This document shows, piece by piece, positions 1-64,000 of a stretch of DNA of 64,000 bases. Each line of letters opens with the position of its first letter. Position 1 is the first letter of the stretch. Position numbers and translations under genes: made by a program. Origin of the DNA: a bacterium (GTDB lineage Bacteria > Vulcanimicrobiota > Vulcanimicrobiia > Vulcanimicrobiales > SCRA01). Location: positions 119,458-183,457 of the forward strand of contig SCRI01000060.1 of assembly GCA_004298675.1 (NCBI GenBank). Reading direction: 5' to 3'. The notes beneath the pieces were generated by a model that was not told the DNA's origin, did not search any database, and saw only the letters and a program-made list of their open reading frames with translations.

Positions 1-589
1 TGCGCTGAACGAACGTCGCCGGGACACCCATGCGGTGGAGAAACTGGCCGAGCTCCGTGGCGACGTAGCCGCCCCCCAAAACGATTACGTCTTTAGGAGG
101 GCGCTCCAATTCCAGTACCTGGTCGCTCGTGAGGAAGCCCGTTTCCGCTAGCCCAGGGATCTCGGGGTGCTGGATCACCGAGCCCGTGGCGATCAGGAAG
201 CGCTGGCCGCGCAGGCGTTGGCCGCCAACCTCGATCTCATGGCCGGATACGAAGTGTGCCGGTCCCTCAAAGACCGGAAAGGCGCGGATTCCATCGACCC
301 GGTAGTCGGTGAAGCCCTGGATGATCTCGCGTTTGCGAGCCATCATGCGCGCCCAATCGAAGCCCTCGATCTTGGCGCCCACGCCGTACTCGTGCGCCTC
401 ACGCGCGAGCTGCGCTAGCTCGCCGGAACGCAGGAGCGTCTTCGAGGGCATGCAGCCGCGCAGAATGCACAGGCCCGCTAGGGGACCAGGGTCGACGAAG
501 GCCACTCGTTTGCCCAGGTCTCGAGCCGTGCGCGCCGCGGCGAATCCCGCGCTGCCCGCCCCCACCACGATGAAATCGAACTCTTGCAT
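1..589 (-). CDS. FAD/NAD(P)-dependent disulfide oxidoreductase (mercuric reductase / lipoamide dehydrogenase-like), 3' end truncated by window edge
   Basis: Reverse-strand reading MQEFDFIVVGAGSAGFAAARTARDLGKRVAFVDPGPLAGLCILRGCMPSKTLLRS...; GxGxxG FAD motif and C-x4-C redox-like motif; second nucleotide-binding motif VIVLGGGYVATELGQ. Confidence 0.85.
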   Translation of the reverse strand, partial: MQEFDFIVVGAGSAGFAAARTARDLGKRVAFVDPGPLAGLCILRGCMPSKTLLRSGELAQLAREAHEYGVGAKIEGFDWARMMARKREIIQGFTDYRVDGIRAFPVFEGPAHFVSGHEIEVGGQRLRGQRFLIATGSVIQHPEIPGLAETGFLTSDQVLELERPPKDVIVLGGGYVATELGQFLHRMGVPATFVQR

Positions 590-923
590 CCTCAATTTGC
601 CCCAGCGGTGTGACGTCCACCGCGGCTCCACAACTTTTTCCAGTAATCCTCAGCCCGTACCCAACGGATGCACAAGGGCGCCCACAGGGCTCGCGAGCAA
701 GCCTGCCATGGGAGACATGAGCGCCGCTACCCCCGGAGGTTGGGACGATCCACGTATCGAACGTATGTTTGAGAATCGTACATCTTGTGTTCCCAGGTAG
801 CCCGGAGTACAATATCTTGTGCCTGGCTCCCCGCCGGCCACGATGGCTTCGTGACGGGGAGCTTTGTCGCCCCCGACCGGGCATCTCCGCTTTCATCCCG
901 CCCATTGGGAACGAGGCAAACGC

Positions 924-3900
924 ATGAAGCTCAGCCGCACCTACTCTTCACCGGGCCAGCCCTACGCCCAAGTCGCCTTCGAGACCCGCTCCTCGAAGAT
1001 CGTCAACCCGGACGGTTCGACCATCTTCGAAGCCAAGGACATCCTCGTGCCGGCGCACTGGACGCAAGTAGCCGTGGACATCCTGGCACAGAAGTACTTC
1101 CGCAAGGCGGGGGTTCCGCAGGCACTCAAGCGCGTGCCTGAAGATGGGGTTCCGCAGTGGCTGTGGCGCTCGGTGTCCGACGAAGAGAAGCTGGCCCAGC
1201 TTCCGCGCGAGCAGCACTTCGGCGCAGAGCGCGACGCGCGCCAGGTCTTCAACCGCCTCGCCGGCACCTGGACCTATTGGGGCTCCAAGCACGCCTACTT
1301 CGACTCCGAAGAGGACGCGCGCACCTTCTATGAAGAGATGTGCGCGATGCTGGCGCTGCAGGTCGGCGCGCCCAACAGCCCGCAGTGGTTCAACACCGGC
1401 CTGCATTGGGCGTACGGCATCGAGGGTCCAGCACAAGGCCACTACTTCGTCGATCCCGCGACGGCGCAACTGACCCGCTCGGCCAACGCCTACGAGCATC
1501 CAGCTCCCCACGCGTGCCTTCCCTACCGTGCGCTCGTGACGACGCCGGACGGTCCGATCCCAATCGGTGACATCGTCTCGCGTAACTTGATCGGTCTACC
1601 CATCTACGATGCAAAGGGCACCACGCACGTGGTCGCCGTCAAGCACAACGGCGTGAAGCCGGTCTATCGCGTCCGGTTGACCAACGGCAACAGCGTCGAA
1701 GCAACCGCGGACCACCTCGTCCTAGCCACCGATTCCCACAAAGGTCGTCAGCGCTGGGTTGCCGTCGCGGAACTACGACCCGGCATGCGCCTCATTCAGC
1801 GCACCGACACGACGATCGATTCCGCCGGCGACATCCTCACCAGGACCTCTCAAAACGCCTTTGCTGGTGTCGGACGCGCGGCGGCAGCCGCAACTATCCA
1901 AGATACCAAGGTCGAAATTCGCCATCTACGCTTCACGGCGAGTCAGGTCGCGGAGCTACGCGACGAAATTATCGAGTCAATCGACTACGTCGCGGACGAA
2001 GACGTCTACGACATCGAGACCGGGAGCCACGCCTTCTTGACGAACAATATCGTCGTTCACAACTGCTTCATTCAGAGCGTTGCCGACGACTTGGTAAACG
2101 AAGGCGGGATCATGGACCTCTGGGTCCGTGAAGCGCGCATTTTCAAATTCGGCTCGGGTACTGGATCAAATTTCTCGCAGATTCGCGGCGAGGGCGAGAA
2201 GCTCTCCGGCGGCGGCACCAGCTCCGGGCTGATGTCGTTCCTGCGCGTGGGCGACCGCGCGGCGGGCGCCATCAAGAGCGGCGGCACCACGCGGCGCGCG
2301 GCGAAGATGGTGGTGCTCGATCTCGATCACCCCGATATCGAGAACTTCATCCTCTGGAAGGTGAAAGAGGAGCAGAAAGTCTCGGACCTAGTGGCGGGTT
2401 CCATCGTCACGCAGCGGAATCTCAACGCGATCATGGCGGCCGCGCACGATCCCAGCGTGCCGGAGTCCGCGCGTCTCGATCCCGCGCTCAACGCCAGCCT
2501 GAAGAAAGCGATGCGCACGGCAATGGCCGCCGGCATCCCGCAGGCGAACTTGCAGTACGCTCTGGACTTCGCGCGCCAAGGCTACAAGAGCCTGGAGATC
2601 GAGACCTACGACACCAACTGGGACTCGCAGGCGTACGCGACGGTCTCCGGGCAAAACTCCAACAACTCCGTGCGCATTCCTAATGCGTTCTTTGAAGCAC
2701 TCGATCGTAACGGAGACTGGGAGTTGATCCGCCGTACCGACGGTCGTGTCAAGAAGGCGATTCCAGCCGCTGATCTTTGGGAGAAGATCGGCGTCTCCGC
2801 GTGGCAGTGCGCCGATCCGGGCGTGCAGTACGACACCACCATCAACGAGTGGCACACCTGCCCGGAGGACGGGCGCATCAACGCCAGCAATCCGTGTAGT
2901 GAGTACCTTTTCCTAGATGATACTGCGTGCTTTGCGCCTGAGACGCGCATCAGCACCCCCGCTGGCCTGCGCACCGTGGAGCAGCTCTTTGAGATGCAGC
3001 TCCGCGGCGAGCGCGTCCTCGTGACCACGGACCTCTACTCCGAGCACGACCACCGGCGCATCACCGCGCACCGTCCGGCGAAGGTCACACAAGTCGGCAA
3101 ACGCGCCGTCTTCCGCCTGACCTTGAAGGACGGCCGCTCGATCCGCACCACGGCCGACCACAAGTTCCTCACGGCGGACGGCAAGTGGAGGCGCCTCGAC
3201 CAACTCGAGATTGGCAAAGATCGCGTCCAAATCCGCGAGTCCGGCGACTCCGTTGCCTACGGCTCGACGCCAACGGAAGCCAAGCGCTGGCAGATGCTGG
3301 GATGGCTCACCGGCGACGGCGTCTTCTCGCGGGACACCGTGGCGCTAGTGTTCGGACCACACGAACGAGCCACCGCTATCGAGATGACGGACCGCCTCAA
3401 TGACATGAAGGCAGTAGCCGTAGGCGGAGCCGGCACGGCTTCGGAGACCTACGCCGCCCACCGCTACTCCACGATCAGCACGCAACGCAACGGCGTCATG
3501 CAGACGTCGGCTTCACAGACGTCGCTGATCGACCACCTCGAGCGGTACTACGGCTTCCATCAGGCCACGGCCACCAAGAAGGACGTGCCCTCGCTCATTC
3601 ATGAGGTTCCGATCGACCTCAAGGTCGCGTACCTGCAAGGGCTCTTCTCCGCTGACGGTACGATCCGCGACAATCCCTCCGGCACCGAGAAGGAGGTCAT
3701 GCTCGCGTCCTCGTCGCCGGAGTTGCTGCGCTCCGTGCAGCTTCTGCTCTCCGATATCGGGATCACCTCGCGCATCTCGTGGACGCATCCTGAAGGCCGC
3801 AAGAACCCGCAAGGCCAGCTCCGCGTCTACAATCAGCAGGCGCGCAAGTTCTTGACGCTCGTCGGCTTCCCGTGCTCGGTGGCCAAGCAGGCTCAGGCCG

Positions 3901-6236
3901 ACGCCATCCTCGAGACGGCCTTCTCCGCGGCGCGGAAGAACCCGCGCTCGCCCGTCGTCGAGTCGATCGTCGCCGACGGCGAAACGATCGTCTACGATAT
4001 CACGGAGCCAGCGACACACTCGGTCATTGCCGAGGGGATGATCGCGCACAACTGTAATTTGGCTAGCCTAAATCTCGTCAAGTTCCTCGACGAGAAGAGC
4101 GGCCGCTTCGACACCAAGGCGTTTGCGGATGCTTGCCGCATCTGGACGATCGTCCTCGAGATCAGCGTGCTGATGGCGCAGTTCCCATCGCGCGTCATCG
4201 CGCAGAAGTCGTACGACTACCGCACGCTGGGCCTGGGTTACGCCAACCTCGGCACACTGCTGATGCGTCTAGGTCTGCCCTACGATTCCGAGCAGGGCTT
4301 TGGCTGGGCGGCGGCCATCACCGCGCTGATGACCGGTGCCGCCTACGCCGTCTCCGCGGAGATGGCGCAGCAGCTCGGCGCCTTCCCCGGCTTCCGCAAG
4401 AACGGCGAGCAGATGCTGCGGGTCATCCGCAATCATCGTCGCGCCGCCTATCAGGCTCCCGACCGCGAGTACGAAGATCTGTCGATCAAGCCCACGACGC
4501 ATGCGCCCGATCTCTTCACGCAAGAGATCTGGTCGCTGGCTCGTCAGGCTTGGGATCAGGCGCTCGCCGTGGGCGAAGTTGCAGGCTTCCGCAACGCGCA
4601 AGTCAGTTGTCTCGCGCCAACTGGGACTATAGGCCTGGTCATGGATTGCGATACCACCGGCATCGAGCCAGACTTCGCGCTCGTGAAGTTCAAGAAGCTT
4701 GCCGGCGGAGGTTACTTCAAGATCGTCAACCAGTCGGTGGATTCGGCGCTGCGCCGCCTAGGCTACTCACACGACCAGATCGAGGCTATCGAAACCTTCG
4801 CCAAGGGGACAGGCACGCTCGAAGGTGCGCCGCACGTCAACCGCTCGACGCTGCGCGCCAAGGGCTTCGACGACGCAGCCATCGCGCGCGTGGAGGCTGG
4901 GCTAGCCGGCGCGTTCGAGTTGGGCTTCGCCTTCAACCGCTTCACCCTGGGCGACGAGCTGTGCAAAGAGAAGCTGGGCCTGAGCGAGGAGCAGCTCAAT
5001 GACTGGAGCTTCTCCATCCTGCGCGATGCGCTGAACTTCACGCAGCAGCAGATCGACGAAGCCAGCGACGTCATCTGCGGACGCATGACGCTCGAGGGCG
5101 CGCCGTACTTGAAGGACGAGCACCTCGCGGTCTTCGACTGCGCCACGCCGTGCGGTAAACATGGTGCCCGCTACATCCGGCCGTTGGCGCACGTCGACAT
5201 GATGGCGGCGGCACAGCCCTTCATCAGCGGCGCCATCTCCAAGACCATCAACCTGCCGCAGACGGCAACGGTGGCCGACGTCAAGGAAGCCTACCGCTAC
5301 AGCTGGGAGAAGATGATCAAGGCGGTGGCGCTCTACCGCGACGGCTCCAAGCTCTCGCAGCCGCTGGCGGCCAGCTACGACCTGGGCGGCGAGGCGGAGA
5401 TCGAGGACGAAACGGCGTTCCAGACGCCCGTCAAGATCGCCGAGCGTATCGTCTATCGCTACATCGCCAAGCGGCGCCGCATGCCGCACCGCCGCAGCGG
5501 CTACACGCAGAAGGCCATTATCGGAGGCCATAAGGTCTATCTGCGTACGGGCGAGTACGAGGACGGCACCATCGGCGAGATCTTCATCGACATGCACAAG
5601 GAAGGCGCCGCCTTCCGCGCGATGATGAACAACTTCGCCATCGCCATCTCGCTGGGGCTTCAGCACGGCGTGCCGCTGGAGGAGTACGTGGAGGCCTTCA
5701 CCTTCACACGCTTCGAGCCCAACGGGCCGGTGACGGGGCACGAGAACATCAAGATGGCTACGTCCATCATCGACTTCATCTTCCGCGAATTGGCGGTGAG
5801 TTATCTGGGCCGCTACGATCTCGCGCAGGTGCAGCCGGATATGGCGATGGACGCCATGGGCCCGGAGCCGGAGTACGTCGGCGAAGAGGAAGGCGAAGTA
5901 CGCTATGTCACGCCCAAGGCCGAGGCCGTGAAGGAGCACTTCCATCCCACGAGCACGCACTTCCATCCGTCTCAGGACACGGTGAAGGCAGCGACCGCCG
6001 CGCGCCCTCAGGCCTCCGCCGCTCCTGCCACTGCTCCCGCGAAGCCGGCGCTGACGGGAGGATCACGGGTCAGCAGTGCCGCCAACGTCCTTGGCCGTCG
6101 GGCGGAAATGGCGCGCGTTGCGATCTCCAAGGGCTACGAAGGTGATGCCTGCCGCGAATGCGGTCAGTTCACGCTAGTGCGCAACGGCACGTGCCTAAAG
6201 TGCGACACCTGCGGCACGACGACTGGCTGCAGTTAA
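924..6236 (+). CDS. nrdJ: Vitamin B12-dependent (class II) ribonucleoside-diphosphate reductase with two inteins
   Basis: Extein motifs [60 protein letters not shown]-terminal zinc ribbon [28 protein letters not shown]; likely ATG at 924 rather than ORF start 864. Confidence 0.93.
1515..2063 (+). mobile_element. Intein 1 in NrdJ, mini-intein (~183 aa), no homing endonuclease seen
   Basis: Starts [20 protein letters not shown], ends [11 protein letters not shown] followed by extein Cys (CFIQSV); block B-like [10 protein letters not shown]. Confidence 0.92.
2928..4052 (+). mobile_element. Intein 2 in NrdJ, full-length (~375 aa) with LAGLIDADG homing endonuclease
   Basis: Starts [21 protein letters not shown], block [12 protein letters not shown], dodecapeptides [14 protein letters not shown] and [15 protein letters not shown], ends [13 protein letters not shown] followed by extein Cys (CNLASLNL). 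Confidence 0.93.
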
Positions 6237-6316
6237 GGTAATCGACATGCAAGGGGACCCATACCGGGCGCGGTGGGCGGCGTGGCTGCCCACCGCACTC
6301 GAAGCGTTGGGCGAAG
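6236..6316 (+). repeat. Left copy of ~81-bp direct repeat flanking the MTase/GHKL/XRE cassette
   Basis: aggtaatcgacatgcaagggRacccataccggRcgcggtgggcggcgtggctgcccaccgcRctcgaagcgtt; by eye 6 mismatches in 81 positions versus 10060-10140. Confidence 0.95.
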
Positions 6317-6354
6317 TTCTGCGATTAGGCTCACTTAGCCTCTCGACGTTATAG
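6247..6354 (+). pseudogene. Truncated 5' fragment of the GrdB/PrdB-like gene
   Basis: MQGDPYRARWAAWLPTALEALGEVLRLGSLSLSTL*, matching the N-terminus of the gene at 10071 (MQGNPYRTRWAAWLPTALEALGQD...) before diverging. Confidence 0.8.
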
Positions 6355-6536
6355 AGGGAAGGGATACAAAACGACGACTTCACCACTGAGCGTTCATAGA
6401 GAGCCAAATAGCCGAGGACAGCAGTACGCCCTATCCACCGTACTTTTTGATTGTATGCTCATATTTCCACTTCGCAGGGATTTCGGTGAGTTACGGTAAG
6501 GCCGTGGGCGGCAAATCGAAGCCATCTCTCAACAAC

Positions 6537-7523
6537 ATGGCAAATACCTTGTCTATCGCGTACAAAACATCGCGCGGCCACATGCTGCATGGTTGCATAG
6601 AGGACTTTCTCGGTTCCAAAGAGGCGGCCAAGCATCGCGGCAGAGTCGCGCTAATCTTCACATCACCCCCATTCCCGCTCAATCGCAAGAAAAGGTACGG
6701 CAACCATCAGGGCGACGAGTATTCTCGCTGGTTGGCATCGCTAGCGCCGGCGTTGATTTCATTGCTCAAACCGAACGGCTCAATTGTAATCGAGCTAGGT
6801 AACGCCTGGGAACCTGGTCGGCCTGTAATGTCCTTGCTCGCAATGGAGTCACTACTCGAGTTCATGAGGACAAGCAACCTCAATCTCTGCCAGCAGTTCG
6901 TCTGCGACAATCCAGCCCGTCTTCCCAGCCCTGCACAATGGGTAAACGTCGAGCGCATACGTGTGAAGGACTCCTTTACTCACGTTTGGTGGATGGCACC
7001 GAGCGACAGGCCTAAAGCGGATAACCGCCGTATACTCAAAGCCTATAGCGGTTCGATGCGCAGACTGCTGCGCACAAAACGTTATAACGCGGGTGTACGG
7101 CCGTCGCAGCACAACATCGGGCGGAAGTCTTTCCTGCGGGACAACGGCGGCTCGATCCCGGCGAACTGTCTGTCCTTTGCCAATACGGGCAGCATCAACC
7201 CCTATCTTGAGTACTGCCGCGAGCACCAGTTAGAGCCACACCCTGCGCGCATGCCGTCGGGTCTGGCGGAATTCTTTATCAAATTCCTGACCGAACCGAA
7301 GGACCTCGTCCTGGATCCATTTGCAGGAAGCAACACAACCGGCGCTGTTGCTGAAACTCTCAAGCGGCGGTGGATCAGCATTGAGCCGAAATCCGAGTAT
7401 ATTGCTAGCTCTCTCGGCCGCTTCGATGAAAACGCTATCGAGGTGATCCCGAATGACCAATCACGAGTTCCTCATGTCCCTGTTGACGGCATCCACCCTG
7501 GGAGAAGCTCTCGCCGCCGTTGA
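6537..7523 (+). CDS. Site-specific DNA methyltransferase, beta-class order, SPPF (m4C-like) motif
   Basis: TSPPFPLNRKKRYGN (motif IV) precedes LDPFAGSNTTGAVAETLKRRWISIEP (motif I); start could also be 6447. Confidence 0.88.
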   Translation: MANTLSIAYKTSRGHMLHGCIEDFLGSKEAAKHRGRVALIFTSPPFPLNRKKRYGNHQGDEYSRWLASLAPALISLLKPNGSIVIELGNAWEPGRPVMSLLAMESLLEFMRTSNLNLCQQFVCDNPARLPSPAQWVNVERIRVKDSFTHVWWMAPSDRPKADNRRILKAYSGSMRRLLRTKRYNAGVRPSQHNIGRKSFLRDNGGSIPANCLSFANTGSINPYLEYCREHQLEPHPARMPSGLAEFFIKFLTEPKDLVLDPFAGSNTTGAVAETLKRRWISIEPKSEYIASSLGRFDENAIEVIPNDQSRVPHVPVDGIHPGRSSRRR

Positions 7524-9735
7524 CGACTATTGCGAATTAACTGCCGGCGCGGAGTATGTTCCGGTCGGGGGCCTAGAGAACAACCGCGGCCCAATGGAGG
7601 TCTCGACCGATCCCGGTCGAGCCCTCGTCGAGCGAATCACTAATGGCTTCGATGCCGTCCTTGAACTGCAGCACCGGATTCACGGTGGCAAGCCTGATTG
7701 CCGGACCCCTCGAGAAGCCGCCTCTGCATGGCTTGGCGTTCCAACTGATGGCTTGAGCAAGGCTACGACTGGCCAGCGCCAGGAGTTAGCCAGCCTTGTT
7801 ACGGTCACGCTTCAGGACGGCGACGGCAAGAACGCCAGAATTCTCGATGTTCGCGATTTCGGTATGGGGCTCACAGGCGAGGAAATGCCGACAACTATCC
7901 TGTCACTTAATGCAAGCAACAAGATGACGAAGCACTATCTGGCCGGCGCTTATGGCCAGGGCGGTTCGAGCACGTACATTGCAAGCGCATTGACACTTAT
8001 CGCTTCACGCGCACAGGGTAGCGATACAATCTCGTTTACGGTTGTACGCTATCAGGATCTGCCGCCAGACACTTACAAAACTGGGCACTACGTCTACCTC
8101 GTCGTCGTCGACAAGGTGCCGACGACGCTCGCCCAAGGGATCGACTTTCTGGGCGGTACACTCGTACGGCACTTCGGCTACCAATTGAGTTCGTACACCT
8201 CCCCGCTCGGTCCCAGTAGTGTATACGGCTTGCTGAACCAGACCCTATTCGACCCTGTACTACCAATTTGGTTAAACAACAAGGTGCATGGTTGGCGCCG
8301 AGTCATCAAAGGTAGCCGCAATGCGCTCAACGGCGCTGTCGACGACGGTGATGACGGTAAAGGCCCATCGCTTTCTCACCACATCCCGATGCTATATATC
8401 CCGATGGACGACTTCGGCCAGATCGGTGTCGAGTACTGGCTCCTCGCGCAACCGGAGCGGGCAAACAAAAGGCCAACTCAGGCGTTCGTGAACCCGGCGC
8501 GCCCGATTCTGCTGACACTGAATGGCCAGGCGCAGGCCGAACTCTCATCGGCGCTCATTCGCAAGGACGCCGAACTGCCGTATCTTAACTACCGGCTGAT
8601 TGTTCACGTCGATTGCAATACGCTGACGCCCGCTGCACTTCGTCAGCTATTCGTCTCGAACCGTGAGGCGGCGCGGAGCGGCGCGCTACTGCAGATGATC
8701 CAGACCGAATTGGTCCGGCTACTGCGTTCGGATGACGAGCTTGTGCGGCTCAACTCAGAAGCGCGCAGCGCGACGATGAAGGAGCGCGACGAAGCAGCGA
8801 TTCTCGATGCGCGCAAACAAGTCGCAAAACTATTACATCTACAAGGCTTCGACGTGGCCGATACTCCGGCGGCGGCAATTGGTAAAGGCGGGAAAGAAGA
8901 CACCGACAAAGTTATCCATCCGCGCACGCCGCCAGCGCCACCGCAACCAATAGAGCTGCACGAACCGCCAACATATATTAAGATCGTGTGGCCGAAGGAA
9001 ACGATCCCGTTTTACGCCGAACAGCGCCGCTACGTGCGTATCGAAACTGACGCGGCATCGAAGTACCACGATCCGACGGATCGGCAGCACTCGCGAATCA
9101 ATTTTATTGTAAGCAACGGCATCGTCGACTTCCGGGCATCCACACCACTCAGGGGCGGTCGCCTACGAGCACTGTTCGAATGTCTTCCGAGCGCGAAGGT
9201 TGCTTCGAAAGGAAGAATCCGGGTCGAGCTTTCGATTCCTGGTCAGCCGGTGCTTTCTGACGAGCGCGAGTCTGAGATTATCGAAGCGCCTTCACCGAAG
9301 GAGAAAGACAAGGCTGCGATTCGGCTGCCTCAGATAGATTACCAACCGGTCGCATACGGCGAGGAAGCTTGGGAGACGCTCGGTTGGCCGGACGACGTGA
9401 ACGAGGTAGCGTGCTCTGGTGAGAACGATCAGGGTATGCACCGAGTACACTACTCGACCGATTTCCCGCCGTTCAAGCAGCGGTTCGAGAAGCTCGAGAA
9501 GCGCAATCCACAGCTCGCCAAGACTTTCGAGAACCGATACGCGATCTATCTGGTTGTGCACTCGCTCTTATATCAAGAGCAGCAGGATGACCAGGTGGAA
9601 GTCGATGACGAGGTGCGCGAGAAATTCGAACGACAGGAACGAATCCGAGCGGCAACGCTTGCGGCGATTTGGACCGAGCGAGAAACGCGCTATGCTGAAG
9701 CGAGCGGCGCCAGTTTAGAAATCGAGGAGGCGTAA
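7453..9735 (+). CDS. GHKL (HSP90/MutL/MORC-like) ATPase domain protein, 760 aa
   Basis: N-box ALVERITNGFDAVLE, G1 DVRDFGMGLT, glycine-rich lid GAYGQGGSSTY; GAGGTG RBS 7 nt upstream; overlaps the MTase ORF by 71 bp. Confidence 0.85.
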   Translation: MTNHEFLMSLLTASTLGEALAAVDDYCELTAGAEYVPVGGLENNRGPMEVSTDPGRALVERITNGFDAVLELQHRIHGGKPDCRTPREAASAWLGVPTDGLSKATTGQRQELASLVTVTLQDGDGKNARILDVRDFGMGLTGEEMPTTILSLNASNKMTKHYLAGAYGQGGSSTYIASALTLIASRAQGSDTISFTVVRYQDLPPDTYKTGHYVYLVVVDKVPTTLAQGIDFLGGTLVRHFGYQLSSYTSPLGPSSVYGLLNQTLFDPVLPIWLNNKVHGWRRVIKGSRNALNGAVDDGDDGKGPSLSHHIPMLYIPMDDFGQIGVEYWLLAQPERANKRPTQAFVNPARPILLTLNGQAQAELSSALIRKDAELPYLNYRLIVHVDCNTLTPAALRQLFVSNREAARSGALLQMIQTELVRLLRSDDELVRLNSEARSATMKERDEAAILDARKQVAKLLHLQGFDVADTPAAAIGKGGKEDTDKVIHPRTPPAPPQPIELHEPPTYIKIVWPKETIPFYAEQRRYVRIETDAASKYHDPTDRQHSRINFIVSNGIVDFRASTPLRGGRLRALFECLPSAKVASKGRIRVELSIPGQPVLSDERESEIIEAPSPKEKDKAAIRLPQIDYQPVAYGEEAWETLGWPDDVNEVACSGENDQGMHRVHYSTDFPPFKQRFEKLEKRNPQLAKTFENRYAIYLVVHSLLYQEQQDDQVEVDDEVREKFERQERIRAATLAAIWTERETRYAEASGASLEIEEA

Positions 9736-9926
9736 TGACCGAACAAGAGCGGCAACGGGCGGAAGCATTCCGCCGCCGCGTAGCCGCAGCTGGCTTGAGC
9801 TTTGCCGAGTTTTCACGCCGCACCGGCATCTCGCGTAACATCGTGTATCGTTTAACGAAAGGGCAGAAGCCAAAGCCCGCCGACCAGACTAAGCTAGAGG
9901 CTACGCTTGGAACGGAGCCAGAATAA
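9735..9926 (+). CDS. Small XRE-like helix-turn-helix protein, 63 aa
   Basis: LSFAEFSRRTGISRNIVYRLTKGQKP; TAATG stop/start overlap with ATPase gene. Confidence 0.75.
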   Translation: MTEQERQRAEAFRRRVAAAGLSFAEFSRRTGISRNIVYRLTKGQKPKPADQTKLEATLGTEPE

Positions 9927-10059
9927 CAGCGCAGTGAACGCACCTCCACGATGGAACGGCGGTTAAGATGATCACACGTTGCCAATACACGCTCACCGTC
10001 CCGATCTGCAACCGAGGGACACTGGGGCGAACGCCGGCCTTCACCCTTCTTCTCCTCAT

Positions 10060-10140
10060 AGGTAATCGACATGCAAGGGAACCCATACCGGACGCGGTGG
10101 GCGGCGTGGCTGCCCACCGCGCTCGAAGCGTTAGGTCAAG
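10060..10140 (+). repeat. Right copy of ~81-bp direct repeat (start of the selenoprotein-candidate gene)
   Basis: Same sequence as 6236-6316, offset 3824; contains ATG at 10071. Confidence 0.95.
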
Positions 10141-10853
10141 ATCCGCCGGATTACCGCGCGGTCATGCCGACGATGCCGATGCCGCCACCGCTGACGGAGA
10201 CGCCGTTTGCGGGGCCGGTGAATCCGCGCTCGATCGCCGTCCTGACGACCTCCGGGGCCTACGACGTCAACGTGCATGCGCCGTTTACGGCTTCGTCGAT
10301 CCTAGGCGACGCGACCCATCGCGTCATCGACACCTGGACGCGCGCCGACGCCATCGACTTCGCGCACGAGCACTTCAATCAGGACGCCGCGCGGCGCGAT
10401 CTCGAGAGCGTGCTGCCGCGGGCGTCGATCACCGCGTGCGGCGTGCGCCTCTCGCCGCGCATCATCAGCTGGAGCGGCTTCCTGCTGGATTGGCCAACCT
10501 TCATCGAAGCGACGATCCCGCAGATCGTCAAACAGGTGTCAATCGACCAGCCCGACGCCGCACTGCTCGTGCCGATTTGAAACATGTGCCATTACACGGC
10601 CAGTTTGGTCGCGAGAGCCCTGGAGTCAGCCGGCATCCCAACGGTCATCGTCGGAACGATGCGCTCTTCACTGGTGAACGTACCGCGCGCGCTCGTGACG
10701 CCGTACGCCGATGCGCCCATGGGTCCGCCCGGGGCGCCCATCGTACATCGCGCGGTCGCGGCTAGCGCGCTCGAACTCCTACGGGCAGCGCAGGAACCGG
10801 TGAAGATCGAGTTCGAGTCCGATGATCACGCCGTAACCGTTGAATCCGCGTGA
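10071..10853 (+). CDS. Candidate selenoprotein of the glycine/sarcosine/betaine/D-proline reductase selenoprotein B (GrdB/PrdB-like) family; in-frame TGA at 10578-10580 read as Sec
   Basis: ORFs 10071-10580 and 10584-10853 share one frame, separated only by TGA. Joined protein reads ...DAALLVPI-U-NMCHYTASLVARALESAGIPTVIVG...YADAPMGPPGAPIVHRAVAASALELL. Confidence 0.72.
10597..10611 (+). promoter_or_regulatory. Candidate bacterial SECIS-type hairpin after the in-frame TGA
   Basis: CGGCCA-GTT-TGGTCG: 6-bp stem with one G-U pair, 3-nt loop beginning with G, loop 22 nt after TGA. Confidence 0.4.
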
Positions 10854-12061
10854 CGCCGGTCTGGCCCGGCGAAGAACCGGCCGGCAGACATCACGTAGCG
10901 CACGCGCTCGAGATCGTCGAGCCGTTCGAGCGGATTGCCGTCGACGACCAGCACATCCGCGGATTTCCCCGGCTCAATCGTCCCGAACTCCGCAGCTTTC
11001 CCTAGGGCATCGGCCGCCGTGCTCGTGGCGGCGCGAAGCGCGGCGTCACGCGACATTCCATATCCATGGAGCGCGCGCAGCTCCTCGATCAACGATGGGT
11101 GGGGCGCATTGCACGACCCGGCATCGGTTCCCGCCACAATAGGGATCCCCGCCTGCATGGCCATCTCGAAGCTCTCGCGGTGCGCCTTGACTGCCTTCTT
11201 CGCCTTCTCCACGGCGTACGCCGGAATCCCGGCACGGCCCCCTTCAGCGATCGTCCGATAGATCAGGAGCGTAGGCGTCAAGGCCGTACCCTTCCGCTTC
11301 ATCTCCGCCACGATCTCCTCGGTGAGAAAGATTCCGTGCTCGATCGTGTCGATACCCGCGCGAACGGCGTCCGCGATGCCCCGCGTACCAAGCGCGTGCG
11401 CGGCGACGCGGAGTCCGAAGCGGTGCGCCTCACCGGCGGCGACGGCCAGCTCCTCATAGCTCAGCTCGCTCTGCCCAATCTCCTCGCCCTCCGGGCGACC
11501 GTAGACGCCGCCCGTCGCGGCAACCTTGATCACTCCGGCCGCGCCGTAGACCTGGGTGCGCACGCCGCGTAAGACGGCGTCGGGTCCATCGCACGGGATG
11601 CCCCAAAAGGGATCGTGTCCCCCCGTCATGATGATCGTACGCCCCGACGCTACGACACGCGGCCCCGCGATATGCCCACGGGCGATCGCACGTGAGACGG
11701 TGATGGCGATGTCCCAATTGCTGCCGACATCCCGCACCGTGGTCACGCCGCTGCGCAGTTGCGTCTGAGCGTTGGCTACCGCGCGCACCGTGGTAAGCTG
11801 CGCGCCTTCCGTATCCACAACGGAGACGGGGTCCGGCGATCCGCTCCAGATCAGATGCACGTGCATGTCGATCAGGCCCGGCATGAGGAAGGCGCCCTCT
11901 AGATCGACGACCTGCGCATCGCTCGAGCGAACCGCATCTCCCGTCGGGCGAACGGCTGCGATCTTGCCGTCCTCGACGAGCACGTCCATGTGCGGGCGCG
12001 GTTCAGATCCGGCCCCATCCCACAGCAGCGCGTCACGGAACAGCACGTTCTGGCAAAGCAT
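10826..12061 (-). CDS. Amidohydrolase family protein (imidazolonepropionase-like)
   Basis: GLIDMHVHL metal motif, RVAAHALGTRGI, DTIEHGIFL, VAGTDAGSCN. Confidence 0.88.
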   Translation of the reverse strand: MLCQNVLFRDALLWDGAGSEPRPHMDVLVEDGKIAAVRPTGDAVRSSDAQVVDLEGAFLMPGLIDMHVHLIWSGSPDPVSVVDTEGAQLTTVRAVANAQTQLRSGVTTVRDVGSNWDIAITVSRAIARGHIAGPRVVASGRTIIMTGGHDPFWGIPCDGPDAVLRGVRTQVYGAAGVIKVAATGGVYGRPEGEEIGQSELSYEELAVAAGEAHRFGLRVAAHALGTRGIADAVRAGIDTIEHGIFLTEEIVAEMKRKGTALTPTLLIYRTIAEGGRAGIPAYAVEKAKKAVKAHRESFEMAMQAGIPIVAGTDAGSCNAPHPSLIEELRALHGYGMSRDAALRAATSTAADALGKAAEFGTIEPGKSADVLVVDGNPLERLDDLERVRYVMSAGRFFAGPDRRHADSTVTA

Positions 12062-12098
12062 CGCTTCTCCAACTTCGAAATATCCGGTAATCGGATTG

Positions 12099-12117
12099 TA
12101 TGGTCGTTATATGGTCG
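12099..12117. repeat. Direct repeat TATGGTCG x2 with 11-bp period in a divergent intergenic region
   Basis: gTATGGTCGttaTATGGTCGcc between amidohydrolase and enolase-superfamily genes. Confidence 0.4.
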
Positions 12118-12229
12118 CCGCATTATATCATGGCAACCTCGGGCGCGCACGCGTGGCGTGCTATTTTGCACGCAGCGATAGGGCGCCGTCATGCCAGGCC
12201 GCCACACCTCACCGTCGAACGCCCGCGTC

Positions 12230-13411
12230 ATGCGCATCGTCGACGTGCGGGAGCGCTCCGTACCAATCTCCCGCTACAACGACCCCAGCCTGCCCTCCGG
12301 CGCCCTGACCACCAGCATCGTGGCGCTCACGACCGACGTCGTCCGCGCAGGCAAGCCCGTTGTCGGCTACGGTTTCTCCTCCGTCGGGCGCTACGCGCAG
12401 GGCGGGCTCATCCGCGAGCGCTTCGCGCCGCGGCTGCTCGCGGCCGCCGGCACCGATCTCGCGAACGACGCCGGCACCAACCTCGACCCCTTCCGCGCCT
12501 GGAGCGTCATGCTGAAGGGCGAGAAACCCGGCGGCCACGGCGAGCGCTGCGTCGCCGTGGGGACGCTGGACATGGCCATCTGGGACGCCGCCGCCAAGAT
12601 CGCCGGCGTTCCGCTCTACCGTTTCATCGCGGACGTCGCAGGCGGCGGCCGCACGCCCGACGCAACCATCGCCGCCTATGCCGGCGGCGGCTATCCCTAC
12701 CCCAGCGACGACCTCGCACGTCTCTGTGACGAGGTGCGCGCCATGCTCGCGCAAGGCTTCACGCACGTGAAGATCAAGATCGGCGCGGGGCCGCTCGAAC
12801 GCGACGTCGAGCGCATCGAGGCGGTACAAGCGCTGCTGGCGGCTCCCAACCACCTCGCCGCCGACGCGATGAACGCATACGACGCCGAGCGCTGTCTAGC
12901 GGCCGCCAAGGCCTTGCGCAACCACCACCTCTGGTGGTTCGAGGACATCTGCGATCCGCTCGACTTCGAGACGCAAGCGGCCGCAGTCGACGTGTACCAC
13001 GGCGCGATCGCCGCGGGCGAGGCGCTCTTCTCCGCCGCCGAGGCCAAGCTGCTCGACCGCTACGGCGGCCTACGCCCGGCCAAGGATATCCTGCTCTTCG
13101 ATCCCGTGCATACCTACGGGCTTCCCGGATACCTGCGGATCATCCAGACGATGGAAGACGGCGGCTGGCCGCGCTCCGCCTTCTGGCCGCATGGCGGCCA
13201 CCTCTTCTGCGTCCACGTCGTCAGCGCACTGGGCCTAGGCGGCTGTGAAGTCAATCCGTTCTCCTTCGCGCCGTTTGGCGGCCTCGCCGATGGGATGATG
13301 CCGCAAGATGGCCGCATCGCGCCGCCGCAGGCGCCCGGAATCGGTTTCGAAACGAAGACGGATCTCCACGCGCTCTTCGCGCTCCTCGCACGGGAGGAAG
13401 TTGTGCGATAG
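12230..13411 (+). CDS. Enolase superfamily (mandelate racemase/muconate lactonizing enzyme-like)
   Basis: FTHVKIKIGAGPLERDVERIEAVQ, LAADAMNAYD, WWFEDICDPLDFETQ. Confidence 0.85.
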   Translation: MRIVDVRERSVPISRYNDPSLPSGALTTSIVALTTDVVRAGKPVVGYGFSSVGRYAQGGLIRERFAPRLLAAAGTDLANDAGTNLDPFRAWSVMLKGEKPGGHGERCVAVGTLDMAIWDAAAKIAGVPLYRFIADVAGGGRTPDATIAAYAGGGYPYPSDDLARLCDEVRAMLAQGFTHVKIKIGAGPLERDVERIEAVQALLAAPNHLAADAMNAYDAERCLAAAKALRNHHLWWFEDICDPLDFETQAAAVDVYHGAIAAGEALFSAAEAKLLDRYGGLRPAKDILLFDPVHTYGLPGYLRIIQTMEDGGWPRSAFWPHGGHLFCVHVVSALGLGGCEVNPFSFAPFGGLADGMMPQDGRIAPPQAPGIGFETKTDLHALFALLAREEVVR

Positions 13412-13437
13412 CGCCCTTTGCGAAAGCGAGGTACCTC

Positions 13438-14790
13438 ATGGATCAGACCGACGCGGTCATCCTCGGCAGCGGGCAAGGCGGCGTGCCGCTCGCGGCCGAT
13501 CTCGCGCGCGCGGGCAAGCGCGTCGTTCTCTTCGAGCGCGGGCGCCTCGGAGGCTCGTGCGTCAACTACGGCTGCACGCCCTCGAAAGCGTTACTTGGGG
13601 CGGCGCACGCCGCCGGCCGCGCCCGCGCGGCGGCTCCCCTAGGCATCCACGCCGAGATCCGCGTGGACTTTCCCGCGGTCATGGCTCGCGTGCGCTCCGT
13701 GCGCGACTCCTTCACGAGCGGCGTCGAGAAACGCCTGGCGCGCGCGGGTGTGCGCGTTATTCGCGCGAGCGCCACGTTCACGGGCGAGCGCACGGTCGCC
13801 GCGGACGGCGTCAGCGTGCGCGGCACGACCACCGTGATCAATACCGGGACGAGCCCCGCCATCCCAGCCATTCCCGGGCTTGCAGGCACACCGTTCCTCA
13901 CCAACGAGAACGTCTTCGAACTACGCGAGCTGCCGCGGCGCGTGCTCGTGCTCGGCGGAGGCTATGTCGGCCTCGAACTCGGCCAAGGGCTGGCGCGCCT
14001 GGGGAGCGACGTCCACATCATCGATCACAACCCCCGTGTCCTTGCGCGCGAAGAGGCCGACGTCTCGCAGGTGCTGCAAACCTCGCTCGCGCGCGAAGGC
14101 GTGGCCCTGCACCTCGGCCGCGACGTTCAACACGTCGCGCACGCTGGCGGCAACTTCACGCTTGCGCTCGACGACGGTAGCGAGCTGCAGGGCGACGCCC
14201 TGCTCGTAGCCGTGGGACGCCGGCCCAACACGGCCGCGCTCAACGCTGCAGCCGCTGGCATCACGCTCGACCAGCGCGGCATGGTGGAGATCGACGAGCA
14301 GTTTCATACCAGCGTCCCCGGCGTCTACGCCATCGCCGACGTAGCCGGTCAACCCGCGTTCACGCACGTCTCTTGGGAGGACTACCGCAGGCTCAAGGAC
14401 ATCCTCGCCGGCGGTGACCGCCGGCGTGACGATCGCACGCTCGCCTACGCCGTTTTCACCGAACCGCAAGTCGGCCGCGTGGGCATGACGATCGACGACG
14501 CAAGAGCACGCGGTCTGAACGCGCGCTCGGTCGATCTCCCTGTCTCCCAGATCGCGCGGGCGATCGAATGGGGGCACGATTTCGGCTTCTACCGTTTGGT
14601 GGTCGAAGTCAAGACCGATCGCATCCTCGGCGCCACGCTCGTCGGCTACGAAGCCGCGGAGCTGGTTCACGTGATCCTCGCCCACATGGAGGCTAACTCC
14701 ACATGGCGCGTGCTGGAGCGCTCCGTTCACATCCACCCCACCTACGGTGAAGCGTTGCCGAGCCTGGCACGCCTGCTCCTCAAGACATGA
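13438..14790 (+). CDS. FAD-dependent disulfide oxidoreductase (mercuric reductase / lipoamide dehydrogenase-like)
   Basis: GRLGGSCVNYGCTPSKALL, VLVLGGGYVGLELGQGLAR, GVYAIADVAG, HIHPTYGEALPSL. Confidence 0.92.
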   Translation: MDQTDAVILGSGQGGVPLAADLARAGKRVVLFERGRLGGSCVNYGCTPSKALLGAAHAAGRARAAAPLGIHAEIRVDFPAVMARVRSVRDSFTSGVEKRLARAGVRVIRASATFTGERTVAADGVSVRGTTTVINTGTSPAIPAIPGLAGTPFLTNENVFELRELPRRVLVLGGGYVGLELGQGLARLGSDVHIIDHNPRVLAREEADVSQVLQTSLAREGVALHLGRDVQHVAHAGGNFTLALDDGSELQGDALLVAVGRRPNTAALNAAAAGITLDQRGMVEIDEQFHTSVPGVYAIADVAGQPAFTHVSWEDYRRLKDILAGGDRRRDDRTLAYAVFTEPQVGRVGMTIDDARARGLNARSVDLPVSQIARAIEWGHDFGFYRLVVEVKTDRILGATLVGYEAAELVHVILAHMEANSTWRVLERSVHIHPTYGEALPSLARLLLKT

Positions 14791-14824
14791 GCGCAAACCC
14801 CAGGGACCGGCTCGCTCGGTGATC

Positions 14825-16030
14825 ATGCGCCCCCTCGCACCGCTCTCGAGCCTCGCGCTCATCGCTCAGCTTGCCGGCTGCGGCAGTGGGGGAAGCTCCG
14901 CCCCAGCGGCGGCTCTCGCGGACAGCCCCTTCACGCTCCCTTCGGGCTTCTTCTATTCCACGATAGCGGCTGTGCCCGCGGCGCGCGAGCTAGCCGCGCT
15001 ACCCAACGGCGATCTGCTCGCCGGCACCACCAGCGCGCGCATCTACATCGTCCCCAACGCCGAGAGCGCGGGCGCCGCGGGCGTGCCTCACGTCTTCATC
15101 ACGCTGCCCGCACACGACGGTCCCGCCAACGGCGTCGCGATCGCCCCGGACGCACGCGCGATCTACGCCGCCACCGAGTACCACGTCTATCGCATTCCCT
15201 ACCATCGCGGCGATCAGAGTGAGCCCAGCACGAGCGCGCAAGCCATCGCCGCGATCCGCACCGGCGGCATCGCACCGCACTCCGACGGCGACGTCCACAT
15301 CACCAGCTCAGTCGCGTCCGGCGGCTCCACGGTCTACGCCGGCGTCGGCTCCTCATGCAACGCGTGCACGGAGAGCGGCCCGACGCGCGCCACCATCCAA
15401 GCCATGAGCCTCAGTGGCGCGAACATGCACACGCTGGCCACACGCATCCGCAACCCCATCGCGCTGGCCGTGAACCCAAGCAGCGGCGTGCTCTGGACGG
15501 GCGACGCCGGGCAGGACAACCTCCCCTACGGTCACCCCTATGAGTTCGTCGACGCGGTGACGCTGCAAGCCGGCACGCCGGTCGACTACGGCTGGCCGCA
15601 GTGCGAGGAGGACCGCCGCGCCTACACCAGCGGTGCCAACTGCGCGCGCGTGGCGATCCCGCGCGTGGAGTTTCCCGCTTACACCACGCACATCGGCGCC
15701 GTCTTCTATCCCACCAACTCCAGCGGCACCTACGTCTTTCCGGCGCAGTACGGGGGTGGACTCTTCGTCACCTCGCACGGATCGTGGCACTGCTGCCCCG
15801 CCGCACCGCCGGGCGTGGACTTCGTCCCGCTGCACGGTGACACACCGCGCGTGCCCGTGGACTGGAGAAACCCCAACGCGCAGTGGCAACGTTTCATGGG
15901 CGGCTTTGGAACGCCGTCAAAGACAAGCTACCGAGGGCGTCCAACTGGCATAACCGTCGGCTCGCAAGGCAGCCTCTTCGTCGCGGACGACCAGAACGGC
16001 GCCATCTACCGCATTCGTCCGCGCCGGTGA
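14825..16030 (+). CDS. Exported lipoprotein, sorbosone/glucose dehydrogenase-like beta-propeller
   Basis: Lipobox-like LIAQLAGC; ALPNGDLLAGT, GIRNP-like TRIRNPIALAVNPSSGVLWTGDAGQDNL, VDYGWPQCE. Confidence 0.75.
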   Translation: MRPLAPLSSLALIAQLAGCGSGGSSAPAAALADSPFTLPSGFFYSTIAAVPAARELAALPNGDLLAGTTSARIYIVPNAESAGAAGVPHVFITLPAHDGPANGVAIAPDARAIYAATEYHVYRIPYHRGDQSEPSTSAQAIAAIRTGGIAPHSDGDVHITSSVASGGSTVYAGVGSSCNACTESGPTRATIQAMSLSGANMHTLATRIRNPIALAVNPSSGVLWTGDAGQDNLPYGHPYEFVDAVTLQAGTPVDYGWPQCEEDRRAYTSGANCARVAIPRVEFPAYTTHIGAVFYPTNSSGTYVFPAQYGGGLFVTSHGSWHCCPAAPPGVDFVPLHGDTPRVPVDWRNPNAQWQRFMGGFGTPSKTSYRGRPTGITVGSQGSLFVADDQNGAIYRIRPRR

Positions 16031-16086
16031 GGCGCCGGGCGGCCCCGGCGGGAGATTCAACGGTCTGCGGCATAGGTTAGACACCC

Positions 16087-17052
16087 GTGACCATCGTCAT
16101 CATCTCCCCCGCACGCCTCGGCGCGCTCAACGGCAATGCCGTCACCGCTCGACGCTGGGCGCGCATCCTGCGCTCGCTCGGCCACCGCGTCCGCCTGCAA
16201 ACGCGCTACGACGGCGGGCCATGCGATGTGCTCGTCGCGCTCCATGCGCGGCGTAGCGCCTTCTCAGCGGCGCGCTTTCGCCGTCTCTACCCGCAGCGTC
16301 CCTTGATCGTTGCGCTCACCGGCACCGATCTCTATCACGATATCGGCCGCAGCGCCGCGGCCCGCCGCTCGCTCGAGCTCGCGACGCGGCTGCTGCTGCT
16401 CCAGCCGGAAGGGATCCGCGAGCTGCCCGCGCGCGTGCGCCGCAAGGCGCGTGCCATCATCCAGTCGGCGCCCGCTGCCGCGCACAAGCCCACGCGGCGC
16501 GCGCACGACGACTTCCGCGTCCTCGTGCTCGGCAATCTTCGAGCCGTCAAGGATCCCTTTCGTGCCGCGATGGCGGCACGTTTGTTGCCCGAGGACTCCC
16601 GCATCACCGTGCTGCACGCGGGACGCGCGCTCGAGCCGCGCTACGAAACGCGCGCGCAACGCGAAATGCAGCGCAACCCGCGCTACCGCTGGCTAGGCGA
16701 AGTCAGCCATGCCCGTGCGCGGCGGCTACTCCTCGGCAGCCGCCTCTTGATCGTCAGCTCGCGCAGCGAAGGCGGCGCCAACGTGGTCTCGGAGGCGCTG
16801 GCCGCCGGCGTTCCGATCATCGGCTCCGACATCGGAGGCACGCGTGGGGTACTCGGCGCCGACTATCCCGGCCTCTACCCCGTAGGCGATACGCAGCGTC
16901 TTGCGGCACTACTCGAACGCGCGGAGAGCGACCGTAGCTTTTACGCCGCCCTGTGCCGCTGGTGCCGGCGCCTTGCGCCGCTGGTGCGCCCCACGGCTGA
17001 GCGTAAAGCCTGGCAGCAACTTCTCTCGGAGGTCAACGACACCGCGTTATGA
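16087..17052 (+). CDS. senB: Glycosyltransferase resembling selenosugar synthase SenB
   Basis: MTIVIISPARLGALNGNAVTARRWARILRSLGHRV...PCDVLVALHARRSA...PLIVALTGTDLYHDI...LLLLQPEGIRELP; family recognised from memory. Confidence 0.75.
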   Translation: MTIVIISPARLGALNGNAVTARRWARILRSLGHRVRLQTRYDGGPCDVLVALHARRSAFSAARFRRLYPQRPLIVALTGTDLYHDIGRSAAARRSLELATRLLLLQPEGIRELPARVRRKARAIIQSAPAAAHKPTRRAHDDFRVLVLGNLRAVKDPFRAAMAARLLPEDSRITVLHAGRALEPRYETRAQREMQRNPRYRWLGEVSHARARRLLLGSRLLIVSSRSEGGANVVSEALAAGVPIIGSDIGGTRGVLGADYPGLYPVGDTQRLAALLERAESDRSFYAALCRWCRRLAPLVRPTAERKAWQQLLSEVNDTAL

Positions 17053-18173
17053 AGATCACCGCAATCGAAACGATCGTGCTCAGCATCCCCTACACAAACG
17101 GCGGTCCACCCACGGCGTTCGTCGGCGGGAGCGCGTGGACGTCCCTGCAGATGCTGCTCGTGCGCGTCGATACCGATGCCGGCATCAGCGGCTGGGGCGA
17201 GCCCTTCGGCCATAACGCCTGCCATGCCCTCAAGCAGACCATCGATACGATGATCGCGCCGCTGTGCATCGGGCGCGATGCCGACCGTATCGGCGAGCTG
17301 ATGGCGTCGCTGCAGCACAGCCTGCATCTCTTCGGGCATGGCAACGGGCTCGTGGCGTACGGCCTTTCCGCGCTCGATATCGCGCTCTGGGACATCGCCG
17401 GCAAACAGGCCAATCTGCCGCTCTACCGGATGCTAGGCGGCTCCGGACGCCGCCGGGTGCCCGCATATGCCAGCCTCCTGCGCTACGGCGACCCGGAGCT
17501 GGTGGCGCGCAACGTCGCGGCCGCGCTGGAGCGCGGCTATCGTGAAATCAAACTCCACGAGATCGCCGTCGCGCAGGTCAAGGCGGCGCGGGCGGCTGCG
17601 GGCGAGGGCGTACCGCTCATGCTGGACACGAACTGTCCCTGGACGTCCGAGCAGGCGCGGGAAATGGCACGGCGTTTGGGCGCATACGACCTCGCGTGGC
17701 TCGAGGAGCCGATCTTCCCGCCGGAAGATTTCGCGGCACTCGCGGAGTTGCGCAAGGAGGCCCCCATGAAGCTGGCCGCGGGGGAGAACGCGTCGTGGGC
17801 AGGTGAGTTCAAGTGCATGCTCGATGCCCGCGCCGTCGACGTCGTGCAGCCAAGTGTCACGAAGGTCGGCGGAATCAGCGAGATGCAAAAGGTACTGGCC
17901 TTAGCCGAAGCCTACAACGCGACCGTCGTGCCGCATTGCGCGTACTTCGGTCCGGGTTTTCTCGCCACGCTGCACCTGACGGCGGTACTCCCCGCCGAAA
18001 CCATCTTCGAGCGCCTCTACATGGATCTCGAAGCCAGCCCGTACGGGCAAGCCACCGCTGCCGTGGACGGATACGTCGCGGTACCGCAGGGGCCCGGACT
18101 AGGGCACGATCCCGATCCAGAGGTCATCGAGCGTTATCGCGTGCACGGAGCCGCGGCCGTCACCGCATCCTAG
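17049..18173 (+). CDS. Mandelate racemase/muconate lactonizing enzyme family protein
   Basis: GYREIKLHEIAVAQVKAAR, LMLDTNCPWTSEQA, AWLEEPIFPPED, LAAGENASW; ATGA overlap with preceding gene. Confidence 0.9.
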   Translation: MKITAIETIVLSIPYTNGGPPTAFVGGSAWTSLQMLLVRVDTDAGISGWGEPFGHNACHALKQTIDTMIAPLCIGRDADRIGELMASLQHSLHLFGHGNGLVAYGLSALDIALWDIAGKQANLPLYRMLGGSGRRRVPAYASLLRYGDPELVARNVAAALERGYREIKLHEIAVAQVKAARAAAGEGVPLMLDTNCPWTSEQAREMARRLGAYDLAWLEEPIFPPEDFAALAELRKEAPMKLAAGENASWAGEFKCMLDARAVDVVQPSVTKVGGISEMQKVLALAEAYNATVVPHCAYFGPGFLATLHLTAVLPAETIFERLYMDLEASPYGQATAAVDGYVAVPQGPGLGHDPDPEVIERYRVHGAAAVTAS

Positions 18174-18604
18174 ACCGAATCGTGAGAGGCCGCCAACTGC
18201 TTGCGTAGCGCGCGCAATTCCTCGAAACGCGCCGTGACGTCACGCATGATTGCCGTCATGCCCTGCATGCGTCCCGCCTCGTCCTTCATCGTCAGGATCG
18301 AGAACTCGAGCGAGATACGCTGGCCGTCTTTGCGGATGCCGGGCACCGCCAGCACCTGACCCTCACCGTAGCGGCTCTCGCCGCTCTTCATGACGCTGCG
18401 ATAGCCCTCCCAGTGCCGGGCGCGCAGACGCTCCGGAATAATAATGTCCAACGTCTGCCCGGTGGCTTCTCCCTCGGTGTAGCCGAAGATGCGCTCCGCG
18501 CCGCGATTCCAGAGCCGGATCACGCCGTTCTGGTCGGCGTAGATGATGGCGTCGGCGGCGTTCCGGACGATCGCCTCGAAGAAATTGGCAGCGCCAATCG
18601 TCAT
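18170..18604 (-). CDS. Stand-alone PAS-domain protein (144 aa)
   Basis: DAIIYADQNGVIRLWNRGAERIFGYTEGEATGQTLDIIIPERLR; ATGA overlap with hemY. Confidence 0.85.
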   Translation of the reverse strand: MTIGAANFFEAIVRNAADAIIYADQNGVIRLWNRGAERIFGYTEGEATGQTLDIIIPERLRARHWEGYRSVMKSGESRYGEGQVLAVPGIRKDGQRISLEFSILTMKDEAGRMQGMTAIMRDVTARFEELRALRKQLAASHDSV

Positions 18605-20055
18605 ATCACCCCTCCCGCCGCCGGCCGTTCGGCCACGGGGGCCTCCCTGAACAGCGCGTCCAGCGTCTCCTCCGCGGCCCGCTCTCCGCTGTGCACGCAG
18701 TCGGGGACTCCCACACCGTGCAGAGCCGCCCCCGCCAGCGCGAAATTCGGCAACGCCGCCGTCTCGCGCTCGATCCGGGCTACACGCTCGAGATGCCCCA
18801 AGGCATACTCCGGTAGACGGTGCGTCCAGCGTCGCACCAGCGTGACCCGCGGAGCCGCCGTCACGCCCAGCAGCGCCCGCACCTCGTCCCGCGCGATCTG
18901 CACCAAGCCCTCGTCATCGGCGTCAAGCAGATGCGCTTGCAGCGCGCCACCGATGAAGGCACGCAGCAGCACCGTGCCCGCGGGCGCACGTCCGGGGTAC
19001 TTTTGGCTCACGATCGTCAGCGCCGTGATGCGCCTGCCCTCGGCGAACGGCACCACCACGCCGTAACTGCGCGGCAACGCGGGCGCGGCGCCCTCGTCGA
19101 ACGCGAGGTTGACGGTGGCGATGGAGTTGTAGACGATCGTCCCCAACAGCTCGGAGAGCTCCGGCTGCACCGTTCGCAGCAGGCGCGCGCTCTCGTGCAG
19201 CGGCGCGGCACAGACGACCGCGTCGAACGCCGCCGTCGAGCCGTCCGAGAGCGCCAGCGACCAGCTACGTTCGCCCCCGCTGCGGCAATGACGCTGCAGC
19301 GCAAGGACGCCGCAGTCCACCTTCACCGCTCCCGCCAGCTCTCGAACGAGGCGCTCGACAAGCGCGCCCAGCCCGCCGCGCAAACCCATCAGCGCTGCCG
19401 TACGCCGCGCGCCGCCGGAGCCGGCCAGTGCGCGCACCAGACTCCCGCTCCCCCGTTCCATCTCCAGGAAACGCGGAAGCGTCGCCTGCATGCTCAAGCG
19501 CTCGGGGTCGGAGGAGTAGATGCCACCGATCAGCGGCTGCGCAAGCCGCTCGAGCACCTCGCGCCCCAAACGCCGCGTGACGAACGCGGCGAGGCTCTCG
19601 TCCTCCGCGTCACGGCGCACCGGGACGAAGGGCTCGAACGCCATGCGCACCAGACCGCGCAAACTAAAGAGACCACTGGTGGCCAGCGCGACGGGGCTGC
19701 TGGGCGCGAAGAGCTGCACGCCGGGTGGAAGCGGCACCAGACGCCCTCGGCGCAGCACGCGCGAGCCCTTGAACTCCGGGCGCGTGGGAACGAGCTCACC
19801 CTCCAGGCCCAGGCGTCGCAGCAGGTCTGCGATGGCCGGCTTCTCGGCTAGCAGCGTCTCCGCGCCGGTCTCCATGGTGAAGCCGTCACGCGTCACGGTC
19901 TCCACACACCCTCCGGCACGCGCCGCGCGCTCGAAGAGCGTGACCTCGACGGGCAAGCGACGCTCGCGTGCGAGCTCCCGCAAACGATAGGCCGCGGCGA
20001 GGCCGCTGATCCCGCCGCCCACGACCGCGACTCGCTGGATGGCGGCTGCGCTCAT
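18601..20055 (-). CDS. hemY: Protoporphyrinogen oxidase
   Basis: VAVVGGGISGLAAAYRL...LFERAARAGGCVETVTRDGFTMETGAETLLAEKP; likely start 20055 rather than ORF start 20373. Confidence 0.87.
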   Translation of the reverse strand: MSAAAIQRVAVVGGGISGLAAAYRLRELARERRLPVEVTLFERAARAGGCVETVTRDGFTMETGAETLLAEKPAIADLLRRLGLEGELVPTRPEFKGSRVLRRGRLVPLPPGVQLFAPSSPVALATSGLFSLRGLVRMAFEPFVPVRRDAEDESLAAFVTRRLGREVLERLAQPLIGGIYSSDPERLSMQATLPRFLEMERGSGSLVRALAGSGGARRTAALMGLRGGLGALVERLVRELAGAVKVDCGVLALQRHCRSGGERSWSLALSDGSTAAFDAVVCAAPLHESARLLRTVQPELSELLGTIVYNSIATVNLAFDEGAAPALPRSYGVVVPFAEGRRITALTIVSQKYPGRAPAGTVLLRAFIGGALQAHLLDADDEGLVQIARDEVRALLGVTAAPRVTLVRRWTHRLPEYALGHLERVARIERETAALPNFALAGAALHGVGVPDCVHSGERAAEETLDALFREAPVAERPAAGGVI

Positions 20056-21218
20056 GGCAGAGGTTGGTAGGCGCAGAGTGGATCCTCCGCGTAGGGGTCG
20101 CCGGTGACGGCATACGCACGCGAGCGCGAGCCGCCACAGACCGTGGCGAACTCGCAGCGCCCACAACGGCCCTTCAAACGCGAGGGATCGCGCAGGCCCA
20201 CGAAGAGATCGCTCTCCTGGTAGACTCTGCGCAGCGAATCGGTACGCACGTTCCCCGCGCTCATCGGCATGAAGCCGCTGGGGCAGATCTCTCCCTTGTG
20301 CGAGATAAACACGAAGCCGCGGCCGGCGTTGATGTCCATCGGGCTGCGCCGCTCGCGCGGCCCCGGTTTCCATTCACCCAATGCCGCACGCAGCCGATGG
20401 TAGAGCGGCCCTGCCTCCGGCACAGCGCCCGGACCCACGCGCCGGGCCAACTCGCCGCGCTGGAGCACGATGCGCTTGAAGTGGTGGCCCTCGGTGGTCT
20501 TCACCGGTATGACCGTGCCTACGTCGTAGAGGAAGTTCATGACATCCTCGGACTCTTGCGCGGTAATCGGTTCCAGCACGCTGCCACGCCCGACGGGAAC
20601 GAGGAAGAAGACGCTCCACAACGCCGCGCTGTGGCTGCGCAGGTGCTGCGCCACCGCCGCCAGGTCCTCGACGTTGTGACGCGTCACGGTCGTGTTGATC
20701 TGCACGCGCAGCCCGATCTCGCGCGCGACCTCCCACAGCTTGAGCGTGCGGTCGAAGACGCCGGAGAAACCGCGAAAGTGATCGTGGATCTCGGGTGTCG
20801 AGCCGTCGATGCTGAGCGACATCGCCTTGAGCCCTAGTCCGTGAAGCTCCGCCAAGCGCTCCCTCGTGACCAGCGGCGTCGCCGACGGCGAGAGCGCCAT
20901 GTGCACGCCCTTGGACGTGCCGTACTCCACGAGCTTGGCGATGTCGTTGCGCTTCATGGGGTCGCCGCCCGTCAGCACGAAGATCGGCGAGGGCTTCCCG
21001 AACCCGGCAATCTCGTCGATCAGCGCACGCGCCTCCGGCGTCGTGAGCTCCAGCGGATTGCGGTGCGGAATCGAGTCGGCACGGCAATGGCGGCAGGCCA
21101 AGTCGCACGCGCGCGTGACCTCCCAAATGATGATGAACGGACGTTCCCCCACGTCGTGGCGCGGGTGGCGCACCTCGGGGATCACGCGCGGGGTGGCATC
21201 CGCCGGCATGGTCGTCAA
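20052..21218 (-). CDS. Radical SAM/SPASM protein of the NirJ/AhbD-like heme-associated type
   Basis: CDLACRHC cluster motif; SPASM-like tail CPSGFMPMSAGNVR...GRCGRCEFATVCGGSRSRAYAVTGDPYAEDPLCAY. Confidence 0.85.
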   Translation of the reverse strand: MTTMPADATPRVIPEVRHPRHDVGERPFIIIWEVTRACDLACRHCRADSIPHRNPLELTTPEARALIDEIAGFGKPSPIFVLTGGDPMKRNDIAKLVEYGTSKGVHMALSPSATPLVTRERLAELHGLGLKAMSLSIDGSTPEIHDHFRGFSGVFDRTLKLWEVAREIGLRVQINTTVTRHNVEDLAAVAQHLRSHSAALWSVFFLVPVGRGSVLEPITAQESEDVMNFLYDVGTVIPVKTTEGHHFKRIVLQRGELARRVGPGAVPEAGPLYHRLRAALGEWKPGPRERRSPMDINAGRGFVFISHKGEICPSGFMPMSAGNVRTDSLRRVYQESDLFVGLRDPSRLKGRCGRCEFATVCGGSRSRAYAVTGDPYAEDPLCAYQPLP

Positions 21219-22193
21219 CTACAGGCTCTCCGTGGAAGCATGGACGTCGCCGGCGCCTTTCGGGGGTCCTATGGCCAACTCCGTCAACACAGCGATGAAA
21301 TCCGGATGATCGTTGAGCGCGCTGGCGCGCTCCAGGCGCACGCCAGCCGCGGCGGCGACCGCGGCGGCCTCAACGTCGAGATCGTAGAGCACCTCGACGT
21401 GATCGCAGACGAAGCCGATGGGAACGACGACGGCCTCGCGCCTCCCCGAAGCCGCCGGAAGCCGCTCGAGCACGCTGCAGACGTCTGGCTCCAGCCAAGG
21501 CTCGTCCGGCGCACCGCTGCGGCTTTGGTAGGCGAGCTGCCAGTCAGGCGCTTCGAGCTCCCGCGCCACCAGCCCGGCGGTTGCAAGCAACTGTTCGACG
21601 TAGGGGCCGCACTCGGCCATCGCCCGCGGAATGCTGTGCGCCGTGAAGATCAGCGCCGTAGCCGCGAAGTCGTCACGGCCCAGGCGCGCCAATGCGGCGC
21701 GCGCGCGCTGGGCGTGGGCCCGCACCAGTAGTGGATGATCGTACGCAGGATGCGCGAACGCCAGCTGCGGAGCGGTGGGGCCGATGCGCCGGCACGCCGC
21801 CTGCGCGCCCTGCATGTAGCGCTCCCAGCTTGCCTCGCTCTCGTGCGCCGCCAGCACGATTCCGAGCACACGGCGCGTACCTTGCGCCGCCAGCTCGCGC
21901 AGCGTCTCCTCGATGAAGGGCGCGGCATGGCTCAGCCCGACCCGCACCGGCAACTCGCGGCCGGCGGCGCGCAGCGCCGCCGCAACGCCATCGGCTTGGC
22001 GTTGCGTGAGCTCGTTGAAGGGCGAGCGGCCGCCGATGCGTTCGTAGTGGTGCACGACTCCCTCGTAGCGCGCGCGCGGCACGGGGTGACCGGCGAGCAC
22101 GTGATCGAGGAAGGGACGAATCTCCGCTGGGCTCGTGGGTCCACCAAAGCCGATCAGGACCACGGCGTCGTAGGGCGCTGCCTGCGTCGTCAT
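21219..22193 (-). CDS. hemH: Ferrochelatase
   Basis: VVLIGFGGPTSPAEIRPFLDHV, FTAHSIPRAM, YQSRSGAPDEPWLEPDV, IGFVCDHVEVLYDLD. Confidence 0.92.
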   Translation of the reverse strand: MTTQAAPYDAVVLIGFGGPTSPAEIRPFLDHVLAGHPVPRARYEGVVHHYERIGGRSPFNELTQRQADGVAAALRAAGRELPVRVGLSHAAPFIEETLRELAAQGTRRVLGIVLAAHESEASWERYMQGAQAACRRIGPTAPQLAFAHPAYDHPLLVRAHAQRARAALARLGRDDFAATALIFTAHSIPRAMAECGPYVEQLLATAGLVARELEAPDWQLAYQSRSGAPDEPWLEPDVCSVLERLPAASGRREAVVVPIGFVCDHVEVLYDLDVEAAAVAAAAGVRLERASALNDHPDFIAVLTELAIGPPKGAGDVHASTESL

Positions 22194-23218
22194 CTGCGGC
22201 TGTACTCGTGAACCGCGTCGATCAGCGTCAACACGTTGTCGACGGGGGTCTCGGGCAGAACGCCGTGTCCCAGGTTGGCGATGTGTCCGGGGCGCCCGTC
22301 CACGCGCTCGAGCAACTCGCGCACGGCTCGACGGATCTCCGCCGGATCCGCGAACAGCAGCACGGGATCGAGATTGCCCTGCACGCCGACCTCCGAGCCC
22401 AAGCGCCCCCAGGCCTCCCCGATGTCCACGCGCCAATCCAAGCCGATGACGTCACCTCCGGCATCGCGCATCAGCTCCAAGAGACTACCCGTCATCGTTC
22501 CGAAGTGGATCACGGGAATGTCGGGACGCAAGCGTGTGATCAAGCGCTTGGTATGCGGGAGCACGAAGCGGGCGTAGTCGCGCGGCGCGAGGCATCCCAC
22601 CCAACTATCGAAGAGCTGCACCGCGTCCACGCCTGCCGCGATCTGCATGTTGAGGTAGTCGGCGGTGACGTCGGTGATCAGCCCCATTAGGCGCTCCCAC
22701 GTGCCGGGGTCGCGCTGCATCAGCACTTTCGTGGTCACGTGCATGCGCGAGGAGCCGCCCTCGACCAGATACGAAGCGACGGTGAACGGCGCTCCCGCGA
22801 AGCCGATCAGCGGCATCGAGCCGTTCAAGCCCGCGCGCGCAAGGCGGATCGTCTCGGAGACGAATGCCAGCGACTCCTCGACGTCGACCTTCAGGAGCTG
22901 GTTGACGTCGTCGAGCGTGCGAATCGGCTGCTCGATGCGGGGCCCGTCGCCCTTCTCATAGCGCAGCCCCACGCCCATCGGCACCAGCGGCAAGAGGATG
23001 TCCGCGAAGATGATCGCCGCATCGACGCTTAACCGCTGCGCCGCCGTGACCGTTACCTCCGCCGCGAGATCGGAGCGTGTGCACAGCTCCAAAAACGAAA
23101 GCCGCTCGCGCACGCGGCGGTATTCGGGCAGATAGCGGCCGGCCTGACGCATCAGCCAGACGGGCGTGAACGGCGCCTCCTCGCGCCGGCACGCGAGGAG
23201 GAACGGATGCTCAGACAA
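22190..23218 (-). CDS. hemE: Uroporphyrinogen decarboxylase
   Basis: TPVWLMRQAGRYLPEYR, IIFADILLPL, GFAGAPFTVASYLVEG, NLGHGVLPETPVDNV. Confidence 0.96.
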   Translation of the reverse strand: MSEHPFLLACRREEAPFTPVWLMRQAGRYLPEYRRVRERLSFLELCTRSDLAAEVTVTAAQRLSVDAAIIFADILLPLVPMGVGLRYEKGDGPRIEQPIRTLDDVNQLLKVDVEESLAFVSETIRLARAGLNGSMPLIGFAGAPFTVASYLVEGGSSRMHVTTKVLMQRDPGTWERLMGLITDVTADYLNMQIAAGVDAVQLFDSWVGCLAPRDYARFVLPHTKRLITRLRPDIPVIHFGTMTGSLLELMRDAGGDVIGLDWRVDIGEAWGRLGSEVGVQGNLDPVLLFADPAEIRRAVRELLERVDGRPGHIANLGHGVLPETPVDNVLTLIDAVHEYSRR

Positions 23219-23605
23219 CTAGGCCGACTCCGCCGGCGCCGCTTCCGCAACCGCCAGCGTTGCACGGAAGCGCTCCGCCGCGCGGCGATAGAGCACCGCC
23301 CACAGCGCCAGGAACGCCGTCAGTAGACCGGTCCAGAAGCAGATCCAGGTGGAGGCCGTCAGCGGCCACGCAGGCAGGAACGAGAGCGCGACACCCGCCA
23401 GCAACACCCCGCCCAACCAGTTGACGAGAATGGAGTGCCAGCGCGCGTAGTCAGTGCGCCGCGCCAGCAGCGCGAGCGCGATAAAGCAGAACGCGGCCAA
23501 GACGGCCACGCCGCGCCAGGCCGGTCCCGCGAAGAGCGGGGTGTCCAAGACGGCGGCGTAGACCAGTGCAAGGCCGAGCACGATGTTGAGGCTGTTGGCG
23601 ATCAT
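23219..23605 (-). CDS. Small integral membrane protein in nor/heme operon
   Basis: 128-aa hydrophobic ORF, several predicted TM segments by eye; tightly packed between hemE and next gene. Confidence 0.6.
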   Translation of the reverse strand: MIANSLNIVLGLALVYAAVLDTPLFAGPAWRGVAVLAAFCFIALALLARRTDYARWHSILVNWLGGVLLAGVALSFLPAWPLTASTWICFWTGLLTAFLALWAVLYRRAAERFRATLAVAEAAPAESA

Positions 23606-23901
23606 GAATGAATCTCTCCGGATGCGTGCAGGTTCTTCAAGTACCGTAACGTCACGCGAGGAATGAAGTAGTACGCGATGCCGCTGCCGATCAGGAAGAC
23701 CTTCCAGATCGGTCCCAGTGCCGAGAGCGTGACCACCGCCAGCAAGACCGCGCTCTGCGCGGCGTAGCTGGCGATCGCGAGGTACCCCAGGCGGCGCTCA
23801 CCACGCAGTTCGGAGGCGGCGTAGAGCAAGCCATACGCCCCTCCGAACAAGGCGAAGAACCCCAAGCCGATCGCATCGACGACGAATCCCATGGGGGTCA
23901 T
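23602..23901 (-). CDS. Small integral membrane protein next to norB
   Basis: 99-aa hydrophobic ORF, 9-nt gap from norB stop, 4-bp overlap with next gene. Confidence 0.6.
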   Translation of the reverse strand: MTPMGFVVDAIGLGFFALFGGAYGLLYAASELRGERRLGYLAIASYAAQSAVLLAVVTLSALGPIWKVFLIGSGIAYYFIPRVTLRYLKNLHASGEIHS

Positions 23902-23910
23902 GCTTCGCTC

Positions 23911-25341
23911 TTACCTCGTCCCTGCGCCTTCGACGGCCAGCGTCGCGGGCGCGGCGGCCGCGACGCGGCTGCGTCGCGAGATCGCAATCAGGTTGGAGGC
24001 CAAGATCGCGTAGCCGGCGGCGAAGAGCAATCCGAAGACCCAGCGCATCCAGATGCCCTCCACGAACCACGGGGTTTGCTGCGCCGCCACGAACGCGTTG
24101 AAGGTCGATCCTCCTATCGCGCGCTCGTAGAACGCCTGTGCCATGCCGGCGATCAGGAGTGAGCCGCCCATGCCGTACATGCCAACGTTGAGCAGGCCAA
24201 AGGCCCACTTCCACGCCCGGCCGCCGATCTGCGCGTACCCCCCCGCCTCCTGCACCGCCAGGTAGATCACGGCGATGACGCCGCAGCCGTACGCGCCCCA
24301 GAAGGCGAGGTGACCGTGCGAGGCCGTCCACTGCGTGCCGTGGGCGAAAAGATTGATCTGCGGCAGCGTGATCATGAAGCCCCACACGCCCGCGCCGATG
24401 AAGTTGCCGAACGCTTCGAGCATCGTCCAGTAGAACGCCGGCTGGTTGGTCATCTTGTGCTCGCCCGCGTCGTAGACGGCGTGGATCACCATACCTAGCA
24501 GCGGCAGCGGTTCGAGCGCCGAGAAGAAGCCGCCGATGCCCAGCCAATACTTGGGCGCACCCATCCAGAAATAGTGGTGGCCGATGCCCAGCACGCCGGT
24601 AGCCAGCACCAGCGCCACTTCGATGTAGAGCCAGGTCTCCACCACGTTGCGCGAGGTGTTCATCACGCGCATCAAGACCAGCGCCACGATCGATCCGATC
24701 AGTACCTCCCAAGTCGCCTCGACCCAGAAGTGCACCAGCCACCACCACCAGTACTGATCCACCGCCATGTTGGTCATGGCGGGGAAGGCGAGCATGTACA
24801 GGCCGAACAGCGGAATCAGGTTGAGGATGATCACCCAAGTCACGCCGGTGATGCGCTTGACCGCGATCGCCGTGCCTACGATGTTGTAGACGAACACGGC
24901 GATGCCGATGGCTACGACGATGGCCGCCCAACGCGGCTCCTCGACGTATTTACGGCCCTGGTTGACGAGCCAGAGCGTCTTGTCGGTGCCGGGTCCGTAC
25001 TGCACGAACAGGAAGGTGGCGGCTACGGCCGCGATCGTGATGCAGAACAGCCAGAAGACCACGTTGGCCGCCCGCATCCCCACGAGGTCACGTTTGAACT
25101 CCGAGGGCAGCAACCAGAACAGCGAGCCCATGAACGCCGTCAGCAGCCACAGGACCAGCACGTCGATGTGCATGATCTTGGCCATGCTGAACGGCAAGGG
25201 CTGAGCTAGGAAACCCGGGTGAATGTACTTCGTCGCGGCGATGAGACCGAAGACGATCATCACGCCGAACAACGCCACGGACAGAGTGAAGTACCGTAAG
25301 GCGAGACTTTGGGAAGAGTAGAGACTCGGCACACGTGTCAC
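23911..25341 (-). CDS. norB: Nitric oxide reductase subunit B (cNor-type length)
   Basis: 12-TM-like heme-copper protein; WWWWLVHFWVEATWEVL, GIGHHYFWMGAPKYW, QINLFAHGTQWTASHGHLAFWGAYG. Confidence 0.9.
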   Translation of the reverse strand: MTRVPSLYSSQSLALRYFTLSVALFGVMIVFGLIAATKYIHPGFLAQPLPFSMAKIMHIDVLVLWLLTAFMGSLFWLLPSEFKRDLVGMRAANVVFWLFCITIAAVAATFLFVQYGPGTDKTLWLVNQGRKYVEEPRWAAIVVAIGIAVFVYNIVGTAIAVKRITGVTWVIILNLIPLFGLYMLAFPAMTNMAVDQYWWWWLVHFWVEATWEVLIGSIVALVLMRVMNTSRNVVETWLYIEVALVLATGVLGIGHHYFWMGAPKYWLGIGGFFSALEPLPLLGMVIHAVYDAGEHKMTNQPAFYWTMLEAFGNFIGAGVWGFMITLPQINLFAHGTQWTASHGHLAFWGAYGCGVIAVIYLAVQEAGGYAQIGGRAWKWAFGLLNVGMYGMGGSLLIAGMAQAFYERAIGGSTFNAFVAAQQTPWFVEGIWMRWVFGLLFAAGYAILASNLIAISRRSRVAAAAPATLAVEGAGTR

Positions 25342-25381
25342 GCTGACATCTCCTCAACGATGCATGAGTGGTGCGGCGCGG

Positions 25382-26002
25382 CTACCGGAGGGCGGCCTGC
25401 TTGCCTTTGGGCGTGTCGGGGTCGGCTTGGAAGCCGTAGGGAAAGCCGTTGGTGTTGATCGAGGACGTCCACTTCAAGTAGGCCACCACGGCTTTGGCCT
25501 CGTCACGCGACAAGTGGAGATTGGGCATCTCCCGCGTCCAGGTTGGATACTTGTCGGGCTCCATGAGGAACGCAACCATGGCGTCGGCGCGGGTGTGCGT
25601 CTGCGTCATCGGCTCCCACATCTGGCGCCAAACCGGATCGAGCCATGCCTTGGTGAGATCGGGCGCGAAGTACGCACCCGTACCGAAGACGCTGTGGCAA
25701 TCGAGGCAGGCACGGCTCTGGATGACGAGCTTGCCTTCGCGAATCAGTGCTTCGGCCTGATGCTCGTCGTAGACGTGTCCAAACAGCGGATCACTGCCGC
25801 CGATCGTCGGCACGTACTCGTGCTGGGAATCGTCATCCACATAGCCGATGGCCTGATTGATGACGGTGTACGGTGGAACGTTGGCGCCGCCGGTGCTGAT
25901 AACGCCGATGGTGTTGACCGTCAAAGCGATCAAGATCGCCACCATGACGGTCAAAGAGCTGACTGCGCCGGCACGCCAAAAAATTGGATCCCGGGTGTAC
26001 AT
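25382..26002 (-). CDS. norC: Nitric oxide reductase subunit C (cytochrome c)
   Basis: N-terminal TM; SRACLDCHSVFGTGAYFAPDLTKAWLDP; adjacent to norB. Confidence 0.9.
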   Translation of the reverse strand: MYTRDPIFWRAGAVSSLTVMVAILIALTVNTIGVISTGGANVPPYTVINQAIGYVDDDSQHEYVPTIGGSDPLFGHVYDEHQAEALIREGKLVIQSRACLDCHSVFGTGAYFAPDLTKAWLDPVWRQMWEPMTQTHTRADAMVAFLMEPDKYPTWTREMPNLHLSRDEAKAVVAYLKWTSSINTNGFPYGFQADPDTPKGKQAALR

Positions 26003-26152
26003 CGGTTACCCCATTGGAGACGGTGTTGGTGGCTAACGCACGCATGATATGCGGCCGGCAAGCCTTCAACAGCTACCCAAGTCTCAGCGGGAAGAGTTTC
26101 TCAACTTCTTCACCTGACGCGGGCGACCGTCTGTTATATTATTCGCCCCGTG

Positions 26153-26926
26153 TCAGCCGATGCGCAGGCCGAGCATCGAGACCGATCCACCGTCGAAACC
26201 TTCGACTGGATACGAAACCGCCTCGCCTTCAGTGCGTTGCGCGAGCACGTAGATCAACGGGAGGTAATGCTCCGGCGTCGGTACGGAGAGTTCGGCGTCC
26301 TCACCCAGCTGCTCGTACTCCACCACGCGGCGATCTCCGGCCGCGATCAGCTCCCGCACGCGCGCCTCGAAGCGCACGGCCCAGTCGTACGGCTCGCGCG
26401 GATGGCGCCCCCACGCATACGCATGCAGGTTGTGCACCACGTTCCCGGATCCCAGGATCAGCACGCCCTCGTCCCGCAGCGGGCGCAGGCGCTGTGCCAA
26501 CTCGTCGTGCTGAACGGCGGTCAGCCGCTCGTCGAGACCAAGCTGAACCACCGGGATGTCCGCCAGCGGATAGAGATGCACCAAGAGCGACCACGTGCCG
26601 TGATCGAGTCCCCAGCTCTCGTCCAGCTCGACCGGCGCCGGCGCCAGCAGCTCGCGCACGTGCTGCGCCAGCTCGAGCGAGCCGGACGCGGGATACTCCA
26701 CGCGATAGAGCTGCGGCGGAAAGCCGCCGAAGTCGTGGATCGTCTGCGGGCGCGCTGAGGCCGTCACGCGCGCCCCCGGCACGTACCAATGCGCGGAGAT
26801 CGAGAGGATCGCGCGCGGGCGCGGAAGCGCGGATGCCACCCGCCGCCAGGCCAAACTGTAGGGGTTCTCCTCGATGGCGTTCATGGGGTTGCCGTGACCC
26901 AAGAACACGACCGGCATGCGCATCAC
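26153..26926 (-). CDS. ygiD: LigB-family extradiol (4,5-DOPA-like) dioxygenase
   Basis: MPVVFLGHGNPMNAIEENPYS, ILSISAHWYVPGARVT, GLDHGTWSLL, ILGSGNVVHNL, PTPEHYLPLIYVL. Confidence 0.9.
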   Translation of the reverse strand: MMRMPVVFLGHGNPMNAIEENPYSLAWRRVASALPRPRAILSISAHWYVPGARVTASARPQTIHDFGGFPPQLYRVEYPASGSLELAQHVRELLAPAPVELDESWGLDHGTWSLLVHLYPLADIPVVQLGLDERLTAVQHDELAQRLRPLRDEGVLILGSGNVVHNLHAYAWGRHPREPYDWAVRFEARVRELIAAGDRRVVEYEQLGEDAELSVPTPEHYLPLIYVLAQRTEGEAVSYPVEGFDGGSVSMLGLRIG

Positions 26927-27726
26927 TCCACCGCCTCCCGGCGATTGACCAGCAGCCGCAACCCGACGAAGATCGCCAAGGTCACGGTCAAGAAGAGCAC
27001 CGCTGCGGCCGCCGAGTCACGCAGCCCGCCCTGCAGGAAGAGATCGTAGATCTTCACGGGCGCGGTCATCGGATAGTACGCCAAGATGACGATCGCACCG
27101 AACTCGCTGAGCGCGCGCGCCCCCGACATCGTCATGCCCGCGACGATGCTGCGCCAACACAGCGGCAGCGTCACGCGCGCGAAGGTGCGCCACGCCCCCG
27201 CGCCCAGCGTGCGCGAGACCAACTCCAACTCGGGGTCCATCGCGGCGAAAGCCTGCCGCGCCGTGTCGACGGCGTACGGCAAGCTCACGTACAGCATGGC
27301 AACGACCACACCCGCTGCCGTGCCCCAGAAGCGCAAGCCCGTCGCGGCCTCTACCGGTGCACCGATGATCCCCGTGCGCCCGAAGACCAACAGCAGCGCG
27401 ATGCCCACGACCGTGTGCGGCACCGCCAGCGGCACGTCGACGATGCCTTCGATCAAGCTCCGGCCGCGAAAAGCGCGCCGTGCCAGCAGATATCCTAGCG
27501 GCACGCCCACGGCGCCGGCCAGCAGCGCCGTCACCAGCGCCGCCTCCAGACTCAACGCAACCGAGGCCCGGACCGCCGCGTCCCCCGCTGCGTGCAGCAG
27601 CGCCGCCGGATCTTGCAGCGCGTAGAGCTGCACCAACGGAAGTACCACGAAGAGCAGCGCGGCGCCGCCGGCGGCCGAGAAGACAACAGTGAGCCCGCGC
27701 GGCGTGGTTGCTAGGCGCCGGGCCAC
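26923..27726 (-). CDS. ABC transporter permease, molybdate/tungstate type
   Basis: Hydrophobic permease; VPLAVPHTVVGIALLLVFGR, ARALSEFGAIVILAYYPMTAPVKIYDLF. Confidence 0.85.
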   Translation of the reverse strand: MARRLATTPRGLTVVFSAAGGAALLFVVLPLVQLYALQDPAALLHAAGDAAVRASVALSLEAALVTALLAGAVGVPLGYLLARRAFRGRSLIEGIVDVPLAVPHTVVGIALLLVFGRTGIIGAPVEAATGLRFWGTAAGVVVAMLYVSLPYAVDTARQAFAAMDPELELVSRTLGAGAWRTFARVTLPLCWRSIVAGMTMSGARALSEFGAIVILAYYPMTAPVKIYDLFLQGGLRDSAAAAVLFLTVTLAIFVGLRLLVNRREAVE

Positions 27727-28697
27727 GGCCTGGTCAGGCTTCGTACCGCAACGGGAACGCGTTCGATGGCGGAGGCGAACGCCGGCGCGATCGGCTCCAG
27801 CCCCGAGGCCTTCACGATCGCTCGGCCCTGCGCTCCCAAGAGCAACGCGAGATACGATTGTGCGGCGGCCGCGTTAGGCGCGTCCGCGAGAATCGTGGCG
27901 GCGTAGACGATCGGCGCACCTGCCACCACACCGTTCTTCGTCTTCACCGAGGCGCGGCGATAGAGCGCGCTGTAGCGTGCATCCCCGAGATCGATCTGCG
28001 GCGGCAACGCCAAGCTCTCGAGTTTCTGCTCCACCGCCGTCGAGCGATAGATCGCTAGATAGTCGATCTGGCCGGACTGCAACGCGGGTATCAATTCGGT
28101 CTCGGTGTCGCGCATGTTCGTCACTGGAGCATTGGCCAGGATGCGCTCGCTCAAATCGGAGATACCGTAGTGCAGCGCGGCCAACTGTAGCATCAGCAGG
28201 AACTGGTAGCCGGAGGGATCGGTATCGGGATTGGAGCGGCCGATCGCCACACCCGGCTGCGTCAGCAGCTGATACCAGTTCCCGGCATTGATGCGATCGG
28301 CGTACTTGCTGCGTTCGGTGTACACCAGCGTCACCGCGTTGCTGGCGAAACCGGCAAACCAATCCGCGTACGCCTTGCGCCCGGGACCCGCGAAGAGATA
28401 CTTTGGAATCACACGGTAGTCGGCGACGGCAACCACGTCAGCGGCCTCATGCAGCTCACTCACCTGCTTGGCCATCTTGACACTACCGCCGAATTGCGCT
28501 TGGACACTGGTGCCCGGATTCGCTTGCTGGAAACGATCGTCCAGCGCGCGCAACGGCGCGGCCAGCGTTCCGGCCGCGAAAACGGTGAGGGTATTCCCGG
28601 TACTTGCAGCCGCCGGTACTGGAGACCGTAAGACGCGATACGCCCCCGCGCCTACAGCTATCAGCCCCGCTACTGCAGCCCGTCTATTCAGCGCCAT
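27711..28697 (-). CDS. Molybdate/tungstate-binding periplasmic protein (WtpA-like)
   Basis: LTVFAAGTLAAPLRALDDRFQQANPGTSVQAQFGGSV, ADVVAVADYRVIPKYL, AIGRSNPDTDPSGYQFLLMLQLA. Confidence 0.85.
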   Translation of the reverse strand: MALNRRAAVAGLIAVGAGAYRVLRSPVPAAASTGNTLTVFAAGTLAAPLRALDDRFQQANPGTSVQAQFGGSVKMAKQVSELHEAADVVAVADYRVIPKYLFAGPGRKAYADWFAGFASNAVTLVYTERSKYADRINAGNWYQLLTQPGVAIGRSNPDTDPSGYQFLLMLQLAALHYGISDLSERILANAPVTNMRDTETELIPALQSGQIDYLAIYRSTAVEQKLESLALPPQIDLGDARYSALYRRASVKTKNGVVAGAPIVYAATILADAPNAAAAQSYLALLLGAQGRAIVKASGLEPIAPAFASAIERVPVAVRSLTRPWPGA

Positions 28698-28845
28698 GAC
28701 GCGGGTTTTGCCCTCAGGGACGCGCGATCCCTCGTCAGGCCGGCGGCAGGGCTGGCGGGCGCGCGCCGGCGGCGAGCCGCCGTGTGAGCAGGGGACGGTA
28801 AATGGGAAAGACTCGCATGGAAGACCCCGCTAGGAGGGGATCGCC

Positions 28846-31800
28846 ATGGAGCCTTCGCCCAATCGGTGGCACCGGGGCATCAAACGCCTCCTCGTTTCGC
28901 TTACCGTGGCCGCACTGCTGTTCGCCGCCCTGCCCGCGCAAGCCGTGAGCGTAGGCTTCGTGCGCGGAGTCGTGGCCGATGATGCCGACGGCGCGCCGAT
29001 TCCCGCCGTTGCGATCACGCTGACTTCGCCCTCCGGCACCTACCACGCGACAACCGACGCCAAGGGGCTCTACGTGATCGCGGGGATCCAACCCGACACG
29101 TATGCCCTGACGGCGGCGCGCGAGGGCTATCGCACGTACTCCGAAACGGGCTTGACGATCACGCAAGATTCGCGCTTGGTCGTGGATGTGCGCCTGACGA
29201 GCGCGTTGCGCGTCATCGCGCGGGTAACCACCCGCGCCCCGTCGTCGCTGGTGCAGCCCAACCAACCCGCCGACGTTTACGCCGTGGGCGTGGCGCAGCA
29301 GGAGCAGCTCACCGGCCTGCCCGCCAGCGAGAACGAGGCCGCACTCCTCAACGCCCTACCGGGAGTCAGCGCAGTGGGCGGAAACGGCAACGGCCTCACG
29401 GGCTCGTTTCCACTCATCCGCGGCGGCTTGGAAAACGATCAAGGCTTCGAGCTGGACGGCATCGACGCGACGGAACCGATCTCAAATCTCTTCATCAACA
29501 ACCTCATCGTCAACGGCGCGCGCAGCATCAACCTCACCGCCGGCCCCGGCGGCGCCAGCAAAAGCGGATCGGGCTCGGGTTTCGTCAACATCGTCACCAA
29601 GACGGGGACGTATCCCTCCAGCGGCTACCTGCAGATCGACGACGGCGGCTTCGCCTTCCAGCACGGCTTGAAGTTCGAATACGGTACCGCCACGCCGGAC
29701 AACCGTCTCTCGCTCTTCGTCAGCGGGCGCTACGATCGCGACTTCGGCGGTTGCTGCGCCCCGCCGTTCGGCAACACCTGGGGTCCGGCACACGCCGCCA
29801 ATCCCGACTCCATCGGCCAAGTGGCGTTCGTCGCCACCAACGACACCGTGGTCAACGCGCTCTACCACTTCGGGCGGGATCGCGAAAACACGCTGCAGCT
29901 CTGGAACGACTGGGGCGCGAACCATCTCTACGGAGATTACGGTCTCGCTACGGCCACGCTGCCGTACGCATCGGGCAGCGCGCCCTACCTCGGTGTCTAC
30001 GCCAACGCGCCGTTGTTCTTCGGCGGCACAGCGCCGCTGACGCAAGCGCAGGCGCAGGCCTTGATACCGTTTTATCCCGGTCAGCCCTCCGCCAACGCAA
30101 CGGTAGGCATGGGCGACTACGAGATCTCACAGTACGAGCTCTCGAAGATCGGCTTCTCGCGTCCGCTGGGGCGCGCCGGATACCTCAACGCGCGCATCTA
30201 CCGCACGCAGAATTGGGTCGTGGACGCCGCCGTCGATCCCAACGATCCAATCTTCGGCTACGGTTTCCCCACGCTTGGATTCAGCGATTTCTACGTCACG
30301 CGCTCCACGCAGAACACCGGCGTCGCCGCCGACGTGCAGCAGGCGCTGGGCGCGCGCCACGAGCTGGCTTTGGGAGCCGACTACCGCTTCTCGCGGGCCT
30401 CGCTGAGCGGCTACCTGCCCTCGCCTTCGCTCTTCTTCGCCGGCCCCACCATCACCGATTTCCTGCCCTCCGATCCGCTAGCCGGCGGCGCGCCGGGACC
30501 GTTCGCGGGGCAGCGCTATCCCGCACTGCACGAGATCATCAAAGACCCGCTCTACCGCACCTCGTTCTACCTCGACGACGCCTGGACGCCGTCGGATCGC
30601 TTGATGCTCGAGCCCGGCTTGAGGTACGACACCGAGCGCGTGCCCACCGCCGCCGGCACCTACGAGTCCAACTCGCTGCAGCCGCGGCTCTTCGGCGCCT
30701 GGACGCTGGGGAACCGGCGCGCCACGGTCATTCGCGGCGGCTACGGCCACGCTACGATCTTCGCGCCGCTCTTCCAGATCGAGAGCATCTACGCTCCGCC
30801 GGCCAGCTACCAGAGCCTGCCGGCCACAATGCCGATCTGTGGCGGCCCCGCCGCCAACTTCAGCGCCCCCTGCAAGAACTACGCCGACGAGCTGGCCAAT
30901 GCGTGGTGGCAGGGCTACGGCGTCGATCCGTACTCGTTCCCCAAGGCTCAGCAGTCCGACACGTACGATCTCTCTCTGGAACGCGAGCTGCCCCGCGACG
31001 TCTCGCTCAAACTCACGCTCTACCACCGGCGTGATTACGACGTGATCGTCAACCGCCAGCAGATCTCGATCTCGCCAACGGGCGCGGCCATCCCCGGCAC
31101 CATCAGCATCACCAACGACGGCAAAGGCGAAACCACGGGCGTGGAATTGGCCCTCTCGCGCCAGGTAGCGCAGGGCCTCTCGATCCAGTTCAACGCCACC
31201 TACGTCAACCAGTTCGTCAACTATCTCTCGAACACGGCCTTCCGCCCGTCCGTCTCGCCCGCGCTCTTGGGATCGGGGGCGCTGGTCCATCCCCAGTACC
31301 TCACGCCGTTCGGGGCGACGCTGAGCCTGGACTACCGGCGCAAAGGCTGGCGCGTGAACCCCATCTTTGTCTACAGCCGCGGGTACCCGGTGGGAGTCTG
31401 GAGTTCGAGCCCGATCCTCGTGAACGGCCGCGCCACGTTCGTGCCCAACACCAACCTCTATGGCAATTTCGGAGGATCGTTCTGTTACTACGCCGACCCG
31501 CAGGACGCCGGCAGTCCGGCGCAGCCCAACATCGTGGGAGCGCCGGGGGGCGGCTGCACGCAAGCACTGGGTGGCGCGCTGACGCATCCCGTGCTCTTCA
31601 CGAACGTGGTCGTCTCCCGAGACGTGTCCAAGCGCTTGGCGCTGGGCTTGGAGATTCAAAACCTCTTCCAGAACGTGGCGAACTTTCCGTACTTCAACCC
31701 CGGCTACGTCAACAACGGCTTCGGCGCGTACGGGCCCGGCTCGGGCACCAATCCCAATGCCGGCCTGCCGGGCGCCGTCAGCGCCTACCCGCCTACGCCG

Positions 31801-31863
31801 TACTTCACGTTGCCGAGCGGGCCCAGCAGCCAATGGACCTTCTTTGCGAGACTCAAGCTATGA
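28846..31863 (+). CDS. TonB-dependent receptor with carboxypeptidase regulatory-like N-terminal domain
   Basis: RGVVADDADGAPIPAVAITLTSPSG, plug-like SFPLIRGGLENDQGFELDGI, long beta-barrel region, LGLEIQNLFQNVANFP C-terminal region. Confidence 0.85.
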   Translation: MEPSPNRWHRGIKRLLVSLTVAALLFAALPAQAVSVGFVRGVVADDADGAPIPAVAITLTSPSGTYHATTDAKGLYVIAGIQPDTYALTAAREGYRTYSETGLTITQDSRLVVDVRLTSALRVIARVTTRAPSSLVQPNQPADVYAVGVAQQEQLTGLPASENEAALLNALPGVSAVGGNGNGLTGSFPLIRGGLENDQGFELDGIDATEPISNLFINNLIVNGARSINLTAGPGGASKSGSGSGFVNIVTKTGTYPSSGYLQIDDGGFAFQHGLKFEYGTATPDNRLSLFVSGRYDRDFGGCCAPPFGNTWGPAHAANPDSIGQVAFVATNDTVVNALYHFGRDRENTLQLWNDWGANHLYGDYGLATATLPYASGSAPYLGVYANAPLFFGGTAPLTQAQAQALIPFYPGQPSANATVGMGDYEISQYELSKIGFSRPLGRAGYLNARIYRTQNWVVDAAVDPNDPIFGYGFPTLGFSDFYVTRSTQNTGVAADVQQALGARHELALGADYRFSRASLSGYLPSPSLFFAGPTITDFLPSDPLAGGAPGPFAGQRYPALHEIIKDPLYRTSFYLDDAWTPSDRLMLEPGLRYDTERVPTAAGTYESNSLQPRLFGAWTLGNRRATVIRGGYGHATIFAPLFQIESIYAPPASYQSLPATMPICGGPAANFSAPCKNYADELANAWWQGYGVDPYSFPKAQQSDTYDLSLERELPRDVSLKLTLYHRRDYDVIVNRQQISISPTGAAIPGTISITNDGKGETTGVELALSRQVAQGLSIQFNATYVNQFVNYLSNTAFRPSVSPALLGSGALVHPQYLTPFGATLSLDYRRKGWRVNPIFVYSRGYPVGVWSSSPILVNGRATFVPNTNLYGNFGGSFCYYADPQDAGSPAQPNIVGAPGGGCTQALGGALTHPVLFTNVVVSRDVSKRLALGLEIQNLFQNVANFPYFNPGYVNNGFGAYGPGSGTNPNAGLPGAVSAYPPTPYFTLPSGPSSQWTFFARLKL

Positions 31864-32942
31864 GTGAGCGCCTGCGCCTGGCCCCCGTACCGGCCACGCT
31901 GATCCTGCTGTTGGCGGGCTGCACGACCGGCCAGAGCAATACCACGCCTGCGATTACTTTCACGCCCTCGAACGGCACGCTCAAATTGGCGGTGGGCACG
32001 GTCAACTTTGCCGGGGGCGGTAGCGGCTTGAACGTGCTGGAGACCTTCCGCGGGAGCAACGGGTTCACGGCGGTTCCCATCAATCAGGCGCTACTAGGCG
32101 GGCCCGCCGGCTTCATGGGACCCGGCGGCTCGCGCGATCCCGGCGCGGGGAGCAATCCCGTGCCGCTGGGTTCGGCGGCCAACGTCTTCGCCATCGGCAG
32201 CGCCGGTCAGATCACGATTCTCGCAGCAGCCGACGGCTTCGGCATCGGTCCGCCGCTGGCATCGACCACCGGACAGAACGCCTATCCGATGCAGCCGCAG
32301 TTCGGCGACATGCTGGGCAAGGCGGCCTTCCCGTTCCAACCGCTGCCGCTCTACGGCGGTCCGCCGGCGTATCCGGCGGCCACGCTGGTGGCCAACGCCT
32401 TCGGCGGCGGTCCGAAAGTACCATCGGGCTGGTCGGAGGGATTCTACCTGATCGCGCTGGCGGCGGCGGCGCCCACGGGTACCTACACGCTCAGCGTCGC
32501 CTACAGCCAAAACGGCGCCGCCGCGACGGCAAACGCGACCGCCGCGCTGGCATCCTCCGCGTTGCTCCCGCCGCTGGCGCCGCCCGGGCTGGCCTCCAGC
32601 GGCAACGGCGGCCTGACGGTGACGGTAACGCTGCCGCCGGGCGTGGTGGAGGAGCTGATCAACGTCACCGATGCCACGACACCGGGCCTGGGCGCGACCT
32701 GCGCCGCGGGCGTCACGTTCGCCACCGTGCGCGCCACCAGCAGCGGCGCCTACGGTATCGCGGGCAACCTCGGCCCGAACGGCACGCCCACGTTCTGCCC
32801 CGGCGACCAGCTCGTGGCGCAAAGCTTCGGTTTCGATTATCTGGATCAGGAGTTGGGGCCGCCGGGCAACACGCTCCCAGCGCCTTCCTTGCCCGCGCAA
32901 GCCGACGTCACCGTTTCCCCGCCGGCGGTCACGATGGAGTGA
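31860..32942 (+). CDS. Predicted lipoprotein of unknown function, translationally coupled to TonB-dependent receptor
   Basis: LILLLAGCTTGQS lipobox; ATGA overlap at 31860-31863. Confidence 0.7.
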   Translation: MSERLRLAPVPATLILLLAGCTTGQSNTTPAITFTPSNGTLKLAVGTVNFAGGGSGLNVLETFRGSNGFTAVPINQALLGGPAGFMGPGGSRDPGAGSNPVPLGSAANVFAIGSAGQITILAAADGFGIGPPLASTTGQNAYPMQPQFGDMLGKAAFPFQPLPLYGGPPAYPAATLVANAFGGGPKVPSGWSEGFYLIALAAAAPTGTYTLSVAYSQNGAAATANATAALASSALLPPLAPPGLASSGNGGLTVTVTLPPGVVEELINVTDATTPGLGATCAAGVTFATVRATSSGAYGIAGNLGPNGTPTFCPGDQLVAQSFGFDYLDQELGPPGNTLPAPSLPAQADVTVSPPAVTME

Positions 32943-35281
32943 GCCGAGAGCCACTGCGCGCCGGCGAGCGTCTCGCGGAAGAAACGCGCCTGAAAGGCGA
33001 CGACGTCGTCGACGCCGGGAAACTTCGGATGGCTGCGCACGACGAGCCGTAGGCGCCCGCCGGTGGCGCGCAGCATCCCCAAACGGCGCATCGTCGCCAG
33101 CGCCGCGCGCACCACGGCCATGGGGCGCGCGCGCAGCACGGGATCGACGAACAGCAAGGCGGGCAGTGCACGCAAACGCTCCGCGACCGCGTCGACCGCC
33201 TCCTGCGGCGTGAAGGGCTGCACGCGCTCAGCCAGCCAATCGCTCAAGAGTTGGCTCACGGTAACGGGGCGCGCCACCGCGAGCGAGGCCTCCAGATTGC
33301 CGCGATCGGCCGGGGCGATCACGCGGTAGAGTAGCGAGAGACGGCGCCCCAGCAGCGGATCGTAACTGATGGCCGCGATGCGAACGTCGCCCAGCGGCGC
33401 GAGCCTGCGCAGCGCGCCGCGCAAACGGCTCAGAGAACCGTCGAGCGTGTGACGTCCCTCGGGCGTGAGGAAGAGCGTGCCGCCGCGCCGCAGCACCTCC
33501 GCCAAGCGCTCGAGATCGCTCTCGACCTGCGCGCGCAGCTCGGCCAGCATCTCTCCACGATACGGCTGGCGCAGCTGTGAGAGTTGCACGCTGGCGCGCA
33601 CGGCGTAGAACAGCGCCGGGCGTTCGAGATCGCGCAAACGGTGCGCCGCCGCCGGCAGCAGCGCCAGAGCTCCGGCACGGAAGACGCTGCCGAGCGCCAC
33701 ATCGCCGTGCCGGAGCCGCACGCCCAGCGCCATGCTCGCCAGCGGACGCGCGTACAACTGGTTCTCGATCGGCAGCATCCCCAACAGTCCAAAGAGCGTG
33801 GTGCTGTCCAGCCGGCGCAGCAGCCGCTCCAACCACCGGATGCGCAACGCCATGAACCCCGGCTCGAAGAGACGGCGCGAGGCCGCGGCAAAGACCGGAT
33901 GGCGCCACGGCCCGTCCAAAGTCAAACGCAGCACTACGGCCATCGTATCGAGATCGTGCTGGTGGTTGGCGATCACGAGCGTGGCGCCGCGCGCGAACGG
34001 CAGCCGGCCCCAGCCGCGCACGCGATAGGCCGCATGCACGTACGGCGTCATCGCGCAGACGCTAACCAGACGCAACGCCATGCCCCACAACGGTGAGAGC
34101 GGGCGCGCGCCCACCGACAACACGATCAGCGATCCCAACGCGAACGAAGCCGCGGCGACGGTGAAAAGCACGCGATAACCGTCCAGCGTCGCACCGTAGC
34201 GCGCCAGCAGCCAGCCGCCGAACGCCGGCGCGACGATGGCGGGCAGACTCGACGCGATGCCCCAGATCCCCAAGTCGCGCGCGACGTCGCGCAGCCTCGG
34301 CACGGAGTCGATCGCCAGCGCCCAATCGGTGGCGATGAAGCCTCCGTAGCCCAAGCCGAACACCAGCGCAAACGCCAGGATCCAATGCTGCTGCGGCACG
34401 AGCGCGAAACCAAACGCCGCCAGCGCCATCGGCACCCCCGCCGAGGCCACGAGCCCCTTGCGGATCACGCGATCCGAGAGTGCGCCCAGCCAAATGCTCG
34501 AGACGATCGCGCCCACGAGTGCCGCCCCCGCGACCAGTCCCGTGCCGGCCGAGGGATTCTCGACCTTCAGGACGTCGCGAAAGAAATAGAGCACGAACGT
34601 CATCAGCAGCGTCATGCCGAACATGATGGCCGAGCGGCTCGCGAAGACGACGGCGAAGTCGTGGCGATCCGCGACGTGCGCGTGCTCCGGCTCGCTCCAC
34701 GCGCCCTCCGGGATTCCCAGCACCGTTGCGGCTCCCAGAAGCACCACCACCGCCGCGGCCACGAAGGTGGTGGCGGGCTCGGTGAGTCCGGCCACGGCCA
34801 GACCCGCCACGGTGCCGGCCAGCGTTGCCGCGCCGCGCACGCCCGACGCGGAGCCCCAGGCCGCCCGCGGGACGATCTCTGGGATCAAGGCTTGATAGGC
34901 GGCGATGCTCAGGCACTCGCCCGCCGTGGAGAGCAGCAGCAGCGCTCCCAGCATCGCAGTGCTATGCGCCTGCGCCATCGCCAGCAGGCACAGCGCGTCG
35001 AGCCCCGCACCCGTCAACACCAACGTCCGGCGCATGCCCCCGGCGCGCCGCAGACGGTCGGAGACAGCCCCGGCTACCGGCGGAACGAACATCGCGACCA
35101 TGGCGACCAGGCTCGCCAGCACGGCCAGTACGCTCGTGTAGCGGCCGGGGGCCAAGCGAACGAGCGAGGCGGGCACAGCGATGGCCATGAGCGCCGCGTC
35201 CTGGAAACTCAGCGGGGCCCAGTACACGTTGAGCAGGGCCAAGCCGCGCGCCCCGCAGATCCGGCCGCTGTCGGACGACAT
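32846..35281 (-). CDS. MFS transporter fused to PlsC-like acyltransferase (LplT-PlsC-like), 811 aa
   Basis: N-terminal MFS segments (GALSDRVIRKGLVASAG); C-terminal NHQHDLDTM (HX4D) and FLTPEGRHT acyltransferase motifs. Confidence 0.78.
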   Translation of the reverse strand: MSSDSGRICGARGLALLNVYWAPLSFQDAALMAIAVPASLVRLAPGRYTSVLAVLASLVAMVAMFVPPVAGAVSDRLRRAGGMRRTLVLTGAGLDALCLLAMAQAHSTAMLGALLLLSTAGECLSIAAYQALIPEIVPRAAWGSASGVRGAATLAGTVAGLAVAGLTEPATTFVAAAVVVLLGAATVLGIPEGAWSEPEHAHVADRHDFAVVFASRSAIMFGMTLLMTFVLYFFRDVLKVENPSAGTGLVAGAALVGAIVSSIWLGALSDRVIRKGLVASAGVPMALAAFGFALVPQQHWILAFALVFGLGYGGFIATDWALAIDSVPRLRDVARDLGIWGIASSLPAIVAPAFGGWLLARYGATLDGYRVLFTVAAASFALGSLIVLSVGARPLSPLWGMALRLVSVCAMTPYVHAAYRVRGWGRLPFARGATLVIANHQHDLDTMAVVLRLTLDGPWRHPVFAAASRRLFEPGFMALRIRWLERLLRRLDSTTLFGLLGMLPIENQLYARPLASMALGVRLRHGDVALGSVFRAGALALLPAAAHRLRDLERPALFYAVRASVQLSQLRQPYRGEMLAELRAQVESDLERLAEVLRRGGTLFLTPEGRHTLDGSLSRLRGALRRLAPLGDVRIAAISYDPLLGRRLSLLYRVIAPADRGNLEASLAVARPVTVSQLLSDWLAERVQPFTPQEAVDAVAERLRALPALLFVDPVLRARPMAVVRAALATMRRLGMLRATGGRLRLVVRSHPKFPGVDDVVAFQARFFRETLAGAQWLSAHSIVTAGGETVTSACAGKEGAGSVLPGGPNS

Positions 35282-35437
35282 CCTCGCATGTTAGTATAGC
35301 AGAGGAGCTCGGCGTGCCACCGTCGCTTGGCATGCAACGGCGGCAGGCGGCAAAATCCTTGCTCTGCCGGGAGGGCTTCCCCGCCCCCCGCACGGTAACT
35401 CTCCCACTCCACCAGCGCCAAGAGAGAGCCTAGCCCC

Positions 35438-36778
35438 TTGAGTCATCAGATCGCCATCGTTGGAAGCGGACCCGCCGGACTCTATGTTGCGGAGGTGTTT
35501 GCCAAGCTGCTCCCGGACGTCACGATCGACGTCATCGACCAGCTCCCCACGCCCTACGGGCTGGTGCGCGGCGGCATCGCCCCCGATCATCAGAGCACGA
35601 AGAACGTCATCCGGCAATTCGAGCGCACGCTCAGCCGCCCGGGCACGCGCTTCTTGGGCAACGTGGAGATCGGGCGCGACCTCACGTACGAGGAGCTGAA
35701 GGCCGCCTACGACGTGGTGGTGCTGAGCATCGGCGCCGCCGTCGATCGCCGGCTCGGCATCCCGGGGGACGACCTCCCGGGCGTCTACGGCTCCGCTGCG
35801 ATCGTGGGCTGGTACAACGGCCACCCCATGCACACCGATCTCGCACCGCTCTTGGACGGCACCACACTCGCGGTCATCGGCAACGGCAACGTCGCGCTGG
35901 ACATCGTGCGCGTGATCGCCAAGACGCAAGCCGAGTTGGCGGCGTCGGACATCTGCAGCCACGCCGATCAGGCCCTAGCCGCGGCCACGTTGACCGACCT
36001 CTATCTCATCGGCCGGCGCGGCCCCGTGGAGGCGAGCTTCACCTCGAAGGAGTTGGGCGAGCTGGGTGATCTCGAGCGCTGCGACGTGATCGTCGATCCG
36101 CAGCAGCTGCCCGCCGAAGTCGGCTCGCACGTGCCGGAGAAAGAAGTCAAAGTCAAGCAGCGCAATCTCGAGATCCTGCGCGAGTTCTCCACGCGCCCCC
36201 ACGGCGAGCGACCGTTGCGTCTGCACGTACTCTTCAACGCGGCGCCGGTAGCGGTGCTGGGCGAGGACCGCGCGCGCGCGCTGGTGCTCGAGCGCACGCG
36301 GCTGGAGCAGGGCCGGGCCATCGCCACGGGCGAGCGCTTTGAGCTTCCGGTGCAGACGGTCGTCTCCGCCATCGGATATCGCACCGTCCCGTTCCCAGGG
36401 GTCCCCTTCGACGAATCACGCGGCATCTTGGCCAACGACGAAGGGCTCATCGAGCCCGGTGTCTACGCCTCCGGCTGGTGCAAGCACGGACCGCGCGGCG
36501 TCGTCGGCACCAACCGCACCGACGCGCAGGGCTTGGTCGCGCGTATCATCGCCGATCTCGAGCACGCACCGCAGCCCGGCACCAAGCCCGGCGGCGCCGG
36601 GATCGACCGCCTGCTGCGCGAGCGCGGCGTGCGCGTGGTCGACTACGCGGCCTGGGGCGAGATCGATCGCGCCGAAATTGCGCGCGCGCAAGGCAGTGCC
36701 AAGCCGCGCGAGAAGTTCGTGCGCGTCGACGAGATGCTCGAGGCCGCCTTCGCGCTACCCAGCGACGAGCGGCGCTGA
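35438..36778 (+). CDS. FprA-like NADPH-ferredoxin/adrenodoxin-type reductase (TTG start)
   Basis: IAIVGSGPAGLYVAEVF, DQLPTPYGLVRGGIAPDHQSTKNV, AVIGNGNVALDIVRVI, GWCKHGPRGVVGTNRTDAQ. Confidence 0.93.
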   Translation: MSHQIAIVGSGPAGLYVAEVFAKLLPDVTIDVIDQLPTPYGLVRGGIAPDHQSTKNVIRQFERTLSRPGTRFLGNVEIGRDLTYEELKAAYDVVVLSIGAAVDRRLGIPGDDLPGVYGSAAIVGWYNGHPMHTDLAPLLDGTTLAVIGNGNVALDIVRVIAKTQAELAASDICSHADQALAAATLTDLYLIGRRGPVEASFTSKELGELGDLERCDVIVDPQQLPAEVGSHVPEKEVKVKQRNLEILREFSTRPHGERPLRLHVLFNAAPVAVLGEDRARALVLERTRLEQGRAIATGERFELPVQTVVSAIGYRTVPFPGVPFDESRGILANDEGLIEPGVYASGWCKHGPRGVVGTNRTDAQGLVARIIADLEHAPQPGTKPGGAGIDRLLRERGVRVVDYAAWGEIDRAEIARAQGSAKPREKFVRVDEMLEAAFALPSDERR

Positions 36779-36788
36779 AGCTACGGCC

Positions 36789-37229
36789 ATGTTCAGGACG
36801 GTGCTCGTGCCGCTCGATGGGTCGGAGCCGTCACTGGCGGCGCTGAAGATCGCGTGTTCGATCTGCGGCGAAGGGCACGGGCGGTTGGTTCTGATCTCGG
36901 CGGTCGACGTCTCAGGAGCAGCCATCGCGACCTCCAACCCCTACAGCGCAGCCAATCCCGCCGCTCTGATCGCGGATTGGGAGGCGGAGGCCAAGCGCGC
37001 CCTGGCCGAGGGCGAGCGCCGCGCGGGCGAGTGCAATGTCCCCGTAACCTCGCGCATCGTGGAAGACACCGCCGTGGCGGCCATCCTCGACTCCGCCGCC
37101 GCCTTTCGCGCCGATCTGATCGTGATGGGTACCCACGGGCGCTCGGGTTTGGCGCGCGCCATCCTGGGCAGCACGGCCGAAGGCGTGCTGCGTGCGGCCC
37201 GCGTGCCGGTCTTGGTGACGCGCGGCTAA
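36789..37229 (+). CDS. Universal stress protein family
   Basis: FRTVLVPLDGSEPSLAAL; ADLIVMGTHGRSGLARAILGSTAEGVLRAARVPVLV. Confidence 0.93.
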   Translation: MFRTVLVPLDGSEPSLAALKIACSICGEGHGRLVLISAVDVSGAAIATSNPYSAANPAALIADWEAEAKRALAEGERRAGECNVPVTSRIVEDTAVAAILDSAAAFRADLIVMGTHGRSGLARAILGSTAEGVLRAARVPVLVTRG

Positions 37230-37285
37230 AACCGCACGCAGCCGTTGCGAGAGTATCGCACCGGCCCCATCGCCAATAGAGCGGC

Positions 37286-37885
37286 ATGACCGATACGATT
37301 CCAGAAACGCTACGCTCGTTGCTCCAAGGCAACGAGCGTTTTATTGCCGGCACGCCGAACGCGCTCCCCGATGCCGTGGCGCGCGTGGAGCAGGCCGCGG
37401 GGCAAGCACCGTTCGCCGTCGTCTTAGGCTGCTCGGACTCGCGCGTCCCGGTCGAGATGATCTTCGATCAAGCGCCAGGCAACCTGTTCGTGATCCGGCT
37501 CGCCGGCAACACCGCCACCCTCGACGCCGTAGCGTCGATCGAGTATGCCGTGGCGGTTTTGAAAACGCCGCTGCTGCTCGTGCTAGGCCACTCTACGTGC
37601 GGCGCCGCCACCGCGGCGGTGGATTACGCCGCTAACGGGACCACACTACCCGGCGCCATGCAGCGTTTCGTCGACGCGGTCGTGCCGGCGGCGCTACGCG
37701 CTCGCGCCGCCGGCGGTGACTGGATCGCCCAGACGGTGGCGGAGAACGTCCGCCACAATCTCGACCAGGTCGTCGAGCAGTCGGTGGTCGTCTCGCACGC
37801 TCTCGCGCAGGGGGCGCTGCAGCTTGCCGGAGCCGTCTACGACCTTCACAGCGGACGCGTCGACGTGATCGTGAACGGGCGCTAG
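37286..37885 (+). CDS. Beta-carbonic anhydrase
   Basis: VVLGCSDSRVPVEMIFDQAPGNLFVIRLAGN; LLVLGHSTCGAATAAV. Confidence 0.93.
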   Translation: MTDTIPETLRSLLQGNERFIAGTPNALPDAVARVEQAAGQAPFAVVLGCSDSRVPVEMIFDQAPGNLFVIRLAGNTATLDAVASIEYAVAVLKTPLLLVLGHSTCGAATAAVDYAANGTTLPGAMQRFVDAVVPAALRARAAGGDWIAQTVAENVRHNLDQVVEQSVVVSHALAQGALQLAGAVYDLHSGRVDVIVNGR

Positions 37886-37900
37886 TGCCCGTTCACGATC
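37867..37900. terminator. 14-bp perfect inverted repeat across the shared stop region of two convergent genes
   Basis: GATCGTGAACGGGC-gctagt-GCCCGTTCACGATC; covers the TAG stops on both strands; no clear T-tract. Confidence 0.55.
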
Positions 37901-39069
37901 GGCGCCGTCCACCATAACTCGAACTTCCACTCCGGGCCGGCGTTGGGCGCGGCGGACTTTGCGCCCATCGCCGACTCGATGTACCCGTGCAGATACTTCA
38001 TGTGCGGGACGTTGAACGCGAAGTCGAGGTTGTTACCGTTGCTCACGGTGCCGGCGGCGCCGGAGATCTCATGCCGGAACGCGAGCAGAGCGTTACCGTG
38101 GAAGAGCGGCTCGTACAGCTCGCCGCTGAAGGCGTGGCCACTCTGCGCCCCGAGCGCATTGCCGTTGGCGTCCAGACCCGCATTGCCGTCGAACGTGGAT
38201 TGATAGACCACCAGAGCCCCGGGCACACCGTGCGCCTGCGGATCGCGCATCGCGTACGCCGCCAGGGAATGGTAGCGATCGTACTGTCCGGCCTCTGCGA
38301 GCGGGAAGGTCCCCATGCTCCCGTAGAGACCCAGCTCGAACGGGCGGTCACCGGGGGCGTAGGCCGCCTTCCACTGCACCGTCTTTTCGGTAAGGTTGGA
38401 GTCGAAATCGGTTCCCGTCACGAGGTCACCGGAGCCGGCCAGCCAGCCCGCTTCGACGTCGAAGGCCTTATGCACGTAGCCGAGCTTGGCGCCCCAGCGG
38501 TTACCGTCCAACTGCCAAACGTGTTCTCCCACGGCGATCTCAGGCGTCGCGAACGACGAGAGATCCATCCACTGTGAGAACGGTGAAGGCGCGGGGGCCT
38601 CGAGCTTGCCGAAGAACAGGTGGCCGTCGCGGTGGAAGAGGTTGTTGTAGGTCAGCCAAGCAGTGTCGAGTCCACCGCCCGATTGATCGTTTTGGTACAG
38701 CCACTGCTGAAAGTGGTAGGTCCAATTCCGCCCGATGTAGCCCACGGCATGGAGCGCGAGGTTGCCGTAGGTCACCGTGTGCGTCGGGTTCACCGGGTCG
38801 CCGGCGCCCGTGCTGTCGCCGTTGATCTGCTCGCCCACCCACACCGGAAAGGTGTCGCGCAGGGCCGAAGGATCGAGCGAGGCGTAGGCCGTGCGCTGGA
38901 CGTAGCGGCCGTACGCGTTGAGAGCCGGCACCATCGTGTGGCAGGTATCGCACGATACGCCGTACGCCTGCGCGAACGGCGGCATCGCCTGCGAAGGCTT
39001 GGCATGGATGCCGGTCAACACCAAGCCGACGCCCACCGCCACGGCGGCCACGGGCAGAACTCGTCCCAT
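37882..39069 (-). CDS. Cyc2-like fused monoheme cytochrome c / outer-membrane porin candidate
   Basis: Signal peptide then PPFAQAYGVSCDTCHTMVPALNAYGRYVQ with single CxxCH, followed by ~330-aa barrel-like sequence. Confidence 0.6.
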   Translation of the reverse strand: MGRVLPVAAVAVGVGLVLTGIHAKPSQAMPPFAQAYGVSCDTCHTMVPALNAYGRYVQRTAYASLDPSALRDTFPVWVGEQINGDSTGAGDPVNPTHTVTYGNLALHAVGYIGRNWTYHFQQWLYQNDQSGGGLDTAWLTYNNLFHRDGHLFFGKLEAPAPSPFSQWMDLSSFATPEIAVGEHVWQLDGNRWGAKLGYVHKAFDVEAGWLAGSGDLVTGTDFDSNLTEKTVQWKAAYAPGDRPFELGLYGSMGTFPLAEAGQYDRYHSLAAYAMRDPQAHGVPGALVVYQSTFDGNAGLDANGNALGAQSGHAFSGELYEPLFHGNALLAFRHEISGAAGTVSNGNNLDFAFNVPHMKYLHGYIESAMGAKSAAPNAGPEWKFELWWTAPIVNGH

Positions 39070-39070
39070 G

Positions 39071-39424
39071 CTATTGCACCTCGATGGTGAGGATCATCTT
39101 GTCGTGTCCCGCACCGCACATGATCGAGCAATGAACCAGGTACTCGCCAGCCTTCTTGGGCGTAAACGTCACCTCGGTGAACTTACCGGGCATGATGGTG
39201 GTATTGGGAATTCCCAACTCCTCAGAGGCGATGCCGTGCACGCCCGCCGAGGAGGTAAGGCGCAGCGTCGTGGGCTCGCCCAAGGGTATCGTGATCTTCG
39301 CGGGCGTGAACTTCCAGTTCGCGGCGACGACGTCAACGGTGGGATGTGCGGCGGCATGCGCTGCCCATGCCGCGACTAGCAATGCGACCAGGAAGAACGG
39401 AACGAAAACGCGACGCACGGTCAT
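39071..39424 (-). CDS. Exported CuA-type cupredoxin-domain protein (cytochrome c oxidase subunit II-like)
   Basis: Signal peptide; LTSSAGVHGIASEELGI; CSIMCGAGHDKM (CuA ligand pattern). Confidence 0.82.
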   Translation of the reverse strand: MTVRRVFVPFFLVALLVAAWAAHAAAHPTVDVVAANWKFTPAKITIPLGEPTTLRLTSSAGVHGIASEELGIPNTTIMPGKFTEVTFTPKKAGEYLVHCSIMCGAGHDKMILTIEVQ

Positions 39425-39586
39425 CTTCGAAACACTCCTGCCTCCCCTGCCGGGGGCAACTTGATCGGTTCGCACTAGAGACTAGCCCGAACGCACGAAG
39501 CCTGTGCGAACCGACCGTCGCGGAATCTTCTTGCGACGCGTACATGCGAAGAGGGCGAGCAGGCTCGCGCGAGAAGCCCCCAGCCC

Positions 39587-41140
39587 ATGAGTCTCGCCCG
39601 CTTGCTTCAACGCGCCGGGCTCGCAGTGGCCTCGGCGCCGGCGATCTACCACGGCGAACGTCTCTACCTGGACTTCGGCGCGCTCTACGGCCGCGCCGCC
39701 GCGCTGGCCGGCGCGCTGCGTGACGGCTACCGCCTGGCTCCCGGCGAACGGGTCGCCATCGCCGCCACGAACTGTCCGCAGTTCGTCGAGCTGCTCTGCG
39801 CGGCATGGCACGCCGGACTCTGTGTGGTCCCGATGAACGCCAAGCTGCATGCGCGCGAGTTTGCCTATATCCTAGAGAACAGCGGCGCCCGCGTCTGCTT
39901 CGTCAGCGCCGATCTGGCGGCGACGGTGACGCCGCTGCTGGACCAGCTCCCGGCACTGGAGCACGTGGTGGAGATCGGAAGTGCGCCGTATGCCCACGCT
40001 TGCGCGCACGCGGCGGTCGATCTCTGGGAAAGCGAGATCACGGACCCCGCCTGGCTCTTCTATACCAGCGGGACCACGGGGCGCCCCAAAGGCGCAACGC
40101 TCTGCCATCGCAACTTGCTGGCGATGATCTACGCCTACTTCGCCGACGTCGACGCGGTGGGCGCCGGCGACACCCTGCTGCACGGCGCGCCGATGTCGCA
40201 CGGCTCAGGGTTGTACGCGCTGGCGTTCCTGGCCGCCGGGGCGGCGCAGGTCGTGCCGGAGAGCGGCCACTTCGATCCCGCGGAAGTCTTCCAACTCTTG
40301 CGCGCCCATCGCTCGGTCAGCGCCTTCTTCGCGCCGACGATGGTCTCGCGCTTGGTGTCGGCGGCTCAAGACGCCGACGTCGCTTGCGAGCACATCAAGA
40401 CGATCGTCTACGGCGGCGGACCGATGTACGTGGAGGATCTCAAGCGCGCGCTGGCGCGCTTCGGGGACCGCTTCGCGCAGATCTACGGGCAAGGCGAGGC
40501 GCCGATGACGATCACCGCGTTGCCGAAGCAGCTCGTCGCCGAGCGGCGCCATCCGCACTACGAGCGGCGCATGGCCTCCGTCGGACGGCCGTTCACCGGA
40601 GTCGGCGTGCGGGTCGTGGACGAGCGCGATCGCCCGCTGCCTCCCGGTGAGATCGGCGAAGTTTGCGCGCGTGGCGATATCGTGATGAACGGATACTGGC
40701 AAAACATCGAGGCAACCGCCGCTGCGCTGCGCGGCGGCTGGCTGCACACCGGAGACGTCGGCTGCCTGGACGAGGAAGGGTTCCTCACGCTCAAGGACCG
40801 CTCCAAGGACATGATCATCAGCGGCGGGAGCAACATCTACCCCCGCGAGGTGGAGGAGGTACTCTTGCGCCACCAGGGGGTGCTCGAGGCCTCCGTCGTC
40901 GGGCGCCCTCATCCTGACTGGGGCGAAGAGGTCGTAGCCTTCGTGGTCGTCAAGCCCGGCGCACGCGCGGAGGAACGCGAGCTGGATGCGCTATGCCTGG
41001 AGCACATCGCGCGCTTCAAACGACCGAAGGCCTATCGCTTCGTCGCGGCGCTGCCCAAGAACAACTACGGCAAAGTGGTGAAGGGCGAGTTGCGCGAGCG
41101 CCTTGCTGCGGAGCGCAGCCCGTCCCGGCCTCACGCGTGA
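39587..41140 (+). CDS. AMP-dependent acyl-CoA synthetase/ligase
   Basis: LFYTSGTTGRPKGATLCHRNL, IYGQGEAPMTIT, HTGDVGCLDEEGFLTLKDRSKDMIISGGSNIYPREVEEVL, PKNNYGKVVK. Confidence 0.94.
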   Translation: MSLARLLQRAGLAVASAPAIYHGERLYLDFGALYGRAAALAGALRDGYRLAPGERVAIAATNCPQFVELLCAAWHAGLCVVPMNAKLHAREFAYILENSGARVCFVSADLAATVTPLLDQLPALEHVVEIGSAPYAHACAHAAVDLWESEITDPAWLFYTSGTTGRPKGATLCHRNLLAMIYAYFADVDAVGAGDTLLHGAPMSHGSGLYALAFLAAGAAQVVPESGHFDPAEVFQLLRAHRSVSAFFAPTMVSRLVSAAQDADVACEHIKTIVYGGGPMYVEDLKRALARFGDRFAQIYGQGEAPMTITALPKQLVAERRHPHYERRMASVGRPFTGVGVRVVDERDRPLPPGEIGEVCARGDIVMNGYWQNIEATAAALRGGWLHTGDVGCLDEEGFLTLKDRSKDMIISGGSNIYPREVEEVLLRHQGVLEASVVGRPHPDWGEEVVAFVVVKPGARAEERELDALCLEHIARFKRPKAYRFVAALPKNNYGKVVKGELRERLAAERSPSRPHA

Positions 41141-41817
41141 CCGCGCTCCAACTCCGTCAGCGCCGCCTCGAAACCGTGTTCGATATGGCGGCGAATCAGC
41201 TTGCGCGCCACGCCCTTGCGGCGCGCGCGCAGCGCGTCCAGCAGCGCCTCGTGCTCGTCGGCCAACTCCCCTAACTGCGCGTACTGCACGATCGTCATGC
41301 GCAGGTAGAGCCGTAACTGGTTGAGCATCTCGCCGTAGGCGCGCGAGAGCAGCTCGTTGTGCGCGAGCGACACGAGATGCTCGTGCGCGCCCAGATCAGC
41401 CTCGACTGCTCCGGCGAGATCCTGCGCCTCCGCGCAGGCACGCAGCTTATGAATCAGCGGCGCCAGCCGCTCGATCTCGGCGGGCTCCGCGGACTCGATC
41501 GCCTGCATGACGGCGAACTCCTCCAGCACCATGCGGAAGCGCAGCAGATCTTCGAAACGCTTACGTTCCAAGGGGGAGACCAGCGCGCCCTTGTAGGGCA
41601 CGATCGTCACCAAGCCCTCCTGACCCAAGCGCATCAGCGCCTCGCGCACCGGGCTGCGGCTCACCGAGAGCGCGGCGCAGACGCTCAACTCCGGAATGCG
41701 GTCTCCCGGCCGCAACCGGCCCGTGGCGATGCGCTTGCGCAGATACTCCGCGACTTTCCCCGCCGTCGAGGTACGGTCCAAGACGCTGCCTCCGCGATTC
41801 GAAGCTTTGATCCCCAT
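41131..41817 (-). CDS. GntR family transcriptional regulator (FCD-type)
   Basis: EYLRKRIATGRLRPGDRIPELSVCAALSVSRSPVREALMRLGQEGLVTI. Confidence 0.9.
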   Translation of the reverse strand: MGIKASNRGGSVLDRTSTAGKVAEYLRKRIATGRLRPGDRIPELSVCAALSVSRSPVREALMRLGQEGLVTIVPYKGALVSPLERKRFEDLLRFRMVLEEFAVMQAIESAEPAEIERLAPLIHKLRACAEAQDLAGAVEADLGAHEHLVSLAHNELLSRAYGEMLNQLRLYLRMTIVQYAQLGELADEHEALLDALRARRKGVARKLIRRHIEHGFEAALTELERGHA

Positions 41818-41818
41818 C

Positions 41819-42589
41819 TTACTCACCAGCGTGCTGCGGCAGCAGCAGCAGGGCGGCACCTTGGACGACGCCCGCCGCGAGAACGGCTACGCCAAACGTG
41901 GTCATGAGGCCCCACGCCACCAGATGCGTGGCGACGACCAGAAAGAAGGCGGCAAAGGAGAAGTTCCCTGCGATGAATCCGCGCAGCAGACGCACCGCTG
42001 CGGCGGTGCCCTCGGAGCGGTGCGTGAAGACGGTCATGATCGTTCCGGCTACCGGCAGCGGCGTGATGAGTCCGCTGAGGCGTGGCCCGAGCCGTCCCGC
42101 GATCCCGGTGAGGGCCACGACGATCGCCGCGGCGGCAACCATGCGCAGCGGCGTCTCCCAGGGCGGCGCGGCGGGGCTGGAGGCGGGCCGCGCATCCGCC
42201 GGCAGCAGCGGCAGCGCGAGCGCCAGCGCCGCGATTCCGGCCAAGAACGCCCCGGCCAACGAGAACGTCACGACGTTCAACGCGGCCGTGCACAGCGCGA
42301 AAGCAACCCAGCCCGGTACCCAGCACCACGTCCACGTGAGCCGGCGCGCGGCCAGGGCGTAGACAACCGCGAACGCCGCGGTCGAGATCAAGCCCAGCAC
42401 GATGCCCTGGGCGGCGCGCGCCGCGAAAGCGTCGCCGTACTCCAGCGTCAGCAGCAGAATGATCGGCCCCGACGTCAACGGCAGGCCGACCAGCCACCCG
42501 CCCACCGCCGAGCCCCAGCGCCGTCCGGCTAGGCTGGCCGCGCCGATCAGAAGCGTGGGCAGACCCACTTTGATCGCGAGCAATTCCAT
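41819..42589 (-). CDS. Integral membrane protein of unknown function
   Basis: Repeated hydrophobic segments; 1-nt gap upstream of GntR gene. Confidence 0.65.
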   Translation of the reverse strand: MELLAIKVGLPTLLIGAASLAGRRWGSAVGGWLVGLPLTSGPIILLLTLEYGDAFAARAAQGIVLGLISTAAFAVVYALAARRLTWTWCWVPGWVAFALCTAALNVVTFSLAGAFLAGIAALALALPLLPADARPASSPAAPPWETPLRMVAAAAIVVALTGIAGRLGPRLSGLITPLPVAGTIMTVFTHRSEGTAAAVRLLRGFIAGNFSFAAFFLVVATHLVAWGLMTTFGVAVLAAGVVQGAALLLLPQHAGE

Positions 42590-42692
42590 CGCCCACTTGC
42601 TACCGCGCACCCCTTCCGGACACCTATGCCGGCGGCCGCGGCGCGGCAGGGCTAAGAAAAGCGCGCGAAATGTCCGACCGCTAAGAGTGGTG

Positions 42693-42712
42693 CCGTGCCG
42701 TTAGAGGCACGG
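42693..42712. other. Perfect 7-bp hairpin upstream of MCP gene
   Basis: CCGTGCC-gttaga-GGCACGG, 29 nt before the 42742 start. Confidence 0.4.
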
Positions 42713-42741
42713 GCTCGGCCCTGCTCACAAGGAGGTAGCGG

Positions 42742-45171
42742 GTGTTGCGATCCTCGTTGCGCGTGAAACTTTCGACCTGGGCGGCGTTCCTCGCGCTGGT
42801 GCCCTTGGTCGCTATGGCGGCGCTGGCCATCGTGCAGATTCGGAATACTCAAATCGACTCCGCGCGCAAGACCATCGTTCAACATGCCGTGGCCACCTCC
42901 GATCAACTGCAGCAGATCATCAACGACCGCAAGCGCGGTGCGAGCGCGATCGCGAACTTCCCCGCCGTCGTCGCCATCGCCACCACCCATAAACCCGCCG
43001 CCCCGGCCACCCTCAAGGGCATCTCCGGCATCGTGCCCTTCGCACACAACGTGTACGTGCTCGACGCCAAGGCCGGCGTCATCCAGGCGCTAAGCGCCGA
43101 CGAGCACACCCCGTTCGCCGATCTGCCCAGCGTCAAGGTAGCGCTGACCGGAAGCACGACCGTCTCCAACGTCTTCCGCGGCCCGGACGGCGAGTTTCTG
43201 ATGTACTACGCCTCCGGCATCACCGTCAACGGTTCGACCATTGGAGCCGTCGTCATCGAGGTGACGCCCGACGAGCTCTTCCGTGTCGTCGACGACGACG
43301 CGAACGCCGCAGGCTCCTACGGTATGCTCGTCGACGGCAACGGCGTGGAGATCTACATCTCGCAGCATCCCGAGTTGGCGATGCGCGCGCTCGTCACGCT
43401 CACGTCCGATCAGGAGAAAGCGTTGCTGGCCAGCGGGCGCTTCTTGGGCGAACACGCCGTCACCAGCCTGAACTTGCCGACGCTGGCCACGGCCATGGCG
43501 GATACCGCCAGGCACGAGGCGATCTCCGCCAGTCCACTCAACAAGGAGCGCAACTACGCCGGCTTCCAGCGCATGCTCGACGCCGGCTTGGCCTACGCCT
43601 ACTTTTGGCCGAAATCCAGCTTCTACGGTCCGGTCCTGTTGACCGAGCGCATCAGCGTAGCCATCGTCCTGATCGTCGCAATCCTGGTCTTCGCGATCGC
43701 CTTCTTCGTCTTGCCACGCTTCACGCTGGGAACCGTGGTCGAAGTCTCCGGCGCCATGCACGAGATCGCGCGGACGCACGATCTGGGACGGCGCTTGGCC
43801 ATCACTTCGCGCGACGAGCTCGGGACGCTATCGGAGTCCTTCAACGGCCTGCTCTCGAGTTTTAGTGAAGCGCTCGAGCAAGTCCGCGGCACCAGCGGCG
43901 CGGTTGCCGGTGCCGCCGGCGAAGGCGAGGAGCACAGCGGCACGATCCACCGCAGCTTGACCGAGCAGGCCGCGGCCTCCGAACAGACGTCGGCCTCGGT
44001 GGTGGAGATCGGCGCCAGTTCCCAACAGATCGCGCGCAACGCGCGCCGGTTGCGTGAGGCCGTCGACACCAGCTCCTCGTCGCTCGAGGAGATCGTTGCC
44101 TCCATCCGCTCGGTAGCGGGCAACAACGAGGCGCTGGCGTCCAGCGCCGAAGAGACGGTACGCACGGTGGAATCGGTCAGCCTCGCGCTCACCGGCGTGG
44201 TGGAGCAGATCCAACTCGCCTACCAGCGCTCCAGCGACACCAACGAGCGCGTGCGCGCATCCAGCAAGATCTTGGACGAGCTGATCGCGCGCACGCTGCA
44301 GATCGGCAACGAGTTGGACGCCGTGCACGTGGCGATGGAATCGCTGCAGACGTCCAGCTCGCAGATCGACGTCATGCTGCAGACCATCGACGAGATTGCC
44401 GATCAGACCAACCTCTTGGCGCTCAACGCGGCCATCGAGGCGGCCCGAGCGGGCGAACACGGCCGCGGCTTCGCCGTCGTGGCCGAAGAGATCCGCAAGT
44501 TGGCGGAGCGCTCGGCGCAGTCGGTGCGGGAGGTCTCGCACCGCACGCAGGAGATTCAACTGCGTACCGGCGAGGTCGGCAAAGCCATCGCCAGCTCCAC
44601 CGCCGGAGCGCAACGCGCGCAGGGCGCGGCCGCCGATGCCAGCCATGCGCTCGAGGAGATTCTCTCGCTGGTGGGCGACGTCACCAAGATCGCGGGAGAG
44701 GTCGCCGACGCGGCCAAAGGTCAAGATGGCGCAAGTCGCCAGATGATGACCGCGGTGCGTGATATCGAGAGCCGTGCCGCCGACGTCGCGCGCGCCACCT
44801 CAGAGCAGACCACGGGTGCGCAGCAGATCTCCAGCCAAATCGAGGCCATCCGCGGCTTCACGCTGGAGGTGGAGCAGGCCACGGGGCAAGAGGCGCGCTC
44901 GCTGGACGAAGTCGTGCGCGCGATGGAGCAGGTTTCGCTACGTGCCGCGGCTTCGGCGAGCGCCATCGAACAGCTCGAGGACGTTGCGGCGCGCTTGGCC
45001 GGAGAGTCGCGCACACTGCGCGGCATGTTGGCGACGTTCGGCGGCGAGCAGGAGACGCCGGACACCACGGCGCTGGCGATCGAGACGGTCGTCTCCGCCG
45101 AGGCAGACGAGACCGGGCAGATCGCAGCGGACGACGGCTCCGGCGAGCCAGTCGCACTTTCCGGTTCGTGA
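42742..45171 (+). CDS. Methyl-accepting chemotaxis protein
   Basis: N-terminal TM plus Cache-like region, HAMP-like segment, hairpin [48 protein letters not shown]. Confidence 0.93.
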
Positions 45172-45240
45172 CAAGGGGCCCTCGGCGGCTGCGCGAAGCA
45201 GGCTTGCGATCCATCACTGCTGCTTCGAAGGACACACGAG

Positions 45241-45978
45241 TTGGCCACGCACGTACGCGTTCGACACCAGAATCGCATCGTCGAAGGAGTGCTCGACGGC
45301 GAGTCGATCCGCACCGAGGACGGCGCAGCGCTCGCGCGCGCTGGAACCACGCTCCTGCCGTCTGCCGCACCCAGTAAAATCGTCTGCGTCGGACGCAACT
45401 ACGCCGCTCACGCCAAGGAGCTGGGCAACGCCGTTCCCAGCACTCCGCTGCTCTTCTTCAAGCCGCCCAGCGCCCTGATCGCGGATGGTGAGGATATCGT
45501 CTATCCGCCGCAATCGAAGAACGTCCACTACGAAGGCGAGTTGGCCGTCATCGTCGGCAAGCGCGCGCGCAACGTTCCCGCCGCTCAGGCTCTGGAGATC
45601 GTGCGCGGCTATACCATCTGCAACGACGTAACCGCGCGCGACCTGCAGAAAGCCGACGGACAATGGACGCGTGCCAAGGGCTTCGACACCTTCTGTCCGC
45701 TGGGGCCCGTCTGGATCGACCCGGCGGATCTCGACCTCTCCGGCACGCGCGTGCGCACGTTCGTCAACGGCGAGCTGCGCCAAGACGGCAACACGCACGA
45801 CTTCATCTTCACGCTGCCGGTACTGATCGAGTACATCACCGCAGCATTCACGCTGGAGCCCGGGGACGTCATCTCGACCGGGACGCCCGAGGGTGTGGGC
45901 CCGATGCAGGTGGGCGACACGGTCGCCGTGTCCATCGATGGCATCGGCACACTCACCAACCGGCTCGTCGCACCGTAG
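45241..45978 (+). CDS. Fumarylacetoacetate hydrolase family protein (TTG start)
   Basis: KIVCVGRNYAAHAKELG, VHYEGELAVIVGKRARN, GYTICNDVTARDLQ, ISTGTPEGVGPMQVGD. Confidence 0.93.
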   Translation: MATHVRVRHQNRIVEGVLDGESIRTEDGAALARAGTTLLPSAAPSKIVCVGRNYAAHAKELGNAVPSTPLLFFKPPSALIADGEDIVYPPQSKNVHYEGELAVIVGKRARNVPAAQALEIVRGYTICNDVTARDLQKADGQWTRAKGFDTFCPLGPVWIDPADLDLSGTRVRTFVNGELRQDGNTHDFIFTLPVLIEYITAAFTLEPGDVISTGTPEGVGPMQVGDTVAVSIDGIGTLTNRLVAP

Positions 45979-45987
45979 CTCCCGCCC

Positions 45988-46527
45988 TCACGGCCAACTC
46001 GGCGCAAACTCCAGCGGCGTGCGCCGCGGCTGCGGCAGCAGCGTGCCAGCTGCGCCGTGTGTGGGCGTTGCCGGCGCCACCGGAGTAAAACTCGGAGCCG
46101 GCGACGCGGGCGCCGGAGAGCGCACCGGCATGGCGAAGGGCGTGGGCGGCGGCGTGAAGTGCTGAAGCTGGAGTGGCGGCAACGTGACAGCCAGCGTCTT
46201 TCCGGCACTCTGGTACGTGACGTGCGCAGCAAGTGCCCGCGCGCACACGGCTAGCGGCACGTAGAGCTCGCCGGCGAGGTAGAGCGGCGGCCGTGCCACC
46301 GCCGCCAAACGGCCGTTGATCCAGGCCTGCCGCTGCCCCACGAAGAGCACGATCTGCCGGTCCGCACGCTGCACGGTAACCGAGCGGTCGTCCGCGCGGA
46401 ACCACACGCGTTGGGCCACGAAGCGGAGATCGTCGAACGGCACGAAGACGCTGCCGGCGATGATGCGCGGCGGTTGGGTACTCTGAACGAGACGGCCGTC
46501 GACCACGAGCTGCACGATGGGGAGCAT
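45988..46527 (-). CDS. Copper amine oxidase N-terminal/stalk domain-like protein, Pro/Ala-rich tail
   Basis: VFVPFDDLRFVAQRVWFRADDRSVTVQRADRQIVLFVGQRQAWING...LYVPLAVCARAL. Confidence 0.6.
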   Translation of the reverse strand: MLPIVQLVVDGRLVQSTQPPRIIAGSVFVPFDDLRFVAQRVWFRADDRSVTVQRADRQIVLFVGQRQAWINGRLAAVARPPLYLAGELYVPLAVCARALAAHVTYQSAGKTLAVTLPPLQLQHFTPPPTPFAMPVRSPAPASPAPSFTPVAPATPTHGAAGTLLPQPRRTPLEFAPSWP

Positions 46528-46581
46528 GGCCCCTTCACCTTCTCCCGCGGGGACCGCTCTCCATGCGGCGAATCCTCTCCC

Positions 46582-47016
46582 ATGAAGCGGACGGCCGCCG
46601 GTGCACTCGGGGGTCTTCTCGCTGGCACGGTGCTCGCCGTGGCGGCGATGACCTACTCGATGCTCTCGGGGAAGAGCTTCATCGCACCCGCGCTCTGGCT
46701 CGCGGGCCTCATCTTCGAGCAAGCCAGCGGCAACGAATTAGCTTTGGGTTCTGCAGCCGCCCTCCATCTCACGATCTCTGCCGGACTCGGCATGCTCTTC
46801 GTTCACGTACACGATCTGCTGGTGCCGTCGACATCCGGTGCCCTCGCCGGAGTCGTCTACGGCGCGCTGATCTACGTTATCGATCGTCTCGTGCTCGAAC
46901 CTGCGCTCTCCGTCACGGCACCGCTGCCGCTCGCCGCCGGCTTGTTTGTGCACCTGCTGTACGGGGGTATGCTTGGAGCGTTGACGAGTTCCAGCGAAGC
47001 GGAATCGAGTAGGTAA
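46582..47016 (+). CDS. Small membrane protein of unknown function
   Basis: 144-aa hydrophobic ORF, multiple TM-like segments. Confidence 0.6.
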   Translation: MKRTAAGALGGLLAGTVLAVAAMTYSMLSGKSFIAPALWLAGLIFEQASGNELALGSAAALHLTISAGLGMLFVHVHDLLVPSTSGALAGVVYGALIYVIDRLVLEPALSVTAPLPLAAGLFVHLLYGGMLGALTSSSEAESSR

Positions 47017-47047
47017 CTTCCCGAGGGCCGTTCCATGGGGTAATGCG

Positions 47048-47515
47048 ATGGCAGAGAAGGACGGCCGCGACGGCCGCAAGGAGACCGACTACAAGTCGAT
47101 TGGACGCAAGGGCGGCGAGAAGGTACGCGATCAAAAGTTGGTCGACTACGCCGCGATCGGGCGCAAAGGTGGACAGAAAGTCCGCGACAGCGGGCTCGTC
47201 GACTACCGCACGATCGGACGCAAAGGCGGCGAGAAAGTCCGGGACGAGAAGCTGGTCGACTACCAAGGCATCGGCAAGCGCGGCGGCAACAAGGTGCGCG
47301 ACGAGGGCCTGGTCGATTATCAAGAGATCGGCAAGAAGGGCGGAGAGAAAGTCCGGGACGAGGGTTTGGTCGACTATCAAGAGATCGGGCGGCGCGGCGG
47401 CAAGAAGGTACGCGATCTCGGCCTCGTCGACTACCAGCAGATCGGTCATCTCGGGGGACGTGCGGCGCGCCGCGGCAACAAGGGCGAGAAGGAGTCAGGC
47501 GACCCGGAGGGGTAG
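47048..47515 (+). CDS. KGG-type (GsiB/con-10-like) tandem-repeat hydrophilic protein
   Basis: Seven consecutive ~19-aa units DYxxIGRKGGEKVRDxxLV. Confidence 0.8.
   Translation: MAEKDGRDGRKETDYKSIGRKGGEKVRDQKLVDYAAIGRKGGQKVRDSGLVDYRTIGRKGGEKVRDEKLVDYQGIGKRGGNKVRDEGLVDYQEIGKKGGEKVRDEGLVDYQEIGRRGGKKVRDLGLVDYQQIGHLGGRAARRGNKGEKESGDPEG
47087..47476 (+). repeat. 57-bp tandem repeat, ~7 units, coding
   Basis: Encodes DYKSIGRKGGEKVRDQKLV / DYAAIGRKGGQKVRDSGLV / DYRTIGRKGGEKVRDEKLV / DYQGIGKRGGNKVRDEGLV / DYQEIGKKGGEKVRDEGLV / DYQEIGRRGGKKVRDLGLV / DYQQIGHLGGRAARRG. Confidence 0.9.
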
Positions 47516-47526
47516 CGCAGGCTCTC

Positions 47527-48318
47527 GTGCGGCTCTTCCGCGTCTTACGCTTGGCTGCAGGCGCGTTCTCCTCCACGGGTAGCGGCGTTCTCGCTCAAGC
47601 CATCGCCTACAACGCTCTCTTCGCAATCTTTCCGCTCGTGCTGCTGCTGGCGGCGATTCTCGGCTATCTCAGCGGTACCGCCGCTGGGGAAGCCCAGACG
47701 TTGGCCGTGCTCGGTCCCATCGCTCCGATGGCTCGCCGCGTGCTCGAGCACGAGATTCACCACGTCGTCCAATACCGCGGCATCTCGGGCGCGGTGGGTT
47801 TGGCGATTCTGATCTGGTCGGCGAAGAACGTCTTTCTCACGATCACGTACGCCCTCGACCGCGCGCTGAGTGCGCCGACGGACGGGCCCATCGTGCGCAA
47901 CGCGCTTGCGGCCACGCTCATGATCCCGCTCTTGGGTGCGTTGCTGCTGGCGTCCGCGGTGCTCCCGATCGGGCTGGGCGCAATCGGCCGTCTGGGCGGC
48001 TTCCACGATCTCGCCGGCCTCAATCAGGTCGGCGTGTACGTCTCGTCGATCTTGATGTTCTTTTGCATGGCGGCCGCGCTCTACCGCTGGCTGCCCAACG
48101 CGACCCTGACGTTCGCGCAGGTGCTGCCCGGCGCCGTCTTCTGCGCCGTCGCCTGGACCGTGCTGCAGGTCGGCTTCGGCATCTATACCGTGCACGCGGA
48201 TTTCACGCGCATCTACGGCGCCATCGCCGGGATCATGGTGCTACTGTTATGGTTCTATTGCTTGGCGGCCATCTTGCTCTTCGGCGCGCACTTCTTCATC
48301 GCGTGGTCGAATCGCTGA
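47527..48318 (+). CDS. YihY/BrkB family membrane protein (GTG start)
   Basis: AQAIAYNALFAIFPLVLLLAAILG, AIAGIMVLLLWFYCLAAILLFGAHF. Confidence 0.88.
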   Translation: MRLFRVLRLAAGAFSSTGSGVLAQAIAYNALFAIFPLVLLLAAILGYLSGTAAGEAQTLAVLGPIAPMARRVLEHEIHHVVQYRGISGAVGLAILIWSAKNVFLTITYALDRALSAPTDGPIVRNALAATLMIPLLGALLLASAVLPIGLGAIGRLGGFHDLAGLNQVGVYVSSILMFFCMAAALYRWLPNATLTFAQVLPGAVFCAVAWTVLQVGFGIYTVHADFTRIYGAIAGIMVLLLWFYCLAAILLFGAHFFIAWSNR

Positions 48319-48327
48319 AAGGATAGC

Positions 48328-49020
48328 ATGAGCATCATCTTCATCCACGGCGCGGGCCACACCGGTGAGCTCTGGTCGGACCTGCAGCCGCACGTTCCCG
48401 GCGCCGTCGCCCCTACGCTGCCCGGCCACCCGGAGGGCGAGGCACGCTCCAGCGTCGAGGAGTATGCACGCTGGCTGATCGACCGCCACCTCGGCAACGG
48501 CGAGCGCGCCATCTTAGCCGGCAACTCGATGGGCGGGGCGATCGCACTAATGGCGGCATTATTGGCCCCCGAACGCGTGGCGGGTCTGGTACTGATCGGC
48601 AGCGGCGCCAAGCTGCGCGTCCATCCCGACATCTTCGTGCAATTGGAGCGTGACTTCACTGCCGCCGCGCGCACGCTCGCCCAACTACAGCTTGCACCCG
48701 ACGCCCCAGAGGCGCGCGTCGCGCGCATCGTGGCCGCCATGGAGCGCAGCGGGCCCGCGGCGACGATCGCCGACTTCCGCGCCTGTGACGCCTTCGACCT
48801 GCGCGAGCGCCTGGGCGAGATTGCGGTCCCAACGCTGATCGTCAGCGGAAGTGAGGACCGCATGACCCCACCGAAGTACGCGCAGTTCCTACACGCTCAA
48901 ATTTCCGGCGCCCGCTTGGAGAGCCTAGAGGGTGCCGGCCACGTTCCCCAACTCGAGCAGCCGGAACGCGTGGCGCGCGCGATCCTCTCGTTCACCGACG
49001 GGCACGGCAAAGGTGCCTAG
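48328..49020 (+). CDS. Alpha/beta hydrolase
   Basis: FIHGAGHTGELW, LAGNSMGGAIAL nucleophile elbow, SGSEDRMTPP, GAGHVPQLEQPE. Confidence 0.9.
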   Translation: MSIIFIHGAGHTGELWSDLQPHVPGAVAPTLPGHPEGEARSSVEEYARWLIDRHLGNGERAILAGNSMGGAIALMAALLAPERVAGLVLIGSGAKLRVHPDIFVQLERDFTAAARTLAQLQLAPDAPEARVARIVAAMERSGPAATIADFRACDAFDLRERLGEIAVPTLIVSGSEDRMTPPKYAQFLHAQISGARLESLEGAGHVPQLEQPERVARAILSFTDGHGKGA

Positions 49021-49045
49021 ACCGCCGCTGGGAGAATCCGGGCGG

Positions 49046-49990
49046 ATGTTGATGCGGAAAGTCCAGGCACTGGGCGCGCTCGTGCTATGCATCGCGCTCG
49101 TGGCGCTCGGCGGCGGCAGCGCGCGTGCCGACGCATTCTCGCCCGTGCTGGTCGTCTTCCCCTTCCAACCCCAAGGATCCGTCGCGCCGAAGGTAGGCGA
49201 ACAGATCTCCCTGGTGCTGGCGCAATCGATCGCCGATGGCGGAGGCGTCACGGTGAAGGCACCGCCGCCCACCAGTACCAAAGAGACGTTTCAGCAGGAC
49301 GCGCGCACGTTGGGCGCGGCGTATTACATCAGCGGCTACGTCACACCGTTCGGTAACCAGCTCTCGCTGGTAGAGTACGTCGTCAGCGTGCGCACGGGCA
49401 CGATCATCTACAGCGCGACGGCCCAAGCCGCCAACGTCAGCGACGTCCAGACGCAGGCGTACACGCTGCGCAAGGCCTTGCTGGAGCTCGCCAGCCACGA
49501 CAGCGGCGTCGACACCGCGGCCGCGCCCGCTCCCTCCGCGGCCCCATCCGCCCCGGCCAAGGCTGCCGCCGCTCCGGCCGCCGCCAGCGTTGCGGCGGCC
49601 CCGCAGACACGCGGAGAGCGTTGGGTGATCGTGAACGTCGCGGGCGGACGTGACGCACAGCAGCGCGGCGCGATGCGGCAGGCGTTGGCGGACGCGCTCA
49701 AAGGCGCGGGCGTCGATGCCGTGGTCGATGACGACCCCGCACCGCAAGGCGGCGCGCTGGCAAAGGTGATCTGCGATCAAAACACGGCGACGCGCTTGGT
49801 GGCCGCGACGATTCATCCGATCCGCGGGGGCAGCACCTTCGACGGCTCCGTGGATGCCGCGCTACTCGATTGCAGCAGCGGCGCGACGCTGCGGCAGGTG
49901 AGCGGCAGCGGGTCGAGCATGGACCGCGCGGCGCAGGCCACCGCCGCCGCCTTGGTGGCACCCGCGCCGCAGCGGCGCCGGCGTAGTTAG
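49046..49990 (+). CDS. Exported protein of unknown function with Ala/Pro-rich linker
   Basis: Signal peptide LVLCIALVALGGGSARADA; low-complexity APAPSAAPSAPAKAAAAPAAA linker. Confidence 0.6.
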   Translation: MLMRKVQALGALVLCIALVALGGGSARADAFSPVLVVFPFQPQGSVAPKVGEQISLVLAQSIADGGGVTVKAPPPTSTKETFQQDARTLGAAYYISGYVTPFGNQLSLVEYVVSVRTGTIIYSATAQAANVSDVQTQAYTLRKALLELASHDSGVDTAAAPAPSAAPSAPAKAAAAPAAASVAAAPQTRGERWVIVNVAGGRDAQQRGAMRQALADALKGAGVDAVVDDDPAPQGGALAKVICDQNTATRLVAATIHPIRGGSTFDGSVDAALLDCSSGATLRQVSGSGSSMDRAAQATAAALVAPAPQRRRRS

Positions 49991-49997
49991 CGGCGCG

Positions 49998-50531
49998 TCA
50001 GGCTCGTTCGCCTGCGCTGGCGTCGATGAGACCCACGGGCAGGCTTAGCGTGATACGCCGCGCGTCTAGGTCGATCACGGGCTCGTAGGCGTGCACGAGC
50101 GGCACCATCGCGCCGCCACGCAGAATCAAGATATCGCTGGCGGGCCAGTGCTCGACGCGCTCGACCGGGCCGAGCAGGCGCGCAGCCCCCGCAGCGGCAA
50201 CGTCCACGACCTCGCACCCCACGAGTTGATGATCGTAGTACTCGCCTGCACCCAGCGGAGGCAGCTCGCCGGCGTAGGCCAAGACGCTCGCGCCCACGTA
50301 GCGCTGCGCCGCAGTGGGATCGGCGGCATCGTCGAAGGCCACCAGCCACCGGCCGGCATGGGGGCGCAGAGAACGCGCGGTGACGTCGAGTGCGGCACCG
50401 CCGGGCATGCGCAAGCGCACGCGTTCCCCGGCCGAGAACGCGGGGCGCTCGCCCAGCAGCAGCTGCAGCTTCAACTCCCCGTGGATGCCGAAGAGGCCGA
50501 CGATTCGCCCCGCGACCAGCTCGCCGCCCAC
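49998..50531 (-). CDS. rimM: Ribosome maturation factor RimM
   Basis: ELVAGRIVGLFGIHGELKLQLL; EYYDHQLVGCEVVD; VPLVHAYEPVIDLDARRITLSLPVGL; likely GTG start. Confidence 0.9.
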   Translation of the reverse strand: MGGELVAGRIVGLFGIHGELKLQLLLGERPAFSAGERVRLRMPGGAALDVTARSLRPHAGRWLVAFDDAADPTAAQRYVGASVLAYAGELPPLGAGEYYDHQLVGCEVVDVAAAGAARLLGPVERVEHWPASDILILRGGAMVPLVHAYEPVIDLDARRITLSLPVGLIDASAGERA

Positions 50532-50541
50532 GCCGCCGGCG

Positions 50542-51090
50542 CTATCCCTCGCCGTCCGCGCCCTCGTCCGTGTCGCCTTCGCCGTCCTCGTCGTCGACCG
50601 CCTCGACGTCGACGATGTCGATCGCGACTTTGCCCTCGGAGCCGGCACGCATCAACGTGCGCAGCGCCTGCGCGACGCGCCCGCCGCGCCCGATGACCTT
50701 ACCGAGATCCTCGGGGTCGACTTCGAGCTCGAGCACGAAGCGGCCGTCGTCGCGGCGCACCGGGATGACATCGATCTCTTCCTTGTGCGTGACCAAGCCG
50801 CGCGCGAGAAACTCCAGCAGATCCTTGGCACGGGCTTCGAGCTCCGGGCCCACTTCCGTCCCGCTGGTATGCTCGCCCCGCTCGTGCCGCTGCGCCGTGC
50901 GCCGATGCGGCGGGCGTTCGCCACGTCCGTGCGGCGCCGTCCTGCGCCGCGGCGCGGGCTCGTCCTCTGGCTCGATCTCGTCGATGATCGTCTCTTGGTG
51001 AACGATCTTGCGGGCGCCCAGCACCGGCCGGCGCTCCTCTTCAGCCCCCTCGGCGCCGAAGAGGCCGAATTCGTCGTCGAACGAGCTCAT
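50542..51090 (-). CDS. khpA: KH-domain RNA-binding protein (KhpA-like) with ~90-aa N-terminal extension
   Basis: LEVDPEDLGKVIGRGGRVAQALRTLM; between rpsP and rimM. Confidence 0.85.
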   Translation of the reverse strand: MSSFDDEFGLFGAEGAEEERRPVLGARKIVHQETIIDEIEPEDEPAPRRRTAPHGRGERPPHRRTAQRHERGEHTSGTEVGPELEARAKDLLEFLARGLVTHKEEIDVIPVRRDDGRFVLELEVDPEDLGKVIGRGGRVAQALRTLMRAGSEGKVAIDIVDVEAVDDEDGEGDTDEGADGEG

Positions 51091-51102
51091 ACCCCACTCC
51101 CT

Positions 51103-51172
51103 TCGCTACGCTGCGCTCGTGGGGACCCCGATGCTTGAAAGTCTCCGGCGCACTCGCGCCGGGTTTCACATG
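51103..51172. repeat. Interspersed ~65-bp repeat, copy C (khpA-rpsP intergenic)
   Basis: cgctgcgctcgtggggaccccgatgcttgaaagtctccggcgcactcgcgccgggtttcacatg; matches copies at 58930 and 58997. Confidence 0.85.
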
Positions 51173-51181
51173 AGCTTGCGC

Positions 51182-51460
51182 TCATTGGACTTTCGCGGCA
51201 GGCTTCTTCGGCGGCAGGGGCTCACACAAGCCCTGCTCGGCGAAGAGCCGGCGCACGGTGTCGGACGGTTGCGCGCCCTTGGCCAGCCAAGCCTTGGCCT
51301 TCTCGGCGTCCACCACGACCGTCTTGGGCTCAGTGCGCGGATTGTAGTGACCGAGTACCTCGATGAAGCGACCATCGCGCGGCGAGCGCGCATCGGCGAC
51401 CACGAATCGGTACGTCGGCTGTTTCTTGGCGCCCATGCGGCGCAAACGGATACGAACCAT
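51182..51460 (-). CDS. rpsP: 30S ribosomal protein S16
   Basis: [41 protein letters not shown]. Confidence 0.98.
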
Positions 51461-51477
51461 GCTTCCCTCTAGTCGGA

Positions 51478-52803
51478 TCAGCGATGCCCAAAGCCGGGCA
51501 TCGGAAGACGAGGGCGCCGGCCCCCGCCAAATTGTTTCATGAGTTGACGTGTCTGCTCGAACTGTTTGACCAGCCGGTTGACGTCTTGCACGCGCATGCC
51601 GCTACCCGCGGCGATGCGCTTGCGGCGCGACGCGTTCAAGATGTCGGGCTTGGCACGCTCGCGCGGCGTCATCGAGAGGATGATCGCCTCGACGCGGTTG
51701 ACCTCGCCTTCGTCGAGCTGCACGTCGCCCATGGCTTTGGAGACGCCTGGAATCATCTTCATGAGATCGCCCAGCGGCCCCATCTTACGCACCTGGCGTA
51801 ACTGCGCCAGAAAATCTTCGAGCGTGAACTCGGCTTTGCGCAACTTGCGCTCGAGTTGTTTGGCCTGCTCCTGCGAGTAGACCGCCTGCGTCTTCTCGAT
51901 CAGGGTCAGCACGTCGCCCATCCCCAGGATGCGCGAGGCGAGGCGATCGGGATGGAACGGTTCGAGCGCGCCGAGTTTCTCACCGGTACCGACGAACTTG
52001 ATGGGCGCGCCGGTCACGTAACGGATCGAGAGCGCGGCGCCGCCGCGTGCGTCGCCGTCGAGCTTGGTGAGGATCACGCCGGTGAGCCCCAAGCGCTCGT
52101 TGAAGCCCTTGGCGACGTTGACGGCCTCTTGGCCCGTCATCGCATCGGCCACCAAGAGTATCTCCGTCGGAGCAACGGCGGCCTTGATGCGCTCGAGCTC
52201 CAGCATCAACGGCTCGTCGATCTGCAGGCGCCCGGCCGTGTCGACAATTACCGTCGGAATGCCCAGCGAGCGCGCGCGCTCGACGCCGTTGCGGGCAATC
52301 GTCAGCGGATCGCCCGCACCCTCGTCGTACACGGGCACGTCGATCTGCGCGCCGATCGTCTTCAACTGATCGACGGCGGCGGGGCGATAGACGTCGGCGG
52401 CTACCAGTAGACTGCGGCGTCCCTGCTCTTTGAGGCGCAGGGCCAGCTTACCGGCATGAGTTGTCTTCCCGGAGCCTTGCAGGCCCACGAGCAGGATCAC
52501 CGACGGCGGAGCGCTGGCGAACTGCAGGCGGCTCAGTTCGCCGCCCATCAGCGCCACCAGCTCGCGGTGCACGATCTTCACGACCGACTGCGCGGGCGTG
52601 AGCGACTCCAGGACCGCCGCGCCCACCGCCTGCTCGCGGACGCGCGCGACGAACTCCTTGGTCACCGCCAGGCTGACGTCGGCCTCGAGCAAAGCGACGC
52701 GGACCTCGCGAAGCACCTCCGCGACGTCCGCCTCGTTTAGCTTACCGCGGCCCGAGAGCCGCTCGAAGATCGCCCCAAGGCGAGTGGAGAGAGACTCGAA
52801 CAC
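51478..52803 (-). CDS. ffh: Signal recognition particle protein
   Basis: [52 protein letters not shown]-domain [13 protein letters not shown]. Confidence 0.98.
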
Positions 52804-52809
52804 GGGCGA

Positions 52810-53046
52810 TTACGCTTCGGCCAGCTCCTCGATCCGCTTGACCGCATCGCCGACCGTCTTGATCTTCTCGGCTTCCTCGTCGGGAATGTCGATGCTGAAC
52901 TCCGTCTCGAACGCCATCACCAGCTCGACTTGGTCGAGCGAATCGGCGCCCAAGTCGTCGGTGATCGAGGCCTCGAGGGTCACTTCGTCCTCGTCGACGC
53001 CTAGCTGCTCGACGATGATCTTCTTCACCTTATCGAAGGTCGACAT
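52810..53046 (-). CDS. acpP: Acyl carrier protein
   Basis: [18 protein letters not shown] phosphopantetheine site. Confidence 0.97.
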
Positions 53047-53131
53047 GCTTCTCCTGCGTTAGCGCCTCGAGCCAACTGCTCGAGGAACCCTAGTGTTGTT
53101 GAGCGAGTCTACCATCCCCACGATGGGATGG

Positions 53132-53863
53132 CTACGTATGGAGTCCGCCGTCCACGGTAAGGACCTGACCGGTCACGTAGCGGGCAGCGTCGGAACAGAG
53201 GAACCTAACCACGCCGGCAACGTCGTCCGGCGTCCCGAACCGGCGCAACGGGATGGCTGAGAGGTAGCTCTCCTTCACGGTCTCTGGCAAGGCGGTCGTC
53301 ATCGAGGTCTCGATGAACCCCGGCGCGACGGCGTTGACTCTTATCTCCCTTGAACCCAATTCCTTCGCCAGCGACTTTGCCAAAGCAATCAAGCCGGCTT
53401 TCGCGGCGGCATACGGCGCCTGTCCCGCATTGCCCATCACCCCCACCACGCTGGACATGAAGACCATCGAGCCCGCGCGCTGCTTGATCATCGGCTTGGC
53501 GGCGGCCTGCGCCAGATAGAAGGCGCTCTTGAGGTTCACGTCGAGCTGGTTTTCCAGGTCCTCCGGCTTGAGGCGCAGCAGCAGCGTGTCGAGCGGCTGC
53601 CCGGCGTTGGCCACCACGGCATCCACCCCACCCCAGGCGCTCACGGCCTCCTGGACCGCTTTGACGGAGGTGACAGGGTCCGTCACGTCGCCGGTGACGA
53701 TGCGCGTCTGGCTGGAGGGGTTGGCCTGCGCACAGGCGGCCGCCGTCTCCTCCAGCGCCGCGAGATCCCGCCCCACCAGCACCAGGCTATCCCCTTGCGC
53801 GGCGAAGGCCAGGCAGACGGCACGACCGATTCCCCGGCTCGCGCCGGTCACGACCACACGCAC
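53132..53863 (-). CDS. fabG: 3-oxoacyl-ACP reductase
   Basis: VVTGASRGIGRAVCLAF, APYAAAKAGLIALAKSLAKE, NAVAPGFIETSMT. Confidence 0.96.
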   Translation of the reverse strand: MRVVVTGASRGIGRAVCLAFAAQGDSLVLVGRDLAALEETAAACAQANPSSQTRIVTGDVTDPVTSVKAVQEAVSAWGGVDAVVANAGQPLDTLLLRLKPEDLENQLDVNLKSAFYLAQAAAKPMIKQRAGSMVFMSSVVGVMGNAGQAPYAAAKAGLIALAKSLAKELGSREIRVNAVAPGFIETSMTTALPETVKESYLSAIPLRRFGTPDDVAGVVRFLCSDAARYVTGQVLTVDGGLHT

Positions 53864-53877
53864 GGCAAGACTCCTTC

Positions 53878-54861
53878 CTAGGCCGTGGCCAGCTTGTCCA
53901 AGGCGCCGCGCAGGCGCTCGACACCGCTGAGGTCGCCGACGTGCACCACGCTGGGGGCGCCGGGCAGGCGCTTGAACAGCGGCGTGAGAACGGGGCTGGC
54001 CCCGAACTCGACCACGATCTCCAGGTGCTCTTCGAGCAGCCGCAACGCCGTGTCGTGCCAGCGGACTTGGTGCGTCAGCGAGTCGACGAGCCGGTCCTTG
54101 ATGCCGGCGGGCTCCCGGAACGGCCGCGCGTAGATGTTGCCGATCACGGTGAAGGAAGGCACCGTCAACGTCGCGCTGTCGACGACCTGGCGAAAACTCT
54201 CCACGGCCGGCTCCATCAACGCCGAATGCCAGGCGCCCGAGACGTTCAGGGCGACGACCCGTTTGGCTTTGAGCGCCATGGCCTCTTCGCCGGCGGCACG
54301 CACGGCGGCGAGGTCCCCGCTCACCACGATCTGTCCGGGCGAGTTGAGGTTGGCCAACTGCACGCGCAGGCCCGTGCGGCGCGCGGCGGCGGCCACCGCC
54401 GCTGTCACGCCGGCCTCGTCGAGCCCTAGGATCGCGGCCATCCCACCTGGGGCCGCCTCGGCGGCGCGCTGCATGGCGAGGCCGCGTTCGTTTACGACGC
54501 GCAGCCCCTCTTCAAACGAGAGCGCGCCGGCGATGGTCAGACTGCAGATCTCGCCAAACGAATGTCCCGTGCTTGCCACCACCGGCAGCTCGCCGGCCAC
54601 CGCGGCATGCAGCGCCAAGTTCGCCACGTAGATCGCGGGCTGCGAATACTGCGTTTCACGCAGCCGCTCTTCGGGCCCGCGTTGCGTTAGCGCGAGCAGA
54701 TCGTACCCCAAGACGCGCTCGGCGCGCGCGAAGAGATCGGCGGCGGCGGGAAAGGCGCGCACCACGTCGCCGGCCATGCCCACGACTTGACTGCCTTGGC
54801 CGGGGAAGATCGCACCGGCGCGGATGCTCACGCGCTCCACCGCCAAGCCACGGCGCCCCAA
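53878..54861 (-). CDS. fabD: Malonyl-CoA-ACP transacylase (true start probably slightly downstream)
   Basis: IFPGQGSQVVGMAGD, STGHSFGEICSLTIAGA (Ser in H rather than canonical GHSxGE context; GHSFGE present). Confidence 0.95.
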   Translation of the reverse strand: MGRRGLAVERVSIRAGAIFPGQGSQVVGMAGDVVRAFPAAADLFARAERVLGYDLLALTQRGPEERLRETQYSQPAIYVANLALHAAVAGELPVVASTGHSFGEICSLTIAGALSFEEGLRVVNERGLAMQRAAEAAPGGMAAILGLDEAGVTAAVAAAARRTGLRVQLANLNSPGQIVVSGDLAAVRAAGEEAMALKAKRVVALNVSGAWHSALMEPAVESFRQVVDSATLTVPSFTVIGNIYARPFREPAGIKDRLVDSLTHQVRWHDTALRLLEEHLEIVVEFGASPVLTPLFKRLPGAPSVVHVGDLSGVERLRGALDKLATA

Positions 54862-55814
54862 GAGAGCCCGCCGCCGAACGCGACGAAGACCACCACGTCG
54901 TCCTGCTTCAGTTTGCCGCCGGCGTCCAACTCCGCCAGCGCCAACGGTATGGAGGCCGAGGAGGTGTTGCCGTACTCTTGGATGTTCACGACGACCTTCT
55001 CCGGATCGACTTTCAGATATTTCGTGGCAGAGTCGATGATGCGGAGATTAGCCTGATGCGGAATTAGATAGGCCATGTCGTCGGGCGTAAGGTTGGCTTC
55101 GGCCAGAGCCGTCAGCGAGGAGTCCACCATCTTCGAAACGGCGAATTTGAAGACTTCCTTACCCGCCATGTGAATGTAGTGGCGGCTGTTCTCGACGGTC
55201 TGCGCCGAGGCCGGGTAGCGCGAGCCGCCGGCCGGCTGGAAGAGCACTTCGGGATTGCTGCCGTCGGCGCCGAGTGAGGAGCCGAGAAAACAATTGCGCT
55301 CGCTGGCCTCCAGGATGACCGCACCCGCTCCGTCACCAAACAGCACACAGGTGGAGCGGTCGCGATAATTGGTGATCTTGGAGAGGGACTCCGCGCCGAT
55401 CAACATCACGCGGCTAAAGACGCCGCTACGCACCAAACCCGACGCCACGGTCAAGCCGTAGACGAAACCCGAGCAGGCGATGCTGATGTCGAACGCGGGC
55501 TTGCCGGGGGCGCCCAAACCGTTGGCCACCAGACACGCGGTGGCCGGAAAGGGATAGTCCGGCGTCACCGTCGCCACCACGAAGGCGTCGATATCGCCGA
55601 CGCTCAAACCCGCGCGCGCCAGCGCACGCCGGCCGGCCTCGATGGCGAGGTCCGACGTTGCTTGATCCGCGGCGGCGATGTGCCGCCGCTTCATGCCTGT
55701 CCTGGTGGTGATCCACTCGTCGTTGGTGTCGACGAGCCGCGCCAGGTCCTCGTTGCTCAGGATCCTATCGGGAGCATAACTGCCGACGCCGGCGATGCGG
55801 ACCCCTCGCACCAC
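54828..55814 (-). CDS. fabH: Beta-ketoacyl-ACP synthase III
   Basis: RIAGVGSYAPDRILSNEDL, ISIACSGFVYGL, LIPHQANLRIIDS, YGNTSSASIPLALAE; likely GTG start. Confidence 0.96.
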   Translation of the reverse strand: MVRGVRIAGVGSYAPDRILSNEDLARLVDTNDEWITTRTGMKRRHIAAADQATSDLAIEAGRRALARAGLSVGDIDAFVVATVTPDYPFPATACLVANGLGAPGKPAFDISIACSGFVYGLTVASGLVRSGVFSRVMLIGAESLSKITNYRDRSTCVLFGDGAGAVILEASERNCFLGSSLGADGSNPEVLFQPAGGSRYPASAQTVENSRHYIHMAGKEVFKFAVSKMVDSSLTALAEANLTPDDMAYLIPHQANLRIIDSATKYLKVDPEKVVVNIQEYGNTSSASIPLALAELDAGGKLKQDDVVVFVAFGGGLSWGAVAWRWSA

Positions 55815-55815
55815 G

Positions 55816-56019
55816 CTAACGGCTCGCGCTCGTGTTGTCGTCCACGGGCTCGACCGCGAGCCGGCCGCCGTGGTAGCCGCAATTCGGGCACACGAAGTGC
55901 GCGCGCTTGGGCTGGTGGCAATGCGCGCACTCCACCACGGCAACGGGGTTCAGCTTCCAGTTGGCCGCGCGACGCGAACGCGTCTTCGACCGGGGGGTCT
56001 TCCATTTAGGATTCGCCAT
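55816..56019 (-). CDS. rpmF: 50S ribosomal protein L32
   Basis: MANPKWKTPRSKTRSRRAANWKL...ECAHCHQPKRAHFVCPNCGYHGGR. Confidence 0.96.
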   Translation of the reverse strand: MANPKWKTPRSKTRSRRAANWKLNPVAVVECAHCHQPKRAHFVCPNCGYHGGRLAVEPVDDNTSASR

Positions 56020-56527
56020 CGTTCTCTTCCTCGATACAGGCGCACGCGCCCTCGTTGCGGTTCGCACCGCAGCGCGGGCACAGGCCCGCACAACTTTCCT
56101 TACAAACGAGCCGCAGCGGCAAGGCCGCGTCGACCGTCTGACGCACCAGATCGTCTACGTCTAACAGCGTGCCGTGCAGCACATTGTTCAACGCCAACGG
56201 ATCCCGTTGCTCACCGCTCTCTTGGGCGATCGCCTCGTCGACGTCTTCATCGATCTCGACGAGCGCCGGCCCCAAGCAGCGCGAGCAACTCCCTTCTCCG
56301 CGCACCCGCACGCGCCCCCGCACCCGGATGCCCGGCGCCGCGCGTGACAGCGTGAGCTCCATCGCGCCGTCCTCCGGGAAGCTCACGCCCTCAAAGGCTT
56401 CCAGTGGTACTCGCCCGCTGATGGGGATTTCCGCCACCTGGCCGGCGAGGACCGAACCGACGTCGATGTTCACGAGACAGGTCCTGACATACGACGAGAG
56501 TCCCAGGCGCGGGACCCTCGAGAACAA
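56006..56527 (-). CDS. DUF177/YceD family protein
   Basis: GSCSRCLGPALVEIDEDVDEAI; CKESCAGLCPRCGANRNEGAC; upstream of rpmF. Confidence 0.88.
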   Translation of the reverse strand: MFSRVPRLGLSSYVRTCLVNIDVGSVLAGQVAEIPISGRVPLEAFEGVSFPEDGAMELTLSRAAPGIRVRGRVRVRGEGSCSRCLGPALVEIDEDVDEAIAQESGEQRDPLALNNVLHGTLLDVDDLVRQTVDAALPLRLVCKESCAGLCPRCGANRNEGACACIEEENDGES

Positions 56528-56653
56528 CCCCCATTGTACCGGCCGGACCCAGGGGTGTCAAACCCCCGCTCCCTCCCTTTCCATGGCCCCTGCGGCGCGT
56601 GATATGGGGGCCGGAACCCTTTACCGCACCACGCTCTCGAAAGGAGCCATCGC

Positions 56654-57070
56654 ATGGGACTCTTCGGCGGACTCTTCGACGCGCTGGGGGGCGTCGCTCG
56701 CATCGCCGGGCCGGTCCTCTCCCTCAATCCCATCACCGCACCGCTGGGCCTGGAGCTAACGACCGCCGGCTCGGTTGCGGGAATGCTTGGGAGAGGAGCC
56801 GGCCCTACCGGCGGCTTCTGGCCCGGAGGCATGCAGAACGGCATGATGGACCTGGGCATGCAGGGCTACATGGCCAGCCAAAGCGCGCTCTTCGAACAGC
56901 AGCTCAGTTTCCAGAACGCCATGGATTGGCGCGCCTCGATCTTCGACCAAATGATGAACGAGCGCAGCGAAACGATGCGCGAGCAAAACACGATCCGCGA
57001 CATCGACATGGAGCAGCGCAAAGCCGACAATCAGATCACCAAGAAGTTCATCATGTCCATCACCGAGTAG
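56654..57070 (+). CDS. Hypothetical protein, hydrophobic Gly-rich N-terminus and Gln/Met-rich helical C-terminus
   Basis: 138-aa ORF with GAAAGGAG RBS; no family recognised. Confidence 0.65.
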   Translation: MGLFGGLFDALGGVARIAGPVLSLNPITAPLGLELTTAGSVAGMLGRGAGPTGGFWPGGMQNGMMDLGMQGYMASQSALFEQQLSFQNAMDWRASIFDQMMNERSETMREQNTIRDIDMEQRKADNQITKKFIMSITE

Positions 57071-57090
57071 CGTACTTTGGAGGAGTTGGC

Positions 57091-57291
57091 GTGATCCCAA
57101 GCGTCATAACCACAACCCCCCGCCGTCCCGCCCCGGCCGACGGCGCCGTCGCGCGCCGCGCGGCCACCTTCGACCAAACCACCGCGTTGCGCGCGGAGAT
57201 CCTGCGCGAAGTGGACGTTCTGGAACAGCTCTCGGTCAACGAGGCCAAACGCGACGACGCGCTGCTGCGCAAGTACATCGAGATGATCTAA
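57091..57291 (+). CDS. Small hypothetical protein (GTG start), 66 aa
   Basis: VIPSVITTTPRRPAPADGAVARRAATFDQTTALRAEILREVDVLEQLSVNEAKRDDALLRKYIEMI; GGAGG RBS. Confidence 0.55.
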   Translation: MIPSVITTTPRRPAPADGAVARRAATFDQTTALRAEILREVDVLEQLSVNEAKRDDALLRKYIEMI

Positions 57292-57323
57292 ACGGATCGC
57301 CGGGCATGGCTCCCGCGCGGACG

Positions 57324-57353
57324 TTGACAGGCGGAAAAGCGCCGTGGTAGATT
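57324..57353 (+). promoter_or_regulatory. Sigma70-type promoter of the tRNA cluster
   Basis: TTGACA - 18 nt - TAGATT upstream of tRNA-Ile. Confidence 0.6.
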
Positions 57354-57370
57354 ATCTTGTCCGTCGGTGG

Positions 57371-57448
<78 letters not shown>

Positions 57449-57462
57449 TTCCCGCCTGCACC

Positions 57463-57538
57463 GGGCCTGTAGCTCAGCTGGTAGAGCGCTTGCTTTGCAT
57501 GCAAGAAGTCCGCGGTTCGACTCCGCGCAGGTCCACCA
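57463..57538 (+). tRNA. tRNA-Ala (TGC)
   Basis: Cloverleaf with anticodon loop ctttgca and T-loop ggttcgactcc; encoded CCA. Confidence 0.97.
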
Positions 57539-57545
57539 ACGCTCA

Positions 57546-57621
57546 GGGGATGTAGCTCAGCTGGTAGAGCATCGCGCTGGCAGCGCGAGGGTCAGGGGTT
57601 CGAGTCCCCTCATCTCCACCA
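57546..57621 (+). tRNA. tRNA-Ala (GGC)
   Basis: Anticodon stem-loop TCGCG-CTGGCAG-CGCGA; T-loop gggttcgagtccc; encoded CCA. Confidence 0.95.
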
Positions 57622-57624
57622 TCG

Positions 57625-58539
57625 TTATGAGAGAGACGCGCCTACGCGCGCCTCTCTTCTTCTATTGTCGCGCCCGGTCACGCGCAGCGCTTCGGCAGCG
57701 CGCCGCCGCCGGCCGTCCCAGGCCACGATCCAGCCCGCACCGAGCATGAGGGCGGCGCCGGCCGCTTGCGCCGCGCCCATCCGCTCGCCCAGCGCCACGG
57801 CTCCCAGCAGGGTGGCCACCAACGGTTCCATGCCGAAGACCACCGACGCCGCAACGGGGCTGGTGACGCGTTGCCCATGGGCTGCCAGCGCAAAGGCCCC
57901 CAGCGAAGCGACGGTTCCAAGGTAGAGCGTGCCCAGCCACGGAGCCAGACCGTGCATGCCGAAGCCCTCGCCGCTGAGGCCCGCGCCAGCGGCGCAGACC
58001 AATGCGACCACGGCGGCTTGGATCACCACCAGAACCAGCGAGCGGCTACGGCGGATCGCCATCTTCGTCGCGACAATGGAGAGCGCTGCGAAGAGCGCAG
58101 TGCCCAACGTCCAGAGATCGCCGCTGACGATGCGCTCCAAGGGCCAACGCACCGTCAGTAAGCCCGTGCCCAAGAGGGCGACGGCCGCCGCAGCCAGCTC
58201 CATGCTTCTGGGCACATGGCGCATCGCCACCAAAGCCACCAGCGGCACGAGCGCGATGTAGCCGGCGCAGATGAAAGCGCTCTTGGAGGCAGTGGTGGTC
58301 TCGAGGCCGATCGTGTTGGTCGCCTGCATGGCGGCAGCGATGACACCGAGGATGATCCCCCAACGCCACTCCTCGCGCGTGGGCCGCAGACCGAGCACGG
58401 CCAGCGCCCCCACACCCACGAGCGCCGCGAGCAGATAGCGATCGGCTAGCAGCGTCCACGGGCCGGCGTGGATCAGGACCGCCCGGATCACGACGAACGT
58501 CGTGCCGAAAATCAGCGTGGCCAGGGCGATCGAGGGCAT
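57625..58539 (-). CDS. EamA/DMT family transporter
   Basis: MPSIALATLIFGTTFVVIRAVLIHAGPWTLLADRYLLAALVG; GTVASLGAFALAAHGQRVTSPVAASVVFGMEPLVATLLGAVALGE. Confidence 0.9.
   Translation of the reverse strand: MPSIALATLIFGTTFVVIRAVLIHAGPWTLLADRYLLAALVGVGALAVLGLRPTREEWRWGIILGVIAAAMQATNTIGLETTTASKSAFICAGYIALVPLVALVAMRHVPRSMELAAAAVALLGTGLLTVRWPLERIVSGDLWTLGTALFAALSIVATKMAIRRSRSLVLVVIQAAVVALVCAAGAGLSGEGFGMHGLAPWLGTLYLGTVASLGAFALAAHGQRVTSPVAASVVFGMEPLVATLLGAVALGERMGAAQAAGAALMLGAGWIVAWDGRRRRAAEALRVTGRDNRRREARVGASLS
57630..57657 (+). terminator. Rho-independent terminator after tRNA cluster
   Basis: AGAGAG-a-CGCGC ctac GCGCG-c-CTCTCT followed by tcttctattg. Confidence 0.65.
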
Positions 58540-58572
58540 GAGGCGATTGTAGCAGGTGTTGTATACTAAGCC

Positions 58573-58927
58573 GGGGAGCATGCCGGGCCAACGCGCCGCA
58601 AGGTGAGGAAAGTCCGGGCTTCGCAGGGCAGGGTGCAGGATAACGTCCTGTCGAGGTAACTCGAAGGAAAGTGCCACAGAAACATACCGCCCGCGTTCGC
58701 GCGGGTAAGGGTGAAATCGTGAGGTAAGAGCTCACGGCGGGACCCGAGAGGAAACCCGCGGGTAAACCCCACCCGAAGCAAGACCGGCAGTACGGCTCCA
58801 ACCGGGGCCCGGGCGGCCCGCCCGATCTGCCTACGTCGCATCAGGTGGCCGGTAACGGTCACCGCAGAGAGATGCTGGCCGCCGGCTTCGGCCGGTACAG
58901 AACCCGGCTTACAAGCATGCTCTCCCC
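58573..58927 (+). ncRNA. rnpB: RNase P RNA (bacterial class A-like)
   Basis: GAGGAAAGTCCGGGC, CCACAGAAACATACCGCC, GGTAAGGGTGAAA, AACCCCACCCGAAGCAAGACC, AGAGAGATGCTGGCC, ACAGAACCCGGCTTACA; P1 arms gggagcatgc / gcatgctctccc. Confidence 0.96.
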
Positions 58928-58929
58928 AC

Positions 58930-58993
58930 AGCGCTGCGCGCTGCGGGGACCCCGTTCCTTAGAAGGTTCCGGGGCACTCGCCCCGGGTTGTAT
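58930..58993. repeat. Interspersed ~65-bp repeat, copy A
   Basis: gcgctgcgcgctgcggggaccccgttccttagaaggttccggggcactcgccccgggttg. Confidence 0.9.
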
Positions 58994-58996
58994 GGG

Positions 58997-59060
58997 GCGC
59001 TGCGCGCTGCGGGGACCCCGTTCCTTAAAACGTTCCGGGGCACTCGCCCCGGGTTGCACG
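58997..59060. repeat. Interspersed ~65-bp repeat, copy B (tandem with copy A)
   Basis: gcgctgcgcgctgcggggaccccgttccttaaaacgttccggggcactcgccccgggttg; 67-bp period. Confidence 0.9.
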
Positions 59061-59071
59061 AGGCGTGCAAC
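59053..59071. other. Perfect 8-bp inverted repeat with 3-nt spacer
   Basis: GTTGCACG-agg-CGTGCAAC. Confidence 0.6.
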
Positions 59072-59095
59072 TCGCACGAACGGTTGTGCGTTTTG

Positions 59096-59104
59096 TGCTA
59101 CAAT
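59096..59104 (+). promoter_or_regulatory. Extended -10 promoter element
   Basis: TGcTACAAT upstream of the 59152 gene; no clear -35. Confidence 0.4.
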
Positions 59105-59151
59105 GACGCCGAATAGACGTCGGCAACGATCGAGAGGAGAGGTTCCAGGCT

Positions 59152-59538
59152 GTGTCCGCATCCCTGTTTACCGCCGAGATGACCGTTGAGCAGGCTTTCA
59201 CGATCCACGCGGGTGCGCGCCGCGTCTTCGCGCGCTACCACCTGGGCGGCTGCACGCATTGCGCCATCTCCGAGTCGCACAAGATCGGTCAGGTCGCCGA
59301 GGATTATGGAATTCCGCTCGAGCTGCTGTTGGGCGATCTCAACAAGCTCTCCGAGCAGCCGGTGCTGCGCGTGGGCGATCACGTTCGCATCCCCGAGCAG
59401 ATCCGCACCAAAGTCCCCGAGTTGACCGACGTTCCGGAGGTCGGTGAGGTGACCGGCGAGGAGCACGGCGCCTACACCGTAGAGTTCGGAGACGTCCGTC
59501 TGCAAGGGCTGGCGGAGGACTTCATCCCCGTCCACTGA
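59152..59538 (+). CDS. DUF1858-like redox-disulfide domain protein (GTG start)
   Basis: MTVEQAFTIHAGARRVFARYHLGGCTHCAISESHKIGQVAEDYGI. Confidence 0.75.
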   Translation: MSASLFTAEMTVEQAFTIHAGARRVFARYHLGGCTHCAISESHKIGQVAEDYGIPLELLLGDLNKLSEQPVLRVGDHVRIPEQIRTKVPELTDVPEVGEVTGEEHGAYTVEFGDVRLQGLAEDFIPVH

Positions 59539-59571
59539 GCCAACCGGGGCGTTCGCGCCGCGACGGCGAAG

Positions 59572-59928
59572 CTACGCAAGCGGTCTGCGCGCGGAGAAGC
59601 CGCCCTCGAGGTCGTGCCAGTACTCGATCTCCGGTTCCCCGGCTCTCCAGCACAGGTAGATCGTCCGCCCCGCGCGGATGCTGGGGAAGTCGATGAGTCC
59701 GAGGTCGATGTCCTTGACGATACACCCGAAGTGCTCGATACGCTCGATGAGGCGCACGATCTCGTCGCGCCGCTCGCCGATGCCGGGCGCGTGGCCGCGC
59801 GGCACCGCGCGCATCTCGTACTCGAGCTGGACGATCGCCAACTCGCGGCGTTTCTCCCACAGCTCGTCGACCAGCGGACGAATCTTCGGCAAGAGCGCGT
59901 TGGCCTCGTCCCGCGTAAAGAGCCGCAT
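59572..59928 (-). CDS. DUF2203 family protein
   Basis: FTRDEANALLPKIRPLVDELWEKRREL; GCIVKDIDLGLIDFPSIRAGRTIYLCWRAGEPEIEYWHDLEGGFSARRPL. Confidence 0.88.
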   Translation of the reverse strand: MRLFTRDEANALLPKIRPLVDELWEKRRELAIVQLEYEMRAVPRGHAPGIGERRDEIVRLIERIEHFGCIVKDIDLGLIDFPSIRAGRTIYLCWRAGEPEIEYWHDLEGGFSARRPLA

Positions 59929-59967
59929 CCCTTCACCTCCGCGTGCGCACAAGGGTCTTCAAGCCGT

Positions 59968-60894
59968 ATGATGCCCAACCTGCGCCCCAATGCCGAAGAC
60001 GAACGCCGGTCGGCGCATGCCCACGCCGGCGCCGCGCGCTTCGTGGTCGTCACCGGGCTCTCCGGGGCGGGCAAGAGTCAGACCATGAAGTGCTTCGAGG
60101 ACCTGGGCTTCTTCTGTGTCGACAATCTGCCGTCGTCGCTGATCGCGAAGTTCGTCGATCTCATCGATCAAGCCGGCGGACGGATGCAGCGCGTGGCGTT
60201 GATGATCGACGCGCGCGCCGACGGAGTCTTCGGAGACGCGGCGGCGGCACTCTCCGCACTCGACGCCGCGGAAGTTCCCTACCACATGCTCTTCCTGGAA
60301 TCGTCCGACCAGGCACTGGTGCGGCGCTTCAGCGAGACACGCCGCAAGCACCCGCTCGATCGCGGCGGGCGCCTCCTCGATGCCATCGCCGCCGAGCGTA
60401 CCCATCTCGCGCCCTTCAAAGAGCGCGCCGACTACGTCTGGGACACCTCGGTGATGACGCTCTCGCAGCTCAAGGAGCGTGTGGTGCAGACATTCGGCGC
60501 TCCCAGCGACGCTCCGCAGATGCACACCAGCGTCGTCGCCTTCGGGTTCAAGAACGGCATCCCGCTCGACGCCGACCTCATCTTCGACGTGCGCTTCCTG
60601 CCCAACCCGAATTACGTGCCCGAGCTCAAGGATCTCACGGGCGCGAACCCGGCGGTGGAGCAGTACCTGGAGTCGACGCCACTCACCACCTCTTACCTAA
60701 AAGAACTCTTCCGTTTCGTCGACTTTCTCATTCCGCACTTCGTGGAAGAGGGAAAGAGTCACCTAACGATCGCCGTGGGCTGCACGGGCGGGCGCCATCG
60801 CAGCGTCTTCGTCGCGCGCCGCCTGGCGGCACACCTCCACGAGCGCCACTCGGGGATCGACGTCACGCTCCACTCTCGGGACACACAGCTATGA
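59968..60894 (+). CDS. rapZ: RNase adapter RapZ / YvcJ family NTPase
   Basis: VVTGLSGAGKSQTMKCFEDLGFFCVDNLPSSLI; FDVRFLPNPNYVPELKDLTG; IAVGCTGGRHRSV. Confidence 0.96.
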   Translation: MMPNLRPNAEDERRSAHAHAGAARFVVVTGLSGAGKSQTMKCFEDLGFFCVDNLPSSLIAKFVDLIDQAGGRMQRVALMIDARADGVFGDAAAALSALDAAEVPYHMLFLESSDQALVRRFSETRRKHPLDRGGRLLDAIAAERTHLAPFKERADYVWDTSVMTLSQLKERVVQTFGAPSDAPQMHTSVVAFGFKNGIPLDADLIFDVRFLPNPNYVPELKDLTGANPAVEQYLESTPLTTSYLKELFRFVDFLIPHFVEEGKSHLTIAVGCTGGRHRSVFVARRLAAHLHERHSGIDVTLHSRDTQL

Positions 60895-62237
60895 TCGAGC
60901 GCACCGGCAAACAATATAAGTGGTTTCTTCCAGGGTTGAACGTCAAACGCTGGCTGCTGCTGGCGATCGTGGGCGGTGCGCTGCTCATCGACGGCGTGAC
61001 GCGCATCCTCGCCGCGGAAGGCGCGGATTTCCACATCAACCAGACCATCGATCAGGCGGTGCTTGGACACGTTCCGCTGCCATGGATCGACTGGATCTTC
61101 GTGGTGGTGGGCGTGATCTTCGTCTTCGTCGGCATTCGCGCGTGGTTCCGCTCGATCGTCGCCGTGTTGACGCCCAATCGTAAGGATCACATTCTGGAGA
61201 TTCTCGTGGAGCGGCGCGCCCTCACCAAAGGCTGGAAGATCGTGGCCATCGGCGGAGGCACCGGGCTCTCGACGCTACTGCGCGGCATCAAGCAGTACAC
61301 CAGCAACATCACCGCGGTCGTCACGGTCAGTGACGACGGCGGCAGCTCGGGCCGGCTCAAACGCGAGCTCGGCGTGCTGCCGCCTGGAGATATCCGCAAC
61401 TGCCTGGTGGCGTTGGCCGATTCCGAACGCTTGATCACCGAACTCTTTCAGTATCGCTTCAAAGAAGGCGACGGCCTCGCGGGCCACTCCTTCGGCAATC
61501 TGCTGCTGGCGGCGCTCACCGCCGTCACCGGCGGCTTCGATACCGCGATTCGCGAGTCCAGCCGCGTCTTGGCGATACGCGGGCGCGTGCTGCCCTCCAC
61601 GCTCTCCGCGGCGCGGCTGTGCGCGGAACTGGAAGATGGCAGCATCGTCGAAGGCGAGACCAACATCTCGCAATCCTCGCAGCGCATCTCGCGCGTCTTC
61701 CTCGATCCGCGCCGCTGCGAGCCGCTGCACGAAGTCATCGAAGCGATCCGCGACGCCGACGCCATCATCCTCGGCCCCGGCAGCCTCTACACGTCGATCA
61801 TGCCTAACTTGCTGGTCGACGGCATCGCGGCGGAGATCGCGTGTTCGAAGGCGGTACGCATCTACGTCTGCAACGTGATGACGCAGCCGGGCGAGACGCA
61901 CGGCTTCAGCGCGTCGGATCACGTGCAGGCCATCGACGCGCTGGTGGGCGAGCGGCTCTTCGACTACGTGATCGTCAACGACGCGCCGCCGCAGCGCTTG
62001 CGCGAGCGTTACGCCGCCGAAGGTCAGGAGCCCGTGGAACCGACCGTGGAGGCGTTGCGCACGCTCGGCCTCACGCCCATCGTCGCCAGCGTGATCTCGG
62101 AGGAGCAGGCGGTGCGCCACGACTCCCAGCGCCTGGCCACGACGATCATGTCCACGCTGGCGGAGGCTACCGGTTTGGGCGAGCCGGTGCGGCCGCAACG
62201 CAGCGGCGCCGAGGCCGCCTCAGCGATCGCCGAATAG
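60891..62237 (+). CDS. yvcK: YvcK family (gluconeogenesis factor / CofD-like) protein with N-terminal TM region
   Basis: KIVAIGGGTGLSTLLRGIKQYTSNITAVVTVSDDGGSSGRLKRELGVLPPGDIRNCLVAL; ATGA overlap with rapZ. Confidence 0.95.
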   Translation: MIERTGKQYKWFLPGLNVKRWLLLAIVGGALLIDGVTRILAAEGADFHINQTIDQAVLGHVPLPWIDWIFVVVGVIFVFVGIRAWFRSIVAVLTPNRKDHILEILVERRALTKGWKIVAIGGGTGLSTLLRGIKQYTSNITAVVTVSDDGGSSGRLKRELGVLPPGDIRNCLVALADSERLITELFQYRFKEGDGLAGHSFGNLLLAALTAVTGGFDTAIRESSRVLAIRGRVLPSTLSAARLCAELEDGSIVEGETNISQSSQRISRVFLDPRRCEPLHEVIEAIRDADAIILGPGSLYTSIMPNLLVDGIAAEIACSKAVRIYVCNVMTQPGETHGFSASDHVQAIDALVGERLFDYVIVNDAPPQRLRERYAAEGQEPVEPTVEALRTLGLTPIVASVISEEQAVRHDSQRLATTIMSTLAEATGLGEPVRPQRSGAEAASAIAE

Positions 62238-63350
62238 CGTCGCCAGGCGCGCCAGCCGCGCGGACGCGCGCTCCAACAACTCCGCGACGCGCGCCTTGGA
62301 CTCCGCCGGCTCCATCGGGCGGTCGGCAATCGGCAGCACCGCCAACTCTAGCGGCGCGGGCCAGAGCGCTTCTTCCGCCTCAACCACCGCCGCCAGCGCC
62401 ACCGCGCGCACGCCGTGCCCGTGCGCCAGGCGGGCCACGCCACTGAGCGTCTTGCCCATCAACGTCTGCTCGTCGACGCGCCCCTCGCCCGTGATGCAGA
62501 GATCGGCGCCGTCCAACAAGCGTTCCAGCCCGCGCAGCTCCGCCACCAGCTCCACGCCCGGACGCGGCAGCGCGCCGAGAAACGCCATCAAGCCGTAGCC
62601 CAAACCGCCCGCGGCGCCCGCGCCGGGCACGCCGGCGAGATCGACGCCGAGGTCGCGCTGCACGATGCGCGCGAAGTGCGCGAGCGCGGCATCCAGTTGC
62701 GCGACCTGCGCAGGGTCGGCGCCCTTCTGCGGGCCGTAGACCGCGGCGGCGCCACGCGGCCCCGTCAGCGGGTTATCGACGTCGCACGCCACGTCGACGT
62801 GCACCGCGCGCAGGCGTGCATCCAGCGCGGAGACGTCGATGCGTGCCAGGCGCGCCAGCGCGGCGCCGCCGGGTTCCAACTCCGCGCCGGCGCTATCCAG
62901 CAGGCGCGCACCCAACGCCTGCATGCAGCCCGCGCCACCGTCATTGGTGGCGGAACCGCCAATACCGACGACGATGCGCCGCGCGCCGCCGTCCAGCGCG
63001 CTGGCGATCAGCTCCCCCGTGCCGAACGTGCTCGCCCGCGCGGCGTCGCGCGCGCGTTCGTCCAGCAGGGCCAGGCCGCTGGCGGCCGCCATCTCGATGA
63101 CCGCCGTCGCGCCGTCGAAGGCGTAGACCGCGTCGACGGGCGCTCCCAACGGCCCGCGCACGCGTTGCGTTACCGCGCGGAAACCGGCATCGATGAACGC
63201 GGCCACGGTGCCCTCGCCGCCGTCGGCCATCGGGCACAGCGTAATCTCGTCACGCGCGCGCACGCTGCGCCAGCCGCGCTCCACCGCGCGCGCCACGGCT
63301 ACCGCGCCAAGCGAACCCTTGAACTTGTCGGGGGCGATTACGATGCGCAC
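62220..63350 (-). CDS. Glycerate 2-kinase (GlxK/GarK family)
   Basis: MRIVIAPDKFKGSLGAVAVARAVERGW; CPMADGGEGTVAAF; VGIGGSATNDGGAGCMQALG; ITGEGRVDEQTLMGKT. Confidence 0.95.
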   Translation of the reverse strand: MRIVIAPDKFKGSLGAVAVARAVERGWRSVRARDEITLCPMADGGEGTVAAFIDAGFRAVTQRVRGPLGAPVDAVYAFDGATAVIEMAAASGLALLDERARDAARASTFGTGELIASALDGGARRIVVGIGGSATNDGGAGCMQALGARLLDSAGAELEPGGAALARLARIDVSALDARLRAVHVDVACDVDNPLTGPRGAAAVYGPQKGADPAQVAQLDAALAHFARIVQRDLGVDLAGVPGAGAAGGLGYGLMAFLGALPRPGVELVAELRGLERLLDGADLCITGEGRVDEQTLMGKTLSGVARLAHGHGVRAVALAAVVEAEEALWPAPLELAVLPIADRPMEPAESKARVAELLERASARLARLATLFGDR

Positions 63351-63366
63351 GCTTGCGGCGAACTCG

Positions 63367-63699
63367 TCAGCGGTGCAGCTGCACAGGCAGGCTCAGCGCC
63401 TGCCCCGGCGCGACCGTGCCTTCCTGATTGGTAAGCGGCTGGTAGCCCGGCGCGCTGACGCTGTAGTCGAACTTCCCGGGCGGCACGGGATAGACCGAAG
63501 CCGTGCCGGCGCTGGAGGTGGTAGCCGTGAGCACCGTGTTAACGGCGACGCTCGCGCCGGCGATGGCGGCACTGGTGGCGGCGTCCGTGACGGTGAAGTT
63601 GAGCGTGGCGTAGTTGACCGACACCGGGATGCCGCTGCTGCCGCAGGCGGCTAACGTCAACAGAAGAGCGCTGAACCCGATCAGCCGCAGCACACGCAT
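63367..63699 (-). CDS. Small lipoprotein with carboxypeptidase regulatory-like fold
   Basis: [12 protein letters not shown] lipobox; [21 protein letters not shown]...[20 protein letters not shown]. Confidence 0.65.
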
Positions 63700-63784
63700 A
63701 CCCGGCCCTTTTCCCGCCGTGGCGCCGCCGCTCCTCGAAACGCTCGAAGGTTGGCCGCGGGCCTCCCGGCGAAGGACGAACGCG

Positions 63785-64000
63785 ATGCGCTACTTTGAGA
63801 ACGCTCTCGACGTTATCGGCCATACGCCGCTCATCCGGCTCAACAGTGTGATGGACGGCGCCAAGCCGCTGGTCCTCGCCAAAGTGGAGTACGTCAACCC
63901 CGGGGGCAGCGTCAAGGACCGCCCCGCGAAGGCGATGATCGCCGAGGCGGAGCGCACGGGCGCGCTCAAGCCCGGCGGCACGATCGTCGAGCCCACCTCC
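63785..64000 (+). CDS. Cysteine synthase / cystathionine beta-synthase family, truncated by window end
   Basis: [19 protein letters not shown]...[27 protein letters not shown] (PLP lysine motif). Confidence 0.92.

Follow-up and report, generated by a model that had tools for sequence, protein, structure and literature searches.

A SenB-type selenosugar synthase gene and its putative dispersed selenoneine pathway in a bacterium of the order Vulcanimicrobiales

Does a SenB-type glycosyltransferase gene that has neither senA nor senC at its side belong to selenoneine biosynthesis, or does it serve another selenium product? The question was raised by the window, i.e. the whole stretch of 64,000 nucleotides analysed here, which lies on contig C46 of genome G000 (assembly of 3.03 Mb, 98.5% complete). 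A sequence-only reading had recognized this gene, had seen no senA or senC and had suggested a broader selenium metabolism, possibly with a selenosugar product other than selenoneine. Our data strongly favour another explanation, based on sequence comparisons: the product of senB is very probably the Se-glycosyltransferase in a selenoneine pathway with dispersed genes, in which the native senA was lost and an acquired senA fills its role.

The senB product and its active site

The gene under study is the following:

16087–17052, + strand: senB, selenosugar synthase (321 aa, GTG start; GT-B fold, GT4-like)

Its product was matched by TIGR04348, the NCBIfam equivalog model for SenB, with 393.3 bits over profile positions 1 to 309 of 310, the cut-off of this model being 300 bits; no hit above this cut-off was obtained in 14 control genomes. 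All four motifs quoted in the sequence-only reading were found in the translation, and the family search that it had proposed supported its assignment, no generic GT4 model being preferred. The best of these, NF038229, reached 123 bits for a cut-off of 400. Phmmer comparison with the solved SenB structures 8jjq, 8fbx and 8k5u gave E values of about 1e-57, the closest solved proteins being the SenBs of Variovorax paradoxus and of a Ramlibacter, about 175 bits above the next glycosyltransferase. Membership of Pfam Glycos_transf_1 is common to this product and to other GT4 enzymes, and would also be expected of a generic GT4 glycosyltransferase merely resembling SenB. Such an identity is extremely improbable in view of both score differences and of the retention of the catalytic lysine and of an EGGxNV-type motif; it was rejected as far as sequence allows. 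The ORF is thus assigned to SenB by its sequence, as an ordinary member of the family and a presumed part of a dispersed selenoneine pathway.

In SenB of V. paradoxus, Asn20, Thr23 and Glu231 were assigned to the sugar, Lys158 to Se–P cleavage and Glu239 to the ribose (PMC10891094). Residue equivalences were deduced from an alignment of 46 SenBs, and V. paradoxus numbering is given in brackets. The window SenB displays N17 (N20), T20 (T23), H53 (H58), D81 (D86), K155 (K158), E228 (E231), N232 (H235) and E236 (E239), so that the catalytic N/T/K/E/E set of the crystallised enzyme is intact, as are the equivalents of H58 and D86. It reads EGGANV whereas characterised SenBs read EGGAHV (His235 to Asn), and this variant was also present in nearly all aligned SenBs outside one betaproteobacterial group, that of V. 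paradoxus. Compared with V. paradoxus SenB (TIGR04348; PDB 8fbx, 8jjq, 8rz3; senABC cluster), the match between these two GT-B selenosugar synthases extends over the whole length, and the phmmer score of 198 bits indicates a distant ortholog, the gene of which stands apart from senA and senC.

The senB locus and the distribution of senA

The surroundings of senB comprise the following features:

10071–10854, + strand: GrdB/PrdB-like gene with an in-frame TGA
12191–13411, strand not given: enolase-superfamily gene, first of two
14747–16030, + strand: secreted sugar dehydrogenase-like gene (name inferred from sequence), upstream flank of senB
16047–16073, − strand: stub left by deletion of the native senA, with its nine initial codons (ATGCCGCAGACCGTTGAATCTCCCGCC = MPQTVESPA)
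17049–18173, + strand: enolase-superfamily gene (mandelate racemase / sugar acid dehydratase-like), its ATG overlapping the senB stop (ATGA)

The earlier description of senB as lying between two enolase-superfamily genes is correct for their order but not for direct contact with the first, since an FAD oxidoreductase gene and the secreted sugar dehydrogenase-like gene intervene. The product of the latter had no match in NCBIfam or Pfam, and its homologue in G001, a genome of the same genus, is separated from senB by senA. The distance of about 5 kb between senB and the candidate selenoprotein gene was confirmed (about 5.2 kb to the gene at 10071–10854). The TGA of this gene (LLVPI-U-NMCHYTASL) occurs at the same place in G001 and the protein is conserved on either side, which supports a real selenoprotein.

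Two portions of the window, 10069–16021 (about 80%) and 16084–18173 (about 78%), align to a single G001 contig, the second block being also conserved in comparison with L123 and L124. In G001, senA sits between these two blocks, whose separation in the window is no more than some 60 bases. Likewise, a full senA divergent from senB occupies this spot in G002, and a divergent senA–senB pair was found in all three same-genus relatives (G001–G003), with an orthologous senB and, in G001, the same flanking genes. The start of the G001 SenA reads MPQAVESPA, against MPQTVESPA for the 27-nt stretch from 16073 to 16047. This stretch can be recognized from these comparisons as the stub of a native senA, the deletion of which accounts for the absence of senA beside senB. 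The remaining gene does not appear to be decaying: dN/dS of senB was 0.15 relative to G001, similar to the value of 0.14 between G001 and G002, and it thus suggests no relaxation after the loss of senA.

Distribution was analysed among 103 genomes of the order, SenB carriers being defined at E < 1e-50 and a strong SenA as a match that reached or approached the cut-off, or as a fragment adjoining senB at a contig end. SenB was present in 27 genomes. A strong SenA was found in 24 of these and in none of the 76 others (Fisher p of about 2e-20, a statistic that ignores shared ancestry). In G027, G033 and G084, which make up the remainder of the SenB carriers, the SenB match was incomplete, broken or placed at the end of a contig, and SelD was found in none of them. 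In most SenB genomes of the order, senA was divergent beside senB, often with selD adjoining. These occurrences designate SenB as the partner of SenA in this clade and, since a strong SenA occurred only with SenB across the 103 genomes, they make a product other than selenoneine an unnecessary assumption. The senB of G000 is orthologous to that of the senB–senA–selD clusters of the order (e.g. G028, G060, G069); compared with these clusters and with the pair of G001–G003, G000 has lost its native senA and carries SenA on another contig.

The deletion of the local senA could also have left SenB as an orphan, yielding a free selenosugar or engaged in another selenium transfer, for instance with the overlapping enolase-superfamily gene, whose adjacency to senB persists in G001 and G002. 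However, both of these relatives keep an ordinary senA, and the enolase-superfamily gene is therefore no substitute for it. Outside the order, the apparent lack of SenA in some SenB genomes of Planctomycetota and Burkholderiales could be taken in the same sense, but these are drafts for which completeness was not stated. Additionally, G000 retains a SenA above the curated cut-off (see below), and an orphan SenB is very unlikely.

The extra-ordinal genomes concerned, which carry SenB but gave no SenA match above the cut-off anywhere, are L017, L018 and L034 (Planctomycetota) and L025 and L029 (Burkholderiales); the three planctomycete genomes could harbour a SenB pathway without SenA. Other neighbouring genes were observed among relatives. 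Members of the order have an ArsP_1-type permease gene (PF03773) that lies downstream of senA or adjoins selD (L078, 2775–3860; L128, 11579–12241), and its product possibly transports a selenium compound. In L013 (31–1508), egtD is faced by convergent genes for the ATPase and permease of an ABC transporter (PF00005, PF00528), possibly an importer of ergothioneine-like betaines.

Pathway genes on other contigs and the senA of contig C51

The rest of the genome was found to contain the following features:

G000:C51:41752–43047, strand not given: SenA (506 bits, cut-off 420)
G000:C51, neighbours of senA: thiD on one side, a TnpB-type transposon gene on the other
G000:C43:69356–70279, strand not given: SelD (L007; 380 bits, cut-off 125)
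Contig C29: EgtD (311 bits, cut-off 290.9)
Contig C71: SelA (543 bits)
Contig C71: tRNA-Sec (71.7 bits)

The EgtB model gave only 328 bits with the C51 SenA, under its cut-off of 360. No second EgtB-type protein like SenA was seen in G000, and the C51 SenA would therefore be the sole visible consumer of hercynine in this genome. In the SelD frame, the codon at precisely the catalytic position is TGA (SSCAG-U-ASK), and SelD can therefore be considered a selenoprotein itself; the same applies to many members of the order. It was the single SelD above the cut-off in G000, where no separate SenC paralogue was found. Clustering of the pathway genes is absent, since senB, senA, selD and egtD are located on four contigs; clustering of selenoneine genes is usual, but their function does not require it.

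These data bear on the remaining proposals of the sequence-only reading. A broader selenium metabolism is corroborated by SelD, SelA, tRNA-Sec and the selenoprotein gene near senB. The lack of visible senA and senC holds for the vicinity of senB but not for the genome, where the search for senA, senC and selD suggested at that time revealed SenA on C51 and a selenophosphate synthetase, SelD, on C43. The idea of a selenosugar product other than selenoneine is not supported: it is not needed because senA and selD occur in the genome, EgtD is present as well, senA adjoins senB in three same-genus genomes and its local absence is the result of a deletion, as judged from the remnant.

The SenA of C51 is only 53–54% identical to those of the three same-genus genomes, which share 73–92% among themselves, and an AU test rejected its grouping with them (p 0.005). 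A fast-evolving native ortholog is ruled out by this test and by the native remnant. A misbinned contig is likewise unlikely, as the C51 thiD is 86% identical (protein) to that of G001 and other long blocks of C51 match same-genus genomes at 71–85%, about the level of the window itself; C51 can therefore be attributed to the G000 organism. Taken with the divergence of its SenA and the AU rejection, this indicates that probably a foreign senA entered the genome and its native counterpart disappeared, an uncommon gene replacement. No closer SenA relatives were found above about 50% identity in plasmids or above 58% in the phylum.

That a senA–senB pair can reside on mobile DNA is indicated by the sequence of the 25-kb plasmid pMPOP01 of Methylorubrum populi (L159), where the divergent pair lies near IS elements and an IS6-family transposase overlaps the end of senA. 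Both genes move together there, whereas senA alone appears to have been replaced in G000. The C-terminal part of the pMPOP01 SenA deviates from the family, and this protein may be insertion-damaged.

The position of the C51 SenA relative to OvsA deserves separate consideration. OvsA (PDB 8u41, 8ux5) acts as the selenoxide synthase in ovoselenol biosynthesis, ovoselenol being its product. In three trees, the C51 SenA was sister to OvsA and a Marinobacter OvsA-like protein (support 98/91 to 99/98; 99/90 for its grouping with OvsA), and phmmer placed OvsA (353 bits) before the V. paradoxus SenA (225 bits). Moreover, just three of its residues are shared exclusively with OvsA, namely V60, F83 and D86 (counting from Met1). 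It might therefore be an OvsA-related enzyme that puts selenium on histidine or another acceptor rather than on hercynine, SenB then feeding an ovoselenol-type or other product. Several observations oppose this. The OvsA branch is long (1.3), which makes the grouping prone to attraction, and the C51 SenA is nearer to many ordinary SenAs (53–55% identity) than to OvsA (44–46%). Eight sites are invariant in SenA but altered in OvsA, among them Y394, N423 and the Glu of HEDMH; the C51 SenA has the SenA state at all eight and the OvsA-type state at none, whereas OvsA has changed Y to M, N to Q and HEDMH to HQNMH. For the presumed wild-type OvsA residues we relied on 8u41, in agreement with the natural Marinobacter homologue; 8ux5 departs from both at three of the sites and looks like a mutant. 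Finally, EgtD is encoded in G000, with SenA as its only visible hercynine user. An ovoselenol-type outcome has consequently only a slim chance of being correct. Equally improbable is a related view in which the C51 SenA is a living SenA-to-OvsA intermediate and the selenosugar of SenB leads to a product other than, or besides, selenoneine. Because the SenA residue is kept at all eight positions, selenoneine is the expected product of the C51 SenA.

Proposed pathway and implications

SelD enzymes make selenophosphate and EgtD enzymes make hercynine from histidine. SenA couples hercynine with the selenosugar, and the adduct, a selenoxide, collapses to selenoneine (PMC10702425). In G000, the selenoprotein SelD of C43 would provide selenophosphate, and SenB would attach its selenium to the sugar moiety of a UDP-sugar, UDP-GlcNAc being the likeliest donor. 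Lys155, a residue observed in the window SenB whose activity is deduced from that of the characterised enzyme, may help to cleave the Se–P bond and lead to a 1-seleno-sugar. EgtD of C29 would convert histidine into hercynine, which SenA of C51 would couple with the seleno-sugar to form the selenoxide and then selenoneine, the acquired gene doing the job of the senA lost beside senB. We infer the partnership of SenB and SenA across contigs from their co-occurrence; substrates, expression and product are likewise predicted. Three points count against the selenoneine pathway, namely the location of SenA and SenB outside one cluster, the grouping of the C51 SenA with OvsA and the replacement of His235 by Asn in SenB.

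The probable replacement shows that purifying selection can maintain senB even when its clustered senA has been deleted, a foreign senA being present elsewhere. As a neighbour of OvsA with a SenA active site, the C51 SenA lends itself to studies of how hercynine gave way to histidine as acceptor. The locus is also a warning that genes missing from one window are no ground for inferring a new pathway. Selenoneine biosynthesis would also be extended to a bacterial lineage that has received little study and shows a patchy distribution of the pathway (27 of 103 genomes of the order).
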